Below, piece by piece: positions 1-63,348 of a DNA stretch of 63,348 nt. The stretch is from Gemmatimonadota bacterium. GTDB taxonomy: Bacteria > Gemmatimonadota > Gemmatimonadetes > Longimicrobiales > Gaopeijiaceae. Position 1 is the stretch's first letter; the number at the start of each line of letters is the position of its first letter. The stretch spans positions 1 through 63,348 of the forward strand of contig DQPL01000078.1 in assembly GCA_015664885.1 (NCBI GenBank), read 5' to 3'. Made by a program: the position numbers and the translations under genes. The notes below the pieces were generated by a model that worked only from the letters and a program-made list of their open reading frames with translations, searched no databases and was not told the DNA's origin.

Positions 1-170
1 CGAACCGGGTCCCGAGCTTCAGTAAGACCTGGAAGGCTCTGTCCCGCACTTGCAGCTCTGGGATCGTTCGCCTGTATCCGCTTTCGGTGACGGAGTACCA
101 CTTGAGCGGGCCGAGTCTGTTCAGGTAGCGGGTGAGGTGAAGACGCAGAACGAGGCCCGGGTATGCCATG
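1..170 (-). CDS. Partial hypothetical protein running off the left edge
   Basis: An ATG on the minus strand at position 170 opens a frame of 56 codons with no stop before the window edge. A good ribosome binding site (AGGGA, 7 bases before the ATG) favours a real start. The visible peptide begins MAYPGLVLRLHLTRYL and is mixed basic and hydrophobic; I do not recognise a family. Just upstream on the same strand lies a 25-codon acidic frame (about 214-290, ending EDSGEAASAGG) that may be the tail of another gene or noise. Bases 171-372 otherwise hold nothing I can support. Confidence 0.35.
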
Positions 171-372
171 ACCGCTTCCCTCACTCTGTGATCGTGCCGA
201 TCGTGGTGAACTCACTAGCCCCCGGCGCTCGCCGCCTCCCCAGAGTCTTCGAGCTCGTCATCCTCGTCAGCCTGCTCGACGCGCTGTAGCATGCTGCTCT
301 AGACCGGTCGAGTTACAGAGGCCGAAGATCTCCTCAGGCACGACCTCGAAGGATCACAACCAGGTAACGGCC

Positions 373-1374
373 ATGGCTCAGAACCGAAGAGAATTCTTGA
401 AGAGCGCCAGCGTGGTCGGCGCCGTGGCGGTAGCCGGTGGCTCCTCGTCGGTTGGTGGCGCGCGGGTTCAGCCACGCGCCGCTCAAAACGTGCGGATGAT
501 CCGGACTGCGGTGCTCGACATCGGATACGAGGAGGCCGGGAACAGCGCTGGGTTCCCCATCATCCTTCTGCACGGCTTCCCCTACGATGTTCGATCCTGG
601 GACGGCGTGGTGCCCCCCCTTGTCGACGCGGGTTATCGGGTGCTGGTGCCGTATCTTCGCGGCTACGGTCCCACGCGATTCCGCGACCCGGCTGCGCCGC
701 GGATGGCCGAGCAAGCCGCCATTGCCCAGGACTTGGTCGACTTCGCCGACGCGCTCGGGTTGGACCAGTTCGCCGCGGCGGGGTTCGACTGGGGCAATCG
801 AGCGGCCTGTATCACGGCCATCCTCCACCCCGACCGGGTGCGAGCGCAAGTCGCTTGCGGTGGGTATTCTGTGCAAGACACCATCATGCCGGGACGCCCC
901 GCGCCAGCCGTAGTCGAGGCACGCCTTTGGTATCAGTGGTACTTCAACACCGAGCGCGGACGGGCCGGACTCGAAGCCAATCGACACGACATCATCCGGC
1001 ATCTATGGGACACGTGGTCGCCGGCGTGGCAGTACACTGACGCGACATACGATCGCTCGGCCCCGTCATTCGATAACCCCGATTTCGTCGATGTCGTGAT
1101 CCACTCCTACCGGCACCGGCACGTGAACGCACCCGGTGAGGAACGCTTCCTGGACGTGGAGCGCCGCCTGGCCGAGCGGCCGCCGATCGAAGTGCCTGCC
1201 ATTGTGCTTCGGGGGGCGGAGAGTGGCTTCGGCCGACCATCGCCGGATCCGTCTGGCGACCAGCGGAGGTTCCCTTCACTCGTCGCGCGTCGCATCGTCG
1301 AGGGGGCGGGACACGACCTGCCGGCGCACCGGCCGGACGCGGTATCGTCGGCGTTGCTGGAGCTGTTGGACTAG
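373..1374 (+). CDS. Tat-exported alpha/beta hydrolase, epoxide hydrolase/dehalogenase type
   Basis: The 333-residue protein starts with a twin-arginine signal (RRxFLK core at residues 5-10, then an Ala/Val/Gly-rich stretch to about residue 35), so export across the inner membrane is likely. The mature part is an alpha/beta hydrolase: the HGFP oxyanion loop at 67-70, the nucleophile elbow GFDWG at 137-141 with Asp139 as the expected nucleophile, and GAGHD near 311-315 giving the catalytic His. An Asp nucleophile is typical of epoxide hydrolases and haloalkane dehalogenases rather than esterases; the substrate is unknown. It is a plus-strand gene followed 65 bases later by an attC-like site in the same orientation, so it may have been a gene cassette. 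Confidence 0.85.
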   Translation: MAQNRREFLKSASVVGAVAVAGGSSSVGGARVQPRAAQNVRMIRTAVLDIGYEEAGNSAGFPIILLHGFPYDVRSWDGVVPPLVDAGYRVLVPYLRGYGPTRFRDPAAPRMAEQAAIAQDLVDFADALGLDQFAAAGFDWGNRAACITAILHPDRVRAQVACGGYSVQDTIMPGRPAPAVVEARLWYQWYFNTERGRAGLEANRHDIIRHLWDTWSPAWQYTDATYDRSAPSFDNPDFVDVVIHSYRHRHVNAPGEERFLDVERRLAERPPIEVPAIVLRGAESGFGRPSPDPSGDQRRFPSLVARRIVEGAGHDLPAHRPDAVSSALLELLD

Positions 1375-1438
1375 TGTCCCTGCTTGGGGACCTCCCGGGT
1401 CGCGAGTGCCGCGTATGATGCGGCCGGTAGGTCCTACT

Positions 1439-1558
1439 TGGTAACATCAAGCGATTGCTGCAGTCGCGGAAAGACGTAACAGGTCCGAAGCCGTCGCCTT
1501 GCGGGTCGCGCTTCGGGTCGCCATGCTGGCCTCGCAGCACAATCGCGAGCTGTTGGAC
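1439..1558 (+). other. attC-like integron recombination site, degenerate, plus orientation
   Basis: This about 120-base stretch matches the two minus-strand attC sites when read on the plus strand. Shared blocks are AAGCGATTGCTGCAGTCGCG near the left end, GGTCCGAAG, CGCCTTGCGG, CGCTTCGG, CATGCTGGCC and AATCGCGAG near the right end. The right core box GTTGGAC (1552-1558) fits the R' consensus GTTRRRY. The left core is damaged (GGTAAC followed by an extra TC). It lies 65 bases after the stop of the hydrolase gene in the orientation expected for a cassette. Its orientation is opposite to the other two sites. Confidence 0.6.
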
Positions 1559-1690
1559 GCTAACTCAGGGTGTAATAATTCCGGCGCATCTGGTTGGCAT
1601 GTACACTGCCCGTAAGGAGAAGCGTAGACTTATGGCTGGTCCAGAATCACGTAGCGCCGCAGCGAGTCTCCAGATCCTCCTCTAAGCGTG

Positions 1691-1816
1691 TCAGCGGGCC
1701 GCCAGCAGCCTCCACACGTCACGAACCACGTTGGGTGGGATGTCCGTGAGGTCCTTAACAACCCCAATCTTGCGGTTTGCCGCAGACTCACTGGGTTCGA
1801 CCGGAGGCTCTTCCAC
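1691..1816 (-). CDS. Possible 41-residue cassette-borne peptide
   Basis: A GTG-started minus-strand frame of 41 codons starts 27 bases beyond the R' end of the attC site at 1843-1959, where cassette genes usually begin. The peptide (starts MEEPPVEPSESAANRK, ends RDVWRLLAAR) has a protein-like composition, unlike the overlapping frames. There is no recognisable family and no strong ribosome binding site (GAGAG about 10 bases upstream). On the other strand a 17-codon ATG frame (1632-1685) follows AAGGAG by 12 bases. Either or neither may be expressed. Confidence 0.3.
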   Translation of the reverse strand: MEEPPVEPSESAANRKIGVVKDLTDIPPNVVRDVWRLLAAR

Positions 1817-1842
1817 GGAATCACGCTCTCATTCCCGAGGCG

Positions 1843-1959
1843 TTCTAACGTCTCGCGCTTCTGCTGCGCGGGCGACCTGCGAACAAGGGGCGCGAGCTGA
1901 AGGCGAGTGGCCCGCTCCCCTTGCGGGTAACCCGCGTCAGTAGCAATCGCTTGTTAGGC
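1843..1959 (-). other. attC site of a gene cassette, minus orientation
   Basis: Read on the minus strand the site begins GCCTAACAAGCGATTGCT (R'' box GCCTAAC at 1959-1953) and ends GCGCGAGACGTTAGAA (R' box GTTAGAA, one mismatch to GTTRRRY). The two ends form the imperfect inverted repeat typical of attC: the CGCGCAGCAGAAGC arm pairs with CGCGTCAGTAGCAATCGC with unpaired bases. The TAACAA start and CGTTAG end follow the usual attC polarity. It lies 17 bases after the stop of the 1977-2648 gene, the expected cassette order. Confidence 0.8.
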
Positions 1960-1976
1960 TGAACCCCACTTCGGCC

Positions 1977-2648
1977 CTAGCCACCCTCTTCGCCAAGGCG
2001 CTCAAGCACCGCGTCCGAGGCCTCACGCAGGACGGGCAGGTAGGCCTCCATCACGGCGTAGTGACCACCGAGCCCGATGAGGCGGGTCCGCATGTCCGGG
2101 AAACTCAGGAAGGCCTCGGGCGCATCGGTTCGTGGGGGGTTCTCCAGTATTCCGATCTGATACTGCGCCTCCACGAACGGATAGCGGCCACGAAGCTCAC
2201 CCCTGCCCATGAAACGCTCGGCTTCTTCCCGCACCGCGTAATACTCGGCGATGTCTCGGCGATGTCCGCGGTCGGAGATAAGGAGGGATCCCCCCGACCT
2301 ACTCAGGTCCGACCACGTCAAGGTGGGGGGCAGCACAACGGTAACCCACGCTCTGATGATCACCGCTTTAAGATCACTCGGAAGTGGTCCATGACCCTCT
2401 ACCGCAGCCAGTAGAGAGTCGCGGGCCGCCTTCGCTTCCGGTAGGAAGGTAAGAACCTCTGTGGCTGCAGCCGCATCGGCCCGGATATCCGACACCAGAG
2501 CCTCGATGTGAAGGACCTCCGATTGAACTCGGATCCGTTCTTGATTCCAACGGTCGGCACCGAGGGCCGCGAACACCCCTACGAGGATGACGGTGAATTC
2601 GCCCACGAGCCTGACGACGGCGGTTCGAGACTGATTTGTCATGGACAT
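1977..2648 (-). CDS. Cassette-encoded single-pass membrane protein, DUF6090-like
   Basis: The 223-residue protein has one N-terminal membrane segment (about residues 14-32, GEFTVILVGVFAALGADRWN) followed directly by a mostly helical, charged periplasmic or cytoplasmic domain. A membrane helix ending in a short motif around W-N-x-E-R is characteristic of the DUF6090 group, whose function is unknown; the family name is from memory and the match is moderate. The gene starts 22 bases inside one attC boundary (2671) and stops 17 bases before the next (1959), making a complete gene cassette of about 0.83 kb. A second ATG two codons in (2642) is an alternative start; no clear ribosome binding site is visible. 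Confidence 0.72.
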   Translation of the reverse strand: MSMTNQSRTAVVRLVGEFTVILVGVFAALGADRWNQERIRVQSEVLHIEALVSDIRADAAAATEVLTFLPEAKAARDSLLAAVEGHGPLPSDLKAVIIRAWVTVVLPPTLTWSDLSRSGGSLLISDRGHRRDIAEYYAVREEAERFMGRGELRGRYPFVEAQYQIGILENPPRTDAPEAFLSFPDMRTRLIGLGGHYAVMEAYLPVLREASDAVLERLGEEGG

Positions 2649-2670
2649 ATTTGTTGCTGTTCGCGGTTCA

Positions 2671-2786
2671 GCCTAACGTCTCGCGATTCTGCTGCGCGGC
2701 CAGCATGCCGATCCGAAGCGGGAGCCGCAAGGCGAGTACTTCGGACCCGCTAGGTCTTCCGCGACTGCAGCAATCGCTTGTTAGAC
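2671..2786 (-). other. attC site of a gene cassette, minus orientation
   Basis: On the minus strand the site runs from R'' GTCTAAC (2786-2780) through AAGCGATTGCTGCAGTCGCG to GCGCGAGACGTTAGGC's equivalent (AATCGCGAGAC then GTTAGGC, 2677-2671). Both core boxes match consensus (RYYYAAC is met at four or more positions, GTTRRRY fully). The ends form an imperfect palindrome, and internal CTTCGGATCGG/GGTCCGAAG arms extend it. It is closely similar to the site at 1843-1959, as expected for one chromosomal integron. Confidence 0.85.
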
Positions 2787-2913
2787 TAACTCGTCGCATA
2801 GATTGACCGGCGGACGATCGCCCGTGTTCTCCGTCCACGGACCGCATTTCTGTCGGACAGGCGAACGGGAGCGTCCAGCTTATTGACGCCCCCGCCCGCT
2901 TTGTTCCGTTCCG

Positions 2914-2970
2914 ACGTGTAGCGGCATGCGTACCCGGCTCCGTCCGGAGCGTTGGACGGCCGCTACACGT
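2914..2970. repeat. Nested perfect inverted repeat (hairpin or cruciform)
   Basis: ACGTGTAGCGGC at 2914-2925 is perfectly complementary to GCCGCTACACGT at 2959-2970. Within the loop, GCTCCG (2937-2942) and CGGAGC (2945-2950) form a second perfect stem with a TC loop. A further stem, GATCGG-TCT-CCGATC, follows at 2975-2989 across the stop codon of the next gene. No T-run follows on either strand, so these are not classical terminators. GTTGGAC at 2951-2957 resembles an attC R' box, but no partner R'' box is visible. Confidence 0.7.
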
Positions 2971-2987
2971 GGCCGATCGGTCTCCGA

Positions 2988-3380
2988 TCAGTAGTCTGTG
3001 GCTTCGGCGCCCTGTCCGTCGAACAGCTTGCCGTAGACCACCCCGATCACCCCCCAACCCACAAGCAAGAGCACCGCACCCGCGCCCGCGGCCGCAATCC
3101 CCCGAGTCCCGTTGAGGACAAAGTACACGTCCAATATCAGGATCTGGGACACAGCGACGATCATCGCGGACCGGACTGGAGCCCCGACGGCCTGATTCAC
3201 CCAGTCGTAGAAGAGGATGAAAAGGACGCTCACGATCGCCAACGACAGCCATGCCGGTACCATCGCACCCGCTGGTGCATCGTTGGCCAAGATCGGACCG
3301 AAGAAGTGGTTGATCAGAGCAAAGTTGATGACGTATCCAGCAACTAGAGCGCCGAGGATCGGCTTCATTCTATCGCTCAT
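2988..3380 (-). CDS. Four-helix integral membrane protein, function unknown
   Basis: I chose the ATG at 3380 (peptide MSDRMKPILGALVAGY) because GGAGA precedes it by 7 bases; the frame stays open to 3470 but that extension looks non-coding. The 130-residue product shows four membrane segments: about residues 7-27, 42-62, 72-92 and 98-118. The length and layout resemble small DUF-type membrane proteins often carried by cassettes or found as orphans. An attC site lies about 200 bases downstream (2786), so it may belong to the same array, but no attC is visible upstream of it. Confidence 0.68.
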   Translation of the reverse strand: MSDRMKPILGALVAGYVINFALINHFFGPILANDAPAGAMVPAWLSLAIVSVLFILFYDWVNQAVGAPVRSAMIVAVSQILILDVYFVLNGTRGIAAAGAGAVLLLVGWGVIGVVYGKLFDGQGAEATDY

Positions 3381-3863
3381 ACCAGTCTCCGTTTGGGGGC
3401 AGAAATCGGACTGTCCGGATCGTCCGACAAAGCTCAGTGTGTACATAGACTGCGCGCGGCGTGGAGGCAAATTCGCTCCCAGCCTTCAGATCTCGCCTCT
3501 CGCCCCTGTGAATAGGGTGGGGAGGGCTTCTCAGCCGGGGAACCGTAGGATCGCCCGCGCCGCGCCGAAGGGGTAATCCCGTGTGAAGACCTGACGTGAC
3601 CGCCCGAAACGAGACCAGGGCAAATGTTGTCGAGGCGGCTGCGGCATTCCATTCATCGTCTATCTCCTATACGTCCCGTCTGGCAATACGGTCGGGAACA
3701 CGTGTTGAGGGTCAGTTAATAGCTGATATATGGCCGTATCGGTCTGCCGTGTCTCACCTTGGGTCCTTCAGGCCAGCGGGCGTGTCGCCGTGCCCCACTA
3801 TCTGCCCGGACGGGCTGTGCTGCGCGCTGTACAGCTTATCAAGCGCACCGTCGATGACGACGG
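3381..3863. other. Stretch without a supportable gene
   Basis: Several short frames exist on both strands but none has a recognisable product or ribosome binding site. The segment 3640-3740 is more AT-rich than its surroundings. I see no attC core pair, no tRNA and no terminator here. Confidence 0.5.
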
Positions 3864-4103
3864 ATGGCGCGGCGTTTCGCGAATGCGTACGGCCGAGGCT
3901 CCAGCATCTACACGTCCCGAGTCCTCGGCGAATTTCCGGACCAAGGTGACGAAGCACTATTTCGGCGCAGTTGGCTCGATGCCGCTGTCGCGCGAAGACA
4001 TGATCTGGGGTCCGAGATTGACGGCCCGCTCGTCGTCGCGGTCGATCCGGCCCGATATGGACCAGACGCCACGGGCGTCGCCATCGCGCCCGCTTGCCAC
4101 TAG
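3864..4103 (+). pseudogene. Fragment of a phage terminase large subunit
   Basis: This 79-codon frame reads RVLGEFPDQGDEALFRRSWL and then PLVVAVDPARYGPDATGVAI. That is the end of a terminase ATPase region (typical VLGEFP motif) followed by the first strand of the RNase H-like nuclease domain, with the metal-binding Asp in VDPAR. A full large subunit is 450-600 residues, so most of both sides is missing. An in-frame TGA lies just before the first ATG, and the frame ends against the 3' end of the next minus-strand gene. I read it as a prophage remnant; recognition is by motif only. Confidence 0.55.
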
Positions 4104-7100
4104 TCCGTGACGAGCAGGTCCCGTGCCACCACGCGAGGCAGACCCGCCCTGGTGAGCTCGGCGTTCAAGCGGCTCAGATCGTCGGAGATCAGCCCTTGGA
4201 GTTCGAGCATGTGCCCGTCGAGCTCGGTCGACAACTCCTCGAATACGTCACGATACGCGGCGGTTGGCGCTGCGTCCCCACGTTCGAGCCGACTCCGTAG
4301 TCCGGTGAGGCGGTCGTTCAACCGGATCGGGAAGGCGATCTTGTCCTTCGGGCTCTGATTCCTCACTTGGTAGAGTTGGGCCTCGAGCCGGCCGATATCG
4401 CCTATGAAGCGCTCCGCCGATGCCCTCAACCGCTGGTCGTCGCTTCGCGCGACGCTCGCTTGGAGCTGTCCCCGCATGTCGCGGATCAGGAGCACGCTGC
4501 CGTTCGCTCTGCTCTCCGCGTCCCGGATTTCCAGCGCGAGCTCGAACTGCATGACGAGGTCCGCGTCGGTAACTCCGGTGAGCCTGGGGTCACGTCGCAC
4601 GTCGAACGACGCGACCTGCACGTCACCGTCGACCGTTAGACGGGCCTGGTACCGCCCCGGCGGCGACCACGGGCCTCTTGCCGGATTGCCGCCCTCTAGC
4701 ACGATACCGTCGAAGGTCACCGCGCCCGGGTGGCGGAGATTCCACGTTTCCCGATGGGTCCCTTGGTCGCGGGTTCCCTCGAATAACGTGCGCACGATGT
4801 TTCCTTCCGCATCCAAGACCTCGAGGTGGACGATCCGGTCAGAGCCACGCAGGTGGTAGTCGATGACGGCTGGAACCGACCGCCGAATCGCGTCGGCCGG
4901 ATCGAAGAGGTGGTCGCCGCTCTTGGCTACGTCGGCGTCGATCTGACGGAGCGTCTCGATGTCGTCCAGAACCCAGAACGAACGGCCGTGTGTGGATATC
5001 ACCAGGTCACGATCCTGGACCGAGAGTCCGGTGACGGGTGTGTCCGGGAGGTCGTAGGAGAGGTCCGCCCAGTTCGCTCCGTCGTCGAACGAGACGTACA
5101 CGCCGTTCTCCGTACCGGAGTAGAGAAGCCCCTTCCGGTATGGGTCCTCACGGATGACCCGCACGAAGTCGTCCGGCGGGATTCCGTCGACGATCTTCGT
5201 CCAGCTGGAACCGTAGTCGTTCGTCCTCCACGCGTACGGCGACCGGTCGTCCATCTCGTAGCGGATGCCGGCGACATAGGCCGTCGCTGCATCGTGCGGC
5301 GAGACGTCTATGATCGTGATCCGCGTGTGTGCGGGCATGTCCGGGGGTGTGACGTTGCTCCAACTGTTGCCCGAGTCCCGGGTCACGTGTAGCAGGCCGT
5401 CGTCCGACCCGGTCCATATCGTGGCCGCCTCGTGGGGTGACGGGGCGAGCGCATAGAGCGTCGCGTAGATCTCAGGGCCGTCCTGGTCCATCACGACGGG
5501 GCCACCAGAGTTGTCCAGCGTCGCCGCCTCAGCGCGTGTCAGATCGGGACTGATCTTCCGCCATGAGGACCCCTCATCTGTAGACCTCCACAGATATTGG
5601 GAGCCGACGTAGAGCGCGTCGGGCTCGGCCAACGAGACCGCGATCGGGTACGTCCAGTTCCAACGCTCCGGCATGCCTCTCGCCGGTTCGCCCATGACGA
5701 TACGTGGGTACGGCTGAATGTCCCGAACGATGCCCGTGCGGCGATCGTACCGCGTGAGCGCGTTTGTCGCGCCTGCGTAGAAAATGTCCGGATCGTCGGG
5801 TCGGGGCGTCACGTATCCGCTCTCCCCGCCTCCCACGGAGTACATCCACTCGGTACTGACACCGCGTGGGTTGTGCAGGTGCCCGGGTTCCGACGAGACG
5901 CAAACGGTGGAGTTGTCCTGCTGGGCGCCACACGCGTGGTAGGGAAAGTCCGTCGTCGTCGCGAGGCGGTAGATCTGTGCCGTGGGGTATCCCATCCCCG
6001 TCCATGTGCGCCCGCCGTTGACCGACACCACCCCCCCGCCGTCGTTGCCATCGATCATGCGGAGCGGATTCGCAGGGTCGATCCAGAGATCGTGGTGGTC
6101 GGCGTGCGTCTCCCGCACACTCTCGAGAGTGCGGCCCGCGTCCGTCGATCTCATCAGCCTGAAATTGAGGATGTAGATCGTGTTACGGTCGGTGGGGTCG
6201 GCTTGGATACGCTGGAAGTAGAACGCGCGCTGCCAGATGTCCCGGTGCGCGTTCACGAGGGTCCACGAGGACCCTGCGTCGTCCGACATGTAGAGGCCGC
6301 CCGCCTCCGCCTCGACGTTCGCCCACACCCTCTCGGAGTCGGCTCCGGACACCGTGACCGTCATCTTGCCCAGGATGCCGGACGGGTAGCCCGGACTGTT
6401 CGTCAGTTCGGACCAGGAGTCGCCGCCATCCGTCGTCTTGAAGATGCCCGATCCTGCTCCTCCACTCCACAGTTGCCAGGGTTTCCGATAGACCTCCCAG
6501 AGGGTCGCATACAACACGTCGGGATCGCTTGGGTCCATGACGAGATCCACAGCCCCCGTTCGATCGTTACGGAACAAGATCCTGTCCCACGTTCGACCGC
6601 CGTCCGTAGTGCGAAACACACCGCGTTCCGGATTCGGGCCGTACGGATGGCCGAGCGCGGCTACGTACGCCACGTCCGGGTCGGTCGGGTGCACGCGAAT
6701 GCGCCCGATCGCGTGTGTGTTCTCCAGCCCGAGGTGTCGCCAGTGCCTGCCGCCGTCGTCGGAGCGATACACCCCGTCCCCTTGAAGCACGTTCGCCCGC
6801 AGCTGCACCTCGCCCATTCCGATGTAGACGACGTCCGGGTTCGACTCCGCGACGGTGACCGCCCCGACCGAGGAACTCCCGATCTGCCCGTCCGTCACCG
6901 GGACCCAGGACGAGCCGCCGTCGGTCGTCTTGAAGAGTCCACCGCCGGTGGCGCCGAAATAATACTCGAACGGGCGATCGCTATGCCCCGCCACCGCGAT
7001 CGAGCGCCCGCCGCGGTCCGGCCCGATCGAACGCCACTCCAGCGGTGGCATCAACGCGGCGGCGTCCGGCGCGGATTGGGGCGCGGCGGGGGCCGGGAGA

Positions 7101-7189
7101 AGCGCGAAGAGGGCGGAGCAGAAAAGGCCGGTGCAGGGCATCGTCGCTCTGCCGAGTGCGGACCCAAGGCCAGTCGTGGGGTCGTTCAT
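4100..7189 (-). CDS. VPS10/BNR-repeat exported protein (sortilin-like beta-propeller)
   Basis: The product (1029 residues from the ATG at 7189) has a hydrophobic leader ending near PAPAAPQS, then many BNR/Asp-box repeats (FKTTDGGSSW, YRSDDGGRHW, FRTTDGGRTW, FKTTDGGDSW, MSDDAGSSW, WRSTDEGSSW, VTRDSGNSW, WRTNDYGSSW, VSFDDGANW). These build a large beta-propeller, as in VPS10-domain proteins annotated as glycosyl hydrolases. The last 250 residues are a beta-sandwich and a helical tail. The frame is open to an ATG at 7267 that has a fair ribosome binding site (GAGG, 7 bases), and ATG 7141 is also possible; the leader fits best near 7189 or 7141. No catalytic assignment can be made. It is transcribed divergently from the TonB receptor, with about 90 bases between, which suggests joint control. 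Confidence 0.85.
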   Translation of the reverse strand: MNDPTTGLGSALGRATMPCTGLFCSALFALLPAPAAPQSAPDAAALMPPLEWRSIGPDRGGRSIAVAGHSDRPFEYYFGATGGGLFKTTDGGSSWVPVTDGQIGSSSVGAVTVAESNPDVVYIGMGEVQLRANVLQGDGVYRSDDGGRHWRHLGLENTHAIGRIRVHPTDPDVAYVAALGHPYGPNPERGVFRTTDGGRTWDRILFRNDRTGAVDLVMDPSDPDVLYATLWEVYRKPWQLWSGGAGSGIFKTTDGGDSWSELTNSPGYPSGILGKMTVTVSGADSERVWANVEAEAGGLYMSDDAGSSWTLVNAHRDIWQRAFYFQRIQADPTDRNTIYILNFRLMRSTDAGRTLESVRETHADHHDLWIDPANPLRMIDGNDGGGVVSVNGGRTWTGMGYPTAQIYRLATTTDFPYHACGAQQDNSTVCVSSEPGHLHNPRGVSTEWMYSVGGGESGYVTPRPDDPDIFYAGATNALTRYDRRTGIVRDIQPYPRIVMGEPARGMPERWNWTYPIAVSLAEPDALYVGSQYLWRSTDEGSSWRKISPDLTRAEAATLDNSGGPVVMDQDGPEIYATLYALAPSPHEAATIWTGSDDGLLHVTRDSGNSWSNVTPPDMPAHTRITIIDVSPHDAATAYVAGIRYEMDDRSPYAWRTNDYGSSWTKIVDGIPPDDFVRVIREDPYRKGLLYSGTENGVYVSFDDGANWADLSYDLPDTPVTGLSVQDRDLVISTHGRSFWVLDDIETLRQIDADVAKSGDHLFDPADAIRRSVPAVIDYHLRGSDRIVHLEVLDAEGNIVRTLFEGTRDQGTHRETWNLRHPGAVTFDGIVLEGGNPARGPWSPPGRYQARLTVDGDVQVASFDVRRDPRLTGVTDADLVMQFELALEIRDAESRANGSVLLIRDMRGQLQASVARSDDQRLRASAERFIGDIGRLEAQLYQVRNQSPKDKIAFPIRLNDRLTGLRSRLERGDAAPTAAYRDVFEELSTELDGHMLELQGLISDDLSRLNAELTRAGLPRVVARDLLVTD

Positions 7190-7279
7190 GCGGGCAAGAT
7201 GCCGCGCGCGGCGGGATACCGCGAGCGTGTCGGGATCTTTAGAATCCGCCAACCCCTCAAACCTCATGGAGCGTCCTCA

Positions 7280-9451
7280 TTGCGGTACCGCATGCCAAGG
7301 CTCGAGTTGCATCACTTTCTCGTTTTCCTCGGCTTGGCCGTGGCTCTCACCCCGAGTGCCTCCGCTGCTCAGATGGCTACCGTGATCGTGCGAACGGTCA
7401 GCCAGGCGGGGCCGGCGGAGGGCGTAGAGGTTGTAATCGGGACGTCCGGGCAACTGACGGATCAGGAAGGGCAGGTGCTGTTTCGTCTCCCGAGCGGGGT
7501 GTACCTGATCGAGGCCCGGCGAATAGGGTTCGCCGATGCCCAGGTGACGCTCCAACTCGCGGTCCCTCAGGACACGGTGCTCGTGATCCAGCTGCAGGAG
7601 GAGGCGTTGGCCACGGAGGGCATCGTCGTGTCCTCGACCAGGACGGACCGGCGCATCGAGGACGAGCCTCTGCGGGTCGAGGTCGTCTCGCGAGAAGAGG
7701 TGGAGGAGAAGCTTCTCATGACTCCGGGCGATATCGCCATGCTGCTCAATGAGACGGCCGGCCTCCGCGTCCAACCCACGGCACCTTCCCTCGGCGGAGC
7801 AAGCGTAAGAATTCAGGGCCTGCGAGGGCGCTACACGCAGATCCTGTCCGACGGCTTGCCTCTCTATGGCGGCCAAGCCGGGGCCCTGGGCCCGCTACAG
7901 GTGCCGCCCATGGATCTCGCTCAGGTCGAGGTGATCAAGGGTGCCGCGTCGGCGCTCTACGGCTCCACCGCACTCGGAGGGGTGGTCAACCTGATCTCAC
8001 GCCGTCCCGCACCAGAACGGGAGCTACTCCTGAACCGAAGTACGTTGGGCGGAACCGACGTTGTGGGCTGGATGGCCGACGAGATGGACGGTGGGTGGGC
8101 CTACACCTTGTTGGCGAGTGCACACGAGCAAGCCCGAGAGGATGTGGATTCCGACGGCTGGGCGGATCTCCCCCGGTTTCGTCGGGCCGTCGCTCGGCCG
8201 CGGTTGTTCTGGCAGGACGGCGAGGGTTCCTCGGGGATGTTCACGGTGGGCGGGATGATCGAGGACAGGGTGGGAGGGACGATGCCTGCCCGGACCACCC
8301 CCGCCGGAACCGAGTTCCAGGAGGCGCTCGATACCAGACGACTCGATGGCGGCTTCATCGGACAACTCCTGATTTCCGATACCCGCGTCCTCTCTGGCCG
8401 AGCGTCCGGCTCGGTCCAGGCCCACGAGCACACATACGGGCCCCGGCTGGAACGTGACCGACATACGACGGGGTTTGCCGAGCTGGTCCTCTCAGGCCAA
8501 GACCGAGCGCACTATTGGGTCCTCGGTGCAGCGTTTCAGTACGACGGCTACGATGCCCGAGACGTACCCGTGTTCGACTTCGACTACGTGGTGCCGGCAC
8601 TGTTCGCTCAGGACGAGTACGCGCCCGTGGACTGGTTGACGCTGGCCGCGAGCGCCCGCCTCGACGGCCACAGTGAGTACGGAACGACGCTGAGCCCCAG
8701 ACTCTCGATGCTTCTCCGCCCCGCCGAGTGGGTCCTGCGTGCTTCGGCGGGAACGGGGTATTTTGCCCCTACACCCTTTACCGAAGAGACCGATGCCGTT
8801 GGCCTCGGCCGCTTGCTCCCGAACTCGCAGTTGGTAAAAGAGGAGGCAAGAAGCGCCATGCTCGATGTTGGACGGGTGTTCGGCCCAATGGAGGTCAATG
8901 TGAGCACGTTCGCTTCCGAGGTCACCCAGCCGCTCGTCACCCGGCGCCAAGCAGACGGAAACCTGTTCATTGAGAACGCCATCGATCCGGTACGCACATG
9001 GGGCACCGAAGTCTTGGCTCGCTACCACGATGGGCCGTTGCACGTCACGGCATCGCACACCTTCCTCCGCTCCACCGAAGCGGACCCGTCGGGCGCCGGA
9101 AGACGGGAGGTGCCACTCACTCCTCGCCACGCCGTCGGCATGGTCGGTGCGTGGGAAGAGGAGGGTCGGGGACGCGCGGGAGTCGAGCTATACTACACGG
9201 GGCGCCAAGAACTGGAGGACAATCCCTACCGGGGCGTCTCCGAGTCCCACTTCATTCTCGGCTTCCTCGTGGATCGGCGGTTGGGCCGGTTCCGTGTGTT
9301 CCTGAATGCGGAGAATATCTTGGATACCCGCCAAACCCACTTCGACCCGCTGCTGCGCCCCTCGCAGACCCCGGATGGTCGCTGGATCACGGATGTGTGG
9401 GCTCCGCTCGATGGAAGGTCGTTCAACGGAGGGGTGTGGATCACCTTCTGA
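7280..9451 (+). CDS. TonB-dependent outer-membrane receptor with carboxypeptidase-regulatory N-domain
   Basis: The 723-residue protein has a signal peptide (hydrophobic FLVFLGLAVAL, cleavage near ASAAQ), a carboxypeptidase-regulatory-like domain (about residues 35-100, ending in the typical RRIGFADAQVTL strand), then the plug (VVSSTRTDRRIEDEP, RIQGLRGRYTQILSDG, VEVIKGAASALYGSTALGG, which is the classic plug end), and a beta-barrel ending FNGGVWITF with the C-terminal Phe needed for barrel insertion. I chose TTG at 7280 because GGAG sits 8 bases upstream; the ATG at 7292 is the alternative. The substrate is unknown. Its frame runs open far upstream antisense to the VPS10 gene, which is a codon-bias artefact. 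Confidence 0.9.
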   Translation: MRYRMPRLELHHFLVFLGLAVALTPSASAAQMATVIVRTVSQAGPAEGVEVVIGTSGQLTDQEGQVLFRLPSGVYLIEARRIGFADAQVTLQLAVPQDTVLVIQLQEEALATEGIVVSSTRTDRRIEDEPLRVEVVSREEVEEKLLMTPGDIAMLLNETAGLRVQPTAPSLGGASVRIQGLRGRYTQILSDGLPLYGGQAGALGPLQVPPMDLAQVEVIKGAASALYGSTALGGVVNLISRRPAPERELLLNRSTLGGTDVVGWMADEMDGGWAYTLLASAHEQAREDVDSDGWADLPRFRRAVARPRLFWQDGEGSSGMFTVGGMIEDRVGGTMPARTTPAGTEFQEALDTRRLDGGFIGQLLISDTRVLSGRASGSVQAHEHTYGPRLERDRHTTGFAELVLSGQDRAHYWVLGAAFQYDGYDARDVPVFDFDYVVPALFAQDEYAPVDWLTLAASARLDGHSEYGTTLSPRLSMLLRPAEWVLRASAGTGYFAPTPFTEETDAVGLGRLLPNSQLVKEEARSAMLDVGRVFGPMEVNVSTFASEVTQPLVTRRQADGNLFIENAIDPVRTWGTEVLARYHDGPLHVTASHTFLRSTEADPSGAGRREVPLTPRHAVGMVGAWEEEGRGRAGVELYYTGRQELEDNPYRGVSESHFILGFLVDRRLGRFRVFLNAENILDTRQTHFDPLLRPSQTPDGRWITDVWAPLDGRSFNGGVWITF

Positions 9452-9486
9452 GTGGGATCCTGGGGTAGTGGCCGGACCCTGGCATC

Positions 9487-9729
9487 TTGATGATTGCGCG
9501 CAGAGCGTTGCGCCCGGTCGGTGACGCCTACGACAACGCGATGTGCGAGAGCTTCTTCGCCACCCTCGAGACCGAACTCATCGACCGGAACAGCTTCCGA
9601 AATCAGGCCGAGGCTAGGATGGCCGTGTTCGACTTCATCGAGGCCTGGTACAATCCGCACCGACGGCACTCCGCCCTCGGCCAAATGCCCCCTCTCAACT
9701 ACAAAAAGGAGCACGCCGCCCCCGCTTGA
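9487..9729 (+). pseudogene. IS3-family transposase, C-terminal fragment
   Basis: The 79-codon frame carries the end of an IS3 OrfB integrase core: VGDAYDNAMCESFFATLETE, with the Glu of the DDE triad in CESFF, then EAWYNPHRRHSALGQMPP, the usual family ending. The two upstream Asp residues and the DNA-binding half are missing, so it is inactive. Just after the stop, the sequence ACTGTCCACCGCGCGGGGCC up to about 9770 looks like an IS3-type right end, and integrase-like sequence resumes immediately afterwards. No left end is visible nearby. Confidence 0.8.
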
Positions 9730-9775
9730 ATCTCTAGTCCGAAACTGTCCACCGCGCGGGGCCAACTCCAGGTCG

Positions 9776-10302
9776 GACCTCAACCTTGATCAGAGTCGCA
9801 TCCACGTGCAACGAAGCCTCGTACGCCGGGGAACGGCGAAGGACGAGCCGTGGAAGGTCGTACCACCGAAGACCGACAAAGGCCGGCGCGTCGTGGTCCT
9901 GCCCTCGTTCGCCGTCAGGGCGCACCGTGCCGCTCAGGCGCAGGAGCGGCTCCTGATCGGAGCCGAGTACGGCGACCAAGGCTTCGTCTTCGCGACTGAG
10001 TTCGGGCGCCCTCTCGATGCAAGCAACCTGTACGATCGCAACTTCTGCCGAATTATGAGCAAGGCTGGGCTGGGTGGGTGGGTGAAGGCCGTCGGCAGAA
10101 GTTCCAACCTGCCTTCCGCATGTACGACCTCTGGCACACATCGGCGACCCTGCTCTTCGGGGACGGAGTGCACCCCAAGGTGGTATCGGAGCGACTCGGG
10201 CACTCCTCAGTGGCCTTCACGCTCGACGTGTGCTCGGCCAGCTTGCCCGACATGCAGGAGGAAGCGGCTGAGAAGCTTGAGGCCATACTCGGCGGCACCT
10301 GA
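9776..10302 (+). pseudogene. Tyrosine recombinase (phage-type integrase), frameshifted C-terminal half
   Basis: Frame one (from about 9776) encodes IHVQRSLVRRG, then PKTDKGRRVVVLP (conserved Lys region) to RPLDASNLYDRNFCRIMSKA. Frame two (from about 10078) continues GRRQKFQPAFRMYDLWHTSATLL, VHPKVVSERLGHSSVAFTLD, then the tail MQEEAAEKLEAIL. The catalytic HxxR motif is altered (DLWHTSATLL in place of the usual DLRHT), the second Arg-His region LGHSS is kept, and the nucleophile Tyr position reads VCSASLPDM instead of TYSHVLPDM, so Tyr is replaced by Cys. The N-terminal half is absent. With a frameshift and lost catalytic residues it must be inactive. It points at the 3' end of the tRNA-Met gene 100 bases downstream. 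Confidence 0.85.
10072..10083 (+). repeat. (GGGT)3 tandem repeat at the recombinase frameshift
   Basis: Three GGGT units lie exactly where the recombinase frame is lost. Removing two units or adding one restores a continuous frame (reading SKAGLG then EGRRQKFQPAF), so slippage at this tract explains the shift. Confidence 0.7.
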
Positions 10303-10404
10303 CGACAGGGCCGGCCGGCCCTGATGCAACAGATCGGCAACATGTGGGCATGAAATCGACCCCCCGGGAGAACCCGAGAGGCCGACAGTCCTTCTGCTAC
10401 ATAG

Positions 10405-10478
10405 TGCCGGAGGAGGGACTTGAACCCCCGACACGCGGATTATGATTCCGCTGCTCTAACCAACTGAGCTACTCCGGC
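10405..10478 (-). tRNA. tRNA-Met (anticodon CAT)
   Basis: The minus strand reads GCCGGAG (acceptor), TA, GCTCAGTTGGTTAGAGC (D arm), GCGGA-ATCATAA-TCCGC (anticodon arm), GGGGGTTCAAGTCCCTC (T arm), CTCCGGC and discriminator A. All four stems pair, and the anticodon loop gives CAT after T33. No CCA is encoded. Similarity to elongator tRNA-Met is stronger than to the initiator, which would lack a normal first pair; a lysidine-modified tRNA-Ile with CAT is the alternative. A perfect TTGACA -35-like box lies upstream (10518-10513), but no good -10 is seen. Confidence 0.93.
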
Positions 10479-10598
10479 GATGGGGAAAAAAGCTGATTCG
10501 GCCTTAGGGTCGTGTCAACCGGCTGGCGCCTGCCTTGCGTAGCGCTGCTCCGCCCGCGACGCTCATGGGGCACCCCTCCCTCTCTCCCCGGATGATCC

Positions 10599-11549
10599 AT
10601 GGATCCCGCGAGTCTTGTCATCGGCGTGGCAGCCGTCGTCGGCATTTCGATGCTCACCAGCATCAGGATTCTGCTGGAGTACCAGCGTGGCGTCGTCTTC
10701 CGGCTCGGGAAGCTCACGCGCGCCAAGGGTCCCGGCCTCATCTTCCTGGTGCCCTGGGGCATCGAGCGCATGAAGAAGATGGACCTCCGTATCGTGGCGC
10801 TGGACATCGCACCCCAGGACACGATTACGAAGGACAACGTCAGCGTGAGGGTGAACGCGGTGGTGTACTTCCGCGTGGTCGACCCCACGACGGCGGTCAT
10901 CGAGATCGAGGACTACTACTTCGCTACGAGCCAGCTGGCACAGACCACGCTGCGCTCCGTCATCGGTCAATCGGAGTTGGACGAACTGCTCGCCGACCGG
11001 GAGAGGATCAACGAGATCATCCGTCACATCATCGACCAAGGCACGGACTCGTGGGGCATCGAGGTCACCGCGGTCGAGATCAAGGATATCGATCTGCCGC
11101 AGGAGATGAAGCGAGCCATGGCGAAGCAGGCCGAAGCCGAACGTGAGCGGCGGGCGAAGGTGATCAACGCCCAAGGCGAGTATCAGGCGTCGACCAAGCT
11201 CGCGGCGGCCGCCGAGATCATTCAGGAGTTTCCGATCGCGATGCAGCTACGGTACCTGCAGACCGTGAGCGAGATCGCGGCAGAAAACAACTCGACGACG
11301 CTCTTCCCGATCCCCATCGATTTGTTCAAGCCGTTCCTCGAACCAGGTGCCCCGGCCAGCGAGGAGGCGCGCGCACGCGCGCTGAAGGTCGCCTCCGATC
11401 TTGCGGCGGGCCTGAGCGGCGGCGAGGGCGCCGGCCAGCTCGAGAGCGGGTCGAAGAAGATGATCGGCATCGCCGCGGAGGATGAGGCCACGGACAAGCT
11501 GCTCGCCGGAACGGAGAAGGTGCTGACCGGACCAGACGACACCGAGTAG
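10599..11549 (+). CDS. Slipin (SPFH/stomatin-like membrane protein)
   Basis: The 316-residue protein has one N-terminal membrane segment (about residues 4-22), then a full SPFH domain: [71 protein letters not shown] charged helix ([18 protein letters not shown]) and an Ala-rich stretch follow. This order is that of slipins, prokaryotic stomatin relatives that form membrane-associated scaffolds. Many slipins pair with a NfeD protein; here the next gene is instead an unrelated two-helix membrane protein 16 bases away, presumably co-transcribed. The start at ATG 10599 directly precedes the membrane helix. Its ribosome binding site is weak. Confidence 0.92.
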
Positions 11550-11565
11550 TCGCGGGGCCAGTCGC

Positions 11566-12294
11566 GTGAGTGAGTCGAAGCAGGGTGGCGTCCTGGCGCC
11601 TCGCGACCCGTCGGCGCCTGATGTGCCGTCTCCGGACCGCCGATTTGCGGCTGACGAGATCGACGCCATCCTCCGTCGCGCCGCTCAGGCGGAGCAGTCC
11701 GCTCACGTGCCTGCGAAGCACGACCTAACGGTGACCGAACTCATGGAGGTGGCGCGTGAGGTCGGTCTCGATCCGCTGGCGGTGCGTAAGTCTGCGTCGA
11801 TCGAGCGCGTAGGACGAGGCGGAGCGCTCGCGGCGACTCCCGGTGCCCCCGATCGACGCGAAGTGCGCGCGACCATGCACGGGGGCCTGCCCAACGACCG
11901 CCGGGCCTTTGCCCGCGCGGCGGACAAGGTTCTCGGCCGCTCCGGCGACATTCTGGAGGACGAGCCCGAGCGCTTCGTATGGCGCGAAAGTCACGGCGTG
12001 GGGCGCACGACCGTGACGGTGTCACGCGAGGGAGCCGGCCACGTCTCGATCGTGGCCGACCGCACGGGTCACTACCTGGTCCACTGGTTTCTCGGGCTGC
12101 TCGGTTGGGTCGGTCTGAGCAGCATCGCACCGTTCAGCGTGGGCCCCTTGGCGACGACACTGCTGCTGCTGGTGACGCCTGTCCTGCTGGCGCGCCCATT
12201 TTGGTCGCGCTCGGACCGGGCCACGCGCGCGAAGCTCGACGAGCTCGCCATGGAACTGCTCCGGATCGCGGACGAAGCCACTCCGGAGCCGTAG
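11566..12294 (+). CDS. Hypothetical protein with two C-terminal membrane helices
   Basis: The GTG-started 242-residue product has a soluble, Ala/Arg-rich N-terminal part. Residues about 26-85 (FAADEIDAILRRAAQ to LDPLAVRKSASIERV) look like a small helical domain, seen in other proteins as an N-terminal accessory unit. Residues 95-165 form a beta-rich section. Two membrane helices follow at about 168-188 and 192-213. The C-terminus (RATRAKLDELAMELLRIADE) is helical. It starts 16 bases after the slipin stop and is likely in the same transcript. I do not recognise a family. Confidence 0.75.
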   Translation: MSESKQGGVLAPRDPSAPDVPSPDRRFAADEIDAILRRAAQAEQSAHVPAKHDLTVTELMEVAREVGLDPLAVRKSASIERVGRGGALAATPGAPDRREVRATMHGGLPNDRRAFARAADKVLGRSGDILEDEPERFVWRESHGVGRTTVTVSREGAGHVSIVADRTGHYLVHWFLGLLGWVGLSSIAPFSVGPLATTLLLLVTPVLLARPFWSRSDRATRAKLDELAMELLRIADEATPEP

Positions 12295-12324
12295 CAGAAA
12301 ACTCCGGGTCGCGACGACGCATTC

Positions 12325-12651
12325 CTACCGCGACGCCGCGCTGGTCGTGTCGGTCGGCAACCGCGTGGTGTCCCGCGGCTGCGCGAAAAGATACAGGATC
12401 TCGTGGTCCCTAATCATGCCGAAGCGCTCGCGCGCGATGCGCTCGAGCGTCACCGAATCGATCTGCAAGGAGTCGGCCCATGCGCGCAGGGAATCGATCT
12501 GCCGCTCGAGCTCGCCTAGATCGGCCCGCTCCTCTTCGACCGCAGCTCGAGCGTCCCGGAGCTCGAACCACGAATACTCGCCTCCGAAGACAGCGTAGTA
12601 CGCCGCAACCAGCACCATGCCGGGCAGGATCGCTCTCTTCAGCTTGCCCAC
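12325..12651 (-). CDS. Septum formation initiator family protein (FtsB/DivIC-like)
   Basis: The 108-residue protein has a membrane helix at about residues 7-25 (ILPGMVLVAAYYAVFGG), then a coiled coil (RDARAAVEEERADLGELERQIDSLRAWADSL), then the family tail ERIARERFGMIRDHEILYLF. This is the FtsB/DivIC layout: a bitopic divisome protein that bridges FtsL and FtsQ. The GTG at 12651 is chosen because it follows the enolase stop by four bases and gives the usual family length; the open frame to 12852 runs through eno. Position directly after eno matches many other bacteria. Confidence 0.88.
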   Translation of the reverse strand: MGKLKRAILPGMVLVAAYYAVFGGEYSWFELRDARAAVEEERADLGELERQIDSLRAWADSLQIDSVTLERIARERFGMIRDHEILYLFAQPRDTTRLPTDTTSAASR

Positions 12652-12655
12652 AGTC

Positions 12656-14666
<2,011 letters not shown>

Positions 14667-14670
<4 letters not shown>

Positions 14671-15662
14671 CGATCGACGCTCCCGAAGTGGTCGAACCCG
14701 GCTCGCTCCAGAGGCCGCGGTTCGCCGTCGCCGTGATCGATCCACACGCCCTCCCCCTCGAGCACATGTCCGACGCACGTCAGGTCGAGCCCGAATCGCT
14801 TTGCGAACAGATCCACGTCGACGACTCCCGGATCGGTGACGAAGAGCAGTTCGTAGTCTTCGCCCCCATGCAGCGCCGCCTCCAATGCGCCTTCGGCGCC
14901 GAGGGCGACGAGCGCGGCGTCGGAGATCGGGACCCAACCCGCCTGCAAGACGACCTTCACACCAGAGGCCGCCGCCATGTGGCCAACGTCGCCCGACAGG
15001 CCGTCGGATATGTCCATGAGTGCGTCGACCCACTCCTGCTCGACCAGGCAACACGCTTCGCTTATGCGCGGCATCGGGCGCGCAAAGGCTTCGCGTGCTT
15101 CCGGAGACGGCTCATCGCCCTGCCGCCATGCATGCACAGCCGCTGCGCTCGCGCCGAGGCGCCCTGTTACCCAGATCTCGTCGCCAGCCTCCGCACCATT
15201 CCGCAAAACCGGCCAAGAGGTGCGGCCCAGGACCACGATGTCGAGCACCAGGGGCCCAGGCGAGCGGGAGAGGTCTCCACCGAGAATCGACGCACCATGG
15301 GCTCGGCCAGCTTCGGCAACGCCTGCCTGCACCGCGTCCAGGTCGACCCCCTCGGAATCCGGGACGGCGATGGACGCCAAGAGCCCAAGCGGAGTCGCCG
15401 CCATGGCAGCGAGGTCCGAGAGTGCGGTGACCGCAGCCCGGTACCCGATCTCACGGTCCGAGAGCCAGCTCCGTCGGAAGTGCACGTCCTCGACGCATAA
15501 GTCGGTGCTCAGGACCCACCCGCCTTCGATGACCGCCGCGTCATCACCGGGTCCGACCCGGACGGCCGCAGGCAGCTCACCTCCCGACGCGATCGCGGCG
15601 CGGATCCGGTCGAACTCCGCCCCGGGGCCGAGTCGAACGGTACGCGGGGGGTAATCGCCCAT
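14667..15662 (-). CDS. thiL: Thiamine-monophosphate kinase
   Basis: Phosphorylates thiamine monophosphate to the diphosphate cofactor. The 331-residue protein shows the AIR-synthase-like fold motifs of ThiL: RVGPGDDAAVIEG, STDLCVEDVHFRRSW, GYRAAVTALSDLAAMAA, ILGGDLSRSPG, and DALMDISDGLSGDVGHMAAAS, plus the LHGGEDYELLF block near the C-terminus. The start is ATG 15662, one base after the nnr stop. Other thiamine genes are absent here, as is common for thiL. Confidence 0.96.
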
Positions 15663-15663
15663 C

Positions 15664-17241
15664 TTACCGCGCTGGGTCGGCGTCGTAGAGAACGAAGGGC
15701 AAGTCGAGTTCCGAGACGCCTTGGCTGCGTTCGCCCAATGCGTCCGGGAGGCAGCGGATCACGTCACTCGGAGTGAGCGCGGGGCCACGCCCGGCGAGGC
15801 GTGCGGCACGGCCCGTCAGGTAGAGCCCGACAGCCCCGGCGTCGCGTGCGTCGAGGCCCTGAGCCATGAGCGTTGCACATACCCCGGTTAAGGCATCGCC
15901 CATACCGGCGGCTGCAAGGTCGGACGAACCCTGGCAGTCCACCAACACTTCGCTTCCCGGTGCGCCCACCAAAGACGGCGCCCCCTTGAGCAAGAGTGCT
16001 GTGCCGTGCGCCTCTACTGCGCGCTGGAGCGCCGCGATTCGGTCCGACTGGACTGTTCCGGTATCCGTGCCGAGTAGGCGCGCCATCTCGCCCGCGTGCG
16101 GCGTCGCGAGAATCGCTCTGGTCGGCGCCAACGACGCCAGGTCGAGCTTCCCCTCTGACGCGAGGTTGAGTGCGTCGGCATCTACCACCAGGGGTCGAAG
16201 CGGGCCCGTAACCACGGTCGCGGCGAGGTCCTGAGCCAACGCGCCCGTGCCCAGGCCCGGCCCGAGGCCGACGGCATCGCACTGCTCGAGGGCCTCCTTG
16301 AGCGCACCGGGATCGCCCGGATCGACGTAGATCGCCTCGGGTACGGCGCTCTGTACGATTTCACGATTCTCGGGCGCAGAGCAGATCCTCACGAGACCGG
16401 CCCCGGCGCTCAAGGCTGCGCGCACCACGAGTACCGCGGCGCCGGCCATGCCTCGCTGTCCCGCCACTACGAGCACACGCCCCACTGCGTTCTTGTGCGT
16501 GTCCGACTCCCGCTGCGGAAGTCGCGCCTGGGCCCACGCAGGTGTGACAACTCGGGCGGCCACGGCCTTCGAGTTCCAGGGCGGAAAGGCGATTTCGACC
16601 GCGATCAATCGGCCGGCGAACGAACGCGCCGGGTGCAGAAGGCTTCCTAGCTTGGGCGCGCCAAAAGCGATAGTGACCGCCGCCTGCACCGCTTCGCCGG
16701 GCACGGCCCCCCGAGCCGCGTCGATGCCAGAGGGCACGTCGATCGAGAGGACCCAGCAACCCAGAGCGTTGATGTTTTCGATCGCGGCACCTTGCCGTTC
16801 CCGGGGGGCGCCCCGTAGGCCCGTGCCGAGCACCCCGTCCACTACGAGGCCTCCCTCGCCGACCAGGTCGCGCCAGCCCTCCGCGCCGAGTCCCTCGTCC
16901 GTCCGCACGGGAACGTCCCAGCCGTGCAGCAGTGGATCCTGCAAGCTTCGCTCGGCCGCGACGATCGCAATCACGTCGCGGCCCCAAGCACGTAGAGTCC
17001 GCAACAGCACCAGCGCGTCCCCACCGTTGTTACCGGACCCCACTACCCCAACAACCCGGCCCTTGGGGCGGAGCCGTTGCAGGATCATCGCGGCCGAGCG
17101 GCCTGCGTTCTCCATAAGCACGGGTTGGGGCACGCCCACCGTGTCGATCGCCGTTTTGTCCAGCGCCGCGGCCTCGGCCCCGGTGGGCGCGAGCACGCTC
17201 AGGCGAGCGTAGGGCCGGAGCGGCGGGTAGAGACCGGCCAT
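15664..17241 (-). CDS. nnr: Bifunctional NAD(P)H-hydrate epimerase / dehydratase
   Basis: Repairs hydrated NAD(P)H. The 525-residue fusion has the YjeF_N epimerase domain first (VLMENAGRSAAMILQ, GVVGSGNNGGDALVLLRTL, VDGVLGTGLRG, VLSIDVPSGID; residues about 20-220) and the YjeF_C ribokinase-like ADP-dependent dehydratase after it (GRVLVVAGQRGMAGAAVL, GLGPGLGTG, LVVDADALNL, ATPHAGEMARLLG, AAAGMGDALTGV; residues about 240-510). The start ATG at 17241 is plausible; a GTG about 15 codons in is an alternative. It sits immediately upstream of thiL. Confidence 0.95.
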   Translation of the reverse strand: MAGLYPPLRPYARLSVLAPTGAEAAALDKTAIDTVGVPQPVLMENAGRSAAMILQRLRPKGRVVGVVGSGNNGGDALVLLRTLRAWGRDVIAIVAAERSLQDPLLHGWDVPVRTDEGLGAEGWRDLVGEGGLVVDGVLGTGLRGAPRERQGAAIENINALGCWVLSIDVPSGIDAARGAVPGEAVQAAVTIAFGAPKLGSLLHPARSFAGRLIAVEIAFPPWNSKAVAARVVTPAWAQARLPQRESDTHKNAVGRVLVVAGQRGMAGAAVLVVRAALSAGAGLVRICSAPENREIVQSAVPEAIYVDPGDPGALKEALEQCDAVGLGPGLGTGALAQDLAATVVTGPLRPLVVDADALNLASEGKLDLASLAPTRAILATPHAGEMARLLGTDTGTVQSDRIAALQRAVEAHGTALLLKGAPSLVGAPGSEVLVDCQGSSDLAAAGMGDALTGVCATLMAQGLDARDAGAVGLYLTGRAARLAGRGPALTPSDVIRCLPDALGERSQGVSELDLPFVLYDADPAR

Positions 17242-17266
17242 GGTTACATGGCTACCGGGTCGAGTC

Positions 17267-17464
17267 CTACTTGTAGCTCTGCCCGATCGTGCGGCCGATG
17301 CTGATCTCGCCGTTGTCGATGCGGATGTTGAAGCCGCACTCCGGCCGGGAGCAGACCCACGCCTTGTAGCGAATGGCCGCCCCGTCCCTGCCGTAGTCCG
17401 AGAGCGGCAATAACAGACCGGCCTCGCACTTCAAGCAAGGTGGAAATCCCTGTTCTCCCTCCAT
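17267..17464 (-). CDS. Small zinc-ribbon-like protein
   Basis: A 65-residue protein (starts MEGEQGFPPCLKCEAG) with two Cys pairs, PCLKC near residues 10-13 and CSRPEC near 38-43, suggesting a zinc ribbon, and a beta-rich C-terminus (NIRIDNGEISIGRTI). It lies between the Minf_1886-like gene and nnr, in the same direction. An ATG two codons upstream (17470) is an alternative start. The function is unknown; nucleic-acid or protein binding would be a guess. Confidence 0.65.
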   Translation of the reverse strand: MEGEQGFPPCLKCEAGLLLPLSDYGRDGAAIRYKAWVCSRPECGFNIRIDNGEISIGRTIGQSYK

Positions 17465-17499
17465 GTGCAACCCCCCTCCTCAGCGTGGAAACGATACTG

Positions 17500-17880
17500 T
17501 CAGTATCGAGCTTCCCAGGGATAACTCAGTTCGAAAGCCTCCTCGAAATCGAACACGTCGGCAAAATCTTCTGGGCGATCCTCATCCTGCTTGACGAGAA
17601 TCCCCTGCTCTACCAGCGCGAACACAACACCCCCGACATCCTCGGTGGCACAAATCCCCCAGTGCGCCAACACGGTCCTCGCCATCGGACCAAAGCGTTC
17701 CAGGGCCAAGCGCCTGACCCCGTCCGCAAGCTCGCGCCCAGAGATGTGCCGGGGCTCGTCCAGCGAGTGAATGACCGAATGCAAGGCCGCAAGCACGAAG
17801 AAATACGCCCTAGTATCGAAACGAGGGTTTCGTTCCTGGAGCTGGTCCAGCACTTCGTCCGCGAATTGCAGTTCCGTCAT
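17500..17880 (-). CDS. Minf_1886 family protein
   Basis: This 126-residue protein begins LQFADEVLDQLQERNPRFDTRAYFFVLAALH and continues HISGRELADGVRRLALERFGPMARTVLAHWGI. The pattern matches the uncharacterised Minf_1886 family, found next to small zinc-ribbon proteins in several phyla. It is all-helical with an acidic C-terminus (ADVFDFEEAFE) and ends at the typical short YPW motif. Recognition is by motif memory; the biochemical role is unknown. It reads in the same direction as glyA upstream and the zinc-ribbon gene downstream. Confidence 0.75.
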   Translation of the reverse strand: MTELQFADEVLDQLQERNPRFDTRAYFFVLAALHSVIHSLDEPRHISGRELADGVRRLALERFGPMARTVLAHWGICATEDVGGVVFALVEQGILVKQDEDRPEDFADVFDFEEAFELSYPWEARY

Positions 17881-17941
17881 GGGCAGAATGTAGGGTTTCT
17901 ACGAAGCCGTTCGCTAGTGGAGGCACCACATACGACGTCAA

Positions 17942-19198
17942 TCATCCCGCCAATTCCACATAAAGCGGGAAGTTGGCGCACAGATCCCGGACCTCGCCGC
18001 GAACAGCGGTGATCCGGTCTTGGTCATTTGGCGCCTCCAAGACATGCGCGATCCAGGTCGCGACCTGCGTCATCTCGGCTTCGTTCATGCCACGGGAGGT
18101 CAAAGCCGGCGTACCGATGCGAAGGCCGGATGTCACGAAGGGCGAACGTGTCTCTCCGGGCACTGTATTCTTGTTCACGGTGATACCGGAGGCCTCGAGC
18201 GCGGCCTCGGCTTCCTTGCCCGTCAGTTCGTCATGGCTCGGCCGGAGATCCACCAGCAGGAGGTGGTTGTCGGTGCCCCCACTGACGAGGTGAAAGCCCC
18301 GCTCCATCAGGCCGTCTGCCAGCGCCTTCGCGTTCGCGACGATCCGGCCAGAGTAGTCACTGAAGTCAGGCTTCAAAGCTTCGAGCAAGGCCACTGCCTT
18401 CGCCGCGATCACGTGCATGAGAGGCCCACCCTGCATGAACGGGAACACCGCCTTGTCGATCGCCTTGGCGTGCTGCTCGCGGCACAGGATCATGCCGCCG
18501 CGTGGCCCACGCAGCGTCTTGTGCGTGGTCGTAGTCACGATATCGGCATGTGGAATGGGCGTGGGATGGTGACCCGTCGCCACCAAGCCGGCGATGTGCG
18601 CCATGTCCACCACGAAGCACGCGTCGACCTCTCGGGCAATTTCTGAGAAGGCGGCGAAGTCGATCGTACGCGGGTACGCGCTCGCCCCGGCGATGATCAT
18701 CTTCGGACGCTCCGCGCGCGCCCGCTCTCTAACCTCATCGTAGTCGATGCGCCCGTCGTCCTCCCGCACCCCGTACGCGACGACCTCGAAGAGCCGGCCG
18801 CTGAAGTTCACCGGCGAGCCGTGCGTGAGATGGCCGCCGTGACTGAGGTTCATGCCCAGGATCTTGTCCCCGGGGTCCAGGAAGGAGAAGTACGCCGCCA
18901 TGTTGGCCTGCGCGCCTGAGTGCGGCTGCACGTTGACGTGCTCGGCACCGAACAACTGCCTGGCTCGGTCACGCGCTAGGTCCTCGGCAACGTCGACGAA
19001 TTCGCAGCCGCCGTAGTACCGTTTCGACGGCAGCCCCTCCGCATACTTGTTCGTCATCACCGTGCCCATGGCTTCGAGCACGGCCTGCGAGACGAAGTTC
19101 TCGCTCGCGATGAGCTCCAAGCCGTCGGCCTGTCGGCGCGCCTCGCTGACGATCGAGTCGAAGACGGCTGGGTCGGTCTTCTTCAGGTTGTCCATCAT
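17942..19198 (-). CDS. glyA: Serine hydroxymethyltransferase
   Basis: A PLP enzyme interconverting serine and glycine with tetrahydrofolate, the main one-carbon source. Its 418 residues match the family. Visible motifs: [60 protein letters not shown], the PLP region [12 protein letters not shown], and the Schiff-base Lys in [15 protein letters not shown]. The C-terminal [15 protein letters not shown] is also typical. It is in the same run as the leucine dehydrogenase upstream (30-base gap). Confidence 0.97.
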
Positions 19199-19228
19199 GA
19201 CCGGCTGTCCATCACGGAAGAAGGTTCA

Positions 19229-20290
19229 TCAGGTGCGGAACGTCCGTTGCAGATGCCTGGCCTCCAGGATGCGCGCCTCCGCAACCTTGTTGGCCGCTAG
19301 ATGAGGGCCAAGTCCGTCGCTCTTCGCAAGCTCGAAGATGCGCAGAAGCGTGCCGTAGATCTCCCCGGCCTTCCACTTGCTGCGGTCCGCGGTCCAGTCG
19401 TTCAGCTCTCCATAGACGTTGATGAGCCCACCGGCGTTGATCACGTAATCGGGCGCGTACAGAATGCCGCGTTGGTGCAGCGCCGGCCCATGGACCAGCC
19501 CGCGTGCCAACTGATTGTTCGCGGCGCCTGCGACGATGTCGACCTTCAGCATGTCGATCGTCTCGTCATTGATGACCGCGCCCATGGCGCAGGGCGCGAA
19601 GACATCGGCATCGACGGAATAGATGTCGTCCGCACCGACCGCTCGGGCTCCGAACTCTTCGGCGACGCGCGCCACTCGCTCCGCGTCGAGGTCGGTGACC
19701 GTGAGCTTGGCGCCTTCTTCAGCCAAGTGGGCGCACAGGTAATATCCGACGTGGCCGAGGCCCTGGACAGTGACGTGACGCCCTTCCAAGCCATCGCTCC
19801 CGTACTTGATCGCTGCGCACGCCTTGATGCCGTGGTATACGCCATACGCGGTAATCGGAGAGGGGTCACCCGAGCGCCCGTGGCGGCCGACCACGTATTC
19901 GGTCTCCATGCTGATGTATTCCATGTCGTCCGGCGACGTGCCCACGTCTTCCGCGGTGATGTAGCGGCCGTGCAGCGAGTCGACCGCTCGGCCGTGCGCG
20001 CGGAAGATCATCTCACGGTTCGCCTTGCGGTTGTCCCCCCAGATGACGGACTTGCCGCCGCCGAGATTGAGGCCGGCGATCGCTGCCTTGTAGGTCATCC
20101 CGCGCGAGAGTCGGAGCGCGTCGATGACCGCCTCACGATCGTTCCCGTAGTTCCAGTAGCGGGTGCCGCCAAGCGCCGGCCCCATCGTGGTGTCGTGGAT
20201 CGCGATGATGCCTCGATATCCGAGGTCAGGATCATTCCAGAACACGAGCTGCTCGTGCCTCCGTTCGGACATCAGTTCAAATAATTCCAT
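19229..20290 (-). CDS. Leucine dehydrogenase type (Glu/Leu/Phe/Val dehydrogenase)
   Basis: The 353-residue NAD-dependent amino acid dehydrogenase has DLGYRGIIAIHDTTMGPALGGTR, the substrate- and catalysis-linked Lys region MTYKAAIAGLNLGGGKSVIWGD, YITAEDVGTSPDDME, and a Rossmann motif VQGLGHVGYYLC. Its length and the N-terminal IHDTTMGPALGG motif favour the leucine/valine/phenylalanine branch over glutamate dehydrogenase (about 420 residues). Next to acyl-CoA oxidation genes it would supply 2-oxo acids from branched-chain amino acids, or run in reverse for assimilation. Confidence 0.92.
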   Translation of the reverse strand: MELFELMSERRHEQLVFWNDPDLGYRGIIAIHDTTMGPALGGTRYWNYGNDREAVIDALRLSRGMTYKAAIAGLNLGGGKSVIWGDNRKANREMIFRAHGRAVDSLHGRYITAEDVGTSPDDMEYISMETEYVVGRHGRSGDPSPITAYGVYHGIKACAAIKYGSDGLEGRHVTVQGLGHVGYYLCAHLAEEGAKLTVTDLDAERVARVAEEFGARAVGADDIYSVDADVFAPCAMGAVINDETIDMLKVDIVAGAANNQLARGLVHGPALHQRGILYAPDYVINAGGLINVYGELNDWTADRSKWKAGEIYGTLLRIFELAKSDGLGPHLAANKVAEARILEARHLQRTFRT

Positions 20291-20320
20291 TCTCGCTATG
20301 CGCTCACACGTTTCGGATTT

Positions 20321-21490
20321 TTAGTCGTTCGCGGCATCCCGCAGCACCTCGCGGGCGATCACCATTTTCATGATTTCGTTGGTTCCTTCGTAGATCTCCG
20401 TACCCTTGGCGTCTCGCAGAAGCTGCTCGACAGGGTAGTGACGCATGTAGCCATAGCCGCCAAAGATCTGAATCGCTTCGTCTGCAGACCAAGTCGCGGC
20501 CTCCGAAGCAGCAAGCTTCGCGATCGCCGCGCGGCTCGTCACCCCGTCGAGGCCGGTGCGGGCATGCCCCGACCCGCTGGCCACCGCCTCGAGGGAGGCA
20601 CCGGCGTGGTGGGCCAGTAAGCGCGCTCCCGAGAGTTTGCGTGCCATCTCCGCAAGCTTCGCTTGGGTCGCGCCGAAGTCCGCGAGGGGCCGACCGAACT
20701 GCTCGCGTTCCAACGCGTACTTGGCCGAATGCTCCAGAGCGGACCGCCCGATGCCCACCGCCTGGGCGGCAATGCCGACGCGGCCGAGGTCGAGGGCCTC
20801 CAACGCGTAGGGGAGTCCACGACCCAAGTCACCTAACAGCGCCTCGGCGCCGAGCTGCATGCCGTCGAGCTTCACGCTCACGGTCTGAGAGGCGCGAAAC
20901 CCCATCGTCGACTCCCGCGCGCCCACGGCGTAACCGTCCGTATCAGGTGACACCAGAAACGCGCTGATGCCGTCCTCGCCCGTGCGTGCGAAAACGATGA
21001 CCAGTCCGGCGCGGCGGCCGTTGGTTACCCAGCGCTTTTCGCCGTTGAGGCTCCACCCGGAGTCGGATCGCTCCGCCTTGGTGGAGATCGAGCCCGCGTC
21101 ACTGCCCGCTTCCGGCTCCGAGAGCGCGAACGCCCCCATCAACGCACCCACGGCGAGCTGAGGTAGCCAACGCTGCTTTTGCTCGTCGCTGCCGTAGCGC
21201 AGCAGCAGGCTGCTCACGGGTCCGTTGTGGATGGCGACCGAGAGCGCCACCGAAGCGTCACCCCAGGCCAGCTCTTCGAGCACCAACAAATACGTGCCCA
21301 GATCGAAGTCGAGTCCGCCGAACTCCTCCGGTATCAACATGCCCAGGAACCCGAGCTCGGCGAGCTTGCCGAATACGCCCTCTTGGAGGTCGCGCGCGCT
21401 GTCCCAGGCTCCGGACTCACCTCGAAGCTCGCCCTCGGCGAACTCATGAGCGAGCGCCTGGATTTCGAGCTGCTCCTGGGTCCAAGTCAT
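20321..21490 (-). CDS. Acyl-CoA dehydrogenase
   Basis: A 389-residue FAD enzyme for the first step of beta-oxidation or branched-chain acyl-CoA oxidation. Motifs in order: the helical N-terminal domain, FALSEPEAGSDAGS (FAD/substrate signature 1), LNGEKRWVTNG, and IQIFGGYGYMRHYPVEQLLRDAKGTEIYEGTNEI (signature 2, with the catalytic Glu in YEGTNEI). Chain-length specificity cannot be read. It is followed 30 bases later by leucine dehydrogenase and preceded by hbd with a 6-base gap, so it is part of one operon. Confidence 0.95.
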   Translation of the reverse strand: MTWTQEQLEIQALAHEFAEGELRGESGAWDSARDLQEGVFGKLAELGFLGMLIPEEFGGLDFDLGTYLLVLEELAWGDASVALSVAIHNGPVSSLLLRYGSDEQKQRWLPQLAVGALMGAFALSEPEAGSDAGSISTKAERSDSGWSLNGEKRWVTNGRRAGLVIVFARTGEDGISAFLVSPDTDGYAVGARESTMGFRASQTVSVKLDGMQLGAEALLGDLGRGLPYALEALDLGRVGIAAQAVGIGRSALEHSAKYALEREQFGRPLADFGATQAKLAEMARKLSGARLLAHHAGASLEAVASGSGHARTGLDGVTSRAAIAKLAASEAATWSADEAIQIFGGYGYMRHYPVEQLLRDAKGTEIYEGTNEIMKMVIAREVLRDAAND

Positions 21491-21496
21491 CGGCGA

Positions 21497-22351
21497 CTAC
21501 TCATAGCCGTAAAAACCACGGCCGGTCTTTCGGCCATGCCAGCCCGCCGCGACATACTTGCGAAGCAGCGGAGACGGCCGGTAGCGGTCGTCTCCCAACT
21601 CGCGATGCAGCACCTCCAGAATGTTCAGGCAAGTGTCCAGCCCGATCAGGTCGGCGAGCTCCAAAGGACCCATGGGGTGATTCAAGCCGAGCTTCATCAC
21701 CGTATCGATAGATTCGGCGTCGGCCACACCCTCCATGAGCGCGGTCACCGCCTCGTTGATCATCGGCATGAGTACACGGTTGGATACGAAACCCGGGAAA
21801 TCGTTGACCTCCACAGGGATTTTTCCCAACTGCTCGGCGAATTCGAGCGTCGTGTGCGTGGTCTCGTCACTCGTGGCGAGACCGCGGATCACTTCCACGA
21901 GCCTCATGACGGGAACCGGGTTCATGAAGTGCATACCGATCACCCGGTCGGGGCAAGACGTGTGCGCCGCTAGCTCGGTGATCGAAATGGACGAGGTGTT
22001 GCTCGCCAGAATCGTATCGGGCGACACCGCGCGATCGAGTGTCTCGAAGAGATCGTACTTGAGCTGCGCCTTCTCGGGCACGGCCTCGATCACTAGGTCG
22101 ACGCCCTCCGCTCCAGCCGCGACGTCCGTGCTGGTTTCGATGCGACCGAGCGTGGCATCGCGAGCCGACTCGTCCAGAATCTCTCGCTCGACCTGCCGGG
22201 CGAGGTTCTTGGCGATGGTCGCCATTGCGCCCTCCAGAACCTCTGCCGAAACGTCGAGCAAGCGCACTTCCCTACCGTGCTGAGCTGCGACATGCGCGAT
22301 GCCGTTGCCCATCGTGCCTCCGCCGACCACCGCGATTCGGTGGATACTCAT
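21497..22351 (-). CDS. hbd: 3-hydroxybutyryl-CoA dehydrogenase
   Basis: A 284-residue NAD-dependent 3-hydroxyacyl-CoA dehydrogenase. It has the Rossmann motif [19 protein letters not shown] at the N-terminus, [13 protein letters not shown], the catalytic His in [18 protein letters not shown], the Glu/Asn region [21 protein letters not shown], and [18 protein letters not shown]. The length is that of the stand-alone short-chain form (Hbd/PaaH) rather than the FadB fusion. Its ATG overlaps the stop of the CPBP protease gene (ATGA). Confidence 0.95.
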
Positions 22352-23304
22352 GCCGCGATCGCTCCTTCGGGCCCTCTAGGCCCGGTATCCGGCCCGTCGA
22401 GCCGCATGTTCGTCACCGCCAAGGGCGACGTAGACAACGCCGCCTCTCCAGGCCGCAGCCAAGGTCCCCACCAACAAGCGGCCGCAGCCGCCAAGGTCAC
22501 AGCGGTCGCGATCGCGCTGCCTTCAGGCCCGAAACCGCCGCCACTGAGCCACTCCGGGCCCCGAGCAACGCCGTCGTAGAAAGGCGCGTCCAGCACCTCC
22601 AGACCGCTCACCGGGACATCGGCCAAGTATCCGTGCGCCCAGTTCCAACCCAGGTGCAAACCGGTAGCCAGCCACAAGCTTCCTGTGCGCAGGTACACGA
22701 CCCCGAGCAGCAGTCCCGCCACCGCAATGTTCACCAAACCCAACTCCGTCACAGCGGGATTGCCCAAGTGCATCGCCCCGAACGCAATCGACGTGACGAG
22801 CAAGGCGGCAGCGGGGCCCCACGCCTCGGCAAGGGCCTGAAGCGGATAGCCTCTCAGCAGAGCCTCCTCCGCCGCCGCGGGCAGCGTCAGAAACAGCAAC
22901 GAACTCGCGCCACCCACGAGCCAGGCACTAGCCGTGCCCGGCTGAGCCGACCAACGCAGACCGCCGAGCGCGGCCATGACGAGCACGACCACGAGCGCCA
23001 CGACCACGCCGAGCCCGAGCCCCACCGCTGCTTCGCGCCCCGCGACCGGCCGCAAGTAGAAGCCGAGCGCGCCCGGGGCGCGTCCGTCGAGCGCAAGCAT
23101 GGCCCATCCACCCGCGAGCGCCCCTAGCAGTAGAGCCGCCGAAGCGTATTGGATACCCGCGGGAAGCAGCGTCGTCACGATCATCTTGACGACCCCCACA
23201 ACGACCAGGAAGAACAGAAGGCGCCAGCCTAGCCGGAGGCGCCCACCCCGCGCTGTGAGGATGGAGCCTGGGAGCACTTCTTTGGGCAAGGGCGTTGACG
23301 GCAA
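22348..23304 (-). CDS. CPBP family intramembrane glutamic endopeptidase
   Basis: A polytopic membrane protein (about 318 residues, eight or so helices) with the CPBP/Rce1 motifs: [13 protein letters not shown] (catalytic Glu pair and Arg), FGAMHLGNP (first metal-free His) and [11 protein letters not shown] (second conserved His). Such proteases cleave prenylated or membrane proteins; the substrate here is unknown. No strong start is visible after the thiolase stop: TTG at 23304 overlaps the end of the thiolase gene, and GTG at 23277 is an alternative. It sits inside the beta-oxidation operon between thiolase and hbd, overlapping hbd by four bases. Confidence 0.85.
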
Positions 23305-23309
23305 AGTGG

Positions 23310-24524
23310 CTACGCCTTCTCCACGGAGAGCGCGACGGCGTTGCCCCCGCCGAGGCAAAGTGTGGCGAGCCCGGTTCCCTCTCCCCTATGCTCGAGCGCG
23401 TTGAGCAGCGTCACTAGGATGCGCGTACCGGACGCCCCAATCGGGTGGCCAAGCGCAACCGCGCCTCCGTTCACATTCACGAGCTCCTCGTCCATGCCCA
23501 GCGCGCGCATGTCCGCGATCGCCTGTACGGCGAAAGCCTCGTTCACCTCCACGAGCTCATAGTCGCCGATCTCTTTTCCTTCCTTTTGCATAAGGTTGTT
23601 CACCGCGGCAATGGGAGCGAAAAAGAGATCCTGAGGCTCGGTAGCGCTCACTGCATACGCCGAGATGAACGCGTCGACCTCGAGTCCATGCGCCTCGGCG
23701 TATTCCAGTGAGGCCACGACAACCGCAGCCGCTCCGTCGTTGAGACCGGGCGCATTTCCAGCGGTTACGACGTGCTCGTCGATCCCCTCGGGCGCGTCCC
23801 GCTTGAACACCGGCCGGAGCTTTGCCAGCGCCTCGAGCGAGCTGTCGGCGCGCGGGCCCTCGTCGGTGTCCACGACCGTCACGCCGCGACGGCCCTCGAC
23901 CTCGACCGGTACGATCTCGTTTCTGAACCGCCCCTCTCGGGTCGCCTCAACGGCCTTCTGGTGGGAGCGCAGCGAGAACTCGTCGGCGTCGCTGCGCGTG
24001 ACCCCTGCCTTGTCAGCCGTGTATTCGGCATAGCCACCCATGTGGCAGTCGCCAAACGAGCACCACAGCCCATCGTGGATGAGGCCATCCTCCAGCGTCT
24101 GGTTGCCCAGCTTCACGCCATCCCGCAGGCCACGAGCATAGAACGGCACGTTGGACATCGACTCCATGCCGCCCGCTAGGACGAGACGGGCATCACCGGC
24201 GCGCACGGCCTGCGCCGCGAGCATGACCGCTTTCAGCCCCGAACCGCAGACCTTGTTGATGGTCAGCGCAGGAATCGTGGCGGGCACACCGCCGTTCACG
24301 GCGGCCTGGCGCGCCGGGGCCTGGCCTCCTCCAGCGGACACCACGTTGCCCATGATGACTTCGTCGAGGTCGCTGGCCTCGATGCCGGCGCGCGCGATCG
24401 CTGCACGCACCGCGATCGTGCCCAACTCGGGAGCTGAGAGCGGGCTGAGCCCACCCAGGAACCGTCCGATGGGTGTGCGGGCGCCCCCCTTCAGGATGAC
24501 GGGGATCGTCAATTTATCGGTCAT
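23310..24524 (-). CDS. Acetyl-CoA acetyltransferase (thiolase)
   Basis: A 404-residue thiolase that cleaves 3-ketoacyl-CoA or condenses two acetyl-CoA. Motifs: GGARTPIGRFLGGLS, the nucleophile Cys in NKVCGSGLKAVMLA (about residue 94), VLAGGMESMSN, VEVNEAFAVQA, GGAVALGHPIGASGTRI (catalytic His) and the second Cys in TLCLGGGNAVALS near the end. With hbd and the acyl-CoA dehydrogenase downstream it completes most of a beta-oxidation spiral, though no enoyl-CoA hydratase is seen in the window. Start ATG 24524. Confidence 0.95.
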   Translation of the reverse strand: MTDKLTIPVILKGGARTPIGRFLGGLSPLSAPELGTIAVRAAIARAGIEASDLDEVIMGNVVSAGGGQAPARQAAVNGGVPATIPALTINKVCGSGLKAVMLAAQAVRAGDARLVLAGGMESMSNVPFYARGLRDGVKLGNQTLEDGLIHDGLWCSFGDCHMGGYAEYTADKAGVTRSDADEFSLRSHQKAVEATREGRFRNEIVPVEVEGRRGVTVVDTDEGPRADSSLEALAKLRPVFKRDAPEGIDEHVVTAGNAPGLNDGAAAVVVASLEYAEAHGLEVDAFISAYAVSATEPQDLFFAPIAAVNNLMQKEGKEIGDYELVEVNEAFAVQAIADMRALGMDEELVNVNGGAVALGHPIGASGTRILVTLLNALEHRGEGTGLATLCLGGGNAVALSVEKA

Positions 24525-24618
24525 GCAAAGTCTAGTTCAGTGCACAGTGACTAGCCTTTCAAGATACCGAAATCCGTGAGTGTGGTCACCACGGCTGGAA
24601 TCGCCGCAACACGGTTTC
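24525..24618 (-). promoter_or_regulatory. Candidate promoter/operator region of the thiolase operon
   Basis: This 94-base gap is the first real break upstream of the long thiolase-to-ftsB run. It contains an imperfect 23-base dyad (24532-24554, arms CTAGT..ACTAG around GTGCAC) just before the thiolase start, and a TATCTT box about 15 bases further upstream that could serve as -10. A regulator cannot be named. Confidence 0.3.
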
Positions 24619-25497
24619 CTACTCCCTCAGACGGGGCCTTTCCGAGTCGGGATCGAGGCGGCCCCAAGGCACGCTGGCATCGTGTTCGAAGACCAACAAC
24701 CACTCCTCTTCTCGGGCCTGCGTCCACAGTGAACGCTTCGACTCCAGCGTCACCATGGGCTCGAGATCGTACCCCATGATCCAGGGCAGCGGCATGTGTG
24801 CCGACGTCGGGCAGACGTCCGCCAAATAGCAGGCGGTATCGCCCGCACTGGTCACCAACACCGAGTGGTGGTGCGGCGTATGGCCGGGGGTGCGTACGAC
24901 GCGCACGCCACTGGTGATCTCGGCATCGCCTTCCACCAAGTCCCAAAGGCCGGCTTCGGATACGGGCTCGAAATTCTTCGCGAGATAGCTCGCCCGCACG
25001 CGTTCATTACCGCCGCGCGCGAACTCGAGCTCCGCCTTCTGCACCACGTGGCGGGCCCGCGGAAAAGCGGGCTTCAGCACGCCATCCGGGTCCAGGAATG
25101 TGTTCCCTCCCGCGTGATCGAAGTGCAGATGCGTGTTGAGCACGATGTCGACGTCGTCCGGCTCGAACCCAGCGTCGCGAATTCCGTCCTCGAGCCGGGT
25201 CGGCTCACCCGCGTTGTCGACCCGATAGAGGTCGATGAATTTGTCGCTCTCCTTGCCACCGATCCCAGTGTCGACGAGGACCAGGGCGTTGGGCGCCTCT
25301 ATGAGCAGGCAGCGAAGCGCGAGCGGGATGCGATTACGCTCGTCGGCCGGGATGCGGCGCTCCCACAGGGGCTTGGGCACCACTCCGAACATCGCTCCGC
25401 CGTCGAGCCACTGAAGCCCCGCCTCGACGACGTGGATGCGAATGGACCCGATTTGCATCGAGCGGCTGAGCGGAAGATCCGCGGCGGTAATCGTCAT
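24619..25497 (-). CDS. MBL-fold metallo-hydrolase
   Basis: The 292-residue protein has the metallo-beta-lactamase metal motif NTHLHFDHAGG (HxHxDH) at about residues 119-129, a preceding VLVDTGIGG strand, the third His in RTPGHTPHHHSVLV, and the Asp/Cys strand CYLADVCPTSAHMPLPW with a late His in VFEHDASVPWG. It resembles quorum-lactonase and glyoxalase-like members, but the substrate cannot be deduced. Its ATG overlaps the exonuclease stop (ATGA), so it is translated from the rex operon transcript. Confidence 0.9.
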   Translation of the reverse strand: MTITAADLPLSRSMQIGSIRIHVVEAGLQWLDGGAMFGVVPKPLWERRIPADERNRIPLALRCLLIEAPNALVLVDTGIGGKESDKFIDLYRVDNAGEPTRLEDGIRDAGFEPDDVDIVLNTHLHFDHAGGNTFLDPDGVLKPAFPRARHVVQKAELEFARGGNERVRASYLAKNFEPVSEAGLWDLVEGDAEITSGVRVVRTPGHTPHHHSVLVTSAGDTACYLADVCPTSAHMPLPWIMGYDLEPMVTLESKRSLWTQAREEEWLLVFEHDASVPWGRLDPDSERPRLRE

Positions 25498-26363
25498 TGG
25501 CGTCTTCTCCTTCGCGCCTCATAACCAGGAAAGTCCAGAGAGTACTGGTCCGGGTTGAACTCTTTGCGCTGTCGGCGACGCTTGAGATACCACTGTAGCG
25601 TCGCGAGATCCTCGACGCCTCTCCCGCCCGCTTCGTCGAGCAGGCGCAGCAGAACCCTAGCCGTTGCAAGCGCGTCCCCATGGGCGCGGTGCCGGGCGTG
25701 GATGTCGACCCCGAAATACCTGGTTACGACATCGAGATTCCTGTGCCGGAGGGCCGGAACCAGGCGCCGCACCATGCGCACGGTGCATAGCCTGGGGACG
25801 TTGGGCACGTCGACGTTCGCACGCACGAGCTCTGCCGAAACGAAGCTCCAATCGAACGTCGCGTTGTGAGCGACAAAAGCCCGCCCCTCGAGGCGGCCCG
25901 CCACGTGCTCGGCGATGTGCTCGAAGTACGGAGCAACCGACGTCATGTCGTTGGTGATGCCAGTGAGAGACGTGATCATCGACGGGATGCCCTGCCCCGG
26001 ATTCACGAGCGTCTGGTACTCGTCGACGATGGCACCGCCTCGCACCTCCACGATGGCGATCTCTACGACGCGATGACCGTTCCATGCCCGGCCTCCGGTG
26101 GTCTCGACATCGACCACAGCGAACGGCACCTCCGACAACGGGGCACCGAGCGGCGCCAGCGTGGGGTCGAGACTCCAGACACCCTCTCCGTCCACCAGAA
26201 ATCGCGGATCAGCCCCGAGCAACTGGAAAACGGCCGCCGAAGCGGCCCCTGGATGCCCTGCGAGCCCGAGCACGTCGCCAGCAAGCTCGAGCGTGTGCGT
26301 CGGCCCGTCTCCGAGCCGAACGACCGCACGCCGGATGAGGGACGCGTGGGACCCAACGGTCAC
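25494..26363 (-). CDS. DnaQ-type 3'-5' exonuclease domain protein
   Basis: The 289-residue protein begins at GTG 26363, overlapping the rex stop (GTGA). After an N-terminal about 90-residue section it has the DEDDh exonuclease motifs: FAVVDVETTGG (ExoI, Asp-Glu), FVAHNATFDWSFV (ExoII, Asp) and HRAHGDALATARVLLRLL (ExoIII, His and Asp). The C-terminus is very basic (WYLKRRRQRKEF, EARRRRRQ), suggesting nucleic-acid binding. It may be a proofreading-like subunit or a stand-alone DNase/RNase; co-transcription with rex is unusual. Confidence 0.9.
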   Translation of the reverse strand: MTVGSHASLIRRAVVRLGDGPTHTLELAGDVLGLAGHPGAASAAVFQLLGADPRFLVDGEGVWSLDPTLAPLGAPLSEVPFAVVDVETTGGRAWNGHRVVEIAIVEVRGGAIVDEYQTLVNPGQGIPSMITSLTGITNDMTSVAPYFEHIAEHVAGRLEGRAFVAHNATFDWSFVSAELVRANVDVPNVPRLCTVRMVRRLVPALRHRNLDVVTRYFGVDIHARHRAHGDALATARVLLRLLDEAGGRGVEDLATLQWYLKRRRQRKEFNPDQYSLDFPGYEARRRRRQ

Positions 26364-27001
26364 TCCCCGGCTCCGCCTCGCGTGATCTTGAACGAGAGCG
26401 CCTCGAGCTGCATCACGAGATTGACGTCCTCGACCGGGATCGAGTCCGGCACCTTGATCTGGACGGGCGCGAAATTGAGGATGCCTCTTACGCCCGCCTC
26501 GACCGCCCGGTCCGCAATCTCTTGAGCCACTGAAGCCGGCACCGCCAGGATCACGAGATCGACATCGAGCTGCTCGATCACCGCCTCGAGCCGTTCCGAG
26601 GAGTGGATCGTGGTCGTCCCCCATTGCACGCCGATCTTCTCCGGGTCGGAGTCGAAGATCGCGACGCAGTCGTATCCACGCATCTTGAAGTCCGGATACT
26701 CGAACAGCGCCGATCCGATGCGGCCCGCACCGACGAGCACCACCTGCCACACGCGGTCGAGGCCGAGGATGGCCCGGAGCCGAACACTCAGCTCCTCGAT
26801 GCTGTATCCGAGGCCTCGTTTACCGAAGGAGCCGAAGTGCGAAAGGTCCTTTCGCACTTGAGCGGCCGTGGTGTGGCCGTGCGACGCCAGCTGCTCGCTC
26901 GACACAGTGCCTCCCCCCGCCTCCGCGAAGGCCTCGAGGGCCCGGAGATAGTGGGATAAACGTCGTACTGTCGAGTCGGAGATGCGTCTGGACAAAGGCA
27001 C
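26360..27001 (-). CDS. rex: Redox-sensing transcriptional repressor Rex
   Basis: The 213-residue protein has the Rex winged helix (STVRRLSHYLRALEAF, SSEQLASHGHTTAAQVRKDLSHFGSFGKRGLGY) and the NAD(H)-binding Rossmann domain (VVLVGAGRIGSALFEYPDF, then VAIFDSDPEKIG), ending with NFAPVQIKVPDSIPVEDVNLVMQLEALSF. Rex represses fermentative or respiratory genes when the NADH/NAD ratio is low. I chose GTG 27001 rather than a TTG at 27052, because 27035-27052 is a Rex operator and would otherwise be coding. Autoregulation is therefore likely. Confidence 0.95.
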   Translation of the reverse strand: MPLSRRISDSTVRRLSHYLRALEAFAEAGGGTVSSEQLASHGHTTAAQVRKDLSHFGSFGKRGLGYSIEELSVRLRAILGLDRVWQVVLVGAGRIGSALFEYPDFKMRGYDCVAIFDSDPEKIGVQWGTTTIHSSERLEAVIEQLDVDLVILAVPASVAQEIADRAVEAGVRGILNFAPVQIKVPDSIPVEDVNLVMQLEALSFKITRGGAGE

Positions 27002-27034
27002 GTTCGGAGGCCCGCGGCGCAGGGAACGCGCGGC

Positions 27035-27052
27035 TTGTGAAAATCTTCGCAA
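27035..27052 (-). promoter_or_regulatory. Rex operator (ROP site) on the rex promoter
   Basis: The plus strand reads TTGTGAAAATCTTCGCAA, 17 of 18 fit to the Rex consensus TTGTGAA-N4-TTCACAA (one G for A). It lies 34 bases before the rex start, right after the -10 box, where binding would block initiation. Confidence 0.8.
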
Positions 27053-27080
27053 ATGTAGGGGAGGCCTAGAATGACGGCAA
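27052..27080 (-). promoter_or_regulatory. Probable rex promoter (-35 TTGCCG, -10 TACATT)
   Basis: On the minus strand TTGCCG (27080-27075) and TACATT (27057-27052) are separated by exactly 17 bases. The -35 lies inside the last codons of rsmA. The Rex operator overlaps the expected transcription start. Confidence 0.6.
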
Positions 27081-27881
27081 CGCGGCAGCCAATCGGATGA
27101 AGCCTTCCGGGGAGAGGCGCTCGGGACGGTCTGCCAGCTCGAAGCCTACGGTCGCCGCCAGGCTTCCCAGCTCACCTGCCGGGACGGAGAGGTCCGGGTG
27201 GTCGCGAAGGATCTTCCCCAACTGCTTTCGGCGCCACTGGAACGCGGCGCGCACCACCGTTCTCAGGCGCTCTTCATCTGTGAGCCCGAGCGGCTCGGGC
27301 TTTAGCGGCTTGATCCGGATCACCGCCGAATCGACGCCTGGTACTGGCCGGAACGCGCCCCGGCCCACCGCGAAGAGACGCTCCACCGTTGCCACGCTCC
27401 GCACACCGACGGAGAGTGCACCATATGCCTTGCTTCCGACCGGAGCGGTGATGCGGTCCGAGACTTCCTGCTGGACCATCAGCACGATCTCACGGGGTCG
27501 GGGCCGCTCGAGCAGCCGGAAGATGATCGGAGTGGTGATGTTGAAGGGAATATTGCCTACGACCAGCGCTTGTGACGGGTCACGTACATGGTCCCAAACC
27601 GGCTGCTCGAGAACGTCTCCATGCACGACGTGCACGTCGTCCCGGTCCGCCGCTTCCGCCGTCCAATGCGCAGCCAGCTCGTTGTCGAGCTCGATGAGAA
27701 CGAGCCGGCCTACGGTCCCAATGAGGTGGTGAGTGAGCGCGCCCCTTCCCGGTCCGACCTCGACGACCTCGTCGTTCGGCGTGGCGCCCAACGCGGCGAC
27801 GATCTTCCTCTGCAGGTTGGGGTCGACGAGGAAGTTCTGTCCCAGCGAGCGTTTGGCGCGTCGAGGGGACGGTTCGCTCAT
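27066..27881 (-). CDS. rsmA: 16S rRNA (adenine(1518)-N(6)/adenine(1519)-N(6))-dimethyltransferase
   Basis: RsmA/KsgA dimethylates two adenosines near the 3' end of 16S rRNA, a late ribosome-assembly checkpoint. The 271-residue protein starts at MSEPSPRRAKRSLGQNFLVD; the family motif GQNFLVD is at the right distance. SAM-binding motifs VVEVGPGRGALTHHLI and LVLIELDNELAAHW follow, and motif IV reads VVGNIPFNITTPIIF (usual form N-L-P-Y-N). The frame is open further upstream but that part overlaps nothing conserved. Confidence 0.95.
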   Translation of the reverse strand: MSEPSPRRAKRSLGQNFLVDPNLQRKIVAALGATPNDEVVEVGPGRGALTHHLIGTVGRLVLIELDNELAAHWTAEAADRDDVHVVHGDVLEQPVWDHVRDPSQALVVGNIPFNITTPIIFRLLERPRPREIVLMVQQEVSDRITAPVGSKAYGALSVGVRSVATVERLFAVGRGAFRPVPGVDSAVIRIKPLKPEPLGLTDEERLRTVVRAAFQWRRKQLGKILRDHPDLSVPAGELGSLAATVGFELADRPERLSPEGFIRLAAALPSF

Positions 27882-27897
27882 GACGTGGAACCGTGAG

Positions 27898-29478
27898 TCA
27901 GACTCTGACGACCAGGACAGTCCTGTCATCGCCCAGCAGCTGGTGTCCGGTGGGCTCTTCCGGCGACAGCGCGAAGAGACCATCCACGATCTCCATCGGC
28001 GTGCGGTACCGGTGCTTGATCGCGGTTTCCAGGATCAGCCCCTCGCCGTCGCCTCGCGAGTTGGATCCGAGCATGTCGGAAAGGCCATCGGTGAACAGGA
28101 GAAGCAGATCACGTTCGTGCTGCCAGCTCACCATCGATTCATGATACGAGTCGGAACTCGCGAACCCGACGGGCGGGTCCGTGGCAAGAAGCCGCTCGGA
28201 GGTGCCATCGTCCCGTATGGCAAAGGCATGCGGGTGACCGGCGTTCGAGTAGACGAGCGTGCCCGTCCTCGGGTCCAGCACACCATAGAACACGGTCAGA
28301 AACATCTCCGTGGTCTCGAGCTCTTCGGCCAGCGCATCGTCGAGGGAGCGAAGCACTTGCGCCGGCGACGTGGACTCTCGGGCGTAGACGCCAGCGACGC
28401 TCAACGTCAGAGTCATGATCAGCGCTGACGGGAATCCATGAAGTGAGACGTCGCCGAGCATGACCCCGATGCGCTCATCCGGTAGCTCGAACAGCTGGTA
28501 GAAGTCGCCGCCGACCTGCTCAGCAGGCTCCACGCGCGCGCCCGCATCGACCCAGTCCAAGCGATCGGCCGCCGGCAGCAGTTTCATCTGCAGGTCGCGC
28601 GCGAGTTCCATCTCTTTGGCCATTCGCTCCTTGGAGAGACTCAATACCACCAGCCTGTGGTTCTCGAGAGCCGCCCCGATCTGCGACGCTATCGCCGCAA
28701 GAAGCCTCTGGTGGGCTGCGCTGAAGCGGCCCCCATCCTCGCGCCCGAATAGGTTCACGACTCCAACGGTGCGTGACTCGCCGGATGCGGGCGCATAGCG
28801 GATCGGCATAGACAGAAATGAGTCGTCTGCACCGCCAGCGTCAGGCTCGGTCGCGGGGCGTGACCCGATGATCGCCTCTCCTTTTCGGAAGACCATCGAT
28901 GTCACTGCGTCCGGGTCGTCCGACCTGAGCGGGCCCTCCCTTCCGTCGTCGCCCACCTGGGCACAGAGGTAGAGTTGGTCGTCCTTCTCCTCATAGACCC
29001 ACAGCGAGCCACGTTTCGCACCCATCACGTCGCTAACGTCGGAGAGAATCGTCTTGGCGCCGTCGCCGAGATCCAGCGTGGCGCCTAGGGTCTCGCTGAT
29101 CGAATAGAGAAGGTTGATCTCCTCGAAGCGCTCTAAGAGTTCGTACGTAAAGAACTGGACCTCGCGCGCGCTCTCCAGCTCACGCTCGAGCACCGGGGCC
29201 AGCGCGGACGCAATCGCGTCGGCATCGCCACTCGGCGATACCACCTGAAGCTCAAGCGGTGGTCCGTCCTGGGCGGCGATCGAACGGCTTGCGCCCGATT
29301 CGTCCGCGGTCTCGGCGTCAAAGGCGTCGCTCGCGTACACGACCTCGCTCGCCGCGCCTGGCTCGGCAGGTGCTACGATGAGCCGCAACGAAGCGTCGAA
29401 GGCCTTCTCGAAGTCAGCGAGCGTCTGGGCAACCGACTCGGGCAACGTCGCAAGGACGAGCCCGTCAGGCATCGTCAC
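27898..29478 (-). CDS. GAF-domain PP2C (SpoIIE/RsbU-type) serine phosphatase
   Basis: The 526-residue protein has a variable N-terminal sensor-like region (1-125), a GAF domain (about 135-290: LLYSISETLGATLDLGDGAKTILSDV to LLAAIASQIGAALENH), a helical linker (KERMAKEMELARDLQMKLLP) and a PP2C-type SpoIIE domain (about 315-526: AEQVGGDFYQLFEL, VMLGDVSLHG, VYSNAGHPHAFAIR, LLLFTDGLSD, DDRTVLVVRV). The metal-binding Asp residues are in GGDFY, GDVS and TDGLSD. Together with the kinase and STAS genes upstream it forms a partner-switch module: the phosphatase should dephosphorylate the STAS protein. No sigma factor gene is adjacent. It overlaps the kinase by four bases. Confidence 0.93.
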   Translation of the reverse strand: MTMPDGLVLATLPESVAQTLADFEKAFDASLRLIVAPAEPGAASEVVYASDAFDAETADESGASRSIAAQDGPPLELQVVSPSGDADAIASALAPVLERELESAREVQFFTYELLERFEEINLLYSISETLGATLDLGDGAKTILSDVSDVMGAKRGSLWVYEEKDDQLYLCAQVGDDGREGPLRSDDPDAVTSMVFRKGEAIIGSRPATEPDAGGADDSFLSMPIRYAPASGESRTVGVVNLFGREDGGRFSAAHQRLLAAIASQIGAALENHRLVVLSLSKERMAKEMELARDLQMKLLPAADRLDWVDAGARVEPAEQVGGDFYQLFELPDERIGVMLGDVSLHGFPSALIMTLTLSVAGVYARESTSPAQVLRSLDDALAEELETTEMFLTVFYGVLDPRTGTLVYSNAGHPHAFAIRDDGTSERLLATDPPVGFASSDSYHESMVSWQHERDLLLLFTDGLSDMLGSNSRGDGEGLILETAIKHRYRTPMEIVDGLFALSPEEPTGHQLLGDDRTVLVVRV

Positions 29479-29915
29479 GCCTGGGCGCCACCCTCGAGGG
29501 CGCTGCCCTGCTCGAGCCGAAGAACAAGTGTGACCTGATTGCCTTGATCGTTGTACGACACTTCGTCGAGCAACTGACGCATCAGGAACAGGCCCCGGCC
29601 ACCCGACTTGAGAATATTCTCAGGTTCAGTGGGGTCCGGGATAGTGCTGGGATCGAACCCCCTGCCCTGGTCGGTGACCCGCGCCTCGAGCCGGCCGCCC
29701 TCCAACGTCACCTCGACGCGGACGCGCTTAGACGGATCGTATTCATTGCCGTAGAGCATCGCATTGGTGAGCGCCTCGGTGAGCCCCACGCGGAAGTTCA
29801 GGCGTAGGCGCTTGTGGTATGTCTCACACGTGCGGCACCGCTCCATCACATAGTCGACAGCGTGCTCGATCGAGCGCACGTCCGTCGGGATTTCGAGAAC
29901 CAGGTCGTGCTCCAT
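29475..29915 (-). CDS. Anti-sigma-factor-type serine kinase (RsbW-like ATPase)
   Basis: A 146-residue GHKL ATPase. Motifs: the N box in GLTEALTNAMLYGN, the G1 box ARVTDQGRGFD and the G2 box GGRGLFLMRQLLDEV. It has no sensor region. In RsbW/SpoIIAB proteins this domain phosphorylates the STAS antagonist and holds the target sigma factor. It lies 41 bases downstream of the STAS gene and overlaps the phosphatase gene, so the three proteins are made together. Confidence 0.92.
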   Translation of the reverse strand: MEHDLVLEIPTDVRSIEHAVDYVMERCRTCETYHKRLRLNFRVGLTEALTNAMLYGNEYDPSKRVRVEVTLEGGRLEARVTDQGRGFDPSTIPDPTEPENILKSGGRGLFLMRQLLDEVSYNDQGNQVTLVLRLEQGSALEGGAQA

Positions 29916-29956
29916 CTACACCTCGTCCCGATGGCTTGGCGTGCCAGAATCGAAGA

Positions 29957-30289
29957 TCAAAATCCCTCTAACGCCTCTTCCTTGGTATCCGTGATTCGGA
30001 ACAAAGTGTCGAGCTTAGTGAGCTCGAAGAGGGTCCGGAGATCCTCATTGAGGCTCGAAAGCCGAAGCTCACCGCCTTGCTCTCGGATCTTCTTCGAGAG
30101 GCTGACCAGGACCCCAAGGCCGGAGGAGTCGATGTAGCCTGTGTTCGAGAAGTCGATCACGAACTTCCGGTCACCGCCTTCTAGCTGCTCGAGCACCTGC
30201 TGCTTGAGCTCCTGACGGTTTCCGACAATGAGCTGGCCCTCGACTTCGACGAGCGTTGCATCACCGCTTTGCGATACCTGAAAGCCCAT
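29957..30289 (-). CDS. STAS-domain anti-sigma factor antagonist (RsbV-like)
   Basis: The 110-residue protein is a single STAS domain: VSQSGDATLVEVEGQLIVGN, FVIDFSNTGYIDSSGLGVLVSLSK, then a helical C-terminus. The phospho-acceptor Ser lies in the DSSGLG motif (about residue 56). The unphosphorylated form would bind and release the RsbW-like kinase. It is the first gene of the module and has a candidate promoter about 80 bases upstream. Confidence 0.93.
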   Translation of the reverse strand: MGFQVSQSGDATLVEVEGQLIVGNRQELKQQVLEQLEGGDRKFVIDFSNTGYIDSSGLGVLVSLSKKIREQGGELRLSSLNEDLRTLFELTKLDTLFRITDTKEEALEGF

Positions 30290-30367
30290 GGCTTCATCGC
30301 TCCGGAGTTGGATTCGAGGCCGCCCGCGCCGCCACGTGGGGGGGGACGGGGCCGCGAGTAGCGTCTA

Positions 30368-30397
30368 ATAGTAGAAAGGGAACAAATGTTCAGGCAA
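30368..30397 (-). promoter_or_regulatory. Candidate promoter of the rsbV-rsbW-rsbU genes with an embedded dyad
   Basis: On the minus strand TTGCCT (30397-30392) and TACTAT (30373-30368) are 18 bases apart. The spacer holds the perfect dyad GAAC-AAAT-GTTC (30380-30391), the form of a LexA box of the Bacillus type (GAAC-N4-GTTC). Upstream, TTGGCAG and CTGCCAA form a further 7-base inverted repeat (about 30432-30457). Confidence 0.45.
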
Positions 30398-30467
30398 GGG
30401 AACCGTTGCGGACGAAGGAAACTTGGCAGGTGAGGAAAGTTCTGCCAACTAGGCGCAGATGTACCGC

Positions 30468-31487
30468 CTATTGGGCTTCCTCCACCATGACCGCCGTGAT
30501 GCACGCCACGGCAACGATGGCCGTGGGCGACGCACCCCGGGAGAGATCGTTGTATGGCTTGGCCAGTCCCTGGAGAATCGGCCCCAATGCTAGCGCCCCA
30601 GCCAAATGTTGAACGAGCTTGTAGGCGATATTGGCCGCGTTCAAGTCCGGAAAGACCAGCACGTTGGCAGTTCCTGCCAAGACCGAGGCCGGAGCTTTCC
30701 GACCGGCGACGCCGGGCACGAGCGCGGCGTCGACTTGGAGCTCACCGTCAGCGGCCACTTCCGGCGCCAGCTGCTGGAAGCGCGCCAGAGCCTGGCGGAC
30801 CTTGGACACGGCAGGGCCTTCGGCGGACCCGTCAGTCGAATAGCTCAGGAAGGCGACGCGCGGCTCGTCGTCGACGACGAGGCGGCGAGCTCGCGCTGCC
30901 GCAACGCCGATCTGGGCCAATTGCTCCGACGTAGGGTCGGGGACCACGCCCGCGTCGGTGAAGGTCAGCACCGACGGGGCCAGTCGATGCGGGTGCTCAA
31001 AGACCATGTAAAACGACGAACTCACCGTATCGATACCCTCGCCCGTCCCGATGCCCCTCAGGCCAGCTCGCACGACATCTGCCGTCGTTCGAACCGATCC
31101 GGCCACCGAACCGTCGGCCTCACCGTCGCGAACCATGAGCGCTGCTTGCTGCAAGGGGTCTCGCGCCAAGTCGCGCGTGTCGGTCGCGGTCAAACCTCGA
31201 TCCTCGTGCAGTTCGAGAAGGCGCGCGGCGGCGCGCTCGACACGATCGAGCGACTCGGAGTCGAGAATCTCCACGCGCTCCGGGTCGATTCCCGCGCTGC
31301 GGAGCCCGTCGCGAACCGTTTTTGTCGGTCCGAGAAGTATGGGTTGATAGAGCTGCGAGCTCAGCGCGTCGTGCAACGAGTCATGCACGCGACGCTCGGT
31401 GCCTTCCGGAAAGACCAGCCGACGCCTGGCTGAGCGAGCACGTGCCCGGAGTTCCTGGAGGAAGTCCCCGGACCCGCCGCCGATCAC
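30468..31487 (-). CDS. pta: Phosphate acetyltransferase/butyryltransferase family
   Basis: This 339-residue single-domain enzyme interconverts acyl-CoA and acyl phosphate. It has RRLVFPEGTERRVHDSL near the start, MVRDGEADGSVAGSVRTTADVVRAGLR in the middle, and FLSYSTDGSAEGPAVSKV plus NVLVFPDLNAANIAYKLVQHLAGA toward the end, all typical of the PTA_PTB family. The GTG at 31487 overlaps the coaD stop (GTGA). No acetate kinase gene is in the window, so acetyl versus butyryl preference is open. Confidence 0.92.
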   Translation of the reverse strand: MIGGGSGDFLQELRARARSARRRLVFPEGTERRVHDSLHDALSSQLYQPILLGPTKTVRDGLRSAGIDPERVEILDSESLDRVERAAARLLELHEDRGLTATDTRDLARDPLQQAALMVRDGEADGSVAGSVRTTADVVRAGLRGIGTGEGIDTVSSSFYMVFEHPHRLAPSVLTFTDAGVVPDPTSEQLAQIGVAAARARRLVVDDEPRVAFLSYSTDGSAEGPAVSKVRQALARFQQLAPEVAADGELQVDAALVPGVAGRKAPASVLAGTANVLVFPDLNAANIAYKLVQHLAGALALGPILQGLAKPYNDLSRGASPTAIVAVACITAVMVEEAQ

Positions 31488-31984
31488 CCTCCTAGCTTCT
31501 TCCGCAGGCGAGCGAGCACGGGAGGCGATACGAAGCGCGATACGTCCCCGCCGAGTGACGCCACCTGGCGCACCAGCGAGGAGGAAAGGAACGAATACTC
31601 GACCTCGGGCACGAAGAAGATGGTTTCGATCTCGGGCCACAGCTCCTGATTCATCTGCGCCATTTGCATTTCGTACTCGAAATCCGAAATGGCGCGAAGG
31701 CCGCGAACCACCAGGTGCGATCCTAGGCCTCGAGCGAAATCGACGAGCAGGCCCTCGAAGGCCAAGGCCTCCACACGCTCGTCGTCTCCGAAGATCTCGT
31801 TGATCACGGCGACGCGCTCTTCCACCGTAAAGAGATTCTGCTTGCGGTGCGTCGCATCATGCGCGACGGCAACGACCAGCCTGTCGGCCACGCTGAGGGT
31901 ACGGTGGGCGATGTCCTCATGACCTTTGGTCATCGGGTCGAAGGACCCGGGATAGATCGCGACGATCGGGCTGGCTGGGCTCAT
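31484..31984 (-). CDS. coaD: Phosphopantetheine adenylyltransferase
   Basis: The penultimate step of coenzyme A synthesis. At 166 residues it is the usual size. The nucleotidyltransferase motif TKGHED (T/HxGH form) lies at about residues 18-21 after AIYPGSFDPM, and the C-terminal side has VVRGLRAISDFEYEMQMAQMN and EYSFLSSSLVRQVASLGGDV. The start ATG overlaps the rsmD stop (ATGA). The order rsmD-coaD is common in bacteria. Confidence 0.97.
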   Translation of the reverse strand: MSPASPIVAIYPGSFDPMTKGHEDIAHRTLSVADRLVVAVAHDATHRKQNLFTVEERVAVINEIFGDDERVEALAFEGLLVDFARGLGSHLVVRGLRAISDFEYEMQMAQMNQELWPEIETIFFVPEVEYSFLSSSLVRQVASLGGDVSRFVSPPVLARLRKKLGG

Positions 31985-32523
31985 GTTTCGGCCGTCAGGG
32001 TCGTGAGGGCTGAATCACCGTAGCGACGCGTGGTAGCGGCGTCCGGCAGACGGAGCGTCTCGCGCGAAGGATGCTCCAACCAAAGTTCGCGCGCAAACGC
32101 TTCTTCCCGCGACTTGTCCACAAGCGCCTGGGCGTGGCCGCTCCCGTAGGGGGGATCCGCCACCGCGAACGCGAAGAGCCCCGGGACGCGGCCCAGCCGC
32201 GGTAAGCGGTCCAGATACCGGAAGACGTCATCGGCGACGACCGTGCAACTCTCGGCGACCCCCAGTTGTTCGATATTCGCTTCGATCACTCGTAAGGCTG
32301 CCCGGGCATTCTCGACGAACGTCACGTGAGCGGCGCCACGGCTCAGCGCCTCGAGACCCAACGCACCCGATCCCGAGAAGAGATCCAGCCCTTCCAGGTC
32401 GTCGAAACGGCCACCCATCGCCGACATCCACGCTTCCCGGACTCGATCCGTAGTCGGTCGAACGCCCCTTCCCTTGAGAGGCTTGAGCCGATGGCCACGG
32501 AACCGACCCGCTATGATCCTCAC
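31981..32523 (-). CDS. rsmD: 16S rRNA (guanine(966)-N(2))-methyltransferase
   Basis: The 180-residue RsmD-type enzyme has VRIIAGRFRGHRLKPLKGRGVRPTTDRVREAW, the SAM motif LDLFSGSGALGLEALSRGA, VEN at the end of the next strand, and the catalytic DPPYGSGHAQ (D-P-P-Y). The start is GTG 32523, overlapping the recJ stop (GTGA), which suggests coupled translation. The family methylates 16S rRNA during 30S assembly. Confidence 0.95.
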   Translation of the reverse strand: MRIIAGRFRGHRLKPLKGRGVRPTTDRVREAWMSAMGGRFDDLEGLDLFSGSGALGLEALSRGAAHVTFVENARAALRVIEANIEQLGVAESCTVVADDVFRYLDRLPRLGRVPGLFAFAVADPPYGSGHAQALVDKSREEAFARELWLEHPSRETLRLPDAATTRRYGDSALTTLTAET

Positions 32524-34277
32524 GAGGCACTCGCGGAAGCGCGCAACGCGATCAGGCGAGCCTGAACCCGCGCCGTCCCCTTCCATTCGTTCCGTTCGAG
32601 GCGAAAAACGACGTCCTGCGGGACGGCCATGACCGCCTCGGGAGGGTGCCGATCGGCGAGACCGAAGCCGATGGCGTCGATTCGGCCGGCGCCCTGGCTC
32701 AGGGTCGCCTTGAGGTGGTTCATACCGACAACCTTAGCGCGCTGGACTGCTGCGGCGCTGGCGACGAAGAGGGGGCCGGGATTCCCCATGCCGTGCGGGC
32801 CCAGGTAGCTCATCCAGTGCACCAGCTGAAGATCGACCTGCTCCAGGTCCAAAACGACGTCGGTGCACAGCCGAGGCAGCAAGTCCTCCGAATTGAGTCG
32901 CGCGCCAGCCTCGGCGTTGAAGGCCTCACGCAACGCGGCCACGGAGTCCCGGGTGACGTCCATGCCGGCGGCTTGCTTGTGCCCCCCGATGCGCAGCATG
33001 TGGGCCGAGCACGCCTGCAAAGCCTCGTAGAGATCAAACCCTGGGATGGATCGAGCACTGCCTCTACCCCGCTCCCCGTCGAGCGTGATCAGGACGACAG
33101 GTCGGTGGATGCGCTCCACGACACGCGACGCGACGATTCCGATTACTCCCGGATGCCATCCCTCGCCGGCGAGCACGACCCCGAAGTCGGAGCCGGGGTC
33201 GTACTCGCGCTCCAGCATTTGGAGCGCTTCGGCCAACGTGCGCTTGTCCTCGGCCTGCCGGTCCCGGTTGGTATTATCGAGCTGCTCGGCGAGCCGACGC
33301 GCTTCAGCCTCGTCATCGGTGAGTAGCAACCGGAGCGCATCCGCCGACTCTCCTATGCGGCCGGCAGCGTTGATTCGCGGTGCCACCACGAAACCCAGCT
33401 TGCCCGAAGTCACCTCCGCGGCGGGGACGCCCGCGACCTTCAGGAGTGCGGCGAGGCCACGGACTCGGGTACGCGCAAAGCGTCTTAGGCCATGATGAAC
33501 AAGCACCCGGTTCTCGCCCCTGAGAGGAACGAGGTCGGCGACAGTCGCAAGCGCGACTAGATCCAAGTACGTGGCCAGCGGCGCTGAATCTGCGTCGAGC
33601 GCGTCTGCGACCAACTCACCAATTCTGTAGGCTACTCCGGTGCCGCACAGGCGCTTGTCGGGGTACTCACAGTCGGAACGCTGCGGATTCACGACCGCCA
33701 CTGCGTCGGGAAGGGAACCTGCTACGGTGTGGTGGTCAGTGATCACGACGTCGACGCCCTCGCGGTTCGCGCTCGCCACCGTCTCGTGAGCGACCGTACC
33801 GCAATCGACCGTCACGATGAGCGTGGCGCCGGCCGATCGGGCTGCCGCGAGTCCGGCGGGGCCAAAGTCGTATCCGTCCCTCAGCCGGTGTGGCACAAAC
33901 GGGACGACTTCCCCACCGAGCGTGCGCAGCCACCGAGTGAGCAGCGCGGTCGCACAAATCCCATCGACGTCGTAGTCCCCGTGCACGAGAATCGTCTCCC
34001 GCGCCCGTATGGCGGACGCGATGCGCTCGGCGGCCGCCGACCCATCTGCCAGCCTCGCCGCGTCGTGGAGGTGCTCTAGGCGAGGGCGCAGGAAGTCCTT
34101 GGCCTGTTCGGGCGCCGTCACTCCACGCTTTACCAGCACCGCGCATACCGCAGCCGGGAGTTTGAGCGACTCGACGAGTGTGCTGACCGCCGCTGGGTCA
34201 GGTGCGGAAGGAAGTGTCCAAGTCGGATCGGGCGAACGCAGGTTGGTCGCTAGAGCGCGCGGTCCGGCTTTCGTCAC
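32520..34277 (-). CDS. recJ: Single-stranded-DNA-specific exonuclease RecJ
   Basis: A 585-residue DHH-family 5'-3' exonuclease used in RecFOR recombination and mismatch repair. The phosphoesterase motifs are VHGDYDVDGICATALL, VTVDCGT and VVITDHHTVAG (the DHH), then VVNPQRSDC, and the DHHA1 domain with RIGGHKQAAGMDV. The C-terminal OB domain ends before a short Ala/Ser tail. The start is a GTG at 34277 overlapping the stop of the zinc-ribbon gene (GTGA). Confidence 0.96.
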   Translation of the reverse strand: MTKAGPRALATNLRSPDPTWTLPSAPDPAAVSTLVESLKLPAAVCAVLVKRGVTAPEQAKDFLRPRLEHLHDAARLADGSAAAERIASAIRARETILVHGDYDVDGICATALLTRWLRTLGGEVVPFVPHRLRDGYDFGPAGLAAARSAGATLIVTVDCGTVAHETVASANREGVDVVITDHHTVAGSLPDAVAVVNPQRSDCEYPDKRLCGTGVAYRIGELVADALDADSAPLATYLDLVALATVADLVPLRGENRVLVHHGLRRFARTRVRGLAALLKVAGVPAAEVTSGKLGFVVAPRINAAGRIGESADALRLLLTDDEAEARRLAEQLDNTNRDRQAEDKRTLAEALQMLEREYDPGSDFGVVLAGEGWHPGVIGIVASRVVERIHRPVVLITLDGERGRGSARSIPGFDLYEALQACSAHMLRIGGHKQAAGMDVTRDSVAALREAFNAEAGARLNSEDLLPRLCTDVVLDLEQVDLQLVHWMSYLGPHGMGNPGPLFVASAAAVQRAKVVGMNHLKATLSQGAGRIDAIGFGLADRHPPEAVMAVPQDVVFRLERNEWKGTARVQARLIALRASASAS

Positions 34278-35434
34278 TTGTCGTCCGTGTCCTCGTCCTC
34301 GGTCTCGGTCCTGTCCGAATCGGCCGCGCCGTCGTCCTCGTCAGCGACGCCGGAGTCACCGCCCGCTTCGGCGTCAGGTGCTTCTGCGTCGGTCGCTTCG
34401 GCGGCGACCACCTCTGCGTCGGCCACTTCTGCGTCGGCCGAGGGTGCGTCGTCGGGCGCGTCGGCCTCGCCGGCATCGTCCGCCTGGTCCGCGGCACCGT
34501 AGTCAGCCTCAGCAACGTCACCGGCATCGCCCACTTCGGCGGCTTCACCGGCGTCAGCCTCGGTGACCTCACCAACGTCGTCCGCTTCGGCGTCAGCGGC
34601 TTCGTCGGCCTCCGCAGCATCACTGGCATCCTCAACCACGGCGTCGGCTGCGGCAGCCTCCTTGGCTGCCTTGGCTGCTTCTTCCCTCGCGGCCTCCTCG
34701 GCGGCGGCAGCTGCGATGGCCTCGGGGTCGGGGGCCGCATGGATGACGCCGCAGCCTTCGCAACGGATGAGCGCGTCCCCATGGAGAATCTCGTTTTGTA
34801 CTTGGAGGGGCACGACCCCAAAGCAGTGTCCGCAAGCACCATCCTGCGTGAGGTCGGCGACAGCGATCGACCGGCCACCGCGACGGATACCGTCATAGAG
34901 GCGGAGCTCGGACACGTCCATGGCGCCGACGAAGCTCTCCCGCTCCGACTCGAAGGACTCGAGCCCCTTCTTGGCCTCCGTTCGCTCCGCGATCAGCTCG
35001 GCCAGCTTGGGCTCTACGACGAGGCGCTCTTCCACCAGCGTCTCGTCGACACCCTCGAGGCGTTCCTCCGTCTTACGGATCTGATCGATCAGCGTATAGG
35101 CCTCTTGTTCGTCCGCTTGCAGTGCCCGCTTGATCATTTCGAGCTCGGCGCTGACGGCAGCTTCCTCGCGTAGATTTCGAACCGAACCGAGGCGTTCGTC
35201 GAGCCGTTTCTCGCGCGCACGCTTCTCGTCCACGCTCGCCACGAGACGCCTCTCTTCGAGCTTCATCTCCTTGAGGCGCGTTCGGGTCTTCTCGGCATCG
35301 CTCTCCAGGACGAGAGCCGACTCTTCCGCTTCGATGAGGAGCGGGTCGAAATCGCGGATACGCCGTTGCGCTTCCAGGATCTTGAGGTCGAGGTTTTGAA
35401 GCTCCTTCAGGGCGGTGCGGCGCTGCTCCGTCAT
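34274..35434 (-). CDS. C4 zinc-ribbon coiled-coil protein with a long acidic Ala/Asp/Glu tail
   Basis: Residues 1-180 form a long antiparallel coiled coil (TEQRRTALKELQNLDLKILE to ERTEAKKGLESFESERE). Residues about 190-240 are the C4 zinc ribbon of the CT398-like family: DGACGHCFGVVPLQ and ALIRCEGCGVIHAAPD. This family usually ends here (240-250 residues). In this protein a further 140 or so residues follow, almost only Ala, Asp, Glu, Val and Gly, rich in repeats such as ADAE and AEADEAADAE. The tail lacks any globular motif. The ATG at 35434 is the start, 13 bases after the dnaG stop. The role of the family is unclear; adjacency to dnaG and recJ is conserved-looking but not proof. Confidence 0.85.
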   Translation of the reverse strand: MTEQRRTALKELQNLDLKILEAQRRIRDFDPLLIEAEESALVLESDAEKTRTRLKEMKLEERRLVASVDEKRAREKRLDERLGSVRNLREEAAVSAELEMIKRALQADEQEAYTLIDQIRKTEERLEGVDETLVEERLVVEPKLAELIAERTEAKKGLESFESERESFVGAMDVSELRLYDGIRRGGRSIAVADLTQDGACGHCFGVVPLQVQNEILHGDALIRCEGCGVIHAAPDPEAIAAAAAEEAAREEAAKAAKEAAAADAVVEDASDAAEADEAADAEADDVGEVTEADAGEAAEVGDAGDVAEADYGAADQADDAGEADAPDDAPSADAEVADAEVVAAEATDAEAPDAEAGGDSGVADEDDGAADSDRTETEDEDTDDK

Positions 35435-35447
35435 GTGCTCGGCTCGT

Positions 35448-37250
35448 TTAAGTTGTGTCGCCCCGCAGCTTGCGGGCAGTCGTGGTCCAGTCGTCGGGGT
35501 GGAGTTCTCGCCGTTCACGAGACACCCGCTCCTTCTCCTCAATGAGGGTTCGCTTCTCCCCGTCGCCAGCCGCCGCCGCAATCCGAAGATCGAGGTCCTG
35601 ACTACGACGATCGAGCGCCGCCACGTGCATTCGGGCAACCGACTCTTCGAACACCCGCCCCGCGTGTGCCAACTCTTCGGGATCGGAGAGGATCTCTTGC
35701 AGCCGTCGCGCGGCCACGGGATCCATGGATACCGGCGGAGCACGCAACTCCGGATCGTCGAGAAGCGCCTGAAAGATGGTGCGGTAAGCGACATCCACAA
35801 AGTCCCCAGCGCCCACGTGCTCACCCGCGCGTTCGACGAAGTCGGGATTCTTGGTCATGAGCAGCAGCACGGTGCGCTCAGCACCTAGCTTCGGCACCCT
35901 GTGTGCCGCGATGCGCGGCACGCTTGGAGGTGCGGCGACGCTGGTAGGTGCCGACCCGCTCGCTGCTCGCTTCATCTCCGCTTCGAGCGTCTCGCGGCGC
36001 ACGCCCGTGCGATCGGCGACCTTGGCCACATAGATATCGCGCAGCGCCGGATCAGAGGCTGCGCGGATCGTCGGCAGCAAGCGGTCGACCGCAGACCGGG
36101 TGCGCTCAATGGACGAGAAGTAGTCCTTCTCGTCCAGAATCTGCAGCTTGCGGTCCAGCACATCGACCGCCTGATCCAAGTACTGCTCGAGGCCCTCGCG
36201 CCCTTCGGAACGCACCAGAGTGTCCGGATCCTCCCCCGGGGGTAGGGTAACCACAGCGGGATGCAGGCCCACCTCGAGCAAAGTGTCTCCCGCCTTGAAG
36301 GTCGCCCTGAGACCAGCAGCGTCGGAATCGAAGAGGAGGAGCACGCGCTTGGTGTAGCGGGAAAGCAGCTTGGCTTGCTCCGGCGTCAAGGCGGTGCCCA
36401 GCGGCGCCACTACGTTTTCGAAGCCATGGGCGGCGAGTGAGACGACATCCATGTACCCCTCCACAACGAGCGCCGACTCCTCCCGCCGGATCGAGTGCCG
36501 GGCCCAAGACAGGCCATAGAGGTTGCTGCCCTTGTGGTAGATAGGGGTCTCGGGCGAGTTGAGATACTTGGGAGCATCCTTGGTATCACCCTCGAGAATG
36601 CGACCACCAAACGCGATGACCCGCCCCGAGCGACTCTCTATTGTGAACATGATGCGCCCGCGGAAGCGGTCGTACGGCTCGCGAGACCGCTCGCTGCTGC
36701 CCAGCAGACCGACTTCGAGCATCAGCTCCTCTTCGAGCCCGTGTTTCGCCGCCGCGTCCCGCAGAGCGCGCCACTCGTCGGGGGCGAAGCCGAGTCCATA
36801 GCGCTCACAGACGTCCGCGCTGATGCCCCGACCCTCCAAATACTCGCGCGCGGCAGCACCGACGGTCGCATCCTCCAGCTGGCGCCGGAACCAGTCCCGC
36901 GCGAAGCCGTTGATCTCATATAGTGGCCGGTTGGGGTCCTCCTCCTCCTGGCTTCGCTTCACCTCGCGCACCTGCACACCCGCACGCCCTGCCACGTGCT
37001 TGACCGCCTCTACGAAATCAAGGCCTTGGCGCTCCATTACGAACGAGAAAACGTCCCCCGACTTTCCACACCCAAAGCACTTGTAGAAGCCCTTGGCCGG
37101 CACGACGTAGAAACTCGGAGTGCGCTCCTCATGGAAGGGGCAGTTCGCCTTGTACTCACGACCGGCTTTCTTGAGCTGAACGAACTCACCGATGACATCG
37201 ACGATGTCGGCGGCGGCGCGCACCTCCTCCACCATGTCGTCCGGGATCAT
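35448..37250 (-). CDS. dnaG: DNA primase
   Basis: A 600-residue primase: the N-terminal zinc-binding domain (CPFHEERTPSFYV, KCFGCGKSGDVFSF), the RNA polymerase core with YGLGFAPDEW, RIMFTIESRSGRVIAFGGRIL, and the TOPRIM motifs LVVEGYMDVVSLAAHG (Glu) and VLLFDSDAAGLRAT (DxD). A helicase-binding-like C-terminal domain follows (SMDPVAARRLQEIL onward). Start ATG 37250 overlaps the mutS2 stop (ATGA). rpoD, which often follows dnaG, is not here. Confidence 0.97.
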   Translation of the reverse strand: MIPDDMVEEVRAAADIVDVIGEFVQLKKAGREYKANCPFHEERTPSFYVVPAKGFYKCFGCGKSGDVFSFVMERQGLDFVEAVKHVAGRAGVQVREVKRSQEEEDPNRPLYEINGFARDWFRRQLEDATVGAAAREYLEGRGISADVCERYGLGFAPDEWRALRDAAAKHGLEEELMLEVGLLGSSERSREPYDRFRGRIMFTIESRSGRVIAFGGRILEGDTKDAPKYLNSPETPIYHKGSNLYGLSWARHSIRREESALVVEGYMDVVSLAAHGFENVVAPLGTALTPEQAKLLSRYTKRVLLLFDSDAAGLRATFKAGDTLLEVGLHPAVVTLPPGEDPDTLVRSEGREGLEQYLDQAVDVLDRKLQILDEKDYFSSIERTRSAVDRLLPTIRAASDPALRDIYVAKVADRTGVRRETLEAEMKRAASGSAPTSVAAPPSVPRIAAHRVPKLGAERTVLLLMTKNPDFVERAGEHVGAGDFVDVAYRTIFQALLDDPELRAPPVSMDPVAARRLQEILSDPEELAHAGRVFEESVARMHVAALDRRSQDLDLRIAAAAGDGEKRTLIEEKERVSRERRELHPDDWTTTARKLRGDTT

Positions 37251-39628
37251 GAAGCGCCTCGGAAGCTCGCGACCGTTACTCCCGCCCCACCCTCACGCGG
37301 GCCGCCCATTCGATGGAGCTCGACCCTGGCGTCGTCGTCGAGCATTTCCGTTACTCGCTTGCGCAGCGCACCTGTTCCCTTGCCGTGGATAATGCGTAGG
37401 TCGGCGAGGTCCTCGAGAATCGCCTCGTCCAACGCCCTCGACAATTCCAGTTCCATTTCGTCCACACGCATGCCGCGCAGGTCGACCTCGACGCGCGCTG
37501 CGCCTCGAGCGGGCGCGCTCCACCCTCCCGCTCGGACCTCCGGCTGAGGCGCGTCGTCGATAACCTCCAGGTCGGACACCGGCACCTCGAAGCGAAGCGA
37601 CCCGGCCTCCACGACCGCGCGTCCGGAACGCAGCTCGATGACTCCGCCGCGTGCACCCGTCGCCTGGATTCGCACTCCGTCGCCTACCTGGATGTCGACC
37701 GTACGTCCCGCTCCCTGGGACTTCGCCCGCGTCTTCTGATGGCGGCCCGCGGCCTGCTCGACTCGGCGACGCGCTCGACGTGAGCTTTCCTCCAGGTTGG
37801 CACCCTGCTCGAACGAAAGTCGCAACTCCGAGATCGCTGCGTCGACCTCGGCGCGCGCCTCCAGGAGCAGTTGACGCGCTTCTTTCTGAGCACGGCTGTC
37901 CGCCTTCTGCTCGAAGTCCCGAAGCGTGCGCTCCCTTCCCTCCATGCCCTTCTTCAACCGAACGGTCTGGGCGCGCTCAAGGTCGAGTTGGTGCACAAGC
38001 TTCTCCGCCTCACACTCGAGCTGCTCGAGGCGCGCGAGGGTTTCCTCCATTCGCGCCCCGTCGTCCTCGCGGTACGTCTCCGCCCGATCGAGAACTTCTG
38101 GCGGGAATCCCAGACGGCGCGCTATGGCGAGTCCATAGCTTCGACCCGGCCGCCCTTTTAGGAAACGATAGGTGGGCTCCATTTTGTCCGCATCGAACTG
38201 CAAGGAGGCGTTGACGATTCCGCTGCCGTCACCGTCGAGGCGCTTGAGCTCTCCCAGGTGAGAGGAGACGATGGTCGTCGCTTTCTTCGCGACCAACTCT
38301 TCGAGAACCGCACGCGCGAGAGCGGCCCCCTCCGCCGGATCCGTGCCAGTGCCCATCTCGTCGATCAGCACCAGCGACCGTGGTCCGGCCTCTGTGACGA
38401 TGGCCGACAGGTTGGCGAGGTGAGCCGAGAAGGTGGAGAGCGACTGCACGATCGACTGCTCATCCCCGATGTCCGCGAAAAACGAGTCGAAGACGCGTAG
38501 TCGGGTTCTCGGCCCCACCGGCGGCACCACCCCGCTCTGAGCCAGCGCACAAATCAGCCCCGTGGCCTTGAGGAAGACACTCTTACCTCCGGTGTTGGGG
38601 CCCGAAACAACCACCGCTCGCTCCTGCTCAGCCAGCTCGAGATCAAACGGCACTACCGATGCCGCGTCGCTCTCCAGCAGCAACGGGTGGCGACCGTCAC
38701 GGATGTGAAGTGTGGGATTATCGCGATCCGCGAACTCGGGGACCGCGGCGCTCCAAGACAGCGCGGCACGAGCACGAGCGTGGAGGCTGTCAAAGTCGAC
38801 GAGCGCGTCCAGCGCCGCGCGCAACGCGTCGCGTTCCTCAGTGATCTCGGCCGTGAGCTCCCCCAAAACGCGCCGGATCTCTCTTCGTTCCTCGCGCTCC
38901 AGGTCGCGCAGTTCGTTCATGAGCGCGATTGCAGCGGGCGGCTCCACGAACAACGTGGCACCCGACTGCGACTCATCGTGCACGATACCTCCGACCTCGC
39001 CTTTCCCTTCGCGGCGCACCGGGATGACGTATCGCCCATCTCGAATCGTCACCGAGCCGTCAGCAACGATGAAGCGCTCGGGAAGCGTGCTCACGAACGC
39101 CTCCAGTTTCTTCACGATTCTGACGTGCGCACCTCGCAGCTTGCCCCGAATCTTCTTGAGCTCCCGAGACGCGCCGTCGAGCACATGGCCTTCCGCGTCG
39201 ACACACCGCGCGATGGTGTCCTCGATCTCGCGGCGTGACACCAACAACTGCTCGAGGGTCAGCAGCTCGGGGTAGCGGCCGTCACGCCCCACGAGCTCCG
39301 CCGAGAGACGGCGAGACGAGTTGAGAAGCACCCCCGCGCTGTGCAACTGCTTGGGCTCGAGTACGACCCCTTCGGCCGAGAGCTGCTCGAAGGTATTGGT
39401 CAGATCGGGGACGGGGGGCATGCCCCAGGCCGGATCCTCCTCGACGAAGCGCATCGCCGCACCGACTCGCGCCAGCTCTCGGGCGATCGCGGCGGCATCG
39501 GTCTCTGGGCGCATCGCGAGTATCCGGTCGCGGGCCAGGTCACTGCCCGCCCGCGCCGCCACGCGCTCGAGCACCCGACGAAACTCGAGGACCTCGAGCG
39601 CGTGCTCGCTCACGCGGGGTTCACGCAT
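37247..39628 (-). CDS. mutS2: Endonuclease/ribosome-rescue ATPase MutS2
   Basis: The 793-residue protein has the MutS core and ATPase (Walker A VVSGPNTGGKSVFLKATG, DEQSIVQSLSTFSAHLANL, Walker B SLVLIDEMGTGTDPAEGAAL, then SSHLGELK), a long coiled coil (ARLEQLECEAEKLVHQLDLERAQ...), a KOW-like beta segment and the C-terminal Smr domain (VDLRGMRVDEMELEL, LRIIHGKGTGALR). It lacks the mismatch-recognition domain of MutS1. MutS2 acts in recombination suppression or, in some bacteria, splits collided ribosomes (RqcU). Confidence 0.96.
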   Translation of the reverse strand: MREPRVSEHALEVLEFRRVLERVAARAGSDLARDRILAMRPETDAAAIARELARVGAAMRFVEEDPAWGMPPVPDLTNTFEQLSAEGVVLEPKQLHSAGVLLNSSRRLSAELVGRDGRYPELLTLEQLLVSRREIEDTIARCVDAEGHVLDGASRELKKIRGKLRGAHVRIVKKLEAFVSTLPERFIVADGSVTIRDGRYVIPVRREGKGEVGGIVHDESQSGATLFVEPPAAIALMNELRDLEREERREIRRVLGELTAEITEERDALRAALDALVDFDSLHARARAALSWSAAVPEFADRDNPTLHIRDGRHPLLLESDAASVVPFDLELAEQERAVVVSGPNTGGKSVFLKATGLICALAQSGVVPPVGPRTRLRVFDSFFADIGDEQSIVQSLSTFSAHLANLSAIVTEAGPRSLVLIDEMGTGTDPAEGAALARAVLEELVAKKATTIVSSHLGELKRLDGDGSGIVNASLQFDADKMEPTYRFLKGRPGRSYGLAIARRLGFPPEVLDRAETYREDDGARMEETLARLEQLECEAEKLVHQLDLERAQTVRLKKGMEGRERTLRDFEQKADSRAQKEARQLLLEARAEVDAAISELRLSFEQGANLEESSRRARRRVEQAAGRHQKTRAKSQGAGRTVDIQVGDGVRIQATGARGGVIELRSGRAVVEAGSLRFEVPVSDLEVIDDAPQPEVRAGGWSAPARGAARVEVDLRGMRVDEMELELSRALDEAILEDLADLRIIHGKGTGALRKRVTEMLDDDARVELHRMGGPREGGAGVTVASFRGAS

Positions 39629-39647
39629 CGCGCGCCCCCCTTTCCGG

Positions 39648-40088
39648 TCACCCTTCTAGCTCCTCCCGCACGATCCGGTTTGCTTCTTTCCCGTCGAAAC
39701 GGCCCCGGATCTGAGGCATGATGCGTCCCATGAGAGCGCCCATCTGGTCGGCGCCGTCCGCGATCGCCTGCCTCACGAGCGCTCGCACCTCGTCTTCCGA
39801 GAGCCCTTCAGGCAGGTATTCAGCCAAGACCGCGGACTGCGAATCCTCGGTCTCCGCAAGCTCCTCTCGGCCCGCAGCCCGCATTTGCTCAGCGGCGTCC
39901 TTGCGCTGCTTGATCCCCTTCGAGATGACCTGAAGCACGCCGTCGTCATCGAGGTCGCTGCGTTGATCAATTTCCTTGTTGCGCACCTCCGACAGCACGG
40001 TCGACAGCACTAATGTGCGCAGCTTGTCGCGCGCTTTTCTGGCCGTGGTAAGGTCCTCCCGGAGCCGGATTTTGAGGTCACTAGACAC
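39648..40088 (-). CDS. GatB/YqeY domain protein
   Basis: A 146-residue helical protein with the YqeY signature: LREDLTTARKARDKLRTLVLSTVLSEVRNKEID, then KQRKDAAEQMRAAGREELAETEDSQSAVLAEYLPE and MGALMGRIMPQIRGRFDGKEANRIVREEL. The domain is the tRNA-binding tail of GatB as a stand-alone protein; its own function is not established. GTG 40088 is chosen, with AGAGG nearby; the frame continues far upstream without coding character. Confidence 0.9.
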   Translation of the reverse strand: MSSDLKIRLREDLTTARKARDKLRTLVLSTVLSEVRNKEIDQRSDLDDDGVLQVISKGIKQRKDAAEQMRAAGREELAETEDSQSAVLAEYLPEGLSEDEVRALVRQAIADGADQMGALMGRIMPQIRGRFDGKEANRIVREELEG

Positions 40089-40130
40089 GGGCAGTCCGCC
40101 TCTTTGTGGGGTGGGACATGCATCGAAGGG

Positions 40131-40150
40131 AAAAGCTACCCCGTCGTAGC
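40131..40150 (-). terminator. Weak hairpin-plus-T-run between HIT and yqeY-like genes
   Basis: On the minus strand GCTAC-GACGGG-GTAGC (40150-40135) is followed by TTTT. A five-base stem and four T residues make it a weak or partial terminator for the HIT gene at best. Confidence 0.35.
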
Positions 40151-40197
40151 CCGTGGCAGAAGTACGTCGGCCGCGCTGACGGCTAGCGCGCCTCGGC

Positions 40198-40548
40198 TCA
40201 CCCTGGAGGCCACGCCAGAGCGCGCCCACCCAACAGATGCAAATGCACGTGGTGCACGGTCTGACCCCCGTCGGCACCGATGTTCATGACCGTGCGATAA
40301 CCGGCGTCGGCGAGGTCCTCCGCGCGCGCGATGTCCCGCGCAGCAAGCATCATTTCACCCAGCACGTCTCGGTGGCCATCCAACGCGACGTCGAGCGATG
40401 TGATGTGTTCGGTGGGAATGATGAGGATGTGCACCGGCGCTTGGGGGTTGATGTCGCGGAAAGCGAGAAGCCCCTCGGTACGGTGCACGGCGTCGGCAAG
40501 GATCTCGCCTGCCACGATCTTGCAGAACAGGCAGTCGGCAATGCTCAT
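40198..40548 (-). CDS. HIT family nucleotide-binding protein
   Basis: The 116-residue protein begins MSIADCLFCKIVAGEI and ends with the histidine triad VHHVHLHLLGGRALAWPPG. CLFCKI is the zinc-binding start of the HINT branch, which hydrolyses nucleoside 5'-phosphoramidates. I chose ATG 40548 by family length. It faces the plus-strand winged-helix-like gene across a 126-base divergent gap. Confidence 0.93.
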   Translation of the reverse strand: MSIADCLFCKIVAGEILADAVHRTEGLLAFRDINPQAPVHILIIPTEHITSLDVALDGHRDVLGEMMLAARDIARAEDLADAGYRTVMNIGADGGQTVHHVHLHLLGGRALAWPPG

Positions 40549-40674
40549 GAGTGTGCTCCGAGGGCGGCAAGTCGGATAGCTCTGGCCCTCCAATCAGTGG
40601 CCGGGATGGACCGCGCGCAAATGCCAAACGCCCAAGCGGCCCGATCAGTGTCCCAAGATGAGGCCATCCGAACC

Positions 40675-41169
40675 ATGGAGACGCCCCTTCTCGAGCGAGA
40701 GCTTCCAAGTCCCCCCGCGAACAGCCGCTCACCAGGAGGAGCAATAAATCCGATCATCGAGTGCGCCAAGCGTATTCTGCTCGAACACCCGCACCACGCG
40801 CTCCGACTCACAGAGTTGCACGAGCTGCTCGCCGAGCGATTCGACCGAGGTCTCGAACAAGCTCGGTTGAGAGGGATGCTCGAGGAACACTCAAGAGTGT
40901 TTCGCGTGCTCGATCCTTGGCGTGGCCTGTGGAGGCATCCGGGACAGCCACGGGCAGCTTTGTACGCAGCGGACCCGTGGGTCGTCATTGTGACACATCC
41001 CGACGGAGCCGAGCACTCTCAAAGGCCGACGGCATTGACCCTGCGGGAGAGCGTGCGTTGGCTGGCTCACGACATCGACGCTCGTTCGGCGTATGAGGTA
41101 AACCGGTGGTCCGCGATCGTTCTGGCCGAACGTCGAGCGCGCAGTGTTATCCAGAGAAAGGCGGCCTAA
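40675..41169 (+). CDS. Winged-helix-like hypothetical protein, only plus-strand gene of the block
   Basis: A 164-residue frame (from ATG 40675; ATG 40606 is possible) whose middle part, ECAKRILLEHPHHALRLTEL, then HELLAERFDRGLEQARLRGM and VFRVLDPWRGLWRHP, reads like a winged helix in the HARE-HTH style: helix, helix, wing ending in a Trp-Arg-x-x-x-Trp strand. The C-terminus is a mixed alpha/beta section (ESVRWLAHDIDARSAYEVNRW). It converges on prmA with a 23-base overlap of 3' ends. I do not know a named family. Coding is inferred from composition and the absence of an equally good frame opposite. Confidence 0.6.
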   Translation: METPLLERELPSPPANSRSPGGAINPIIECAKRILLEHPHHALRLTELHELLAERFDRGLEQARLRGMLEEHSRVFRVLDPWRGLWRHPGQPRAALYAADPWVVIVTHPDGAEHSQRPTALTLRESVRWLAHDIDARSAYEVNRWSAIVLAERRARSVIQRKAA

Positions 41170-42028
41170 AGAGCAGCGAGCGCCATTCACCATCTCGGTC
41201 GATCTCTCGACAGGTGAATCCCAACTGTTCCGTTTGCTCACGCACGCCGTCGCACTCGTAATCGAGTACTCCTGACAGCAGAAGCCACCCGCCAGGTCGC
41301 ACGGCCGCTCGAAAACCGGCCGTCAGCGGCCGCAAGAGGCCGGTCTCGAGGTTGGCCACGACGCCGTCGACCGGACCCCAGGCCTCGAGCTTCTCGGCAT
41401 CGGCCGACGCGACGAGCGGCGTGACCCGATCCGACACGCCATTGTTGTGCACGTTCTCGTGTAGGGCCTCGGCCGACAGCTCGTCCGACTCCACAGCGGT
41501 CACGTGAGCCGCGCCCAGAAGCACCGCTGCCACGGACAGAATTCCGGACCCGGCCCCAACGTCGAGCAGTCGGTCACCCGGTGTTACGGCATGGTCGAGC
41601 AGTCTCAAGCATCCGCGCGTCGTGCCATGCTCCGCAGTACCAAACGCCATCCCCGGATCCAATACGATGACCAGATCCTCCGGTCCGGCCTCGAAGTCGG
41701 TCCAGGACGGCCGCACGACGAGCCGGTCGGTGATGCGGCGCGGAGCGAGCCCCCGTTTCCAGGTCTCGGCCCAATCCTCGTGGGCCTGCCAACGGGTCCG
41801 TACCTCGAGGTCGGTGAACCCGGTCCTCGCCACGAGCGCGTTGCGGACGCCCCTGACGAACGCTTCCGGGTCATCGGGTTTGCTCACGTGCGTCACGCAC
41901 CAGCCGTCCTGTTCGACCGCAGCGCGCCCCCCAAGATCGACGAGCCCTTCAGCGAGCAGCGGTATCGACTCCTCCACGGAAGGGCAACGCACGCTCAACT
42001 CCAGCCATCGCCGGCTCACGTCGCTCAT
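41147..42028 (-). CDS. prmA: Ribosomal protein L11 methyltransferase
   Basis: The 293-residue protein has a divergent N-terminal L11-recognition domain, then a SAM-binding domain: [22 protein letters not shown] (a PrmA hallmark), [20 protein letters not shown] and [14 protein letters not shown] (N-L form of the catalytic-side motif). It trimethylates L11 at several sites. Its ATG overlaps the dnaJ stop (ATGA). The dnaJ-prmA order is common. Confidence 0.95.
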
Positions 42029-43185
42029 CCTCCCGAGAACGCCTCCTTCACCCGGGACCAGAGCCCCTTGTGCGCGCTCCGGCGAATGTGTTTCGGAGCC
42101 GGCGACTCGAGCTCGCGCAAGCGACGCATCGCCTCCTCCTGTTCAGGCGTGAGCTCGTCGGGAGTCCAAAGCAACACCCTGAGCAATTGATCCCCACGGT
42201 GGTGGCCATTGAGCTCCGGGAGTCCGAGTCCCTTCAGCCTCAGAAGGTCACCGCTTTGGATTCCAGCCGGCACGGTCACCCGCGCCGTGCCCTCGATCGT
42301 GGAAACTTCGACCTCGTCGCCAAGTGCGGCCTGTCCGAACGTGATCGGCAGTTCGTGGATCAGGTCGGGACCGTCGCGAACGAACCGCGGATCGTCTTCC
42401 ACCTCGAGTAGAACCACGATATCTCCGCGCGGGCCACTTCTGGGGCCAACGCTTCCGCGCCCGCGAAGCGTGAGGAAGTTCTCCGACGTGACCCCGGCAG
42501 GAACCTCCACCTCGATGTCCGTTTCGCGTCGAGCCCGGCCCTCGCCGCGACACGTGTCGCAGCGTTGCTCGATCACCCTTCCTTCGCCCTGGCAGGTCCG
42601 GCACGGCTGGACGCTCACGAACTGTCCGAACACCGAGCGCTGGACGTGCCGTTCTTCACCGGAGCCGCCGCAAGTGCTGCACACAGTCCGTGTGGTGCCG
42701 GCCTGGGCCCCCGAACCATTACAGCTGTCGCACTCGTCGAGCAGAGCGACGCGCAAGGTCTTGGTAACCCCGTGCGCCACTTCAGGAAGCGTCAGCGGAA
42801 GCCGGATTCGTACCGTCTGCGCCTTGCGGGACGTCGTACGCTGGCCGCGGGCGCCTCGCATGCCGAAGATGTCTTCGAGCCCCGAAAAGCCGCCGAAGTC
42901 GCGCATGAAGACCTCGATCGCATCGCTGAAATCGAAGCCACCCATGCCACCCTGCCCCGCCCGCCCCTTGAGGCCTTGCTCCCCGTATCGATCATAGGTC
43001 GCGCGCTTGTCGGGGTCGCGAAGGACTTCGTAGGCCTCCGTGACTTCCTTGAAGCGCTCCTCGGCGTCTTTCGAACCCTGGTTGCGGTCAGGGTGATACT
43101 CGAGCGCCAGCTTCCGGTACGCTTTCTTGATCTGCTCGGTGTTCGCATTACGCGGCACACTGAGCATTTTGTAATAGTCGGACAT
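42025..43185 (-). CDS. dnaJ: Chaperone protein DnaJ
   Basis: A 386-residue type I J-protein: J domain ([33 protein letters not shown] with the HPD motif at about 32-34), a short Gly/Phe region ([13 protein letters not shown]), four CxxCxGxG zinc repeats ([32 protein letters not shown]) and the C-terminal substrate-binding domain. It works with DnaK and GrpE, neither of which is in the window; hrcA is just upstream, a common pairing. Confidence 0.97.
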
Positions 43186-43219
43186 CTATCGCCTTCAGAA
43201 CCTTCGAAGTTTCAGAACT

Positions 43220-44290
43220 TCAGCTCTGCAGCATGCGTGTCACGAGTGTCGACGTGTAGTCGACAATCGTGACCACTTTTTCATAGGGCATGCGCGTTGG
43301 GCCGATCACGCCGATCACGCCGGTGAGGTCGCCCGCCCTGTACTCCGAGGTGACGAGCGTAAAGTCGGCAAGCTCGCTGCTGTCGTTCTCGCCGCCGATG
43401 GTGATCACGACGCGACCCCGGTGCTCGCGATTACCCACGCTCTGGGCGAGAAGATCCCGACGCTCGGTCAGCTCGATGAGGCTCTTGAGCCGATCGCCGC
43501 TCTCAAACTCCGGCTGCGCCGCCAGCACACTCGCGTGCCCGAGATGGATGTCGGTGCCATCCAGGTCTCTGAGATCGAACAGCTCGGCTCCCGACTGTAC
43601 GAAGATGTTGAGAAGCTCAGCCGCCGCCCCCTGCCCACCACGCGAGTCCCGTAAGCGCTGCGGCAGAGTTCTTCGAATCTCCTGCAGGCTCAGTCCCGCG
43701 AGCCGCTCGTTCAGGGCGAGAGTCACGGTCACCAACGCTTTCTCGGGGACTTCCACAGGAAGGTCGACGTACACGGTACGCACCACACCGCCACGGATCG
43801 TGGCTACCAGCAGAACCTTGTTGCTCGACACCTGGATCAACTCGAGCTTCTCGAGCACCGCATCGTCGAGGCGCGGCGCCACCGCCACGCCCAGCTCGTT
43901 GGAGAGGAGGCTCAAAGCTCGGGTGGCGTGGCGTACCAACCGCTCCACCGCGGACCCGCCCACGCCGAGTTCGCGCTCCAAACTCGAGCGTTCGACCTCT
44001 GTCAGAAGGATCGGTTCCATGAGCCGATCCACGAAGAAGCGGTACGCGATGTCGGTGGGGACGCGTCCCGCCGAAGTGTGCGGGTGGAACAGGTAGCCCT
44101 TCTCCTCTAGGTCGCTCATGGTGTTGCGCACCGTGGCAGCGGAGATGCCGAGGCCGAAGCTACGGGAGATCGTACGGCTCCCCGCCGGCTCCGCCGTATC
44201 CACGTAGGTGCGGACCACCGCATCCAATACCTGGCGCTCTCGGTCGGTTAGTTCGGCGCCGACCAGCTCTCGTTTGTCCAATCCGCTCAT
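43220..44290 (-). CDS. hrcA: Heat-inducible transcription repressor HrcA
   Basis: A 356-residue repressor of class I heat-shock genes. The N-terminal winged helix reads ELTDRERQVLDAVVRTYVDTAEPAGSRTISRSFGLGISAATVRNTMSDLEEKGYLFHPHTSAGRVPT, followed by the GAF-like inserted domain and the C-terminal GVIGPTRMPYEKVVTIVDYTS. Its target CIRCE element (TTAGCACTC-N9-GAGTGCTAA) is not visible near it; the gene overlaps hemW by four bases and so is read from an upstream promoter. Confidence 0.97.
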   Translation of the reverse strand: MSGLDKRELVGAELTDRERQVLDAVVRTYVDTAEPAGSRTISRSFGLGISAATVRNTMSDLEEKGYLFHPHTSAGRVPTDIAYRFFVDRLMEPILLTEVERSSLERELGVGGSAVERLVRHATRALSLLSNELGVAVAPRLDDAVLEKLELIQVSSNKVLLVATIRGGVVRTVYVDLPVEVPEKALVTVTLALNERLAGLSLQEIRRTLPQRLRDSRGGQGAAAELLNIFVQSGAELFDLRDLDGTDIHLGHASVLAAQPEFESGDRLKSLIELTERRDLLAQSVGNREHRGRVVITIGGENDSSELADFTLVTSEYRAGDLTGVIGVIGPTRMPYEKVVTIVDYTSTLVTRMLQS

Positions 44291-45486
44291 CTTCGAAGAT
44301 CGAGAGTGGTCGATCGCGCCGTCAACCCACAGCCGCCGTCATCGAGCTCAACTACGAGCTCGTCGAGCAAGAGCCACCCCTCTGCGTTCAGGCGCAGCGC
44401 GTCTTCTGAGGCCACCGTCCATCCGTGCTCTGACCATGCCGCCGCAAGCCCCCGTTGCCGCTCGTCGAGATCCGCGAGCTGCACGCCTTCCGTGGTGCGC
44501 AGCCCGAGCCAGAGCTTCTCGAGCTTACGCGCGTCGGCACCGACCGTCTCGCGGTCGTGCTCGGGCACATAGCCGGCACGCGCACGATCGCGGTACATAG
44601 GCCAGTCACGAAGATTCCAACGTCGCACGGGCGCCGCGAAGCTGTGCGCACCGTTGCCAAGGCCGAGGTAGGGACGACCGTCCCAATACACCGCGTTGTG
44701 GCGCGAGCGATGGCCAGGCATGGCAAAGTTCGACACCTCGTAGTGCTCGTATCCCGCGGCTCCCAATACCTCGGCTGCGAGCAGATACTCGTCTTGGTGC
44801 TGCTGTATGGCGACCGCTTCTTCGTTCCCGTCCCGCACCGCTCGCGCGAGCGCCGTGCCAGCCTCCACGGTGAGTCCGTATAGGCTCACATGGGGCACAT
44901 TCAGCGCCAAGGCACGCTCCAGATCGTCTCGCCAGGACCGCTCCAGACGCTCAGGCAGCCCGAAGATCAGATCGACGCTCATGTTCGTGAACCCTGCCGC
45001 CCTGGCGGCGTCCACCGCCCGTTCGGCACTCTGAGCGTCGTGCTGACGCCCCATCCAGCGCAGCGCTTCGTCGTTGAACGTCTGCACCCCGATGCTGAGC
45101 CGGTTCAACCCCGATCGGCGCCAGGCCGCGGCCAATCCCCCGGTCAGGCTCTCCGGATTCGCTTCCGCGGTCCACTCCAGGTCGGAGCTGCCCAGGCGCC
45201 GCCGCCCGACGACTGATGCGAGCGCCTCCATCGAGTGCTCACCGAGTAACGAAGGCGTGCCGCCGCCCACGTAGAGCGTCTGGAGTGAGTCTTCGAGGGC
45301 GAAGAGTCCCTCCCTTTCGACGGCTCTCAGCTCGCCCTTGAGCGCCTCCTGCCAGGCGGCGAGGTCGCCATGCTCGGTGACGTGCACCACGAAGTCGCAA
45401 TAAGAGCAGCGGTGTAGGCAAAACGGTGCGTGCACGTAGACCGAGCCCACCGCCGTCGCACCCGCGGGCGTCCCCTCAGGAGGCAC
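44287..45486 (-). CDS. hemW: Radical SAM heme chaperone HemW
   Basis: The 399-residue protein has VYVHAPFCLHRCSYCDF with the CxxxCxxC cluster motif, YVGGGTPSLL, WTAEANPESLT, LNRLSIGVQTFNDE, DLIFGLPE and YLGLGNGAHSF. The Cys motif with the following FxxF spacing is the HemW type, formerly called oxygen-independent coproporphyrinogen oxidase; HemW inserts heme into respiratory proteins. The start GTG 45486 overlaps the end of dprA by 11 bases. hrcA follows, a widespread gene order. Confidence 0.93.
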   Translation of the reverse strand: MPPEGTPAGATAVGSVYVHAPFCLHRCSYCDFVVHVTEHGDLAAWQEALKGELRAVEREGLFALEDSLQTLYVGGGTPSLLGEHSMEALASVVGRRRLGSSDLEWTAEANPESLTGGLAAAWRRSGLNRLSIGVQTFNDEALRWMGRQHDAQSAERAVDAARAAGFTNMSVDLIFGLPERLERSWRDDLERALALNVPHVSLYGLTVEAGTALARAVRDGNEEAVAIQQHQDEYLLAAEVLGAAGYEHYEVSNFAMPGHRSRHNAVYWDGRPYLGLGNGAHSFAAPVRRWNLRDWPMYRDRARAGYVPEHDRETVGADARKLEKLWLGLRTTEGVQLADLDERQRGLAAAWSEHGWTVASEDALRLNAEGWLLLDELVVELDDGGCGLTARSTTLDLRR

Positions 45487-46573
45487 GCTCGAACCGCAGC
45501 CCGGGCCTTTGCTCAACCCATCCCTTGACCTCAAGCTCGGCGAGCAGTGCCAAGGCGTCGGACACGCCCAAGCCCACCATGGCGGCCAGCTCCTCCACAT
45601 GCGCAGGGCCGCGATCGAGGCCAGCCAGCAGGAGACCCTCGTCACCCCCGGGCTGGGGCCGCTCGCTTGGGCCCGACGAGCCGACTCCGAGCTCCTCGAG
45701 GAAGCGCTCGACCGATACCAGCGGTCGAGCACCGTCAGCAAGCAGCGCGTTGCTGCCCTCGCATGTGGGTTGATCGACGGGTCCCGGCACCGCGTAGACG
45801 TCGACGCCGAGGTCGAGCGCATACTCCACCGTGATCAGCGAGCCGCTGCGCCGGGACGCCTCCACGACTACGACAGCCTGCCCGAGCGCCGCGAGCACCA
45901 GATTTCGGAGGGGGAAGTGATACGGCAGCGCCGGCGTCCCTGGAAGGAACTCCGACACCACCAGCCCCTCTGCGACGATGTCCCGGAAGAGTCGCCCATG
46001 CGACGCTGGATACGCTCGGTCCGGACCCCGCCCGAGCACGGCAAGGGTGCCACCGCCGACGTCGAGTGCGCCCTGGTGCGCGCAGCCGTCGATGCCAAGC
46101 GCCATTCCACTCACGACCGTGTAGCCTGAACGCGCGAGCGCGGACGCCAGCCGGCGCGCAAAGTCGCGGGCTCGAGGCGTCACCTTGCGCGCGCCTACGA
46201 TGGTGATGCGCGGGGTCGACAAGAGCTCGCGGCGACCGCGCAAGAAGAGCAGCGGCGGCGGGTCGGCGAGGTTGCGCAGCATGATCGGGTACTCGTCGTC
46301 CGACCACGTCAACGCGGGTGCATGCAGTCGATTCGCGACGTTGAGCCCGGCCGCGACCCGGTCTTGAATCTCGGTGTCGCGCCTCGCGACCACCGCACGC
46401 TGTCCGGCCACCACCGAGAACGCACGGTCGGTTGCGGCCAGCGCGGCCCGCCCCGAAGTGAAGTGATCGACCAACGCGGCCAGCGTCTTCAGTCCGATTC
46501 CTGGTATTTGGTCGAGCACGAGCAGTGCGCGTACTTCGGCCTCGCGCTCGGCAGACGTCAAGGACTCCACCAA
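45476..46573 (-). CDS. dprA: DNA-processing protein DprA
   Basis: A 365-residue protein: an N-terminal helix-hairpin-helix region (LDQIPGIGLKTLAALVDHF), the Rossmann-like DprA core (ITIVGARKVTPRARDFARRLASAL, TVVSGMALGIDGCAHQGAL, TLAVLGRGPDRAYPASHGRLF, LPYHFPLRNLVLAAL, VVVVEASRRSGSLITVEYALDLG, VYAVPGPVDQPTCEGSNALL), and a C-terminal winged helix. It loads RecA on incoming ssDNA during natural transformation. The usual first Gly-Ser-Arg motif is GARKVTP here. Confidence 0.96.
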   Translation of the reverse strand: MVESLTSAEREAEVRALLVLDQIPGIGLKTLAALVDHFTSGRAALAATDRAFSVVAGQRAVVARRDTEIQDRVAAGLNVANRLHAPALTWSDDEYPIMLRNLADPPPLLFLRGRRELLSTPRITIVGARKVTPRARDFARRLASALARSGYTVVSGMALGIDGCAHQGALDVGGGTLAVLGRGPDRAYPASHGRLFRDIVAEGLVVSEFLPGTPALPYHFPLRNLVLAALGQAVVVVEASRRSGSLITVEYALDLGVDVYAVPGPVDQPTCEGSNALLADGARPLVSVERFLEELGVGSSGPSERPQPGGDEGLLLAGLDRGPAHVEELAAMVGLGVSDALALLAELEVKGWVEQRPGLRFERAS

Positions 46574-47583
46574 CCCTCGTCGGGGTCGGGCGTCTCGCCT
46601 GCGCCCGCCTCGCGACTCTCTCGCCAGAGCTGCTGGAGGAGCTCGTCCAGCCCCTTCTGGGCAACCGACGAGATACCGAATACTCCCCAGGCGTCCGGGG
46701 CGTCCAACTCCGGTAGCGATTCGTCGGGCGGCAGCAGATCGGTCTTAGTGAGCATCACGCAGTGGGGTGTCACCGAGAGCTCGCTCGAATAAGCCTCCAG
46801 CTCAGAGCGTAGTGCCTCATACTCCACTTGCACGTCCGCTGCATCGACGGGAATCACCAACGCCAAGGTGCGGGTGCGCTCGATGTGCCTCAGAAACTGA
46901 TGCCCCAGTCCCTTGCCCTCGTGCGCACCCTCGATGATGCCGGGGATGTCTGCCACCACGAACGTCCGAAAATCGGACAACTGGACCACACCGAGGTTGG
47001 GTGAGAGCGTAGTGAATGGATAGTCGGCCACCTTCGGCCGGGCAGCCGTCACCGCCGCCAGAAACGTCGACTTACCCGCGTTGGGTTCGCCCACTAGCCC
47101 TACGTCGGCAATGAGCTTGAGCTCTAGCCGCACGCGGCGCTGCTCACCCTCACCTCCCGGCTCCCAGCGACGCGGCGCTTGCTGCGTCGCCGTCTTGAAA
47201 TGGGTGTTGCCACGGCCTCCACGACCGCCGAGCGCGACGACGATGCTCTGGCCGGGTTCGACCAACTCTCCGAGGCGCTCATCGGAGTCGGCGTCGTAGG
47301 CGACCGTGCCCGGTGGCACCTTGAGCACGAGATCGTCTCCGGAGCGCCCTGTCATGCTCTTGCCGGCGCCGTGCATCCCGCGCTCCGCCGTGTAGATCCG
47401 ACGGTAGGAGAAGTCGAGCAAGGTCGCGAGCTGCGCGTCGGCCTCGAGCAGAATGTCACCGCCCTTCCCCCCGTCTCCCCCCGCGGGCCCGCCGCGCGGG
47501 ACTCCTTTCTCCCGACGCATCGCCTCCGACCCGGAGCCTCCCGTTCCCGCGATCACGTCGATGACCGCACGGTCGATGAACAC
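46558..47583 (-). CDS. obgE: GTPase ObgE/CgtA
   Basis: A 341-residue GTPase for 50S assembly and stress control. Gly-rich Obg domain (GTGGSGSEAMRREKGVPRGGPAGGDGGKGG, GKSMTGRSGDDLVLKVPPGTV), then the G domain: G1 GEPNAGKSTFLAAVT, G2 YPFTTLSPNLGVV, G3 DIPGIIEGAHEGKGLGHQFLRHIERT, G4 TKTDLLP, G5 SSVAQKGLDEL. A short acidic C-terminus replaces the longer OCT domain. It overlaps dprA by 16 bases. Confidence 0.97.
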   Translation of the reverse strand: MFIDRAVIDVIAGTGGSGSEAMRREKGVPRGGPAGGDGGKGGDILLEADAQLATLLDFSYRRIYTAERGMHGAGKSMTGRSGDDLVLKVPPGTVAYDADSDERLGELVEPGQSIVVALGGRGGRGNTHFKTATQQAPRRWEPGGEGEQRRVRLELKLIADVGLVGEPNAGKSTFLAAVTAARPKVADYPFTTLSPNLGVVQLSDFRTFVVADIPGIIEGAHEGKGLGHQFLRHIERTRTLALVIPVDAADVQVEYEALRSELEAYSSELSVTPHCVMLTKTDLLPPDESLPELDAPDAWGVFGISSVAQKGLDELLQQLWRESREAGAGETPDPDEGWWSP

Positions 47584-47586
47584 CGT

Positions 47587-48207
47587 TCAGCCTTCCTGGC
47601 CGGCAGGGGCTCGAACCGACTGCCAAGTCTCTGAGGCACGCTGGCCTGCCTCGGGCTGAGCAAACTCCAGCCCCACACGCAGCGCGGCGTCTACCGCCGA
47701 GTCGGCGGCTCCGACGTTGAGCGCTCCACGTAGGTGGGAATGCAACTGACGAGGCACGTCCAGAACGACGAGCTGAGCGACGATGCACAGCTCGCGGTCC
47801 TGCACCGATAGCCCCGGACGCCCCAGCACCTTTCCGTACCCTTCCTCGACCATCCAACGCTCCATGTCCGGATGCAGGCGGCGCACATTGGCGCGCAGAC
47901 GCCGGTACTGGCCTCCGTACACCGAACCGCAGACCTCTTGGCCGCGCTCGAGCCACTCGTCGCGATCGGCCGCGGCGTCCTCCGGAGGGCGCACGCCGCT
48001 GATTGCACGCCACCGGGCCATCGCGTTCAGCGCAATCGGGTACCCCAAGAACAAATAGCTCTGCAGGATCACTTCCTCGACGGCATGGGTCCCGCAACGC
48101 TCAGCGGCTACATGCATCGTGGAGTCGAGCTCTTCGTCGTTGCGGGAGGCGAGCACAGCGCTGAGGCGCAGCAGGACTTCCAACGAATCGGGCGCGGGCG
48201 TGGTCAT
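47587..48207 (-). CDS. Carboxymuconolactone decarboxylase-family protein
   Basis: The 206-residue helical protein has CMD/AhpD-fold features: HAVEEVILQSYLFLGYPIALNAMARW and a second block ELCIVAQLVVLDVPRQLHSHLRGALNVGA. The peroxidatic CxxC pair of AhpD is absent (only one Cys in ELCIVAQ), so it belongs to the decarboxylase-like or unclassified side of the family. The substrate is unknown. It follows asparaginase (4-base overlap) and precedes obgE with a gap of 3 bases. Confidence 0.82.
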   Translation of the reverse strand: MTTPAPDSLEVLLRLSAVLASRNDEELDSTMHVAAERCGTHAVEEVILQSYLFLGYPIALNAMARWRAISGVRPPEDAAADRDEWLERGQEVCGSVYGGQYRRLRANVRRLHPDMERWMVEEGYGKVLGRPGLSVQDRELCIVAQLVVLDVPRQLHSHLRGALNVGAADSAVDAALRVGLEFAQPEAGQRASETWQSVRAPAGQEG

Positions 48208-49199
48208 GCGATGGCATTGGCCAAATCGAACACGGCACGAATCTGCCCGACCTCTTCGCCCAGCGTGTTGTACACGGTCGGGTTCGCGTGCCTGCGCAGC
48301 GCGTCGACGTCTTCGCTCGAAAGGATGCCAAGCTCGGAGAGCACACGCACGAGCGCGACTTCGACAGCGCGGCGCCCGCCGTCAGCGACCTTGATCGCGA
48401 ACCCGAGACCCCGCTGGGTCGCCCCGCCGGCGTACACCCCCTCGGCACCAACCTTCACGAAAGCCCGTCCCGCCGCCTGCCTCATGACGTCCGTGCAGGC
48501 GCGCCCCGTGCCACCCACCATGAACGCGTGCGTGGTCATAGCACTGACGACCCGTCTCTCCCCCTCGTCACGAGCTGCGGCCACTGCAAACCGGGCGAAG
48601 GAGGCCGCGATGTCGCGCAGCGGCACGGCGAAGCACACGACGCCGCATCCGTCGACACCGGTTCGGATTTCTTCCGAGTTCAGCCCCGTCCACCGCCGGA
48701 TCTCATCGAGCATGCGCAACTGCACAGGATGTTCCGGCAGATGATAGTCGACCGGGTCCCAACCGAGAGCTGCGGCAAGCGCGAGCATGCCCGCATGCTT
48801 GCCCGAGCAGTTGTTGTGAACGCGCGCTGCCTGACCGCCACTCGCAAGCAACGCCCGCGAAGCCTCCGGCGAGAAGGGCAGGTGTGCTCCACACCGTAGC
48901 AACGACTCCTCGAGCCCGGCCTTGCGCAGAATCGAACGGACGCCGGCCACGTGCTCCGGCTCACCCTCGTGTGAGCCACAGCACAGAGCCAACTCCGCAT
49001 CTGACAGCGCGAAGCGGTCGCAGACGCCCTCTTCCACGAGGGGAAGCGCCTGCAAGGGCTTGGCGGCTGAGCGGTAGTATGTCAGCTCCTCGACGTCGCC
49101 TATGGACGCGACTACGGTTCCTTCCTGGTCCGCGACGACTACTCGAAGCGAGTGTCTCGCCTCCACCAGATCGCCGCGCGTGACCTCGACTACGTCCAT
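48204..49199 (-). CDS. Asparaginase (thermolabile, asparaginase II family)
   Basis: A 331-residue protein of the PF06089 type found in Rhizobium AnsA. Motifs: VTRGDLVEARHSLRVVVAD, YYRSAAKPLQALPLVE (Ser-Lys catalytic pair in RSAAKP), LALCCGSHEGEPEHV, HNNCSGKHAGMLA, DGCGVVCFAVPL (the two conserved Cys-containing segments) and GRAFVKVGAEGVYAGG. It hydrolyses L-asparagine to aspartate. The stop of the small upstream ORF overlaps its first codons. Confidence 0.92.
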   Translation of the reverse strand: MDVVEVTRGDLVEARHSLRVVVADQEGTVVASIGDVEELTYYRSAAKPLQALPLVEEGVCDRFALSDAELALCCGSHEGEPEHVAGVRSILRKAGLEESLLRCGAHLPFSPEASRALLASGGQAARVHNNCSGKHAGMLALAAALGWDPVDYHLPEHPVQLRMLDEIRRWTGLNSEEIRTGVDGCGVVCFAVPLRDIAASFARFAVAAARDEGERRVVSAMTTHAFMVGGTGRACTDVMRQAAGRAFVKVGAEGVYAGGATQRGLGFAIKVADGGRRAVEVALVRVLSELGILSSEDVDALRRHANPTVYNTLGEEVGQIRAVFDLANAIA

Positions 49200-49312
49200 T
49201 CGTCCGCCAGGTCCATGAATCCGAGATCGTGGTCAGCTGTTAGGAAGCGGCCCCAACGGGCCACTGGAATAACGGAACCGGCCCGGCCGCCGAGTTCGAG
49301 CGGATCCGCCAC
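49190..49312 (-). CDS. Possible 40-residue coupled peptide between the S41 protease and asparaginase genes
   Basis: A GTG-started frame begins four bases after the S41 protease stop and ends in a TAG inside the first codons of asparaginase. The product (starts MADPLELGGRAGSVIPVARW, ends GFMDLADEWT) has a normal protein composition and fills the whole gap exactly. This tight fit between two genes argues for translation coupling. There is no strong ribosome binding site and no known family. Confidence 0.45.
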   Translation of the reverse strand: MADPLELGGRAGSVIPVARWGRFLTADHDLGFMDLADEWT

Positions 49313-49316
49313 GGCG

Positions 49317-50975
49317 TCAGGAGCCCGAGTCTTGCTCGTTTGCCGCGGCCGCGACTCGTGCGATCAGATCCGCTGTACTCGGTGCCGCCTGCAGTAGCTC
49401 TATCGCCGTCGCCAGCTGGGTATCATGCCTCCGAGACTGCTGGAACTGCCCAGCGTCGCCCCACGCTTGCAGGGCGATCTCTCGCTCCATGAGGTAGCGA
49501 ACCCAACGCTGGGCGTTCATGAATTCGTCGCGATCGACCTCCCCGCGCCACTCGGGAAGCGTCTCGTAGAAGTCCTCAAGCTCGGAATCACGTACCGCGA
49601 AGCCCGGTTGGGCGTTCGGATGATCCTGAACGAATGCAACCGCGTAGTTGAAGAGCGCGGCTGTGAAGCCTCCCGCGCGGCGGAAGACCCGATAGACCGC
49701 TTCTGCCTCCTCGGGCGACAACGTCTCCGGAGCTACGTACAGGTCGGGCGTGATGCCACCACCTCCCAACAGTGTGCGACCACCGAGCGACTCGTACTCC
49801 GGGCGTCCATCGAGCACGGTCGGTCTCACCACTTGGCCTGAAATGGCGAGCTCATGCTCGGTCACGTCCACGACGGCATCACGGTCACGGTCGATCAAGC
49901 GACCGACGGGCGTATACCACCGCGCCGTAGTTAGCCGCAGTACATCTCCACCCGTGAGCCGAAAGAGACTCTGCACGGAGCCTTTGCCGTACGTCGTCTC
50001 ACCGACGACCACCGCGCGGTCGTGGTCCTGGAGCGCCCCTGCTATGATCTCCGACGCCGAGGCACTAGTGCCATCGACCAGCACGACAATGGGAACATCC
50101 CGATATTGATCCGGCGACGACGACGAGTACGTCTGACTTTGCCTCGCCGCCCTGCCCCTGGTCTCGACAATTGGAAGCTCGGCTTCGAGGAACAGATCGG
50201 ACACCGCAATGCCCTCGTCGAGCAAGCCACCAGGGTTCCCACGCAAATCCAAGATCAGCCCCTCGAGACCCTCGCCGCGCAGCGAGTCCACGGCGGCTCG
50301 GACCTCCCGGGACGACGTCTCACTGACTGTCTGCAGCGGCACATACCCGATTCCGGGCTCGAGCATGAGCGCGAAGGGCACCGCGCGCAGCAGAATCGTG
50401 GCGCGTTCAATGGTGAATTCGATCGGCTCCTCCACTCCTGGGCGAAGCATCTTCACGGTGACTTCAGTCCCGGGAGGCCCGCGCAACAGCTCGACCGCTT
50501 CTTCCGTGACCATCGTGTCGGCGGGGATCCCCTCGATCTCGAAGAACTGATCTCCTGCGCGAATCCCAGCACGTTGGCCTGGAGTGCCCGACATCGCACT
50601 CACGACAGTAACCCAACCACCGCGATCGACTACTTCGAGACCGACTCCTCCGTACTCTCCTTCAATGCGGATGCTCAGGTTCTCGTATTCGTCGGCCGGC
50701 AAGAACGACGAATGCGGATCGTCGAGGTCGCGGATGAGCCCGTCGATCGCGGAGTTGTAGAGACCCGCGGCATCGACGTCATCGACGAAGCTCGACTCGA
50801 CGTGGTCCACGACCTCCTGGAGCACGCGAATACGCACGTAGATGTTCGAGGCTCGGTCGACGCCCTCCTGCAATAGCCAGCCACCCGCCATCACCGCAAA
50901 GGCGACCACGGCCACCGGTGCAAAAACCCCTCGCCTCACGATTCCACCCTCCGGCTCACGATTCGATCGATCCAT
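49317..50975 (-). CDS. S41 family C-terminal processing peptidase
   Basis: The 552-residue periplasmic protease has an N-terminal membrane anchor (residues about 14-36), a helical prodomain with DPHSSFLPADEY, a PDZ domain (GEYGGVGLEVVDRGGWVTVVSAMSGTPGQRAGIRAGDQFFEIEG) and the S41 core (GLEGLILDLRGNPGGLLDEGIAVSD, catalytic Ser in VDGTSASASEIIAGAL, Lys in TYGKGSVQ). It resembles CtpA/Prc. A TATAAC -10-like box lies just upstream (51004-50999), but its -35 is poor. The C-terminal 150 residues are helical. Confidence 0.94.
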   Translation of the reverse strand: MDRSNREPEGGIVRRGVFAPVAVVAFAVMAGGWLLQEGVDRASNIYVRIRVLQEVVDHVESSFVDDVDAAGLYNSAIDGLIRDLDDPHSSFLPADEYENLSIRIEGEYGGVGLEVVDRGGWVTVVSAMSGTPGQRAGIRAGDQFFEIEGIPADTMVTEEAVELLRGPPGTEVTVKMLRPGVEEPIEFTIERATILLRAVPFALMLEPGIGYVPLQTVSETSSREVRAAVDSLRGEGLEGLILDLRGNPGGLLDEGIAVSDLFLEAELPIVETRGRAARQSQTYSSSSPDQYRDVPIVVLVDGTSASASEIIAGALQDHDRAVVVGETTYGKGSVQSLFRLTGGDVLRLTTARWYTPVGRLIDRDRDAVVDVTEHELAISGQVVRPTVLDGRPEYESLGGRTLLGGGGITPDLYVAPETLSPEEAEAVYRVFRRAGGFTAALFNYAVAFVQDHPNAQPGFAVRDSELEDFYETLPEWRGEVDRDEFMNAQRWVRYLMEREIALQAWGDAGQFQQSRRHDTQLATAIELLQAAPSTADLIARVAAAANEQDSGS

Positions 50976-51011
50976 TCTGATTCAGTACACTCCCCCCGGT
51001 TATACCGCGTC

Positions 51012-51647
51012 CTACTGGAAGGTTTCAGGGAAGCACGTCTCGAGAAGCTCACGGATCGTCGCGTGAACCTGCTCGGGCGTCCCGCGGGCATCAAGCACTT
51101 GCACGCCCGGCTCCGTCTCCGCCAACGCAAGATACCCTGCGCGCACGGACTGGAGGAAGCCATCCCCCTCCTTTTCGATGCGGTCCGGTTCCATACCGCC
51201 CCGGCGCTGACGATCACCGGCCACCTCGGCCGGCAGATCGAGCACGATGTACAGGTCCGGCCTCAGGCCTCCCGTCGCGATGCGCAGGCCGTCCCTCACG
51301 TCCCCCAGATCCAACCCCCGACCGTACCCCTGGTACGCGAGCGTGGAGAGCGCGAAGCGGTCCGCCAGTACGACCTGGCCGTCTTCGAGCGCGGGCCGAA
51401 CGATGTCGTGGACGAACGCCGCCCGGGCCGCGAGGATGAGCAAGAGCTCGGACTCGGCGGGCATCTCCAGGTCGCCACGATCGAGCACGATCTCGCGGAT
51501 CGCCTCACCCACCGGCGTACCTCCGGGTTCGCGGGCGAGAATATGCGGGATCTCGCGGGCAGTGAGCCATGACGACAGGAGGGCGGCCTGCGTGGTCTTG
51601 CCCACGCCGTCGCCGCCCTCCAATACAATGAAGCGTCCCTCTGTCAT
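51012..51647 (-). CDS. tmk: Thymidylate kinase
   Basis: Phosphorylates dTMP to dTDP. At 211 residues it has the usual size. P-loop: VLEGGDGVGKTTQAALL; DR motif: ADRFALSTLAYQGYGRGLDL; LID region: RRGGMEPDRIEKEGDGF. It is the first gene after the large structured element and is followed by the S41 protease gene with a 36-base gap. Confidence 0.96.
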   Translation of the reverse strand: MTEGRFIVLEGGDGVGKTTQAALLSSWLTAREIPHILAREPGGTPVGEAIREIVLDRGDLEMPAESELLLILAARAAFVHDIVRPALEDGQVVLADRFALSTLAYQGYGRGLDLGDVRDGLRIATGGLRPDLYIVLDLPAEVAGDRQRRGGMEPDRIEKEGDGFLQSVRAGYLALAETEPGVQVLDARGTPEQVHATIRELLETCFPETFQ

Positions 51648-51651
51648 GGAC

Positions 51652-51958
51652 AGAAGGCGGTTGAAGAAGAAGTACAGCGGGCCGCGTTGGGGATGCCACG
51701 GCCCCAGATCCTAGGCGGAGCGACGACGCCATAGCCATCGCTATCGCTAGGAGCCCCAACGACGGAGATGGGGCCGTGCCACCCCAACCCACATACTTGT
51801 TTGTTCATTCCATCACGGTGTTGGGCACATGGTGGTTGCGCGGTTGATCCTGCGTCTCTCCTCGTCGCCGTAGCGCTGCTACGACTCCTCTTTGTTCCTT
51901 GCCTGAACGCGCGCAAGCATCATGTGCGCGGCCCGCTGTACTTCTTCAACAGCCTTCT
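51652..51958. repeat. 307-base structured element: outer inverted repeat enclosing two long hairpins
   Basis: The outer arms are 51652-51686 and 51927-51958: 21 bases at the inner end pair perfectly, then a 3-base indel, then 10 of 11. Hairpin 1 (51687-51787) abuts the left arm: about 20-base arms at 51687-51706 and 51768-51787 (one mismatch, one indel), an inner TCCTAG/CTAGGA pair and an apical ATAGC-CATC-GCTAT. Hairpin 2 (51826-51926) abuts the right arm: 17-base arms with two mismatches (51826-51842, 51910-51926). A 38-base linker separates the hairpins. The element exactly fills the gap between the ino1 stop and the tmk start. It may be a miniature transposable element or a structured RNA; it encodes no recognisable protein. 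Confidence 0.8.
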
Positions 51959-53272
51959 TTAGTCGTAGTACTCGGTGCCGAGGTGAGTCACCATGTCCTC
52001 GTGCATCATCCAGCGAAGCGTGTTCTTCAGCTTCCAGTGCTGAATGAAGATGTCGTGCTCTGGATACAGCCCCGGCGCGGTCTGCGGCGCTTTGAAGTAG
52101 AACGAGAGCCACTCCTGAATCCCGCCCATGCCCGCCCGCGATGCGAGGTCCAGGAAGAGCGCCAGGTCCAGCACGATGGGTGCGGCGAGGATCGAGTCGC
52201 GGCAGAGGAAATCGACCTTGATCTGCATCGGGTACCCCATCCATCCGAAGATGTCGATGTTGTCCCAACCCTCCTTGTTGTCACGACGCGGCGGGTAGTA
52301 GTTGATCCGCACTTTGTGGTACAAGTCGCCGTACAGCGTCGGGTAGAGGTCCGGCTGCAGAATGTGCTCGAGCGCGCCGAGTTTCGACTCCTCCTTCGTC
52401 TTGAACGATTCGGGGTCGTCGAGCACCTCGCCATCGCGATTGCCGAGGATGTTGGTGCTGAACCACCCCGAGACGCCGAGCATGCGCGTCTTGAAGCCCG
52501 GCGCCAGGATCGTCTTTATGAGGGTCTGGCCCGTCTTGAAGTCCTTACCGCAGATGGGCACGCCGTTGTCGGCGGCGAGCTGCTCGAGCACGGTCACGTC
52601 CGCGGACAGGTTGGGCGCACCGTTGGCGTAGGGCACACCCTCCATCAACGCGGCATAGGCGTACAACATGCTGGGTGCGATGCCGGGGTCATCGTCACGC
52701 ATCGCCTGCTCGAAGGACTCGAGGGTCTCGTGCACCGCACCGGGGCGGAGGAAGACCTCGGTCGATGCACACCAAACCATCACGAGGCGCTCGCAGCCGT
52801 TTTCCTCCTTGAAGCGGCGGATGTCGGCCCGGATCTCCTCGGCCTGCTCCATCTTGGTGCCCGATTTCTTGTTCGTGCCGTCGAGCTTCTTCACGTAGTC
52901 GGTGTCGAACGCCGCCGACATCGGCTTGATGGCCGACAGGAAGTCCTTGATCGGATCGAGGTGCTTCTCCTTTTGTAGAACCCCGGCATTCAGCGCGCTC
53001 GTGTAGCCGTCGTCGGGAATCGGGTCCCAGCTGCCAAACACGAGGTCCTCGAGGCCGGCGAGCGGAACGAAGTCTTTGATGAGCGGGGTCCGGCCGTCGG
53101 TACGCTTGCCCAACCGAATCCTGTTCATCTGGGTCAAGGAGCCGATGGGCTCGGCGAGACCACGGCGCACCGCTTCCACGCCGGCGACGAACGTCGTGGC
53201 GACGGCCCCGAAACCGGGCAAGAGTACGCCGAGCTTGCCTTCGGCCGGACGGATCTCAGATGGCTGCTTCAC
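51959..53272 (-). CDS. Inositol-3-phosphate synthase
   Basis: The 437-residue NAD-dependent enzyme makes inositol phosphate from glucose-6-phosphate. It has the Rossmann start KLGVLLPGFGAVATTFVAGVEAV, VMVWCASTE, GVPICGKDFKTGQTLIKT (a hallmark of MIPS) and SWFSTNILGNRDG-like GVSGWFSTNILGNRDGEVLDDP, followed by LPTLYGDLYH-like PTLYGDLYHKVRINYYPPRRDNKEGWDNID. The product would feed inositol lipids or compatible solutes. Its stop codon touches the edge of the structured element. Confidence 0.94.
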   Translation of the reverse strand: MKQPSEIRPAEGKLGVLLPGFGAVATTFVAGVEAVRRGLAEPIGSLTQMNRIRLGKRTDGRTPLIKDFVPLAGLEDLVFGSWDPIPDDGYTSALNAGVLQKEKHLDPIKDFLSAIKPMSAAFDTDYVKKLDGTNKKSGTKMEQAEEIRADIRRFKEENGCERLVMVWCASTEVFLRPGAVHETLESFEQAMRDDDPGIAPSMLYAYAALMEGVPYANGAPNLSADVTVLEQLAADNGVPICGKDFKTGQTLIKTILAPGFKTRMLGVSGWFSTNILGNRDGEVLDDPESFKTKEESKLGALEHILQPDLYPTLYGDLYHKVRINYYPPRRDNKEGWDNIDIFGWMGYPMQIKVDFLCRDSILAAPIVLDLALFLDLASRAGMGGIQEWLSFYFKAPQTAPGLYPEHDIFIQHWKLKNTLRWMMHEDMVTHLGTEYYD

Positions 53273-53322
53273 TGAAAAGCCTCACGTTGAGTTGGTTCTT
53301 GTAGTGGTCGTCGTGGTACGGA

Positions 53323-53676
53323 CTAAGGAACGATGATTCGGCTCTGGGCACCCTCTTCGATCCCCCTTGCAACGATGTCGTTCACTTTCATCATGACCTT
53401 CTCGAAATTGGCCTGTGCCGAGATCAGGCGCTGGAATCCCGCCTTGACTTGCAGTTCCTCGGCGGCGTCCGTGTACGCCTTCTTCGCGTCCTCCTCGGGT
53501 TCCTGACCGGCCCGCATCGACGCCTCCAGACGCTGCTCGAGCGCCTCGAGGCGATTGCGCAGCTCGACGAGCTCTCGGTCCTCGTCCTCGGCATCCATCG
53601 CTCGTTTGAGCGCTTGATACTCGTCGGTCCGCGCCAGGGCATTCCCCAAGTCGCGCGCCTTTTCGTCTATGCCCAT
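53323..53676 (-). CDS. YlbF/YmcA family protein
   Basis: A 117-residue all-helical protein with the Com_YlbF pattern: KARDLGNALARTDEYQALKRAMDAEDEDRELVELRNRLEALEQRLEASMRAGQ, then GFQRLISAQANFEKVMMKVNDIVARGI. In Bacillus YlbF and YmcA form part of the Y-complex that controls RNase Y and development. Outside Firmicutes its role is not established. It lies between prmC and the inositol phosphate synthase gene. Confidence 0.88.
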   Translation of the reverse strand: MGIDEKARDLGNALARTDEYQALKRAMDAEDEDRELVELRNRLEALEQRLEASMRAGQEPEEDAKKAYTDAAEELQVKAGFQRLISAQANFEKVMMKVNDIVARGIEEGAQSRIIVP

Positions 53677-53701
53677 GGGGCCTCTATCTCCGGTTCAGAA
53701 T

Positions 53702-54628
53702 CTAATTCGTCATCGTCCGTTGGCTGAGCACCATGCGCTCACGTCCCGTCAGATCTCGTCGCACGCGCACGTCAACGTATTCGCCCGTATCCTCGAGCAT
53801 GGCCATTACCGGCCCTGCCTGGCCCAGCCCTACCTCCAGTGCCAGCAGACCTCCCCGCCGCAATCGCGGCCCCGCGCCTGCGACGATGGCCCTCAGAGCG
53901 ACCAGTCCGTCAGGCCCGGCGAACAGCGCATCACCGGGCTCCCACTCACGCACTTCGGGCTCGAGGGATGGAGCGTCTCCCTCCGCCACATACGGCGGAT
54001 TAGAGACTACGAGGTCAAAGACTTCCGTCTCCCGAACCGGCTCGAAAAACGAACCCAGCCTAAAGTCCAGCTTCTCACTCAACCCGGCGGCTTCTGCGTT
54101 GCGTCGCGCGACGTCCAGTGCGGCCTGCGAGCAGTCCGTCGCCACGACCGAGTCGAACGGCCCTTCCAGCACCAGCGACAGCGCGATCGCCCCCGACCCG
54201 GTACCTAGGTCGAGCCCCCGCGCCTCAGCTCCCGCGTGAACCCCGGCCCACTCCAGGGCCTCATCTAGAAGGATCTCGGTCTCCGGACGGGGGATCAGCA
54301 CACGCCCGTCGACCTCGAGATCCAGCTCCCGAAAAGCCGCGCGCCCCAGAATGTACTGAAGTGGCTCCCGTTTTGCGCGCCGCCTGAGCAACGGTCGATA
54401 GCGGTCCAGCTCCGCGGCGACCAGCGGCCGGTCGAACTGCAGGTAGAGATCCAGGCGCCCGAGTCCCAACACGTCCGCCAACAGATGCTCGGCGTCGAGA
54501 CGACCACGTACGACCCCCTTGTCCTCCAGGTACGCCCCACTCCACTCCATCATGCGCAGCACAGTCCACGCTTCTTCTCCCTGCGCACTCGGCGGTGAAG
54601 AGGGCAATCGGTCGAGGCCTTTACTCAT
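53702..54628 (-). CDS. prmC: Peptide chain release factor N5-glutamine methyltransferase
   Basis: The 308-residue enzyme methylates the Gln of the GGQ motif in release factors. N-terminal helical domain, then [42 protein letters not shown] motif [18 protein letters not shown], and the catalytic [12 protein letters not shown] (NPPY). The start overlaps the end of prfA by eight bases, so the enzyme and its substrate are made from one transcript. Confidence 0.96.
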
Positions 54629-55718
54629 CGTCTGCCCCGAGTCGCTCTTGCTCCTCCGCGAGCCGGAGCGACCCGATCAGCTCGTCGAGGTCTCCATCCA
54701 AGACATCGCCAAGCTGGTGCAGGGTAAGTCCGATGCGATGATCCGTAACCCGCCCCTGCGGGAAGTTGTACGTGCGGATCTTGGCCGATCGGTCCCCAGT
54801 GCCCACCTGCGTCTTGCGGTCCCTAGCACGCTCGGCTTCCCGCTCGGCGATCATGCGATCGAGAAGGCGGCTGCGCAGCACCTTCATCGCCTTCACCTTG
54901 TTCTTGAGCTGCGACTTCTCGTCCTGGCAGGTCACGACAAGATTCGTCGGGAGATGGGTGATGCGCACGGCCGAGTCGGTGGTGTTCACCGACTGGCCTC
55001 CGGGGCCCGAGGACCGAAAGACATCGATTCGCAAGTCGTTGGCATCGATCTCCAGATCGACCTCCTCGGCCTCCGGTAACACTGCGACGGTGGCGGCCGA
55101 GGTGTGGATTCGTCCTTGGCTCTCGGTTGAAGGCACGCGCTGAACACGGTGCACACCCGACTCGTAGCGCAGTCGACCGTACGCGCCGCTTCCGCGCACG
55201 GTGAAGATCACTTCCTTGATCGAGCCGGGGACACCCTCGGAAAGATTCATCAAGTCGATGGACCAGCGATTACGCTCCGCGAAGCGGCGGTACATGCGCA
55301 GAATGTCTGCCGCGAAAAGGCCTGCTTCATCGCCGCCGGCGCCCGCCCGGATCTCGACAACCGCCGCGCGGTCCTCTAATGGGTCCGGCGGGATGAGTAG
55401 CTCACGCGCCTGAAGCGCCAGCTGCTCGATACGCTTGCCAAGTACAGATATCTCCTCTTCGGCGAGCCCCTTCATCTCGGGATCGTCGGTTTCCTGAAGC
55501 AGCTCCACTGCCTCACTGTGACCCTCTATCGCGCTGCGTAGCTCGCGGCTGGCGGTCACGATTTCGTCCAAGCGCGCGCGCTCCCGTCCCAAGTCCTTCA
55601 GCCGCTGGGGACTCGAGAGCACTTCCGGGCTAGCGAGCTGCGAATCGACCTCTGGAAGGCGCAGCTCGGCCTCTTCGAGGCGCTGCTGCAAGCGGGGGTC
55701 GATGTTCGGGGACTTCAT
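54621..55718 (-). CDS. prfA: Peptide chain release factor 1
   Basis: A 365-residue class I release factor for UAA and UAG. Domain 3 carries the GGQ motif in [22 protein letters not shown]; the codon-recognition region is [25 protein letters not shown], where the second position of the PxT tripeptide is Ser instead of the more common Ala. There is no in-frame stop or frameshift site, which distinguishes it from RF2. It is 34 bases downstream of rpmE. Confidence 0.97.
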
Positions 55719-55752
55719 GAGATGGGCCGTGACTCAGCAGGCCCGGGTCGCC

Positions 55753-55962
55753 TCACTTCTCGGCGACCGTCCCGTACTTCTTCTTGAAGCGGTCGACGCG
55801 ACCTGCGGTGTCTACCAGACGCTGCTTGCCGGTGTAAAAAGGGTGACACACCGAGCAGATCTCCACGTGGATCTCTTCCACGGTGGACATCGTGTCGAAC
55901 CGGTTGCCACACGCACAGACGGCATTTGTCGCCATGTAATCGGGATGGATGCCCTGCTTCAT
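55753..55962 (-). CDS. rpmE: 50S ribosomal protein L31, zinc-binding form
   Basis: The 69-residue protein [20 protein letters not shown] has Cys pairs CxC at about 16-18 and CSVC at about 36-39, the zinc-binding (C+) type. The C-terminal [11 protein letters not shown] is the conserved L31 ending. A stem-loop GGGCCTG/CAGGCCC (55991-56012) sits in its leader, 29 bases upstream. rpmE-prfA-prmC is a common order. Confidence 0.97.
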
Positions 55963-55990
55963 GTCCTACTCCAAGCTACCGATGTGGAAC

Positions 55991-56012
55991 GGGCCTGGGC
56001 GCTAACAGGCCC
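55991..56012 (-). promoter_or_regulatory. Stem-loop in the rpmE leader
   Basis: GGGCCTG (55991-55997) pairs with CAGGCCC (56006-56012) around an eight-base loop, 29 bases before the L31 start. The 150-base gap 55963-56112 holds no gene; the stem has no T-run after it. A regulatory leader is possible but unproven. Confidence 0.35.
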
Positions 56013-56112
56013 GGCCCGATTGACTTGTGGGCATACTTGCACGCGACGCCCCCAGTACAGCCTAGAAAAGTTACATGCCCTGGGCAGACGGGTCTAGGGA
56101 CCGGGACGTGCC

Positions 56113-57750
56113 CTACCTGTTCTGAGGGGTCCCTAGGCGGGGTGCCCCCCGCGCCAACCAAAAGGAGGCCAACGTCAGCAGAAGAGCAGCGAGCGCCGCG
56201 CCGTTGCCAACGAGGTCACCGTACTTCACGTAGAAGGTCACGATGTCGGTCGTGTAGACCGTGTCGATACGGATGTCGGCCTCGAAGAGCGAGGTGGCGT
56301 TGTACACCCGCCCCACGGGATCGACGAAGAGCGAGATCCCGGTATTGGCTGCACGCGCCACCCCCACACGGTTCTCGATGGCGCGTAGGACCATGTGCGC
56401 TGGATGCTGCCACAGCGCCGTCGTCCGTGAATAGAGCGGCTCGCGCCCGTACCAGGCGTCGTTTGTAATGTTCAGTAGTGCGTCAGCGCCTTCGCGTCGA
56501 AAACTGCGCGCCGCCTCAGCATACGTAGACTCGTAGCAGATCAGTACGCCGTAGAGGTGATCTCCCGCTTCAGCGAGCGGCCATCCCTCCCCTCTGCCGT
56601 AGGTGCCGAAGTTCTGGAGCGTCGGAAGCCATCTTCTCGGCAGCAACGGCACGCGCTCGACCATGGGAACCAGGTACCGCTTGTCGTACTGGAAGTCGGT
56701 CAGCCCCTGCGGCTCAACCAGAAACGCCGAGTTGTAGGGGATGAAGGTCCCGTCGTCGAGAAACTCATGCCCGAAGCTACCCGCGAGGACCGGGGCACCG
56801 ACCTCGCGGCTGTATCCCTGAACGCGTGTGACCACATCGGCAGCCTCCGCATGCCTCAGGTAGGTGGGAAACGTGACTTCGGGCATCACGACCAGGCCAA
56901 CCGAGCCGGGCGAGAGCCTCGGCATCAGGCGGTCGAGAGAAACGAAGGTGCTATCCAGCCCGACGCTCTCGTCGAGTTTGATGTGCTCCGGAATATTCGG
57001 CTGCACGACCGCGACCCGACCGAGCGGCCTCATCTCCAGCGTGTTGGCTCGCCAAACGCTCCACGCCATGGGCAGCACTACAACGACTGCGACGATCGAT
57101 CCCTGCCGGCGCCAGCCGCGGCCCACTCGCACGCTGAGAACGAGGCTGGCAATGAGCCCGTTCACCAGCGCGAGCCAGAACGTCAGTCCGCGCGCCCCGA
57201 TGATTTCGGCGACACCGATGAGCTCTGGGAAGCCCGAAAGTGACGACCCCAAACCGAGCCAGGGGAATGCCAACGTGTCCGGCAGATGGGCACGGAACCA
57301 CTCGGCGGCGGTCCACGTGACTGGGAGCGCAAGCCAGAGTGGGACCCGGACCTCGTGCACCGCGCGGTGCAGCATCCAAGCGAAGAGCACCCCTACTCCG
57401 GTCAGCGCGAGCCATGAACCGAGGAACGCGAGGATCGCGAGCTTCGAGAACCATATCAGCGCGACCAGAATCCAATAAAAGAGGATCCCGAAGTACACGG
57501 CACCGAACACCGTCGCACCACGGACCACCGCGCGACGTCCTTCGCTGCCCGAGGGGAGGCCCTGAACCCATACCGCCATCGGCACCAATCCGACAAATGG
57601 GAGGATGAGCGGGTGCAGGGGCGGGAACGAGGCTGCGAGCAGGACCGCGGAGACCGCCGGAAGCAGTCGTTCGCCCGGCCTCGGCCACAGCAGGATCTTC
57701 AAGCCGGCGAACCAGCCGCCGCGAGTGGAGGCCGGCGCACCGGCACCCAT
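56113..57750 (-). CDS. lnt: Apolipoprotein N-acyltransferase
   Basis: A 545-residue inner-membrane enzyme for the last step of lipoprotein maturation. The N-terminal half has about eight membrane helices; the nitrilase-like domain has the catalytic triad in VVMPEVTFPTYLR (Glu), FQYDKRYLVPMVERVPL (Lys) and GVLICYESTYAEAA (Cys), with NITNDAWYG after it; a final membrane helix follows (GDLVGNGAALAALLLTLASFWL). The starting ATG shares one base with the stop of the upstream oxidoreductase gene. With lolA in the same run it supports a diderm envelope. Confidence 0.95.
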   Translation of the reverse strand: MGAGAPASTRGGWFAGLKILLWPRPGERLLPAVSAVLLAASFPPLHPLILPFVGLVPMAVWVQGLPSGSEGRRAVVRGATVFGAVYFGILFYWILVALIWFSKLAILAFLGSWLALTGVGVLFAWMLHRAVHEVRVPLWLALPVTWTAAEWFRAHLPDTLAFPWLGLGSSLSGFPELIGVAEIIGARGLTFWLALVNGLIASLVLSVRVGRGWRRQGSIVAVVVVLPMAWSVWRANTLEMRPLGRVAVVQPNIPEHIKLDESVGLDSTFVSLDRLMPRLSPGSVGLVVMPEVTFPTYLRHAEAADVVTRVQGYSREVGAPVLAGSFGHEFLDDGTFIPYNSAFLVEPQGLTDFQYDKRYLVPMVERVPLLPRRWLPTLQNFGTYGRGEGWPLAEAGDHLYGVLICYESTYAEAARSFRREGADALLNITNDAWYGREPLYSRTTALWQHPAHMVLRAIENRVGVARAANTGISLFVDPVGRVYNATSLFEADIRIDTVYTTDIVTFYVKYGDLVGNGAALAALLLTLASFWLARGAPRLGTPQNR

Positions 57751-58766
57751 TACAAGGCTACCGCTCGGCCAGCTTCAGCGGATTCATAGGCAGCCTCGAT
57801 CAAGCGCATGAGCGCCACCTGCTCCTCAGGAAGCTCGATTTCGTGACGTCCAGCGACGCCGCGCACGAACTGGTCGAGCAGTCGTCGATATGCGTTGGTG
57901 TAGGGGTTCTCGCCCCCGCGCGGCCGCGGCTGCCGAGGCGTAACCTCGAGCGGGCGGCCACCAAGCTGCTTGTGGATCTCCAGCGGCGGGAACGAGCCTG
58001 AACCCTCAGTGCCCATGACCCGCGTGTAGTACCGATCCTCGCCAGCGAAGAGCCGGTTGCTGACCTCCATGGAGAAGACGATGCCGTCTTCGCTCTCGAA
58101 CATCAGAGTGGCCGCGTCCTCGACCTCGTATTCGCCCTTGTGTACAACGCAAGAGACGCTTCGAATGTTGGGAAAACCGACAATCCAAAGGCACAGGTCC
58201 AGCGCTGGCACGCCCAGGTCCATCATCGCGCCGCCGCCGGACGCGTCCTTGCTCTGACGCCACGTCGCGCGCAAGAGCGGCACTTGGCACGTAAGCCAAC
58301 TTCCGCGCACCGCGTACAGCTCGCCAAGCTCACCGCCGGCCACGAAGCTCCGTAGCGCGGCAACCTCCGGACGGAACCGGTGCGGATGCCCTACCGCCAG
58401 GTAGGCACCAGCCGTCTTCGCCGCCTCGATTACCCGGGCAGCTCCCGCGGCCGACGTCGCGATCGGGCGCTCGACCAACACGTGCTTGCCCGCGCCGAGC
58501 GCCTCGAGCGCCATCTCCTCGTGCGTGTTGTTCGGCGTGCAAAGGACGACGGCGTCGAGGTCGTCGCGTGTAAGCGCCTCTTTCGGCTCGATCACTTCGG
58601 CAATGTTGAAGCGGCGCGCAATCGTGTCCGCCTTCGCGGCGTCGGCATCGGCCAGCGCCACGAGCTCGACGTCCTCCCGCTCCGCGAGGATCGGCACGTG
58701 CACGACCTGACTGACCGCCCCCGTCCCGATCACCGCCAAGCGGATAGGCGCAGCGTCGTCCGTCAC
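57750..58766 (-). CDS. Gfo/Idh/MocA family oxidoreductase
   Basis: A 338-residue NAD(P)-dependent dehydrogenase: N-terminal Rossmann motif LAVIGTGAVSQVVHVPILAE, DAVVLCTPNNTHEEMALEALGAGKHVLVERPIATS (the E-x-P of the usual EKP motif reads VERP), YLAVGHPHRFRPE, and GGGAMMDLGVPALDL in the C-terminal domain. The substrate, probably a sugar or inositol derivative, cannot be read. It starts one base inside the stop of the outer-membrane protein gene and stops one base inside lnt. Confidence 0.92.
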   Translation of the reverse strand: MTDDAAPIRLAVIGTGAVSQVVHVPILAEREDVELVALADADAAKADTIARRFNIAEVIEPKEALTRDDLDAVVLCTPNNTHEEMALEALGAGKHVLVERPIATSAAGAARVIEAAKTAGAYLAVGHPHRFRPEVAALRSFVAGGELGELYAVRGSWLTCQVPLLRATWRQSKDASGGGAMMDLGVPALDLCLWIVGFPNIRSVSCVVHKGEYEVEDAATLMFESEDGIVFSMEVSNRLFAGEDRYYTRVMGTEGSGSFPPLEIHKQLGGRPLEVTPRQPRPRGGENPYTNAYRRLLDQFVRGVAGRHEIELPEEQVALMRLIEAAYESAEAGRAVAL

Positions 58767-59440
58767 TAGTTGCGTACCTCTCCGGGCGCGTTGGCACCGA
58801 TCATGATCTGAGCTCCGAACCTCATCTGGAAGTACTGGAGATCTCCGAGTACTTCGTGGCGTCCTTGCCCGTTGAGCCGGAATCGGTCACTCACCGGATA
58901 CTCCAGGCCAGCGTGGAGGTTGAAGCCCGCGGTCACTGAATCCAGGAGGTCCTCGATGAAGGTGCCGTTGATCGCGACGCCACTACCGTTCATCACATGC
59001 GCGCCAACACCGAGACCCACAAACGATAGGAAGTTGAACGGGATCGACCACATCACTTGAGCATCGACGGCAACCGCCACATCGCTCCACTCGATGGTCC
59101 CCAAGTCGACAGTGGGGGCGGGACCACCGGACTGAGCTTGAACGAGGCTCGCGACCTGCTCCTCCAGCTCTTCGATCTCGACCGCTTGAAACGGGGCCTT
59201 CCAATACGTGACGCTGGGCACGATCCTGAGCCCGGGCCCAAGGTATCCGAGGTCGATACGCAATCCGTAGCTCTCCGTGCGCTCCACGCGGGACGGGTAC
59301 GAATAGCCCCACTCGAAGCCGAAGCCGCGCAAAGACAGGTTCTCGTAGTCGAAGTCGGCGAGATCTTGGCTCGTGGCCTCGCTCGGCCCAGCGGCAAGCC
59401 CCAGCACCGCAGCAACGATCACGCACGTGCTAAACCGCAT
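58766..59440 (-). CDS. Probable outer-membrane beta-barrel protein
   Basis: The 224-residue protein has a cleavable signal peptide (MRFSTCVIVAAVLGLAAGPSEATSQ) and then alternating beta strands with aromatic girdle residues: LSLRGFGFEWGYSYPSRVE, YGLRIDLGYLGPGLRIVPSVTYW, NLHAGLEYPVSDRFRLNGQGRHEV, FQMRFGAQIMIG. A short helical insert (EELEEQVASLVQAQ) breaks the barrel. The length fits an eight-stranded barrel. No family is recognised. It lies between rimO and the Gfo/Idh gene in one operon. Confidence 0.8.
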   Translation of the reverse strand: MRFSTCVIVAAVLGLAAGPSEATSQDLADFDYENLSLRGFGFEWGYSYPSRVERTESYGLRIDLGYLGPGLRIVPSVTYWKAPFQAVEIEELEEQVASLVQAQSGGPAPTVDLGTIEWSDVAVAVDAQVMWSIPFNFLSFVGLGVGAHVMNGSGVAINGTFIEDLLDSVTAGFNLHAGLEYPVSDRFRLNGQGRHEVLGDLQYFQMRFGAQIMIGANAPGEVRN

Positions 59441-59455
59441 CTCCCTCCCTCCTCG

Positions 59456-60916
59456 TCATCCGGTCCGTGTCTTCGCCACCAAGTCGTAGTCGAGCGCGTC
59501 CACGATCTCGACCTCGATCATGCTGCCCGGCTCGATCCCAGCCGTACCTTCAAGCCCAATCAGGTTTGTGACGCCATCGACCTCGTGCGCCTGAGCGACC
59601 GTACGCGCAACCGCGACGAAGTCCCCGTCGCCGTCGAGCAAGTTGTCGACGAGCGCGGTGGTGCGCTGACCGATGAGGTCCGAGTTCTTTTCGAAGCTGA
59701 TGTCGCGCTGAACCTCCATCAGTTCCTCGAGCCGCTCGTTCATCACGGCCTGTTCCAGTTGCCCGGCCATGTCGGCGGCGCGCGTCCCCTCCTCCACGGA
59801 ATAGGTGAAGGCGCCTACACGATCGAATCGGATCTCTTCCAGCAAGTCGAGCATCTCTCTGAAGTCGTCGTCCTGTTCACCAGGGAACCCCACGATCACG
59901 GTCGTACGCAGCGTCAGCCCCGGAATCGCATCGCGCAACCAGCCCACGCGCTCCCGAATGGTCTCCTGGCGTTCGGGCCTGCGCATGAGCTGAAGCATGC
60001 GATCGCTCCCGTGCTGAATCGGCATATCGAGGTACGGCACGATCCGTGCCTCGCTTGCGATCAGCTCGACCATCTCGGGTGTGATCCCGGACGGATACAT
60101 GTAGAAGAGGCGGTACCAAGCCACATCGGTGCCATCGATGAGTGCGCGTAGCAACTCAGGCAACAACGGGGCTTCTCGGTCGCGGCGGCGTGCGTCTCGC
60201 CCGTACCAAGTCGTGTCCTGCGAGACGATGTTGATCTCCTTCACGCCCTGAGCGCCGAGGCCGGCAGCTTCACGCACCAGCTCTTCCACTGGCTGCGATC
60301 TGTGAAGTCCCCTCATGAGCGGAATCGCGCAGAACGCGCATGTGTGATCGCACCCCTCGCTGATCTTGAGGTAGGACGTGTGCGGAGTTTCCGTGGAAAG
60401 CACGCGCAACGGGCGCTCCATGATGGGCACCGTCTCGGACTCAGGCAGCAGCCCTCGCGAGCGTAGCTCGGGCACCAGCCCCTTGAGTTCAGTGAGCCCC
60501 ATGAAGAGGTCGACTTCAGGAATCTCCTCTTGAAGATCCTGCTTGTAGCGCTGGACGAGGCATCCGACGGCGACCACGGCTTTCAGCTTTCCACGCTCTT
60601 TCAGGTCGCACGCCTCCAGAAGCGTCTCAATCGACTGCTCTTTGGCTTCCTGGATGAAGCCGCACGTGTTCACGATCACGACGTCCGCACGTTCGAGGTC
60701 GGTAGACACGTGGGCTCCGTAGCCGAGCAGTGCCGCCATCATGCGCTCCGAGTCGACAGTGTTCTTGTCGCAACCCAGCGTGAGCAGTGCGATGCGGGGC
60801 CCATCAGCCGATCCGGCGGCGTCGAACTCGTGACGTACGGGCGCGACGTCCGGCGAAACATCAGGCCGCACCGGGTCAGGCGTGAGCGGAAAGACCGGAA
60901 GGTCGCGCGTCCTCAT
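59456..60916 (-). CDS. rimO: Ribosomal protein S12 methylthiotransferase
   Basis: A 486-residue radical SAM enzyme that adds a methylthio group to an Asp of S12. UPF0004 domain (IALLTLGCDKNTVDSERM, NTCGFIQEAKEQSIE, GCLVQRYKQDL), radical SAM motif ISEGCDHTCAFCAIPLMRG (CxxxCxxC), VSQDTTWYG and LPYLDMPIQHGS-like VPYLDMPIQHGSDRML, then a TRAM domain. The RimO type is supported by CDKN and GFIQEAKEQS; MiaB differs here. There is an about 40-residue unconserved N-terminal extension. The start ATG overlaps the stop-side neighbour lolA only at the other end (four bases). Confidence 0.95.
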   Translation of the reverse strand: MRTRDLPVFPLTPDPVRPDVSPDVAPVRHEFDAAGSADGPRIALLTLGCDKNTVDSERMMAALLGYGAHVSTDLERADVVIVNTCGFIQEAKEQSIETLLEACDLKERGKLKAVVAVGCLVQRYKQDLQEEIPEVDLFMGLTELKGLVPELRSRGLLPESETVPIMERPLRVLSTETPHTSYLKISEGCDHTCAFCAIPLMRGLHRSQPVEELVREAAGLGAQGVKEINIVSQDTTWYGRDARRRDREAPLLPELLRALIDGTDVAWYRLFYMYPSGITPEMVELIASEARIVPYLDMPIQHGSDRMLQLMRRPERQETIRERVGWLRDAIPGLTLRTTVIVGFPGEQDDDFREMLDLLEEIRFDRVGAFTYSVEEGTRAADMAGQLEQAVMNERLEELMEVQRDISFEKNSDLIGQRTTALVDNLLDGDGDFVAVARTVAQAHEVDGVTNLIGLEGTAGIEPGSMIEVEIVDALDYDLVAKTRTG

Positions 60917-61574
60917 CTGGAAATGACCTGAGCGCCGGGCGGCGGCGTGAAGGTGAACCAGCCTTCGTCCAAGGTGACCGGGTCGAGATCAACCCGCTCG
61001 AGTGTGATGGTGCGCACCGTGCCGTTCTCGTCCTCGATGCGGACCTGACGGAGCACGGGGTCCTGGTGGTCGATCCAGATCACCGCCGCCTCATACGAGG
61101 ACCGCGCACGCGGGATCAGTCGCAGACGGTGCGCCTGACGTCCGGCAACGTCATCGAGCGCCTCGTAGGTGACCTCGTACTTGGTGGCCGGGTCTTCCAG
61201 GAATTCCTTGTGGAGGTCGTAGGCGCCTGAGGCCTCAGCCATCGCGAATCGGATGACTTGATTCGGGTCCAGGCTAGGGTAGTAGAGCCAGACCCACTCG
61301 CCATCGACGACCACGAGGTCACCTTCAGGGTCGGAAAACCGCATGGCGAACTTGTTAGGGCGTGCCTGGCACATCTGCCCGGTACCCGTCCGCTCGTCAC
61401 CGAGCAACGGCACCGACAGAACCTGTGTAAAATCCGCGCAGAACTGGTTCACGTGCTCGTAGTTCGCGGCGGTCGCTTCGAGCAAGGAAAGCGCATCCAC
61501 CGTCTGCGAGCGCGCCACCTGTGGCACCACACCGATGATCGACATGGTCATCGCGGCGACCCATCTACCGGGCA

Positions 61575-61575
<1 letters not shown>
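60913..61575 (-). CDS. lolA: Outer-membrane lipoprotein carrier protein LolA family
   Basis: A 220-residue periplasmic chaperone for lipoproteins. Signal peptide MPGRWVAAMTMSIIGVVPQVARSQ, then the LolA pattern: YEHVNQFCADFTQVL, GTGQMCQARPNKFAMRFSDPEGDLVVVDGEWVWLYYPSLDPNQV and LRLIPRARSSYEAAVIWIDHQDPVLRQVRIEDENGTVRTITL. Two Cys residues may form a disulfide. Its ATG shares one base with the ftsK stop. ftsK-lolA adjacency is common in Gram-negative bacteria. Confidence 0.9.
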
Positions 61576-63347
<1,772 letters not shown>

Positions 63348-63348
63348 G

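Follow-up and report, generated by a model that had tools for sequence, protein, structure and literature searches.

The 307-nt element at positions 51652–51958 of the window (the whole stretch of DNA analysed, 63,348 nt in length) is very probably one copy of a family of non-autonomous DNA transposons (MITEs) of Gemmatimonadota, which is moved by helper transposases and tolerated at stop codons. This is a new MITE family. Its conserved double-hairpin interior is unusual, its ends are modular, it is frequently inserted at stop codons, and DUF772-type transposases are likely to mobilise it. The mobility of the family is well supported. A MITE-like element had been among the candidates of the original prediction, and this candidate was confirmed: the members are short, non-coding and present in multiple dispersed copies, they have terminal inverted repeats and a TA duplication, empty sites exist in a same-genus genome, and transposons with matching ends were revealed.

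In the window, the element sits between tmk (dTMP kinase; 51012–51647) and an ino1-like gene (inositol-phosphate synthase-like, with a weak NCBIfam match below the cut-off; 51959–53272), both on the minus strand. The TAA stop of ino1 (51959–51961) is at the element junction, so that the predicted filling of the ino1-tmk gap holds on this side, where the gene ends directly against the element, but not on the other, where the tmk start lies 4 nt away (51648–51651). This copy has decayed TA flanks, and its insertion is therefore probably not recent.

The predicted fold of 51652–51958 consists of an outer stem around two long hairpins, as originally proposed. The minimum free energy of the region 51640–51970 is −163.3 kcal/mol, while shuffled sequences gave a mean of −119.0 (sd 5.1; z −8.7), none of the 100 being equally good. 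The outer arms (51649–51686 and 51927–51964, 38 nt) are 82% complementary, and their parts at 51652–51686 and 51927–51958 are 89% identical according to BLAST. The latter are the terminal inverted repeats, both of type A: the right one is GAAGGCTGTTGAAGAAGTACAGCGGGCCGCG on the minus strand, and the left one, GAAGGCGGTTGAAGAAGAAGTACAGCGGGCCGCG on the plus strand, differs from this family form by a 3-nt insertion and one change. Hairpin 1 (H1, about 104 nt, 51686–51789) has its arms at 51690–51711 and 51764–51785, is assigned as sense on the plus strand from its strand bias, and was recognised by covariance model R1 with 116 bits. Hairpin 2 (H2, 51825–51927; arms 51825–51842 and 51910–51927) is its inverted homologue, likewise with covariation, and is assigned as sense on the minus strand from its strand bias. 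The hairpins were first described as abutting; in fact they are separated by a linker of about 35–38 nt (roughly 51790–51824), which is poorly conserved, absent from some relatives and able to form its own weak stem.

Both blastn and the covariance model detected at least 11 copies in the genome that contains the window (a Gemmatimonadota MAG, as judged from the relatives of ino1). Further copies were revealed by blastn in 22 out of 59 related genomes and by the covariance model in 29 out of 298 genomes sampled across the phylum; 24 of these 29, our own genome included, belong to the same bacterial family. The ordered layout recurs in dozens of copies, which confirms that it did not arise by chance. 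The copies vary in length from about 160 to 430 bp, contain no transposase gene and adjoin many unrelated genes, on either side. Some have a single hairpin (L012, L231, L313, L314, L316–L319); one of them, the 167-bp relative L012 from our own genome (G000:C131:2031-2197), has a different end type, CTAGTGTGCCTGAACACAAGTACG. A pattern search revealed 58 type D and 32 type A ends in the same-genus genome G001 and 66 type F ends in G008. No match indicating a plasmid, phage or viral home of the element was found.

This is a large repeat family of Gemmatimonadota for which we found no entry in a named collection, and its copies are often located at the ends of assembled contigs. Type A ends in particular are frequently within about 150 bp of contig ends (G014, G016, G027 and G237-like contig starts; e.g., G014:C21:79-97, G027:C222:102-137), as if the repeats break the assemblies. 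Solitary end repeats without a partner also occur (L020, G000:C24:3002-3029; L017, G000:C5:114915) and are possible remnants of deleted copies, and in L174 two end repeats stand back to back.

In most copies the outer 31 bp or so form inverted arms with TA on both sides. The flanking tetramers are mainly CTAG and TTAG, combined in various ways, consistent with a YTAR target and a 2-bp TA duplication, the first base of the element being G. A 4-bp CTAG duplication is not favoured, since the two flanks of a copy may differ, e.g., CTAG/TTAG and CTAG/CTAA. To find empty sites, the two flanks of a copy were joined in silico and looked for as a continuous sequence in relatives. Clean empty sites were revealed in G001 at ino1-tmk (GACTAGACCATG) and at ybeY (GCCTAGCC), and in more distant relatives the ino1-tmk gaps are also short and arm-less. 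The original prediction could have failed if the arms were unpaired in homologous ino1-tmk gaps; the arm-less gaps are empty sites instead.

The outer repeats can be grouped into about eight types by sequence, while the inner 10 bp or so and the hairpins are shared; a single interior carries different ends. Using the PF05598 (DUF772) profile, we detected transposons with the ends TA-GAAGGCTGTTGAA in G016 (best NCBIfam match IS1182, below the cut-off; the frame is truncated), TA-GGAGCCCGTGG in G001 (best match IS1182, below the cut-off) and TA-GGGAAGCTCTGCACA in G008 (best match IS5, above the cut-off). Three MITE end types match these transposon ends, only over the outer 11–17 bp, and for two of them, in G016 and in G001, the MITE and the transposon share a genome. 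End types D and F yielded no helper; their paired ends in the examined loci enclosed only further MITEs. The H1 model revealed no hairpin within the transposon loci, and the interior is therefore not simply a shortened IS. Our own genome gave no match to PF05598 or PF13751 (DDE_Tnp_1_6); for this reason present-day movement in it is doubtful, and it may hold an orphan population of the element.

Copies of the family are often inserted at the ends of genes. In 32 out of 58 resolved elements, the junction coincides with a TAG/TAA stop of a flanking open frame. We compared the three open frames running into each junction and found one dominant frame on 52 sides; 37 of these have it in phase with the TAG/TAA of the junction, and 11 and 4 have it in the other two phases (p 2.8e-8 in a binomial test, with copies counted as independent, which is approximately true for related copies at different sites). 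The junction stops were on the left in 14 cases and on the right in 23, without a clear orientation bias. For three out of ten junction frames Pfam gave no match; not every long open frame in GC-rich DNA is a gene. The named genes ending at junctions include those for YbeY, PTA and an M50 peptidase, the ino1 stop being at such a junction likewise, and some elements lie between convergent genes that both end there (M50 peptidase and metallo-beta-lactamase in L270). The element starts with G, and TA followed by this base therefore restores TAG; insertion at a stop codon would be tolerated for this reason, the gene keeping its product and gaining a hairpin structure at its 3′ flank. The excess of stop codons may reflect a preference of the transposase for such sites or the purging of other insertions.

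By sequence comparison, H1 and H2 are inverted homologues, because the H1 covariance model matches H2 on the opposite strand in other genera (up to 61.8 bits) and because H1 aligns with the reverse complement of H2 at higher scores (mean 13.6, best 37) than with H2 on the same strand (mean 2.4, best 17) or than symmetric shuffles do (mean 4.1, best 21). The hairpins covary strongly, as the original prediction had proposed to check: their pairing is conserved despite many two-sided changes, none of 500 shuffles was as good, and sliding the pairing partner abolished the signal. On the homologous strand, there are 25 G-T against 6 A-C mismatches when the set is reduced at 85% identity; 68–71% of the unpaired bases are purines. 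This points to the maintenance of each hairpin as a folded strand, RNA or single-stranded DNA, although the sequences are related and the counts small.

The same pairing could arise without any selection on the fold if the changes in one arm were copied to the other by arm-templated repair or template switching in palindromic DNA, the interior being functionless. We consider this a real possibility, if somewhat short of probable. It would account for H2 cells with two-sided changes numbering 47 and those with one-sided changes only 1, for the many double changes that are transversions, where no passage through G-U is possible, and for copy L008 (G000:C64:39915-40017), in which H1 has the opposite orientation at its usual place between the ends and H2 is unchanged in direction. 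It does not predict that the wobble mismatches are biased to one strand, oppositely in H1 and H2 as expected from their inverted homology, nor does it predict the cross-genus conservation of loop bases, which repair of the arms is not expected to preserve, although both arguments are weakened by the relatedness of the sequences.

It seems improbable that the element is mainly a structured RNA locus, i.e., a processed RNA or a 3′-UTR regulator of ino1-tmk conserved there for its RNA function. The stable fold, the strong hairpin covariation, the purine-rich loops with wobble bias on one strand of each hairpin and the position inside a likely transcript all agree with an RNA. However, the element is missing at ino1-tmk from the same-genus genome and from other relatives, and these empty sites rule out a regulator specific to this locus; copies neighbour numerous unrelated genes, on either side; and the search of Rfam gave only sub-threshold matches, with no family at or above the gathering score. 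No named family with this layout, of which the original prediction knew none, was found in Rfam or in open-access papers. A structured RNA fits as the cargo of a MITE and not as a locus-specific regulator.

A REPIN, i.e., two inverted REP hairpins moved by a Y1 (RAYT) transposase, had also been suggested and resembles the element in its two inverted homologous hairpins and many intergenic copies, but we regard it as extremely unlikely, since the REPIN system needs a Y1 transposase and Y1_Tnp matches were absent from all six carrier genomes searched (control genomes were positive), and since the element has long terminal inverted repeats, duplicates TA and shares its ends with DDE transposons, whereas REPINs are not known to have long terminal repeats or a TA duplication. 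An integron attC site was rejected as well: it requires RYYYAAC ... GTTRRRY, whereas H1, read on either strand, has GTT at its start and AAC at its end.

DUF772-type DDE transposases (IS1182/IS5 group) would move the element in trans, recognising the outer 11–18 bp or so of the terminal repeats. Different repeat types would answer to different transposases, and one interior could thereby spread under several helpers. With less confidence, we infer a function for the hairpins: each may be kept as a folded strand, either as RNA in the ino1-tmk transcript or as single-stranded DNA during transposition. More speculatively still, the family could be a transposon-borne structured RNA, a selfish element that, with its insertion at stop codons, is adapted to mRNA 3′ ends and shared among helpers by exchanging end repeats; we consider this less likely than not. 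If it is true, the two inverted modules of about 100 nt ensure that any transcript crossing the element, whatever the direction of insertion, has one copy in the sense orientation. MITEs are usually regarded as decayed IS ends bound to one transposase; the family described here keeps a single folded interior, whereas at least three DUF772 transposons have ends that match its own. It offers a testable case of a parasite that occupies a site where it does almost no harm, and of a MITE whose folded interior is subject to conservation.

MITEs of the IS1182 type (PMC3852290) and MITEs inserting at CTAG/YTAA (PMC3189936) are already on record. The ISMac2 MITEs of Methanosarcina acetivorans (160 and 169 bp, with 25–26-bp terminal repeats, and attributed to an IS1182-family transposase; PMC3852290) are by their description likewise short, non-coding and IS1182-linked, whereas the Gemmatimonadota family has several end types (matching IS1182-like and IS5 transposons), duplicates 2 bp (TA) and has a conserved interior with two hairpins. 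MITEPsy1 of Pseudomonas syringae, considered here along with ISPsy2, is a MITE (100 bp, 18-bp repeats, with a reported 4-bp duplication) that inserts at CTAG or YTAA and has IS-like ends (PMC3189936, accessible part of the text). It shares with our family the CTAG-type target and the resemblance of its ends to an IS; inner hairpins and an excess of stop codons are not described for it in that part of the source. IS1272, a member of the IS1182 family, moves by stem-loop-replacing transposition, in which stem-loops are targeted and no duplication is left (PMC5678879). It belongs to the same broad transposase family as our candidate helpers but differs in that the Gemmatimonadota elements have a CTAG/YTAR target and duplicate TA. 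By analogy, its affinity for inverted repeats could explain the exchange of ends, and stem-loop replacement is one possible route to it.

ERIC and Correia elements are simpler palindromes and are not known to have a repeat around two inverted homologous hairpins. By description they resemble our family in being palindromic MITEs of transcribed regions; the stability of mRNA is altered by ERIC located at the 3′ ends of genes, and RNase III cleaves Correia (reviewed in PMC10969869). In the open-access literature, we found no described MITE with such an interior, several kinds of ends or an excess of stop codons.

It should be mentioned that extra mini-hairpins of about 25–30 nt occupy up to six positions within the element, located close to its ends, in its stems and at its tips. 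They were observed in L182 (G001:C27:4940-5371), L002, L006, L058–L060, L183, L186, L317 and L320–L329. A strict stem search for mini-hairpins outside the element gave zero matches in the window. The mini-hairpins have similar feet (GGGCACC ... GGTCGC or the reverse complement) and stems that differ yet pair; they are a nested family of palindromes.
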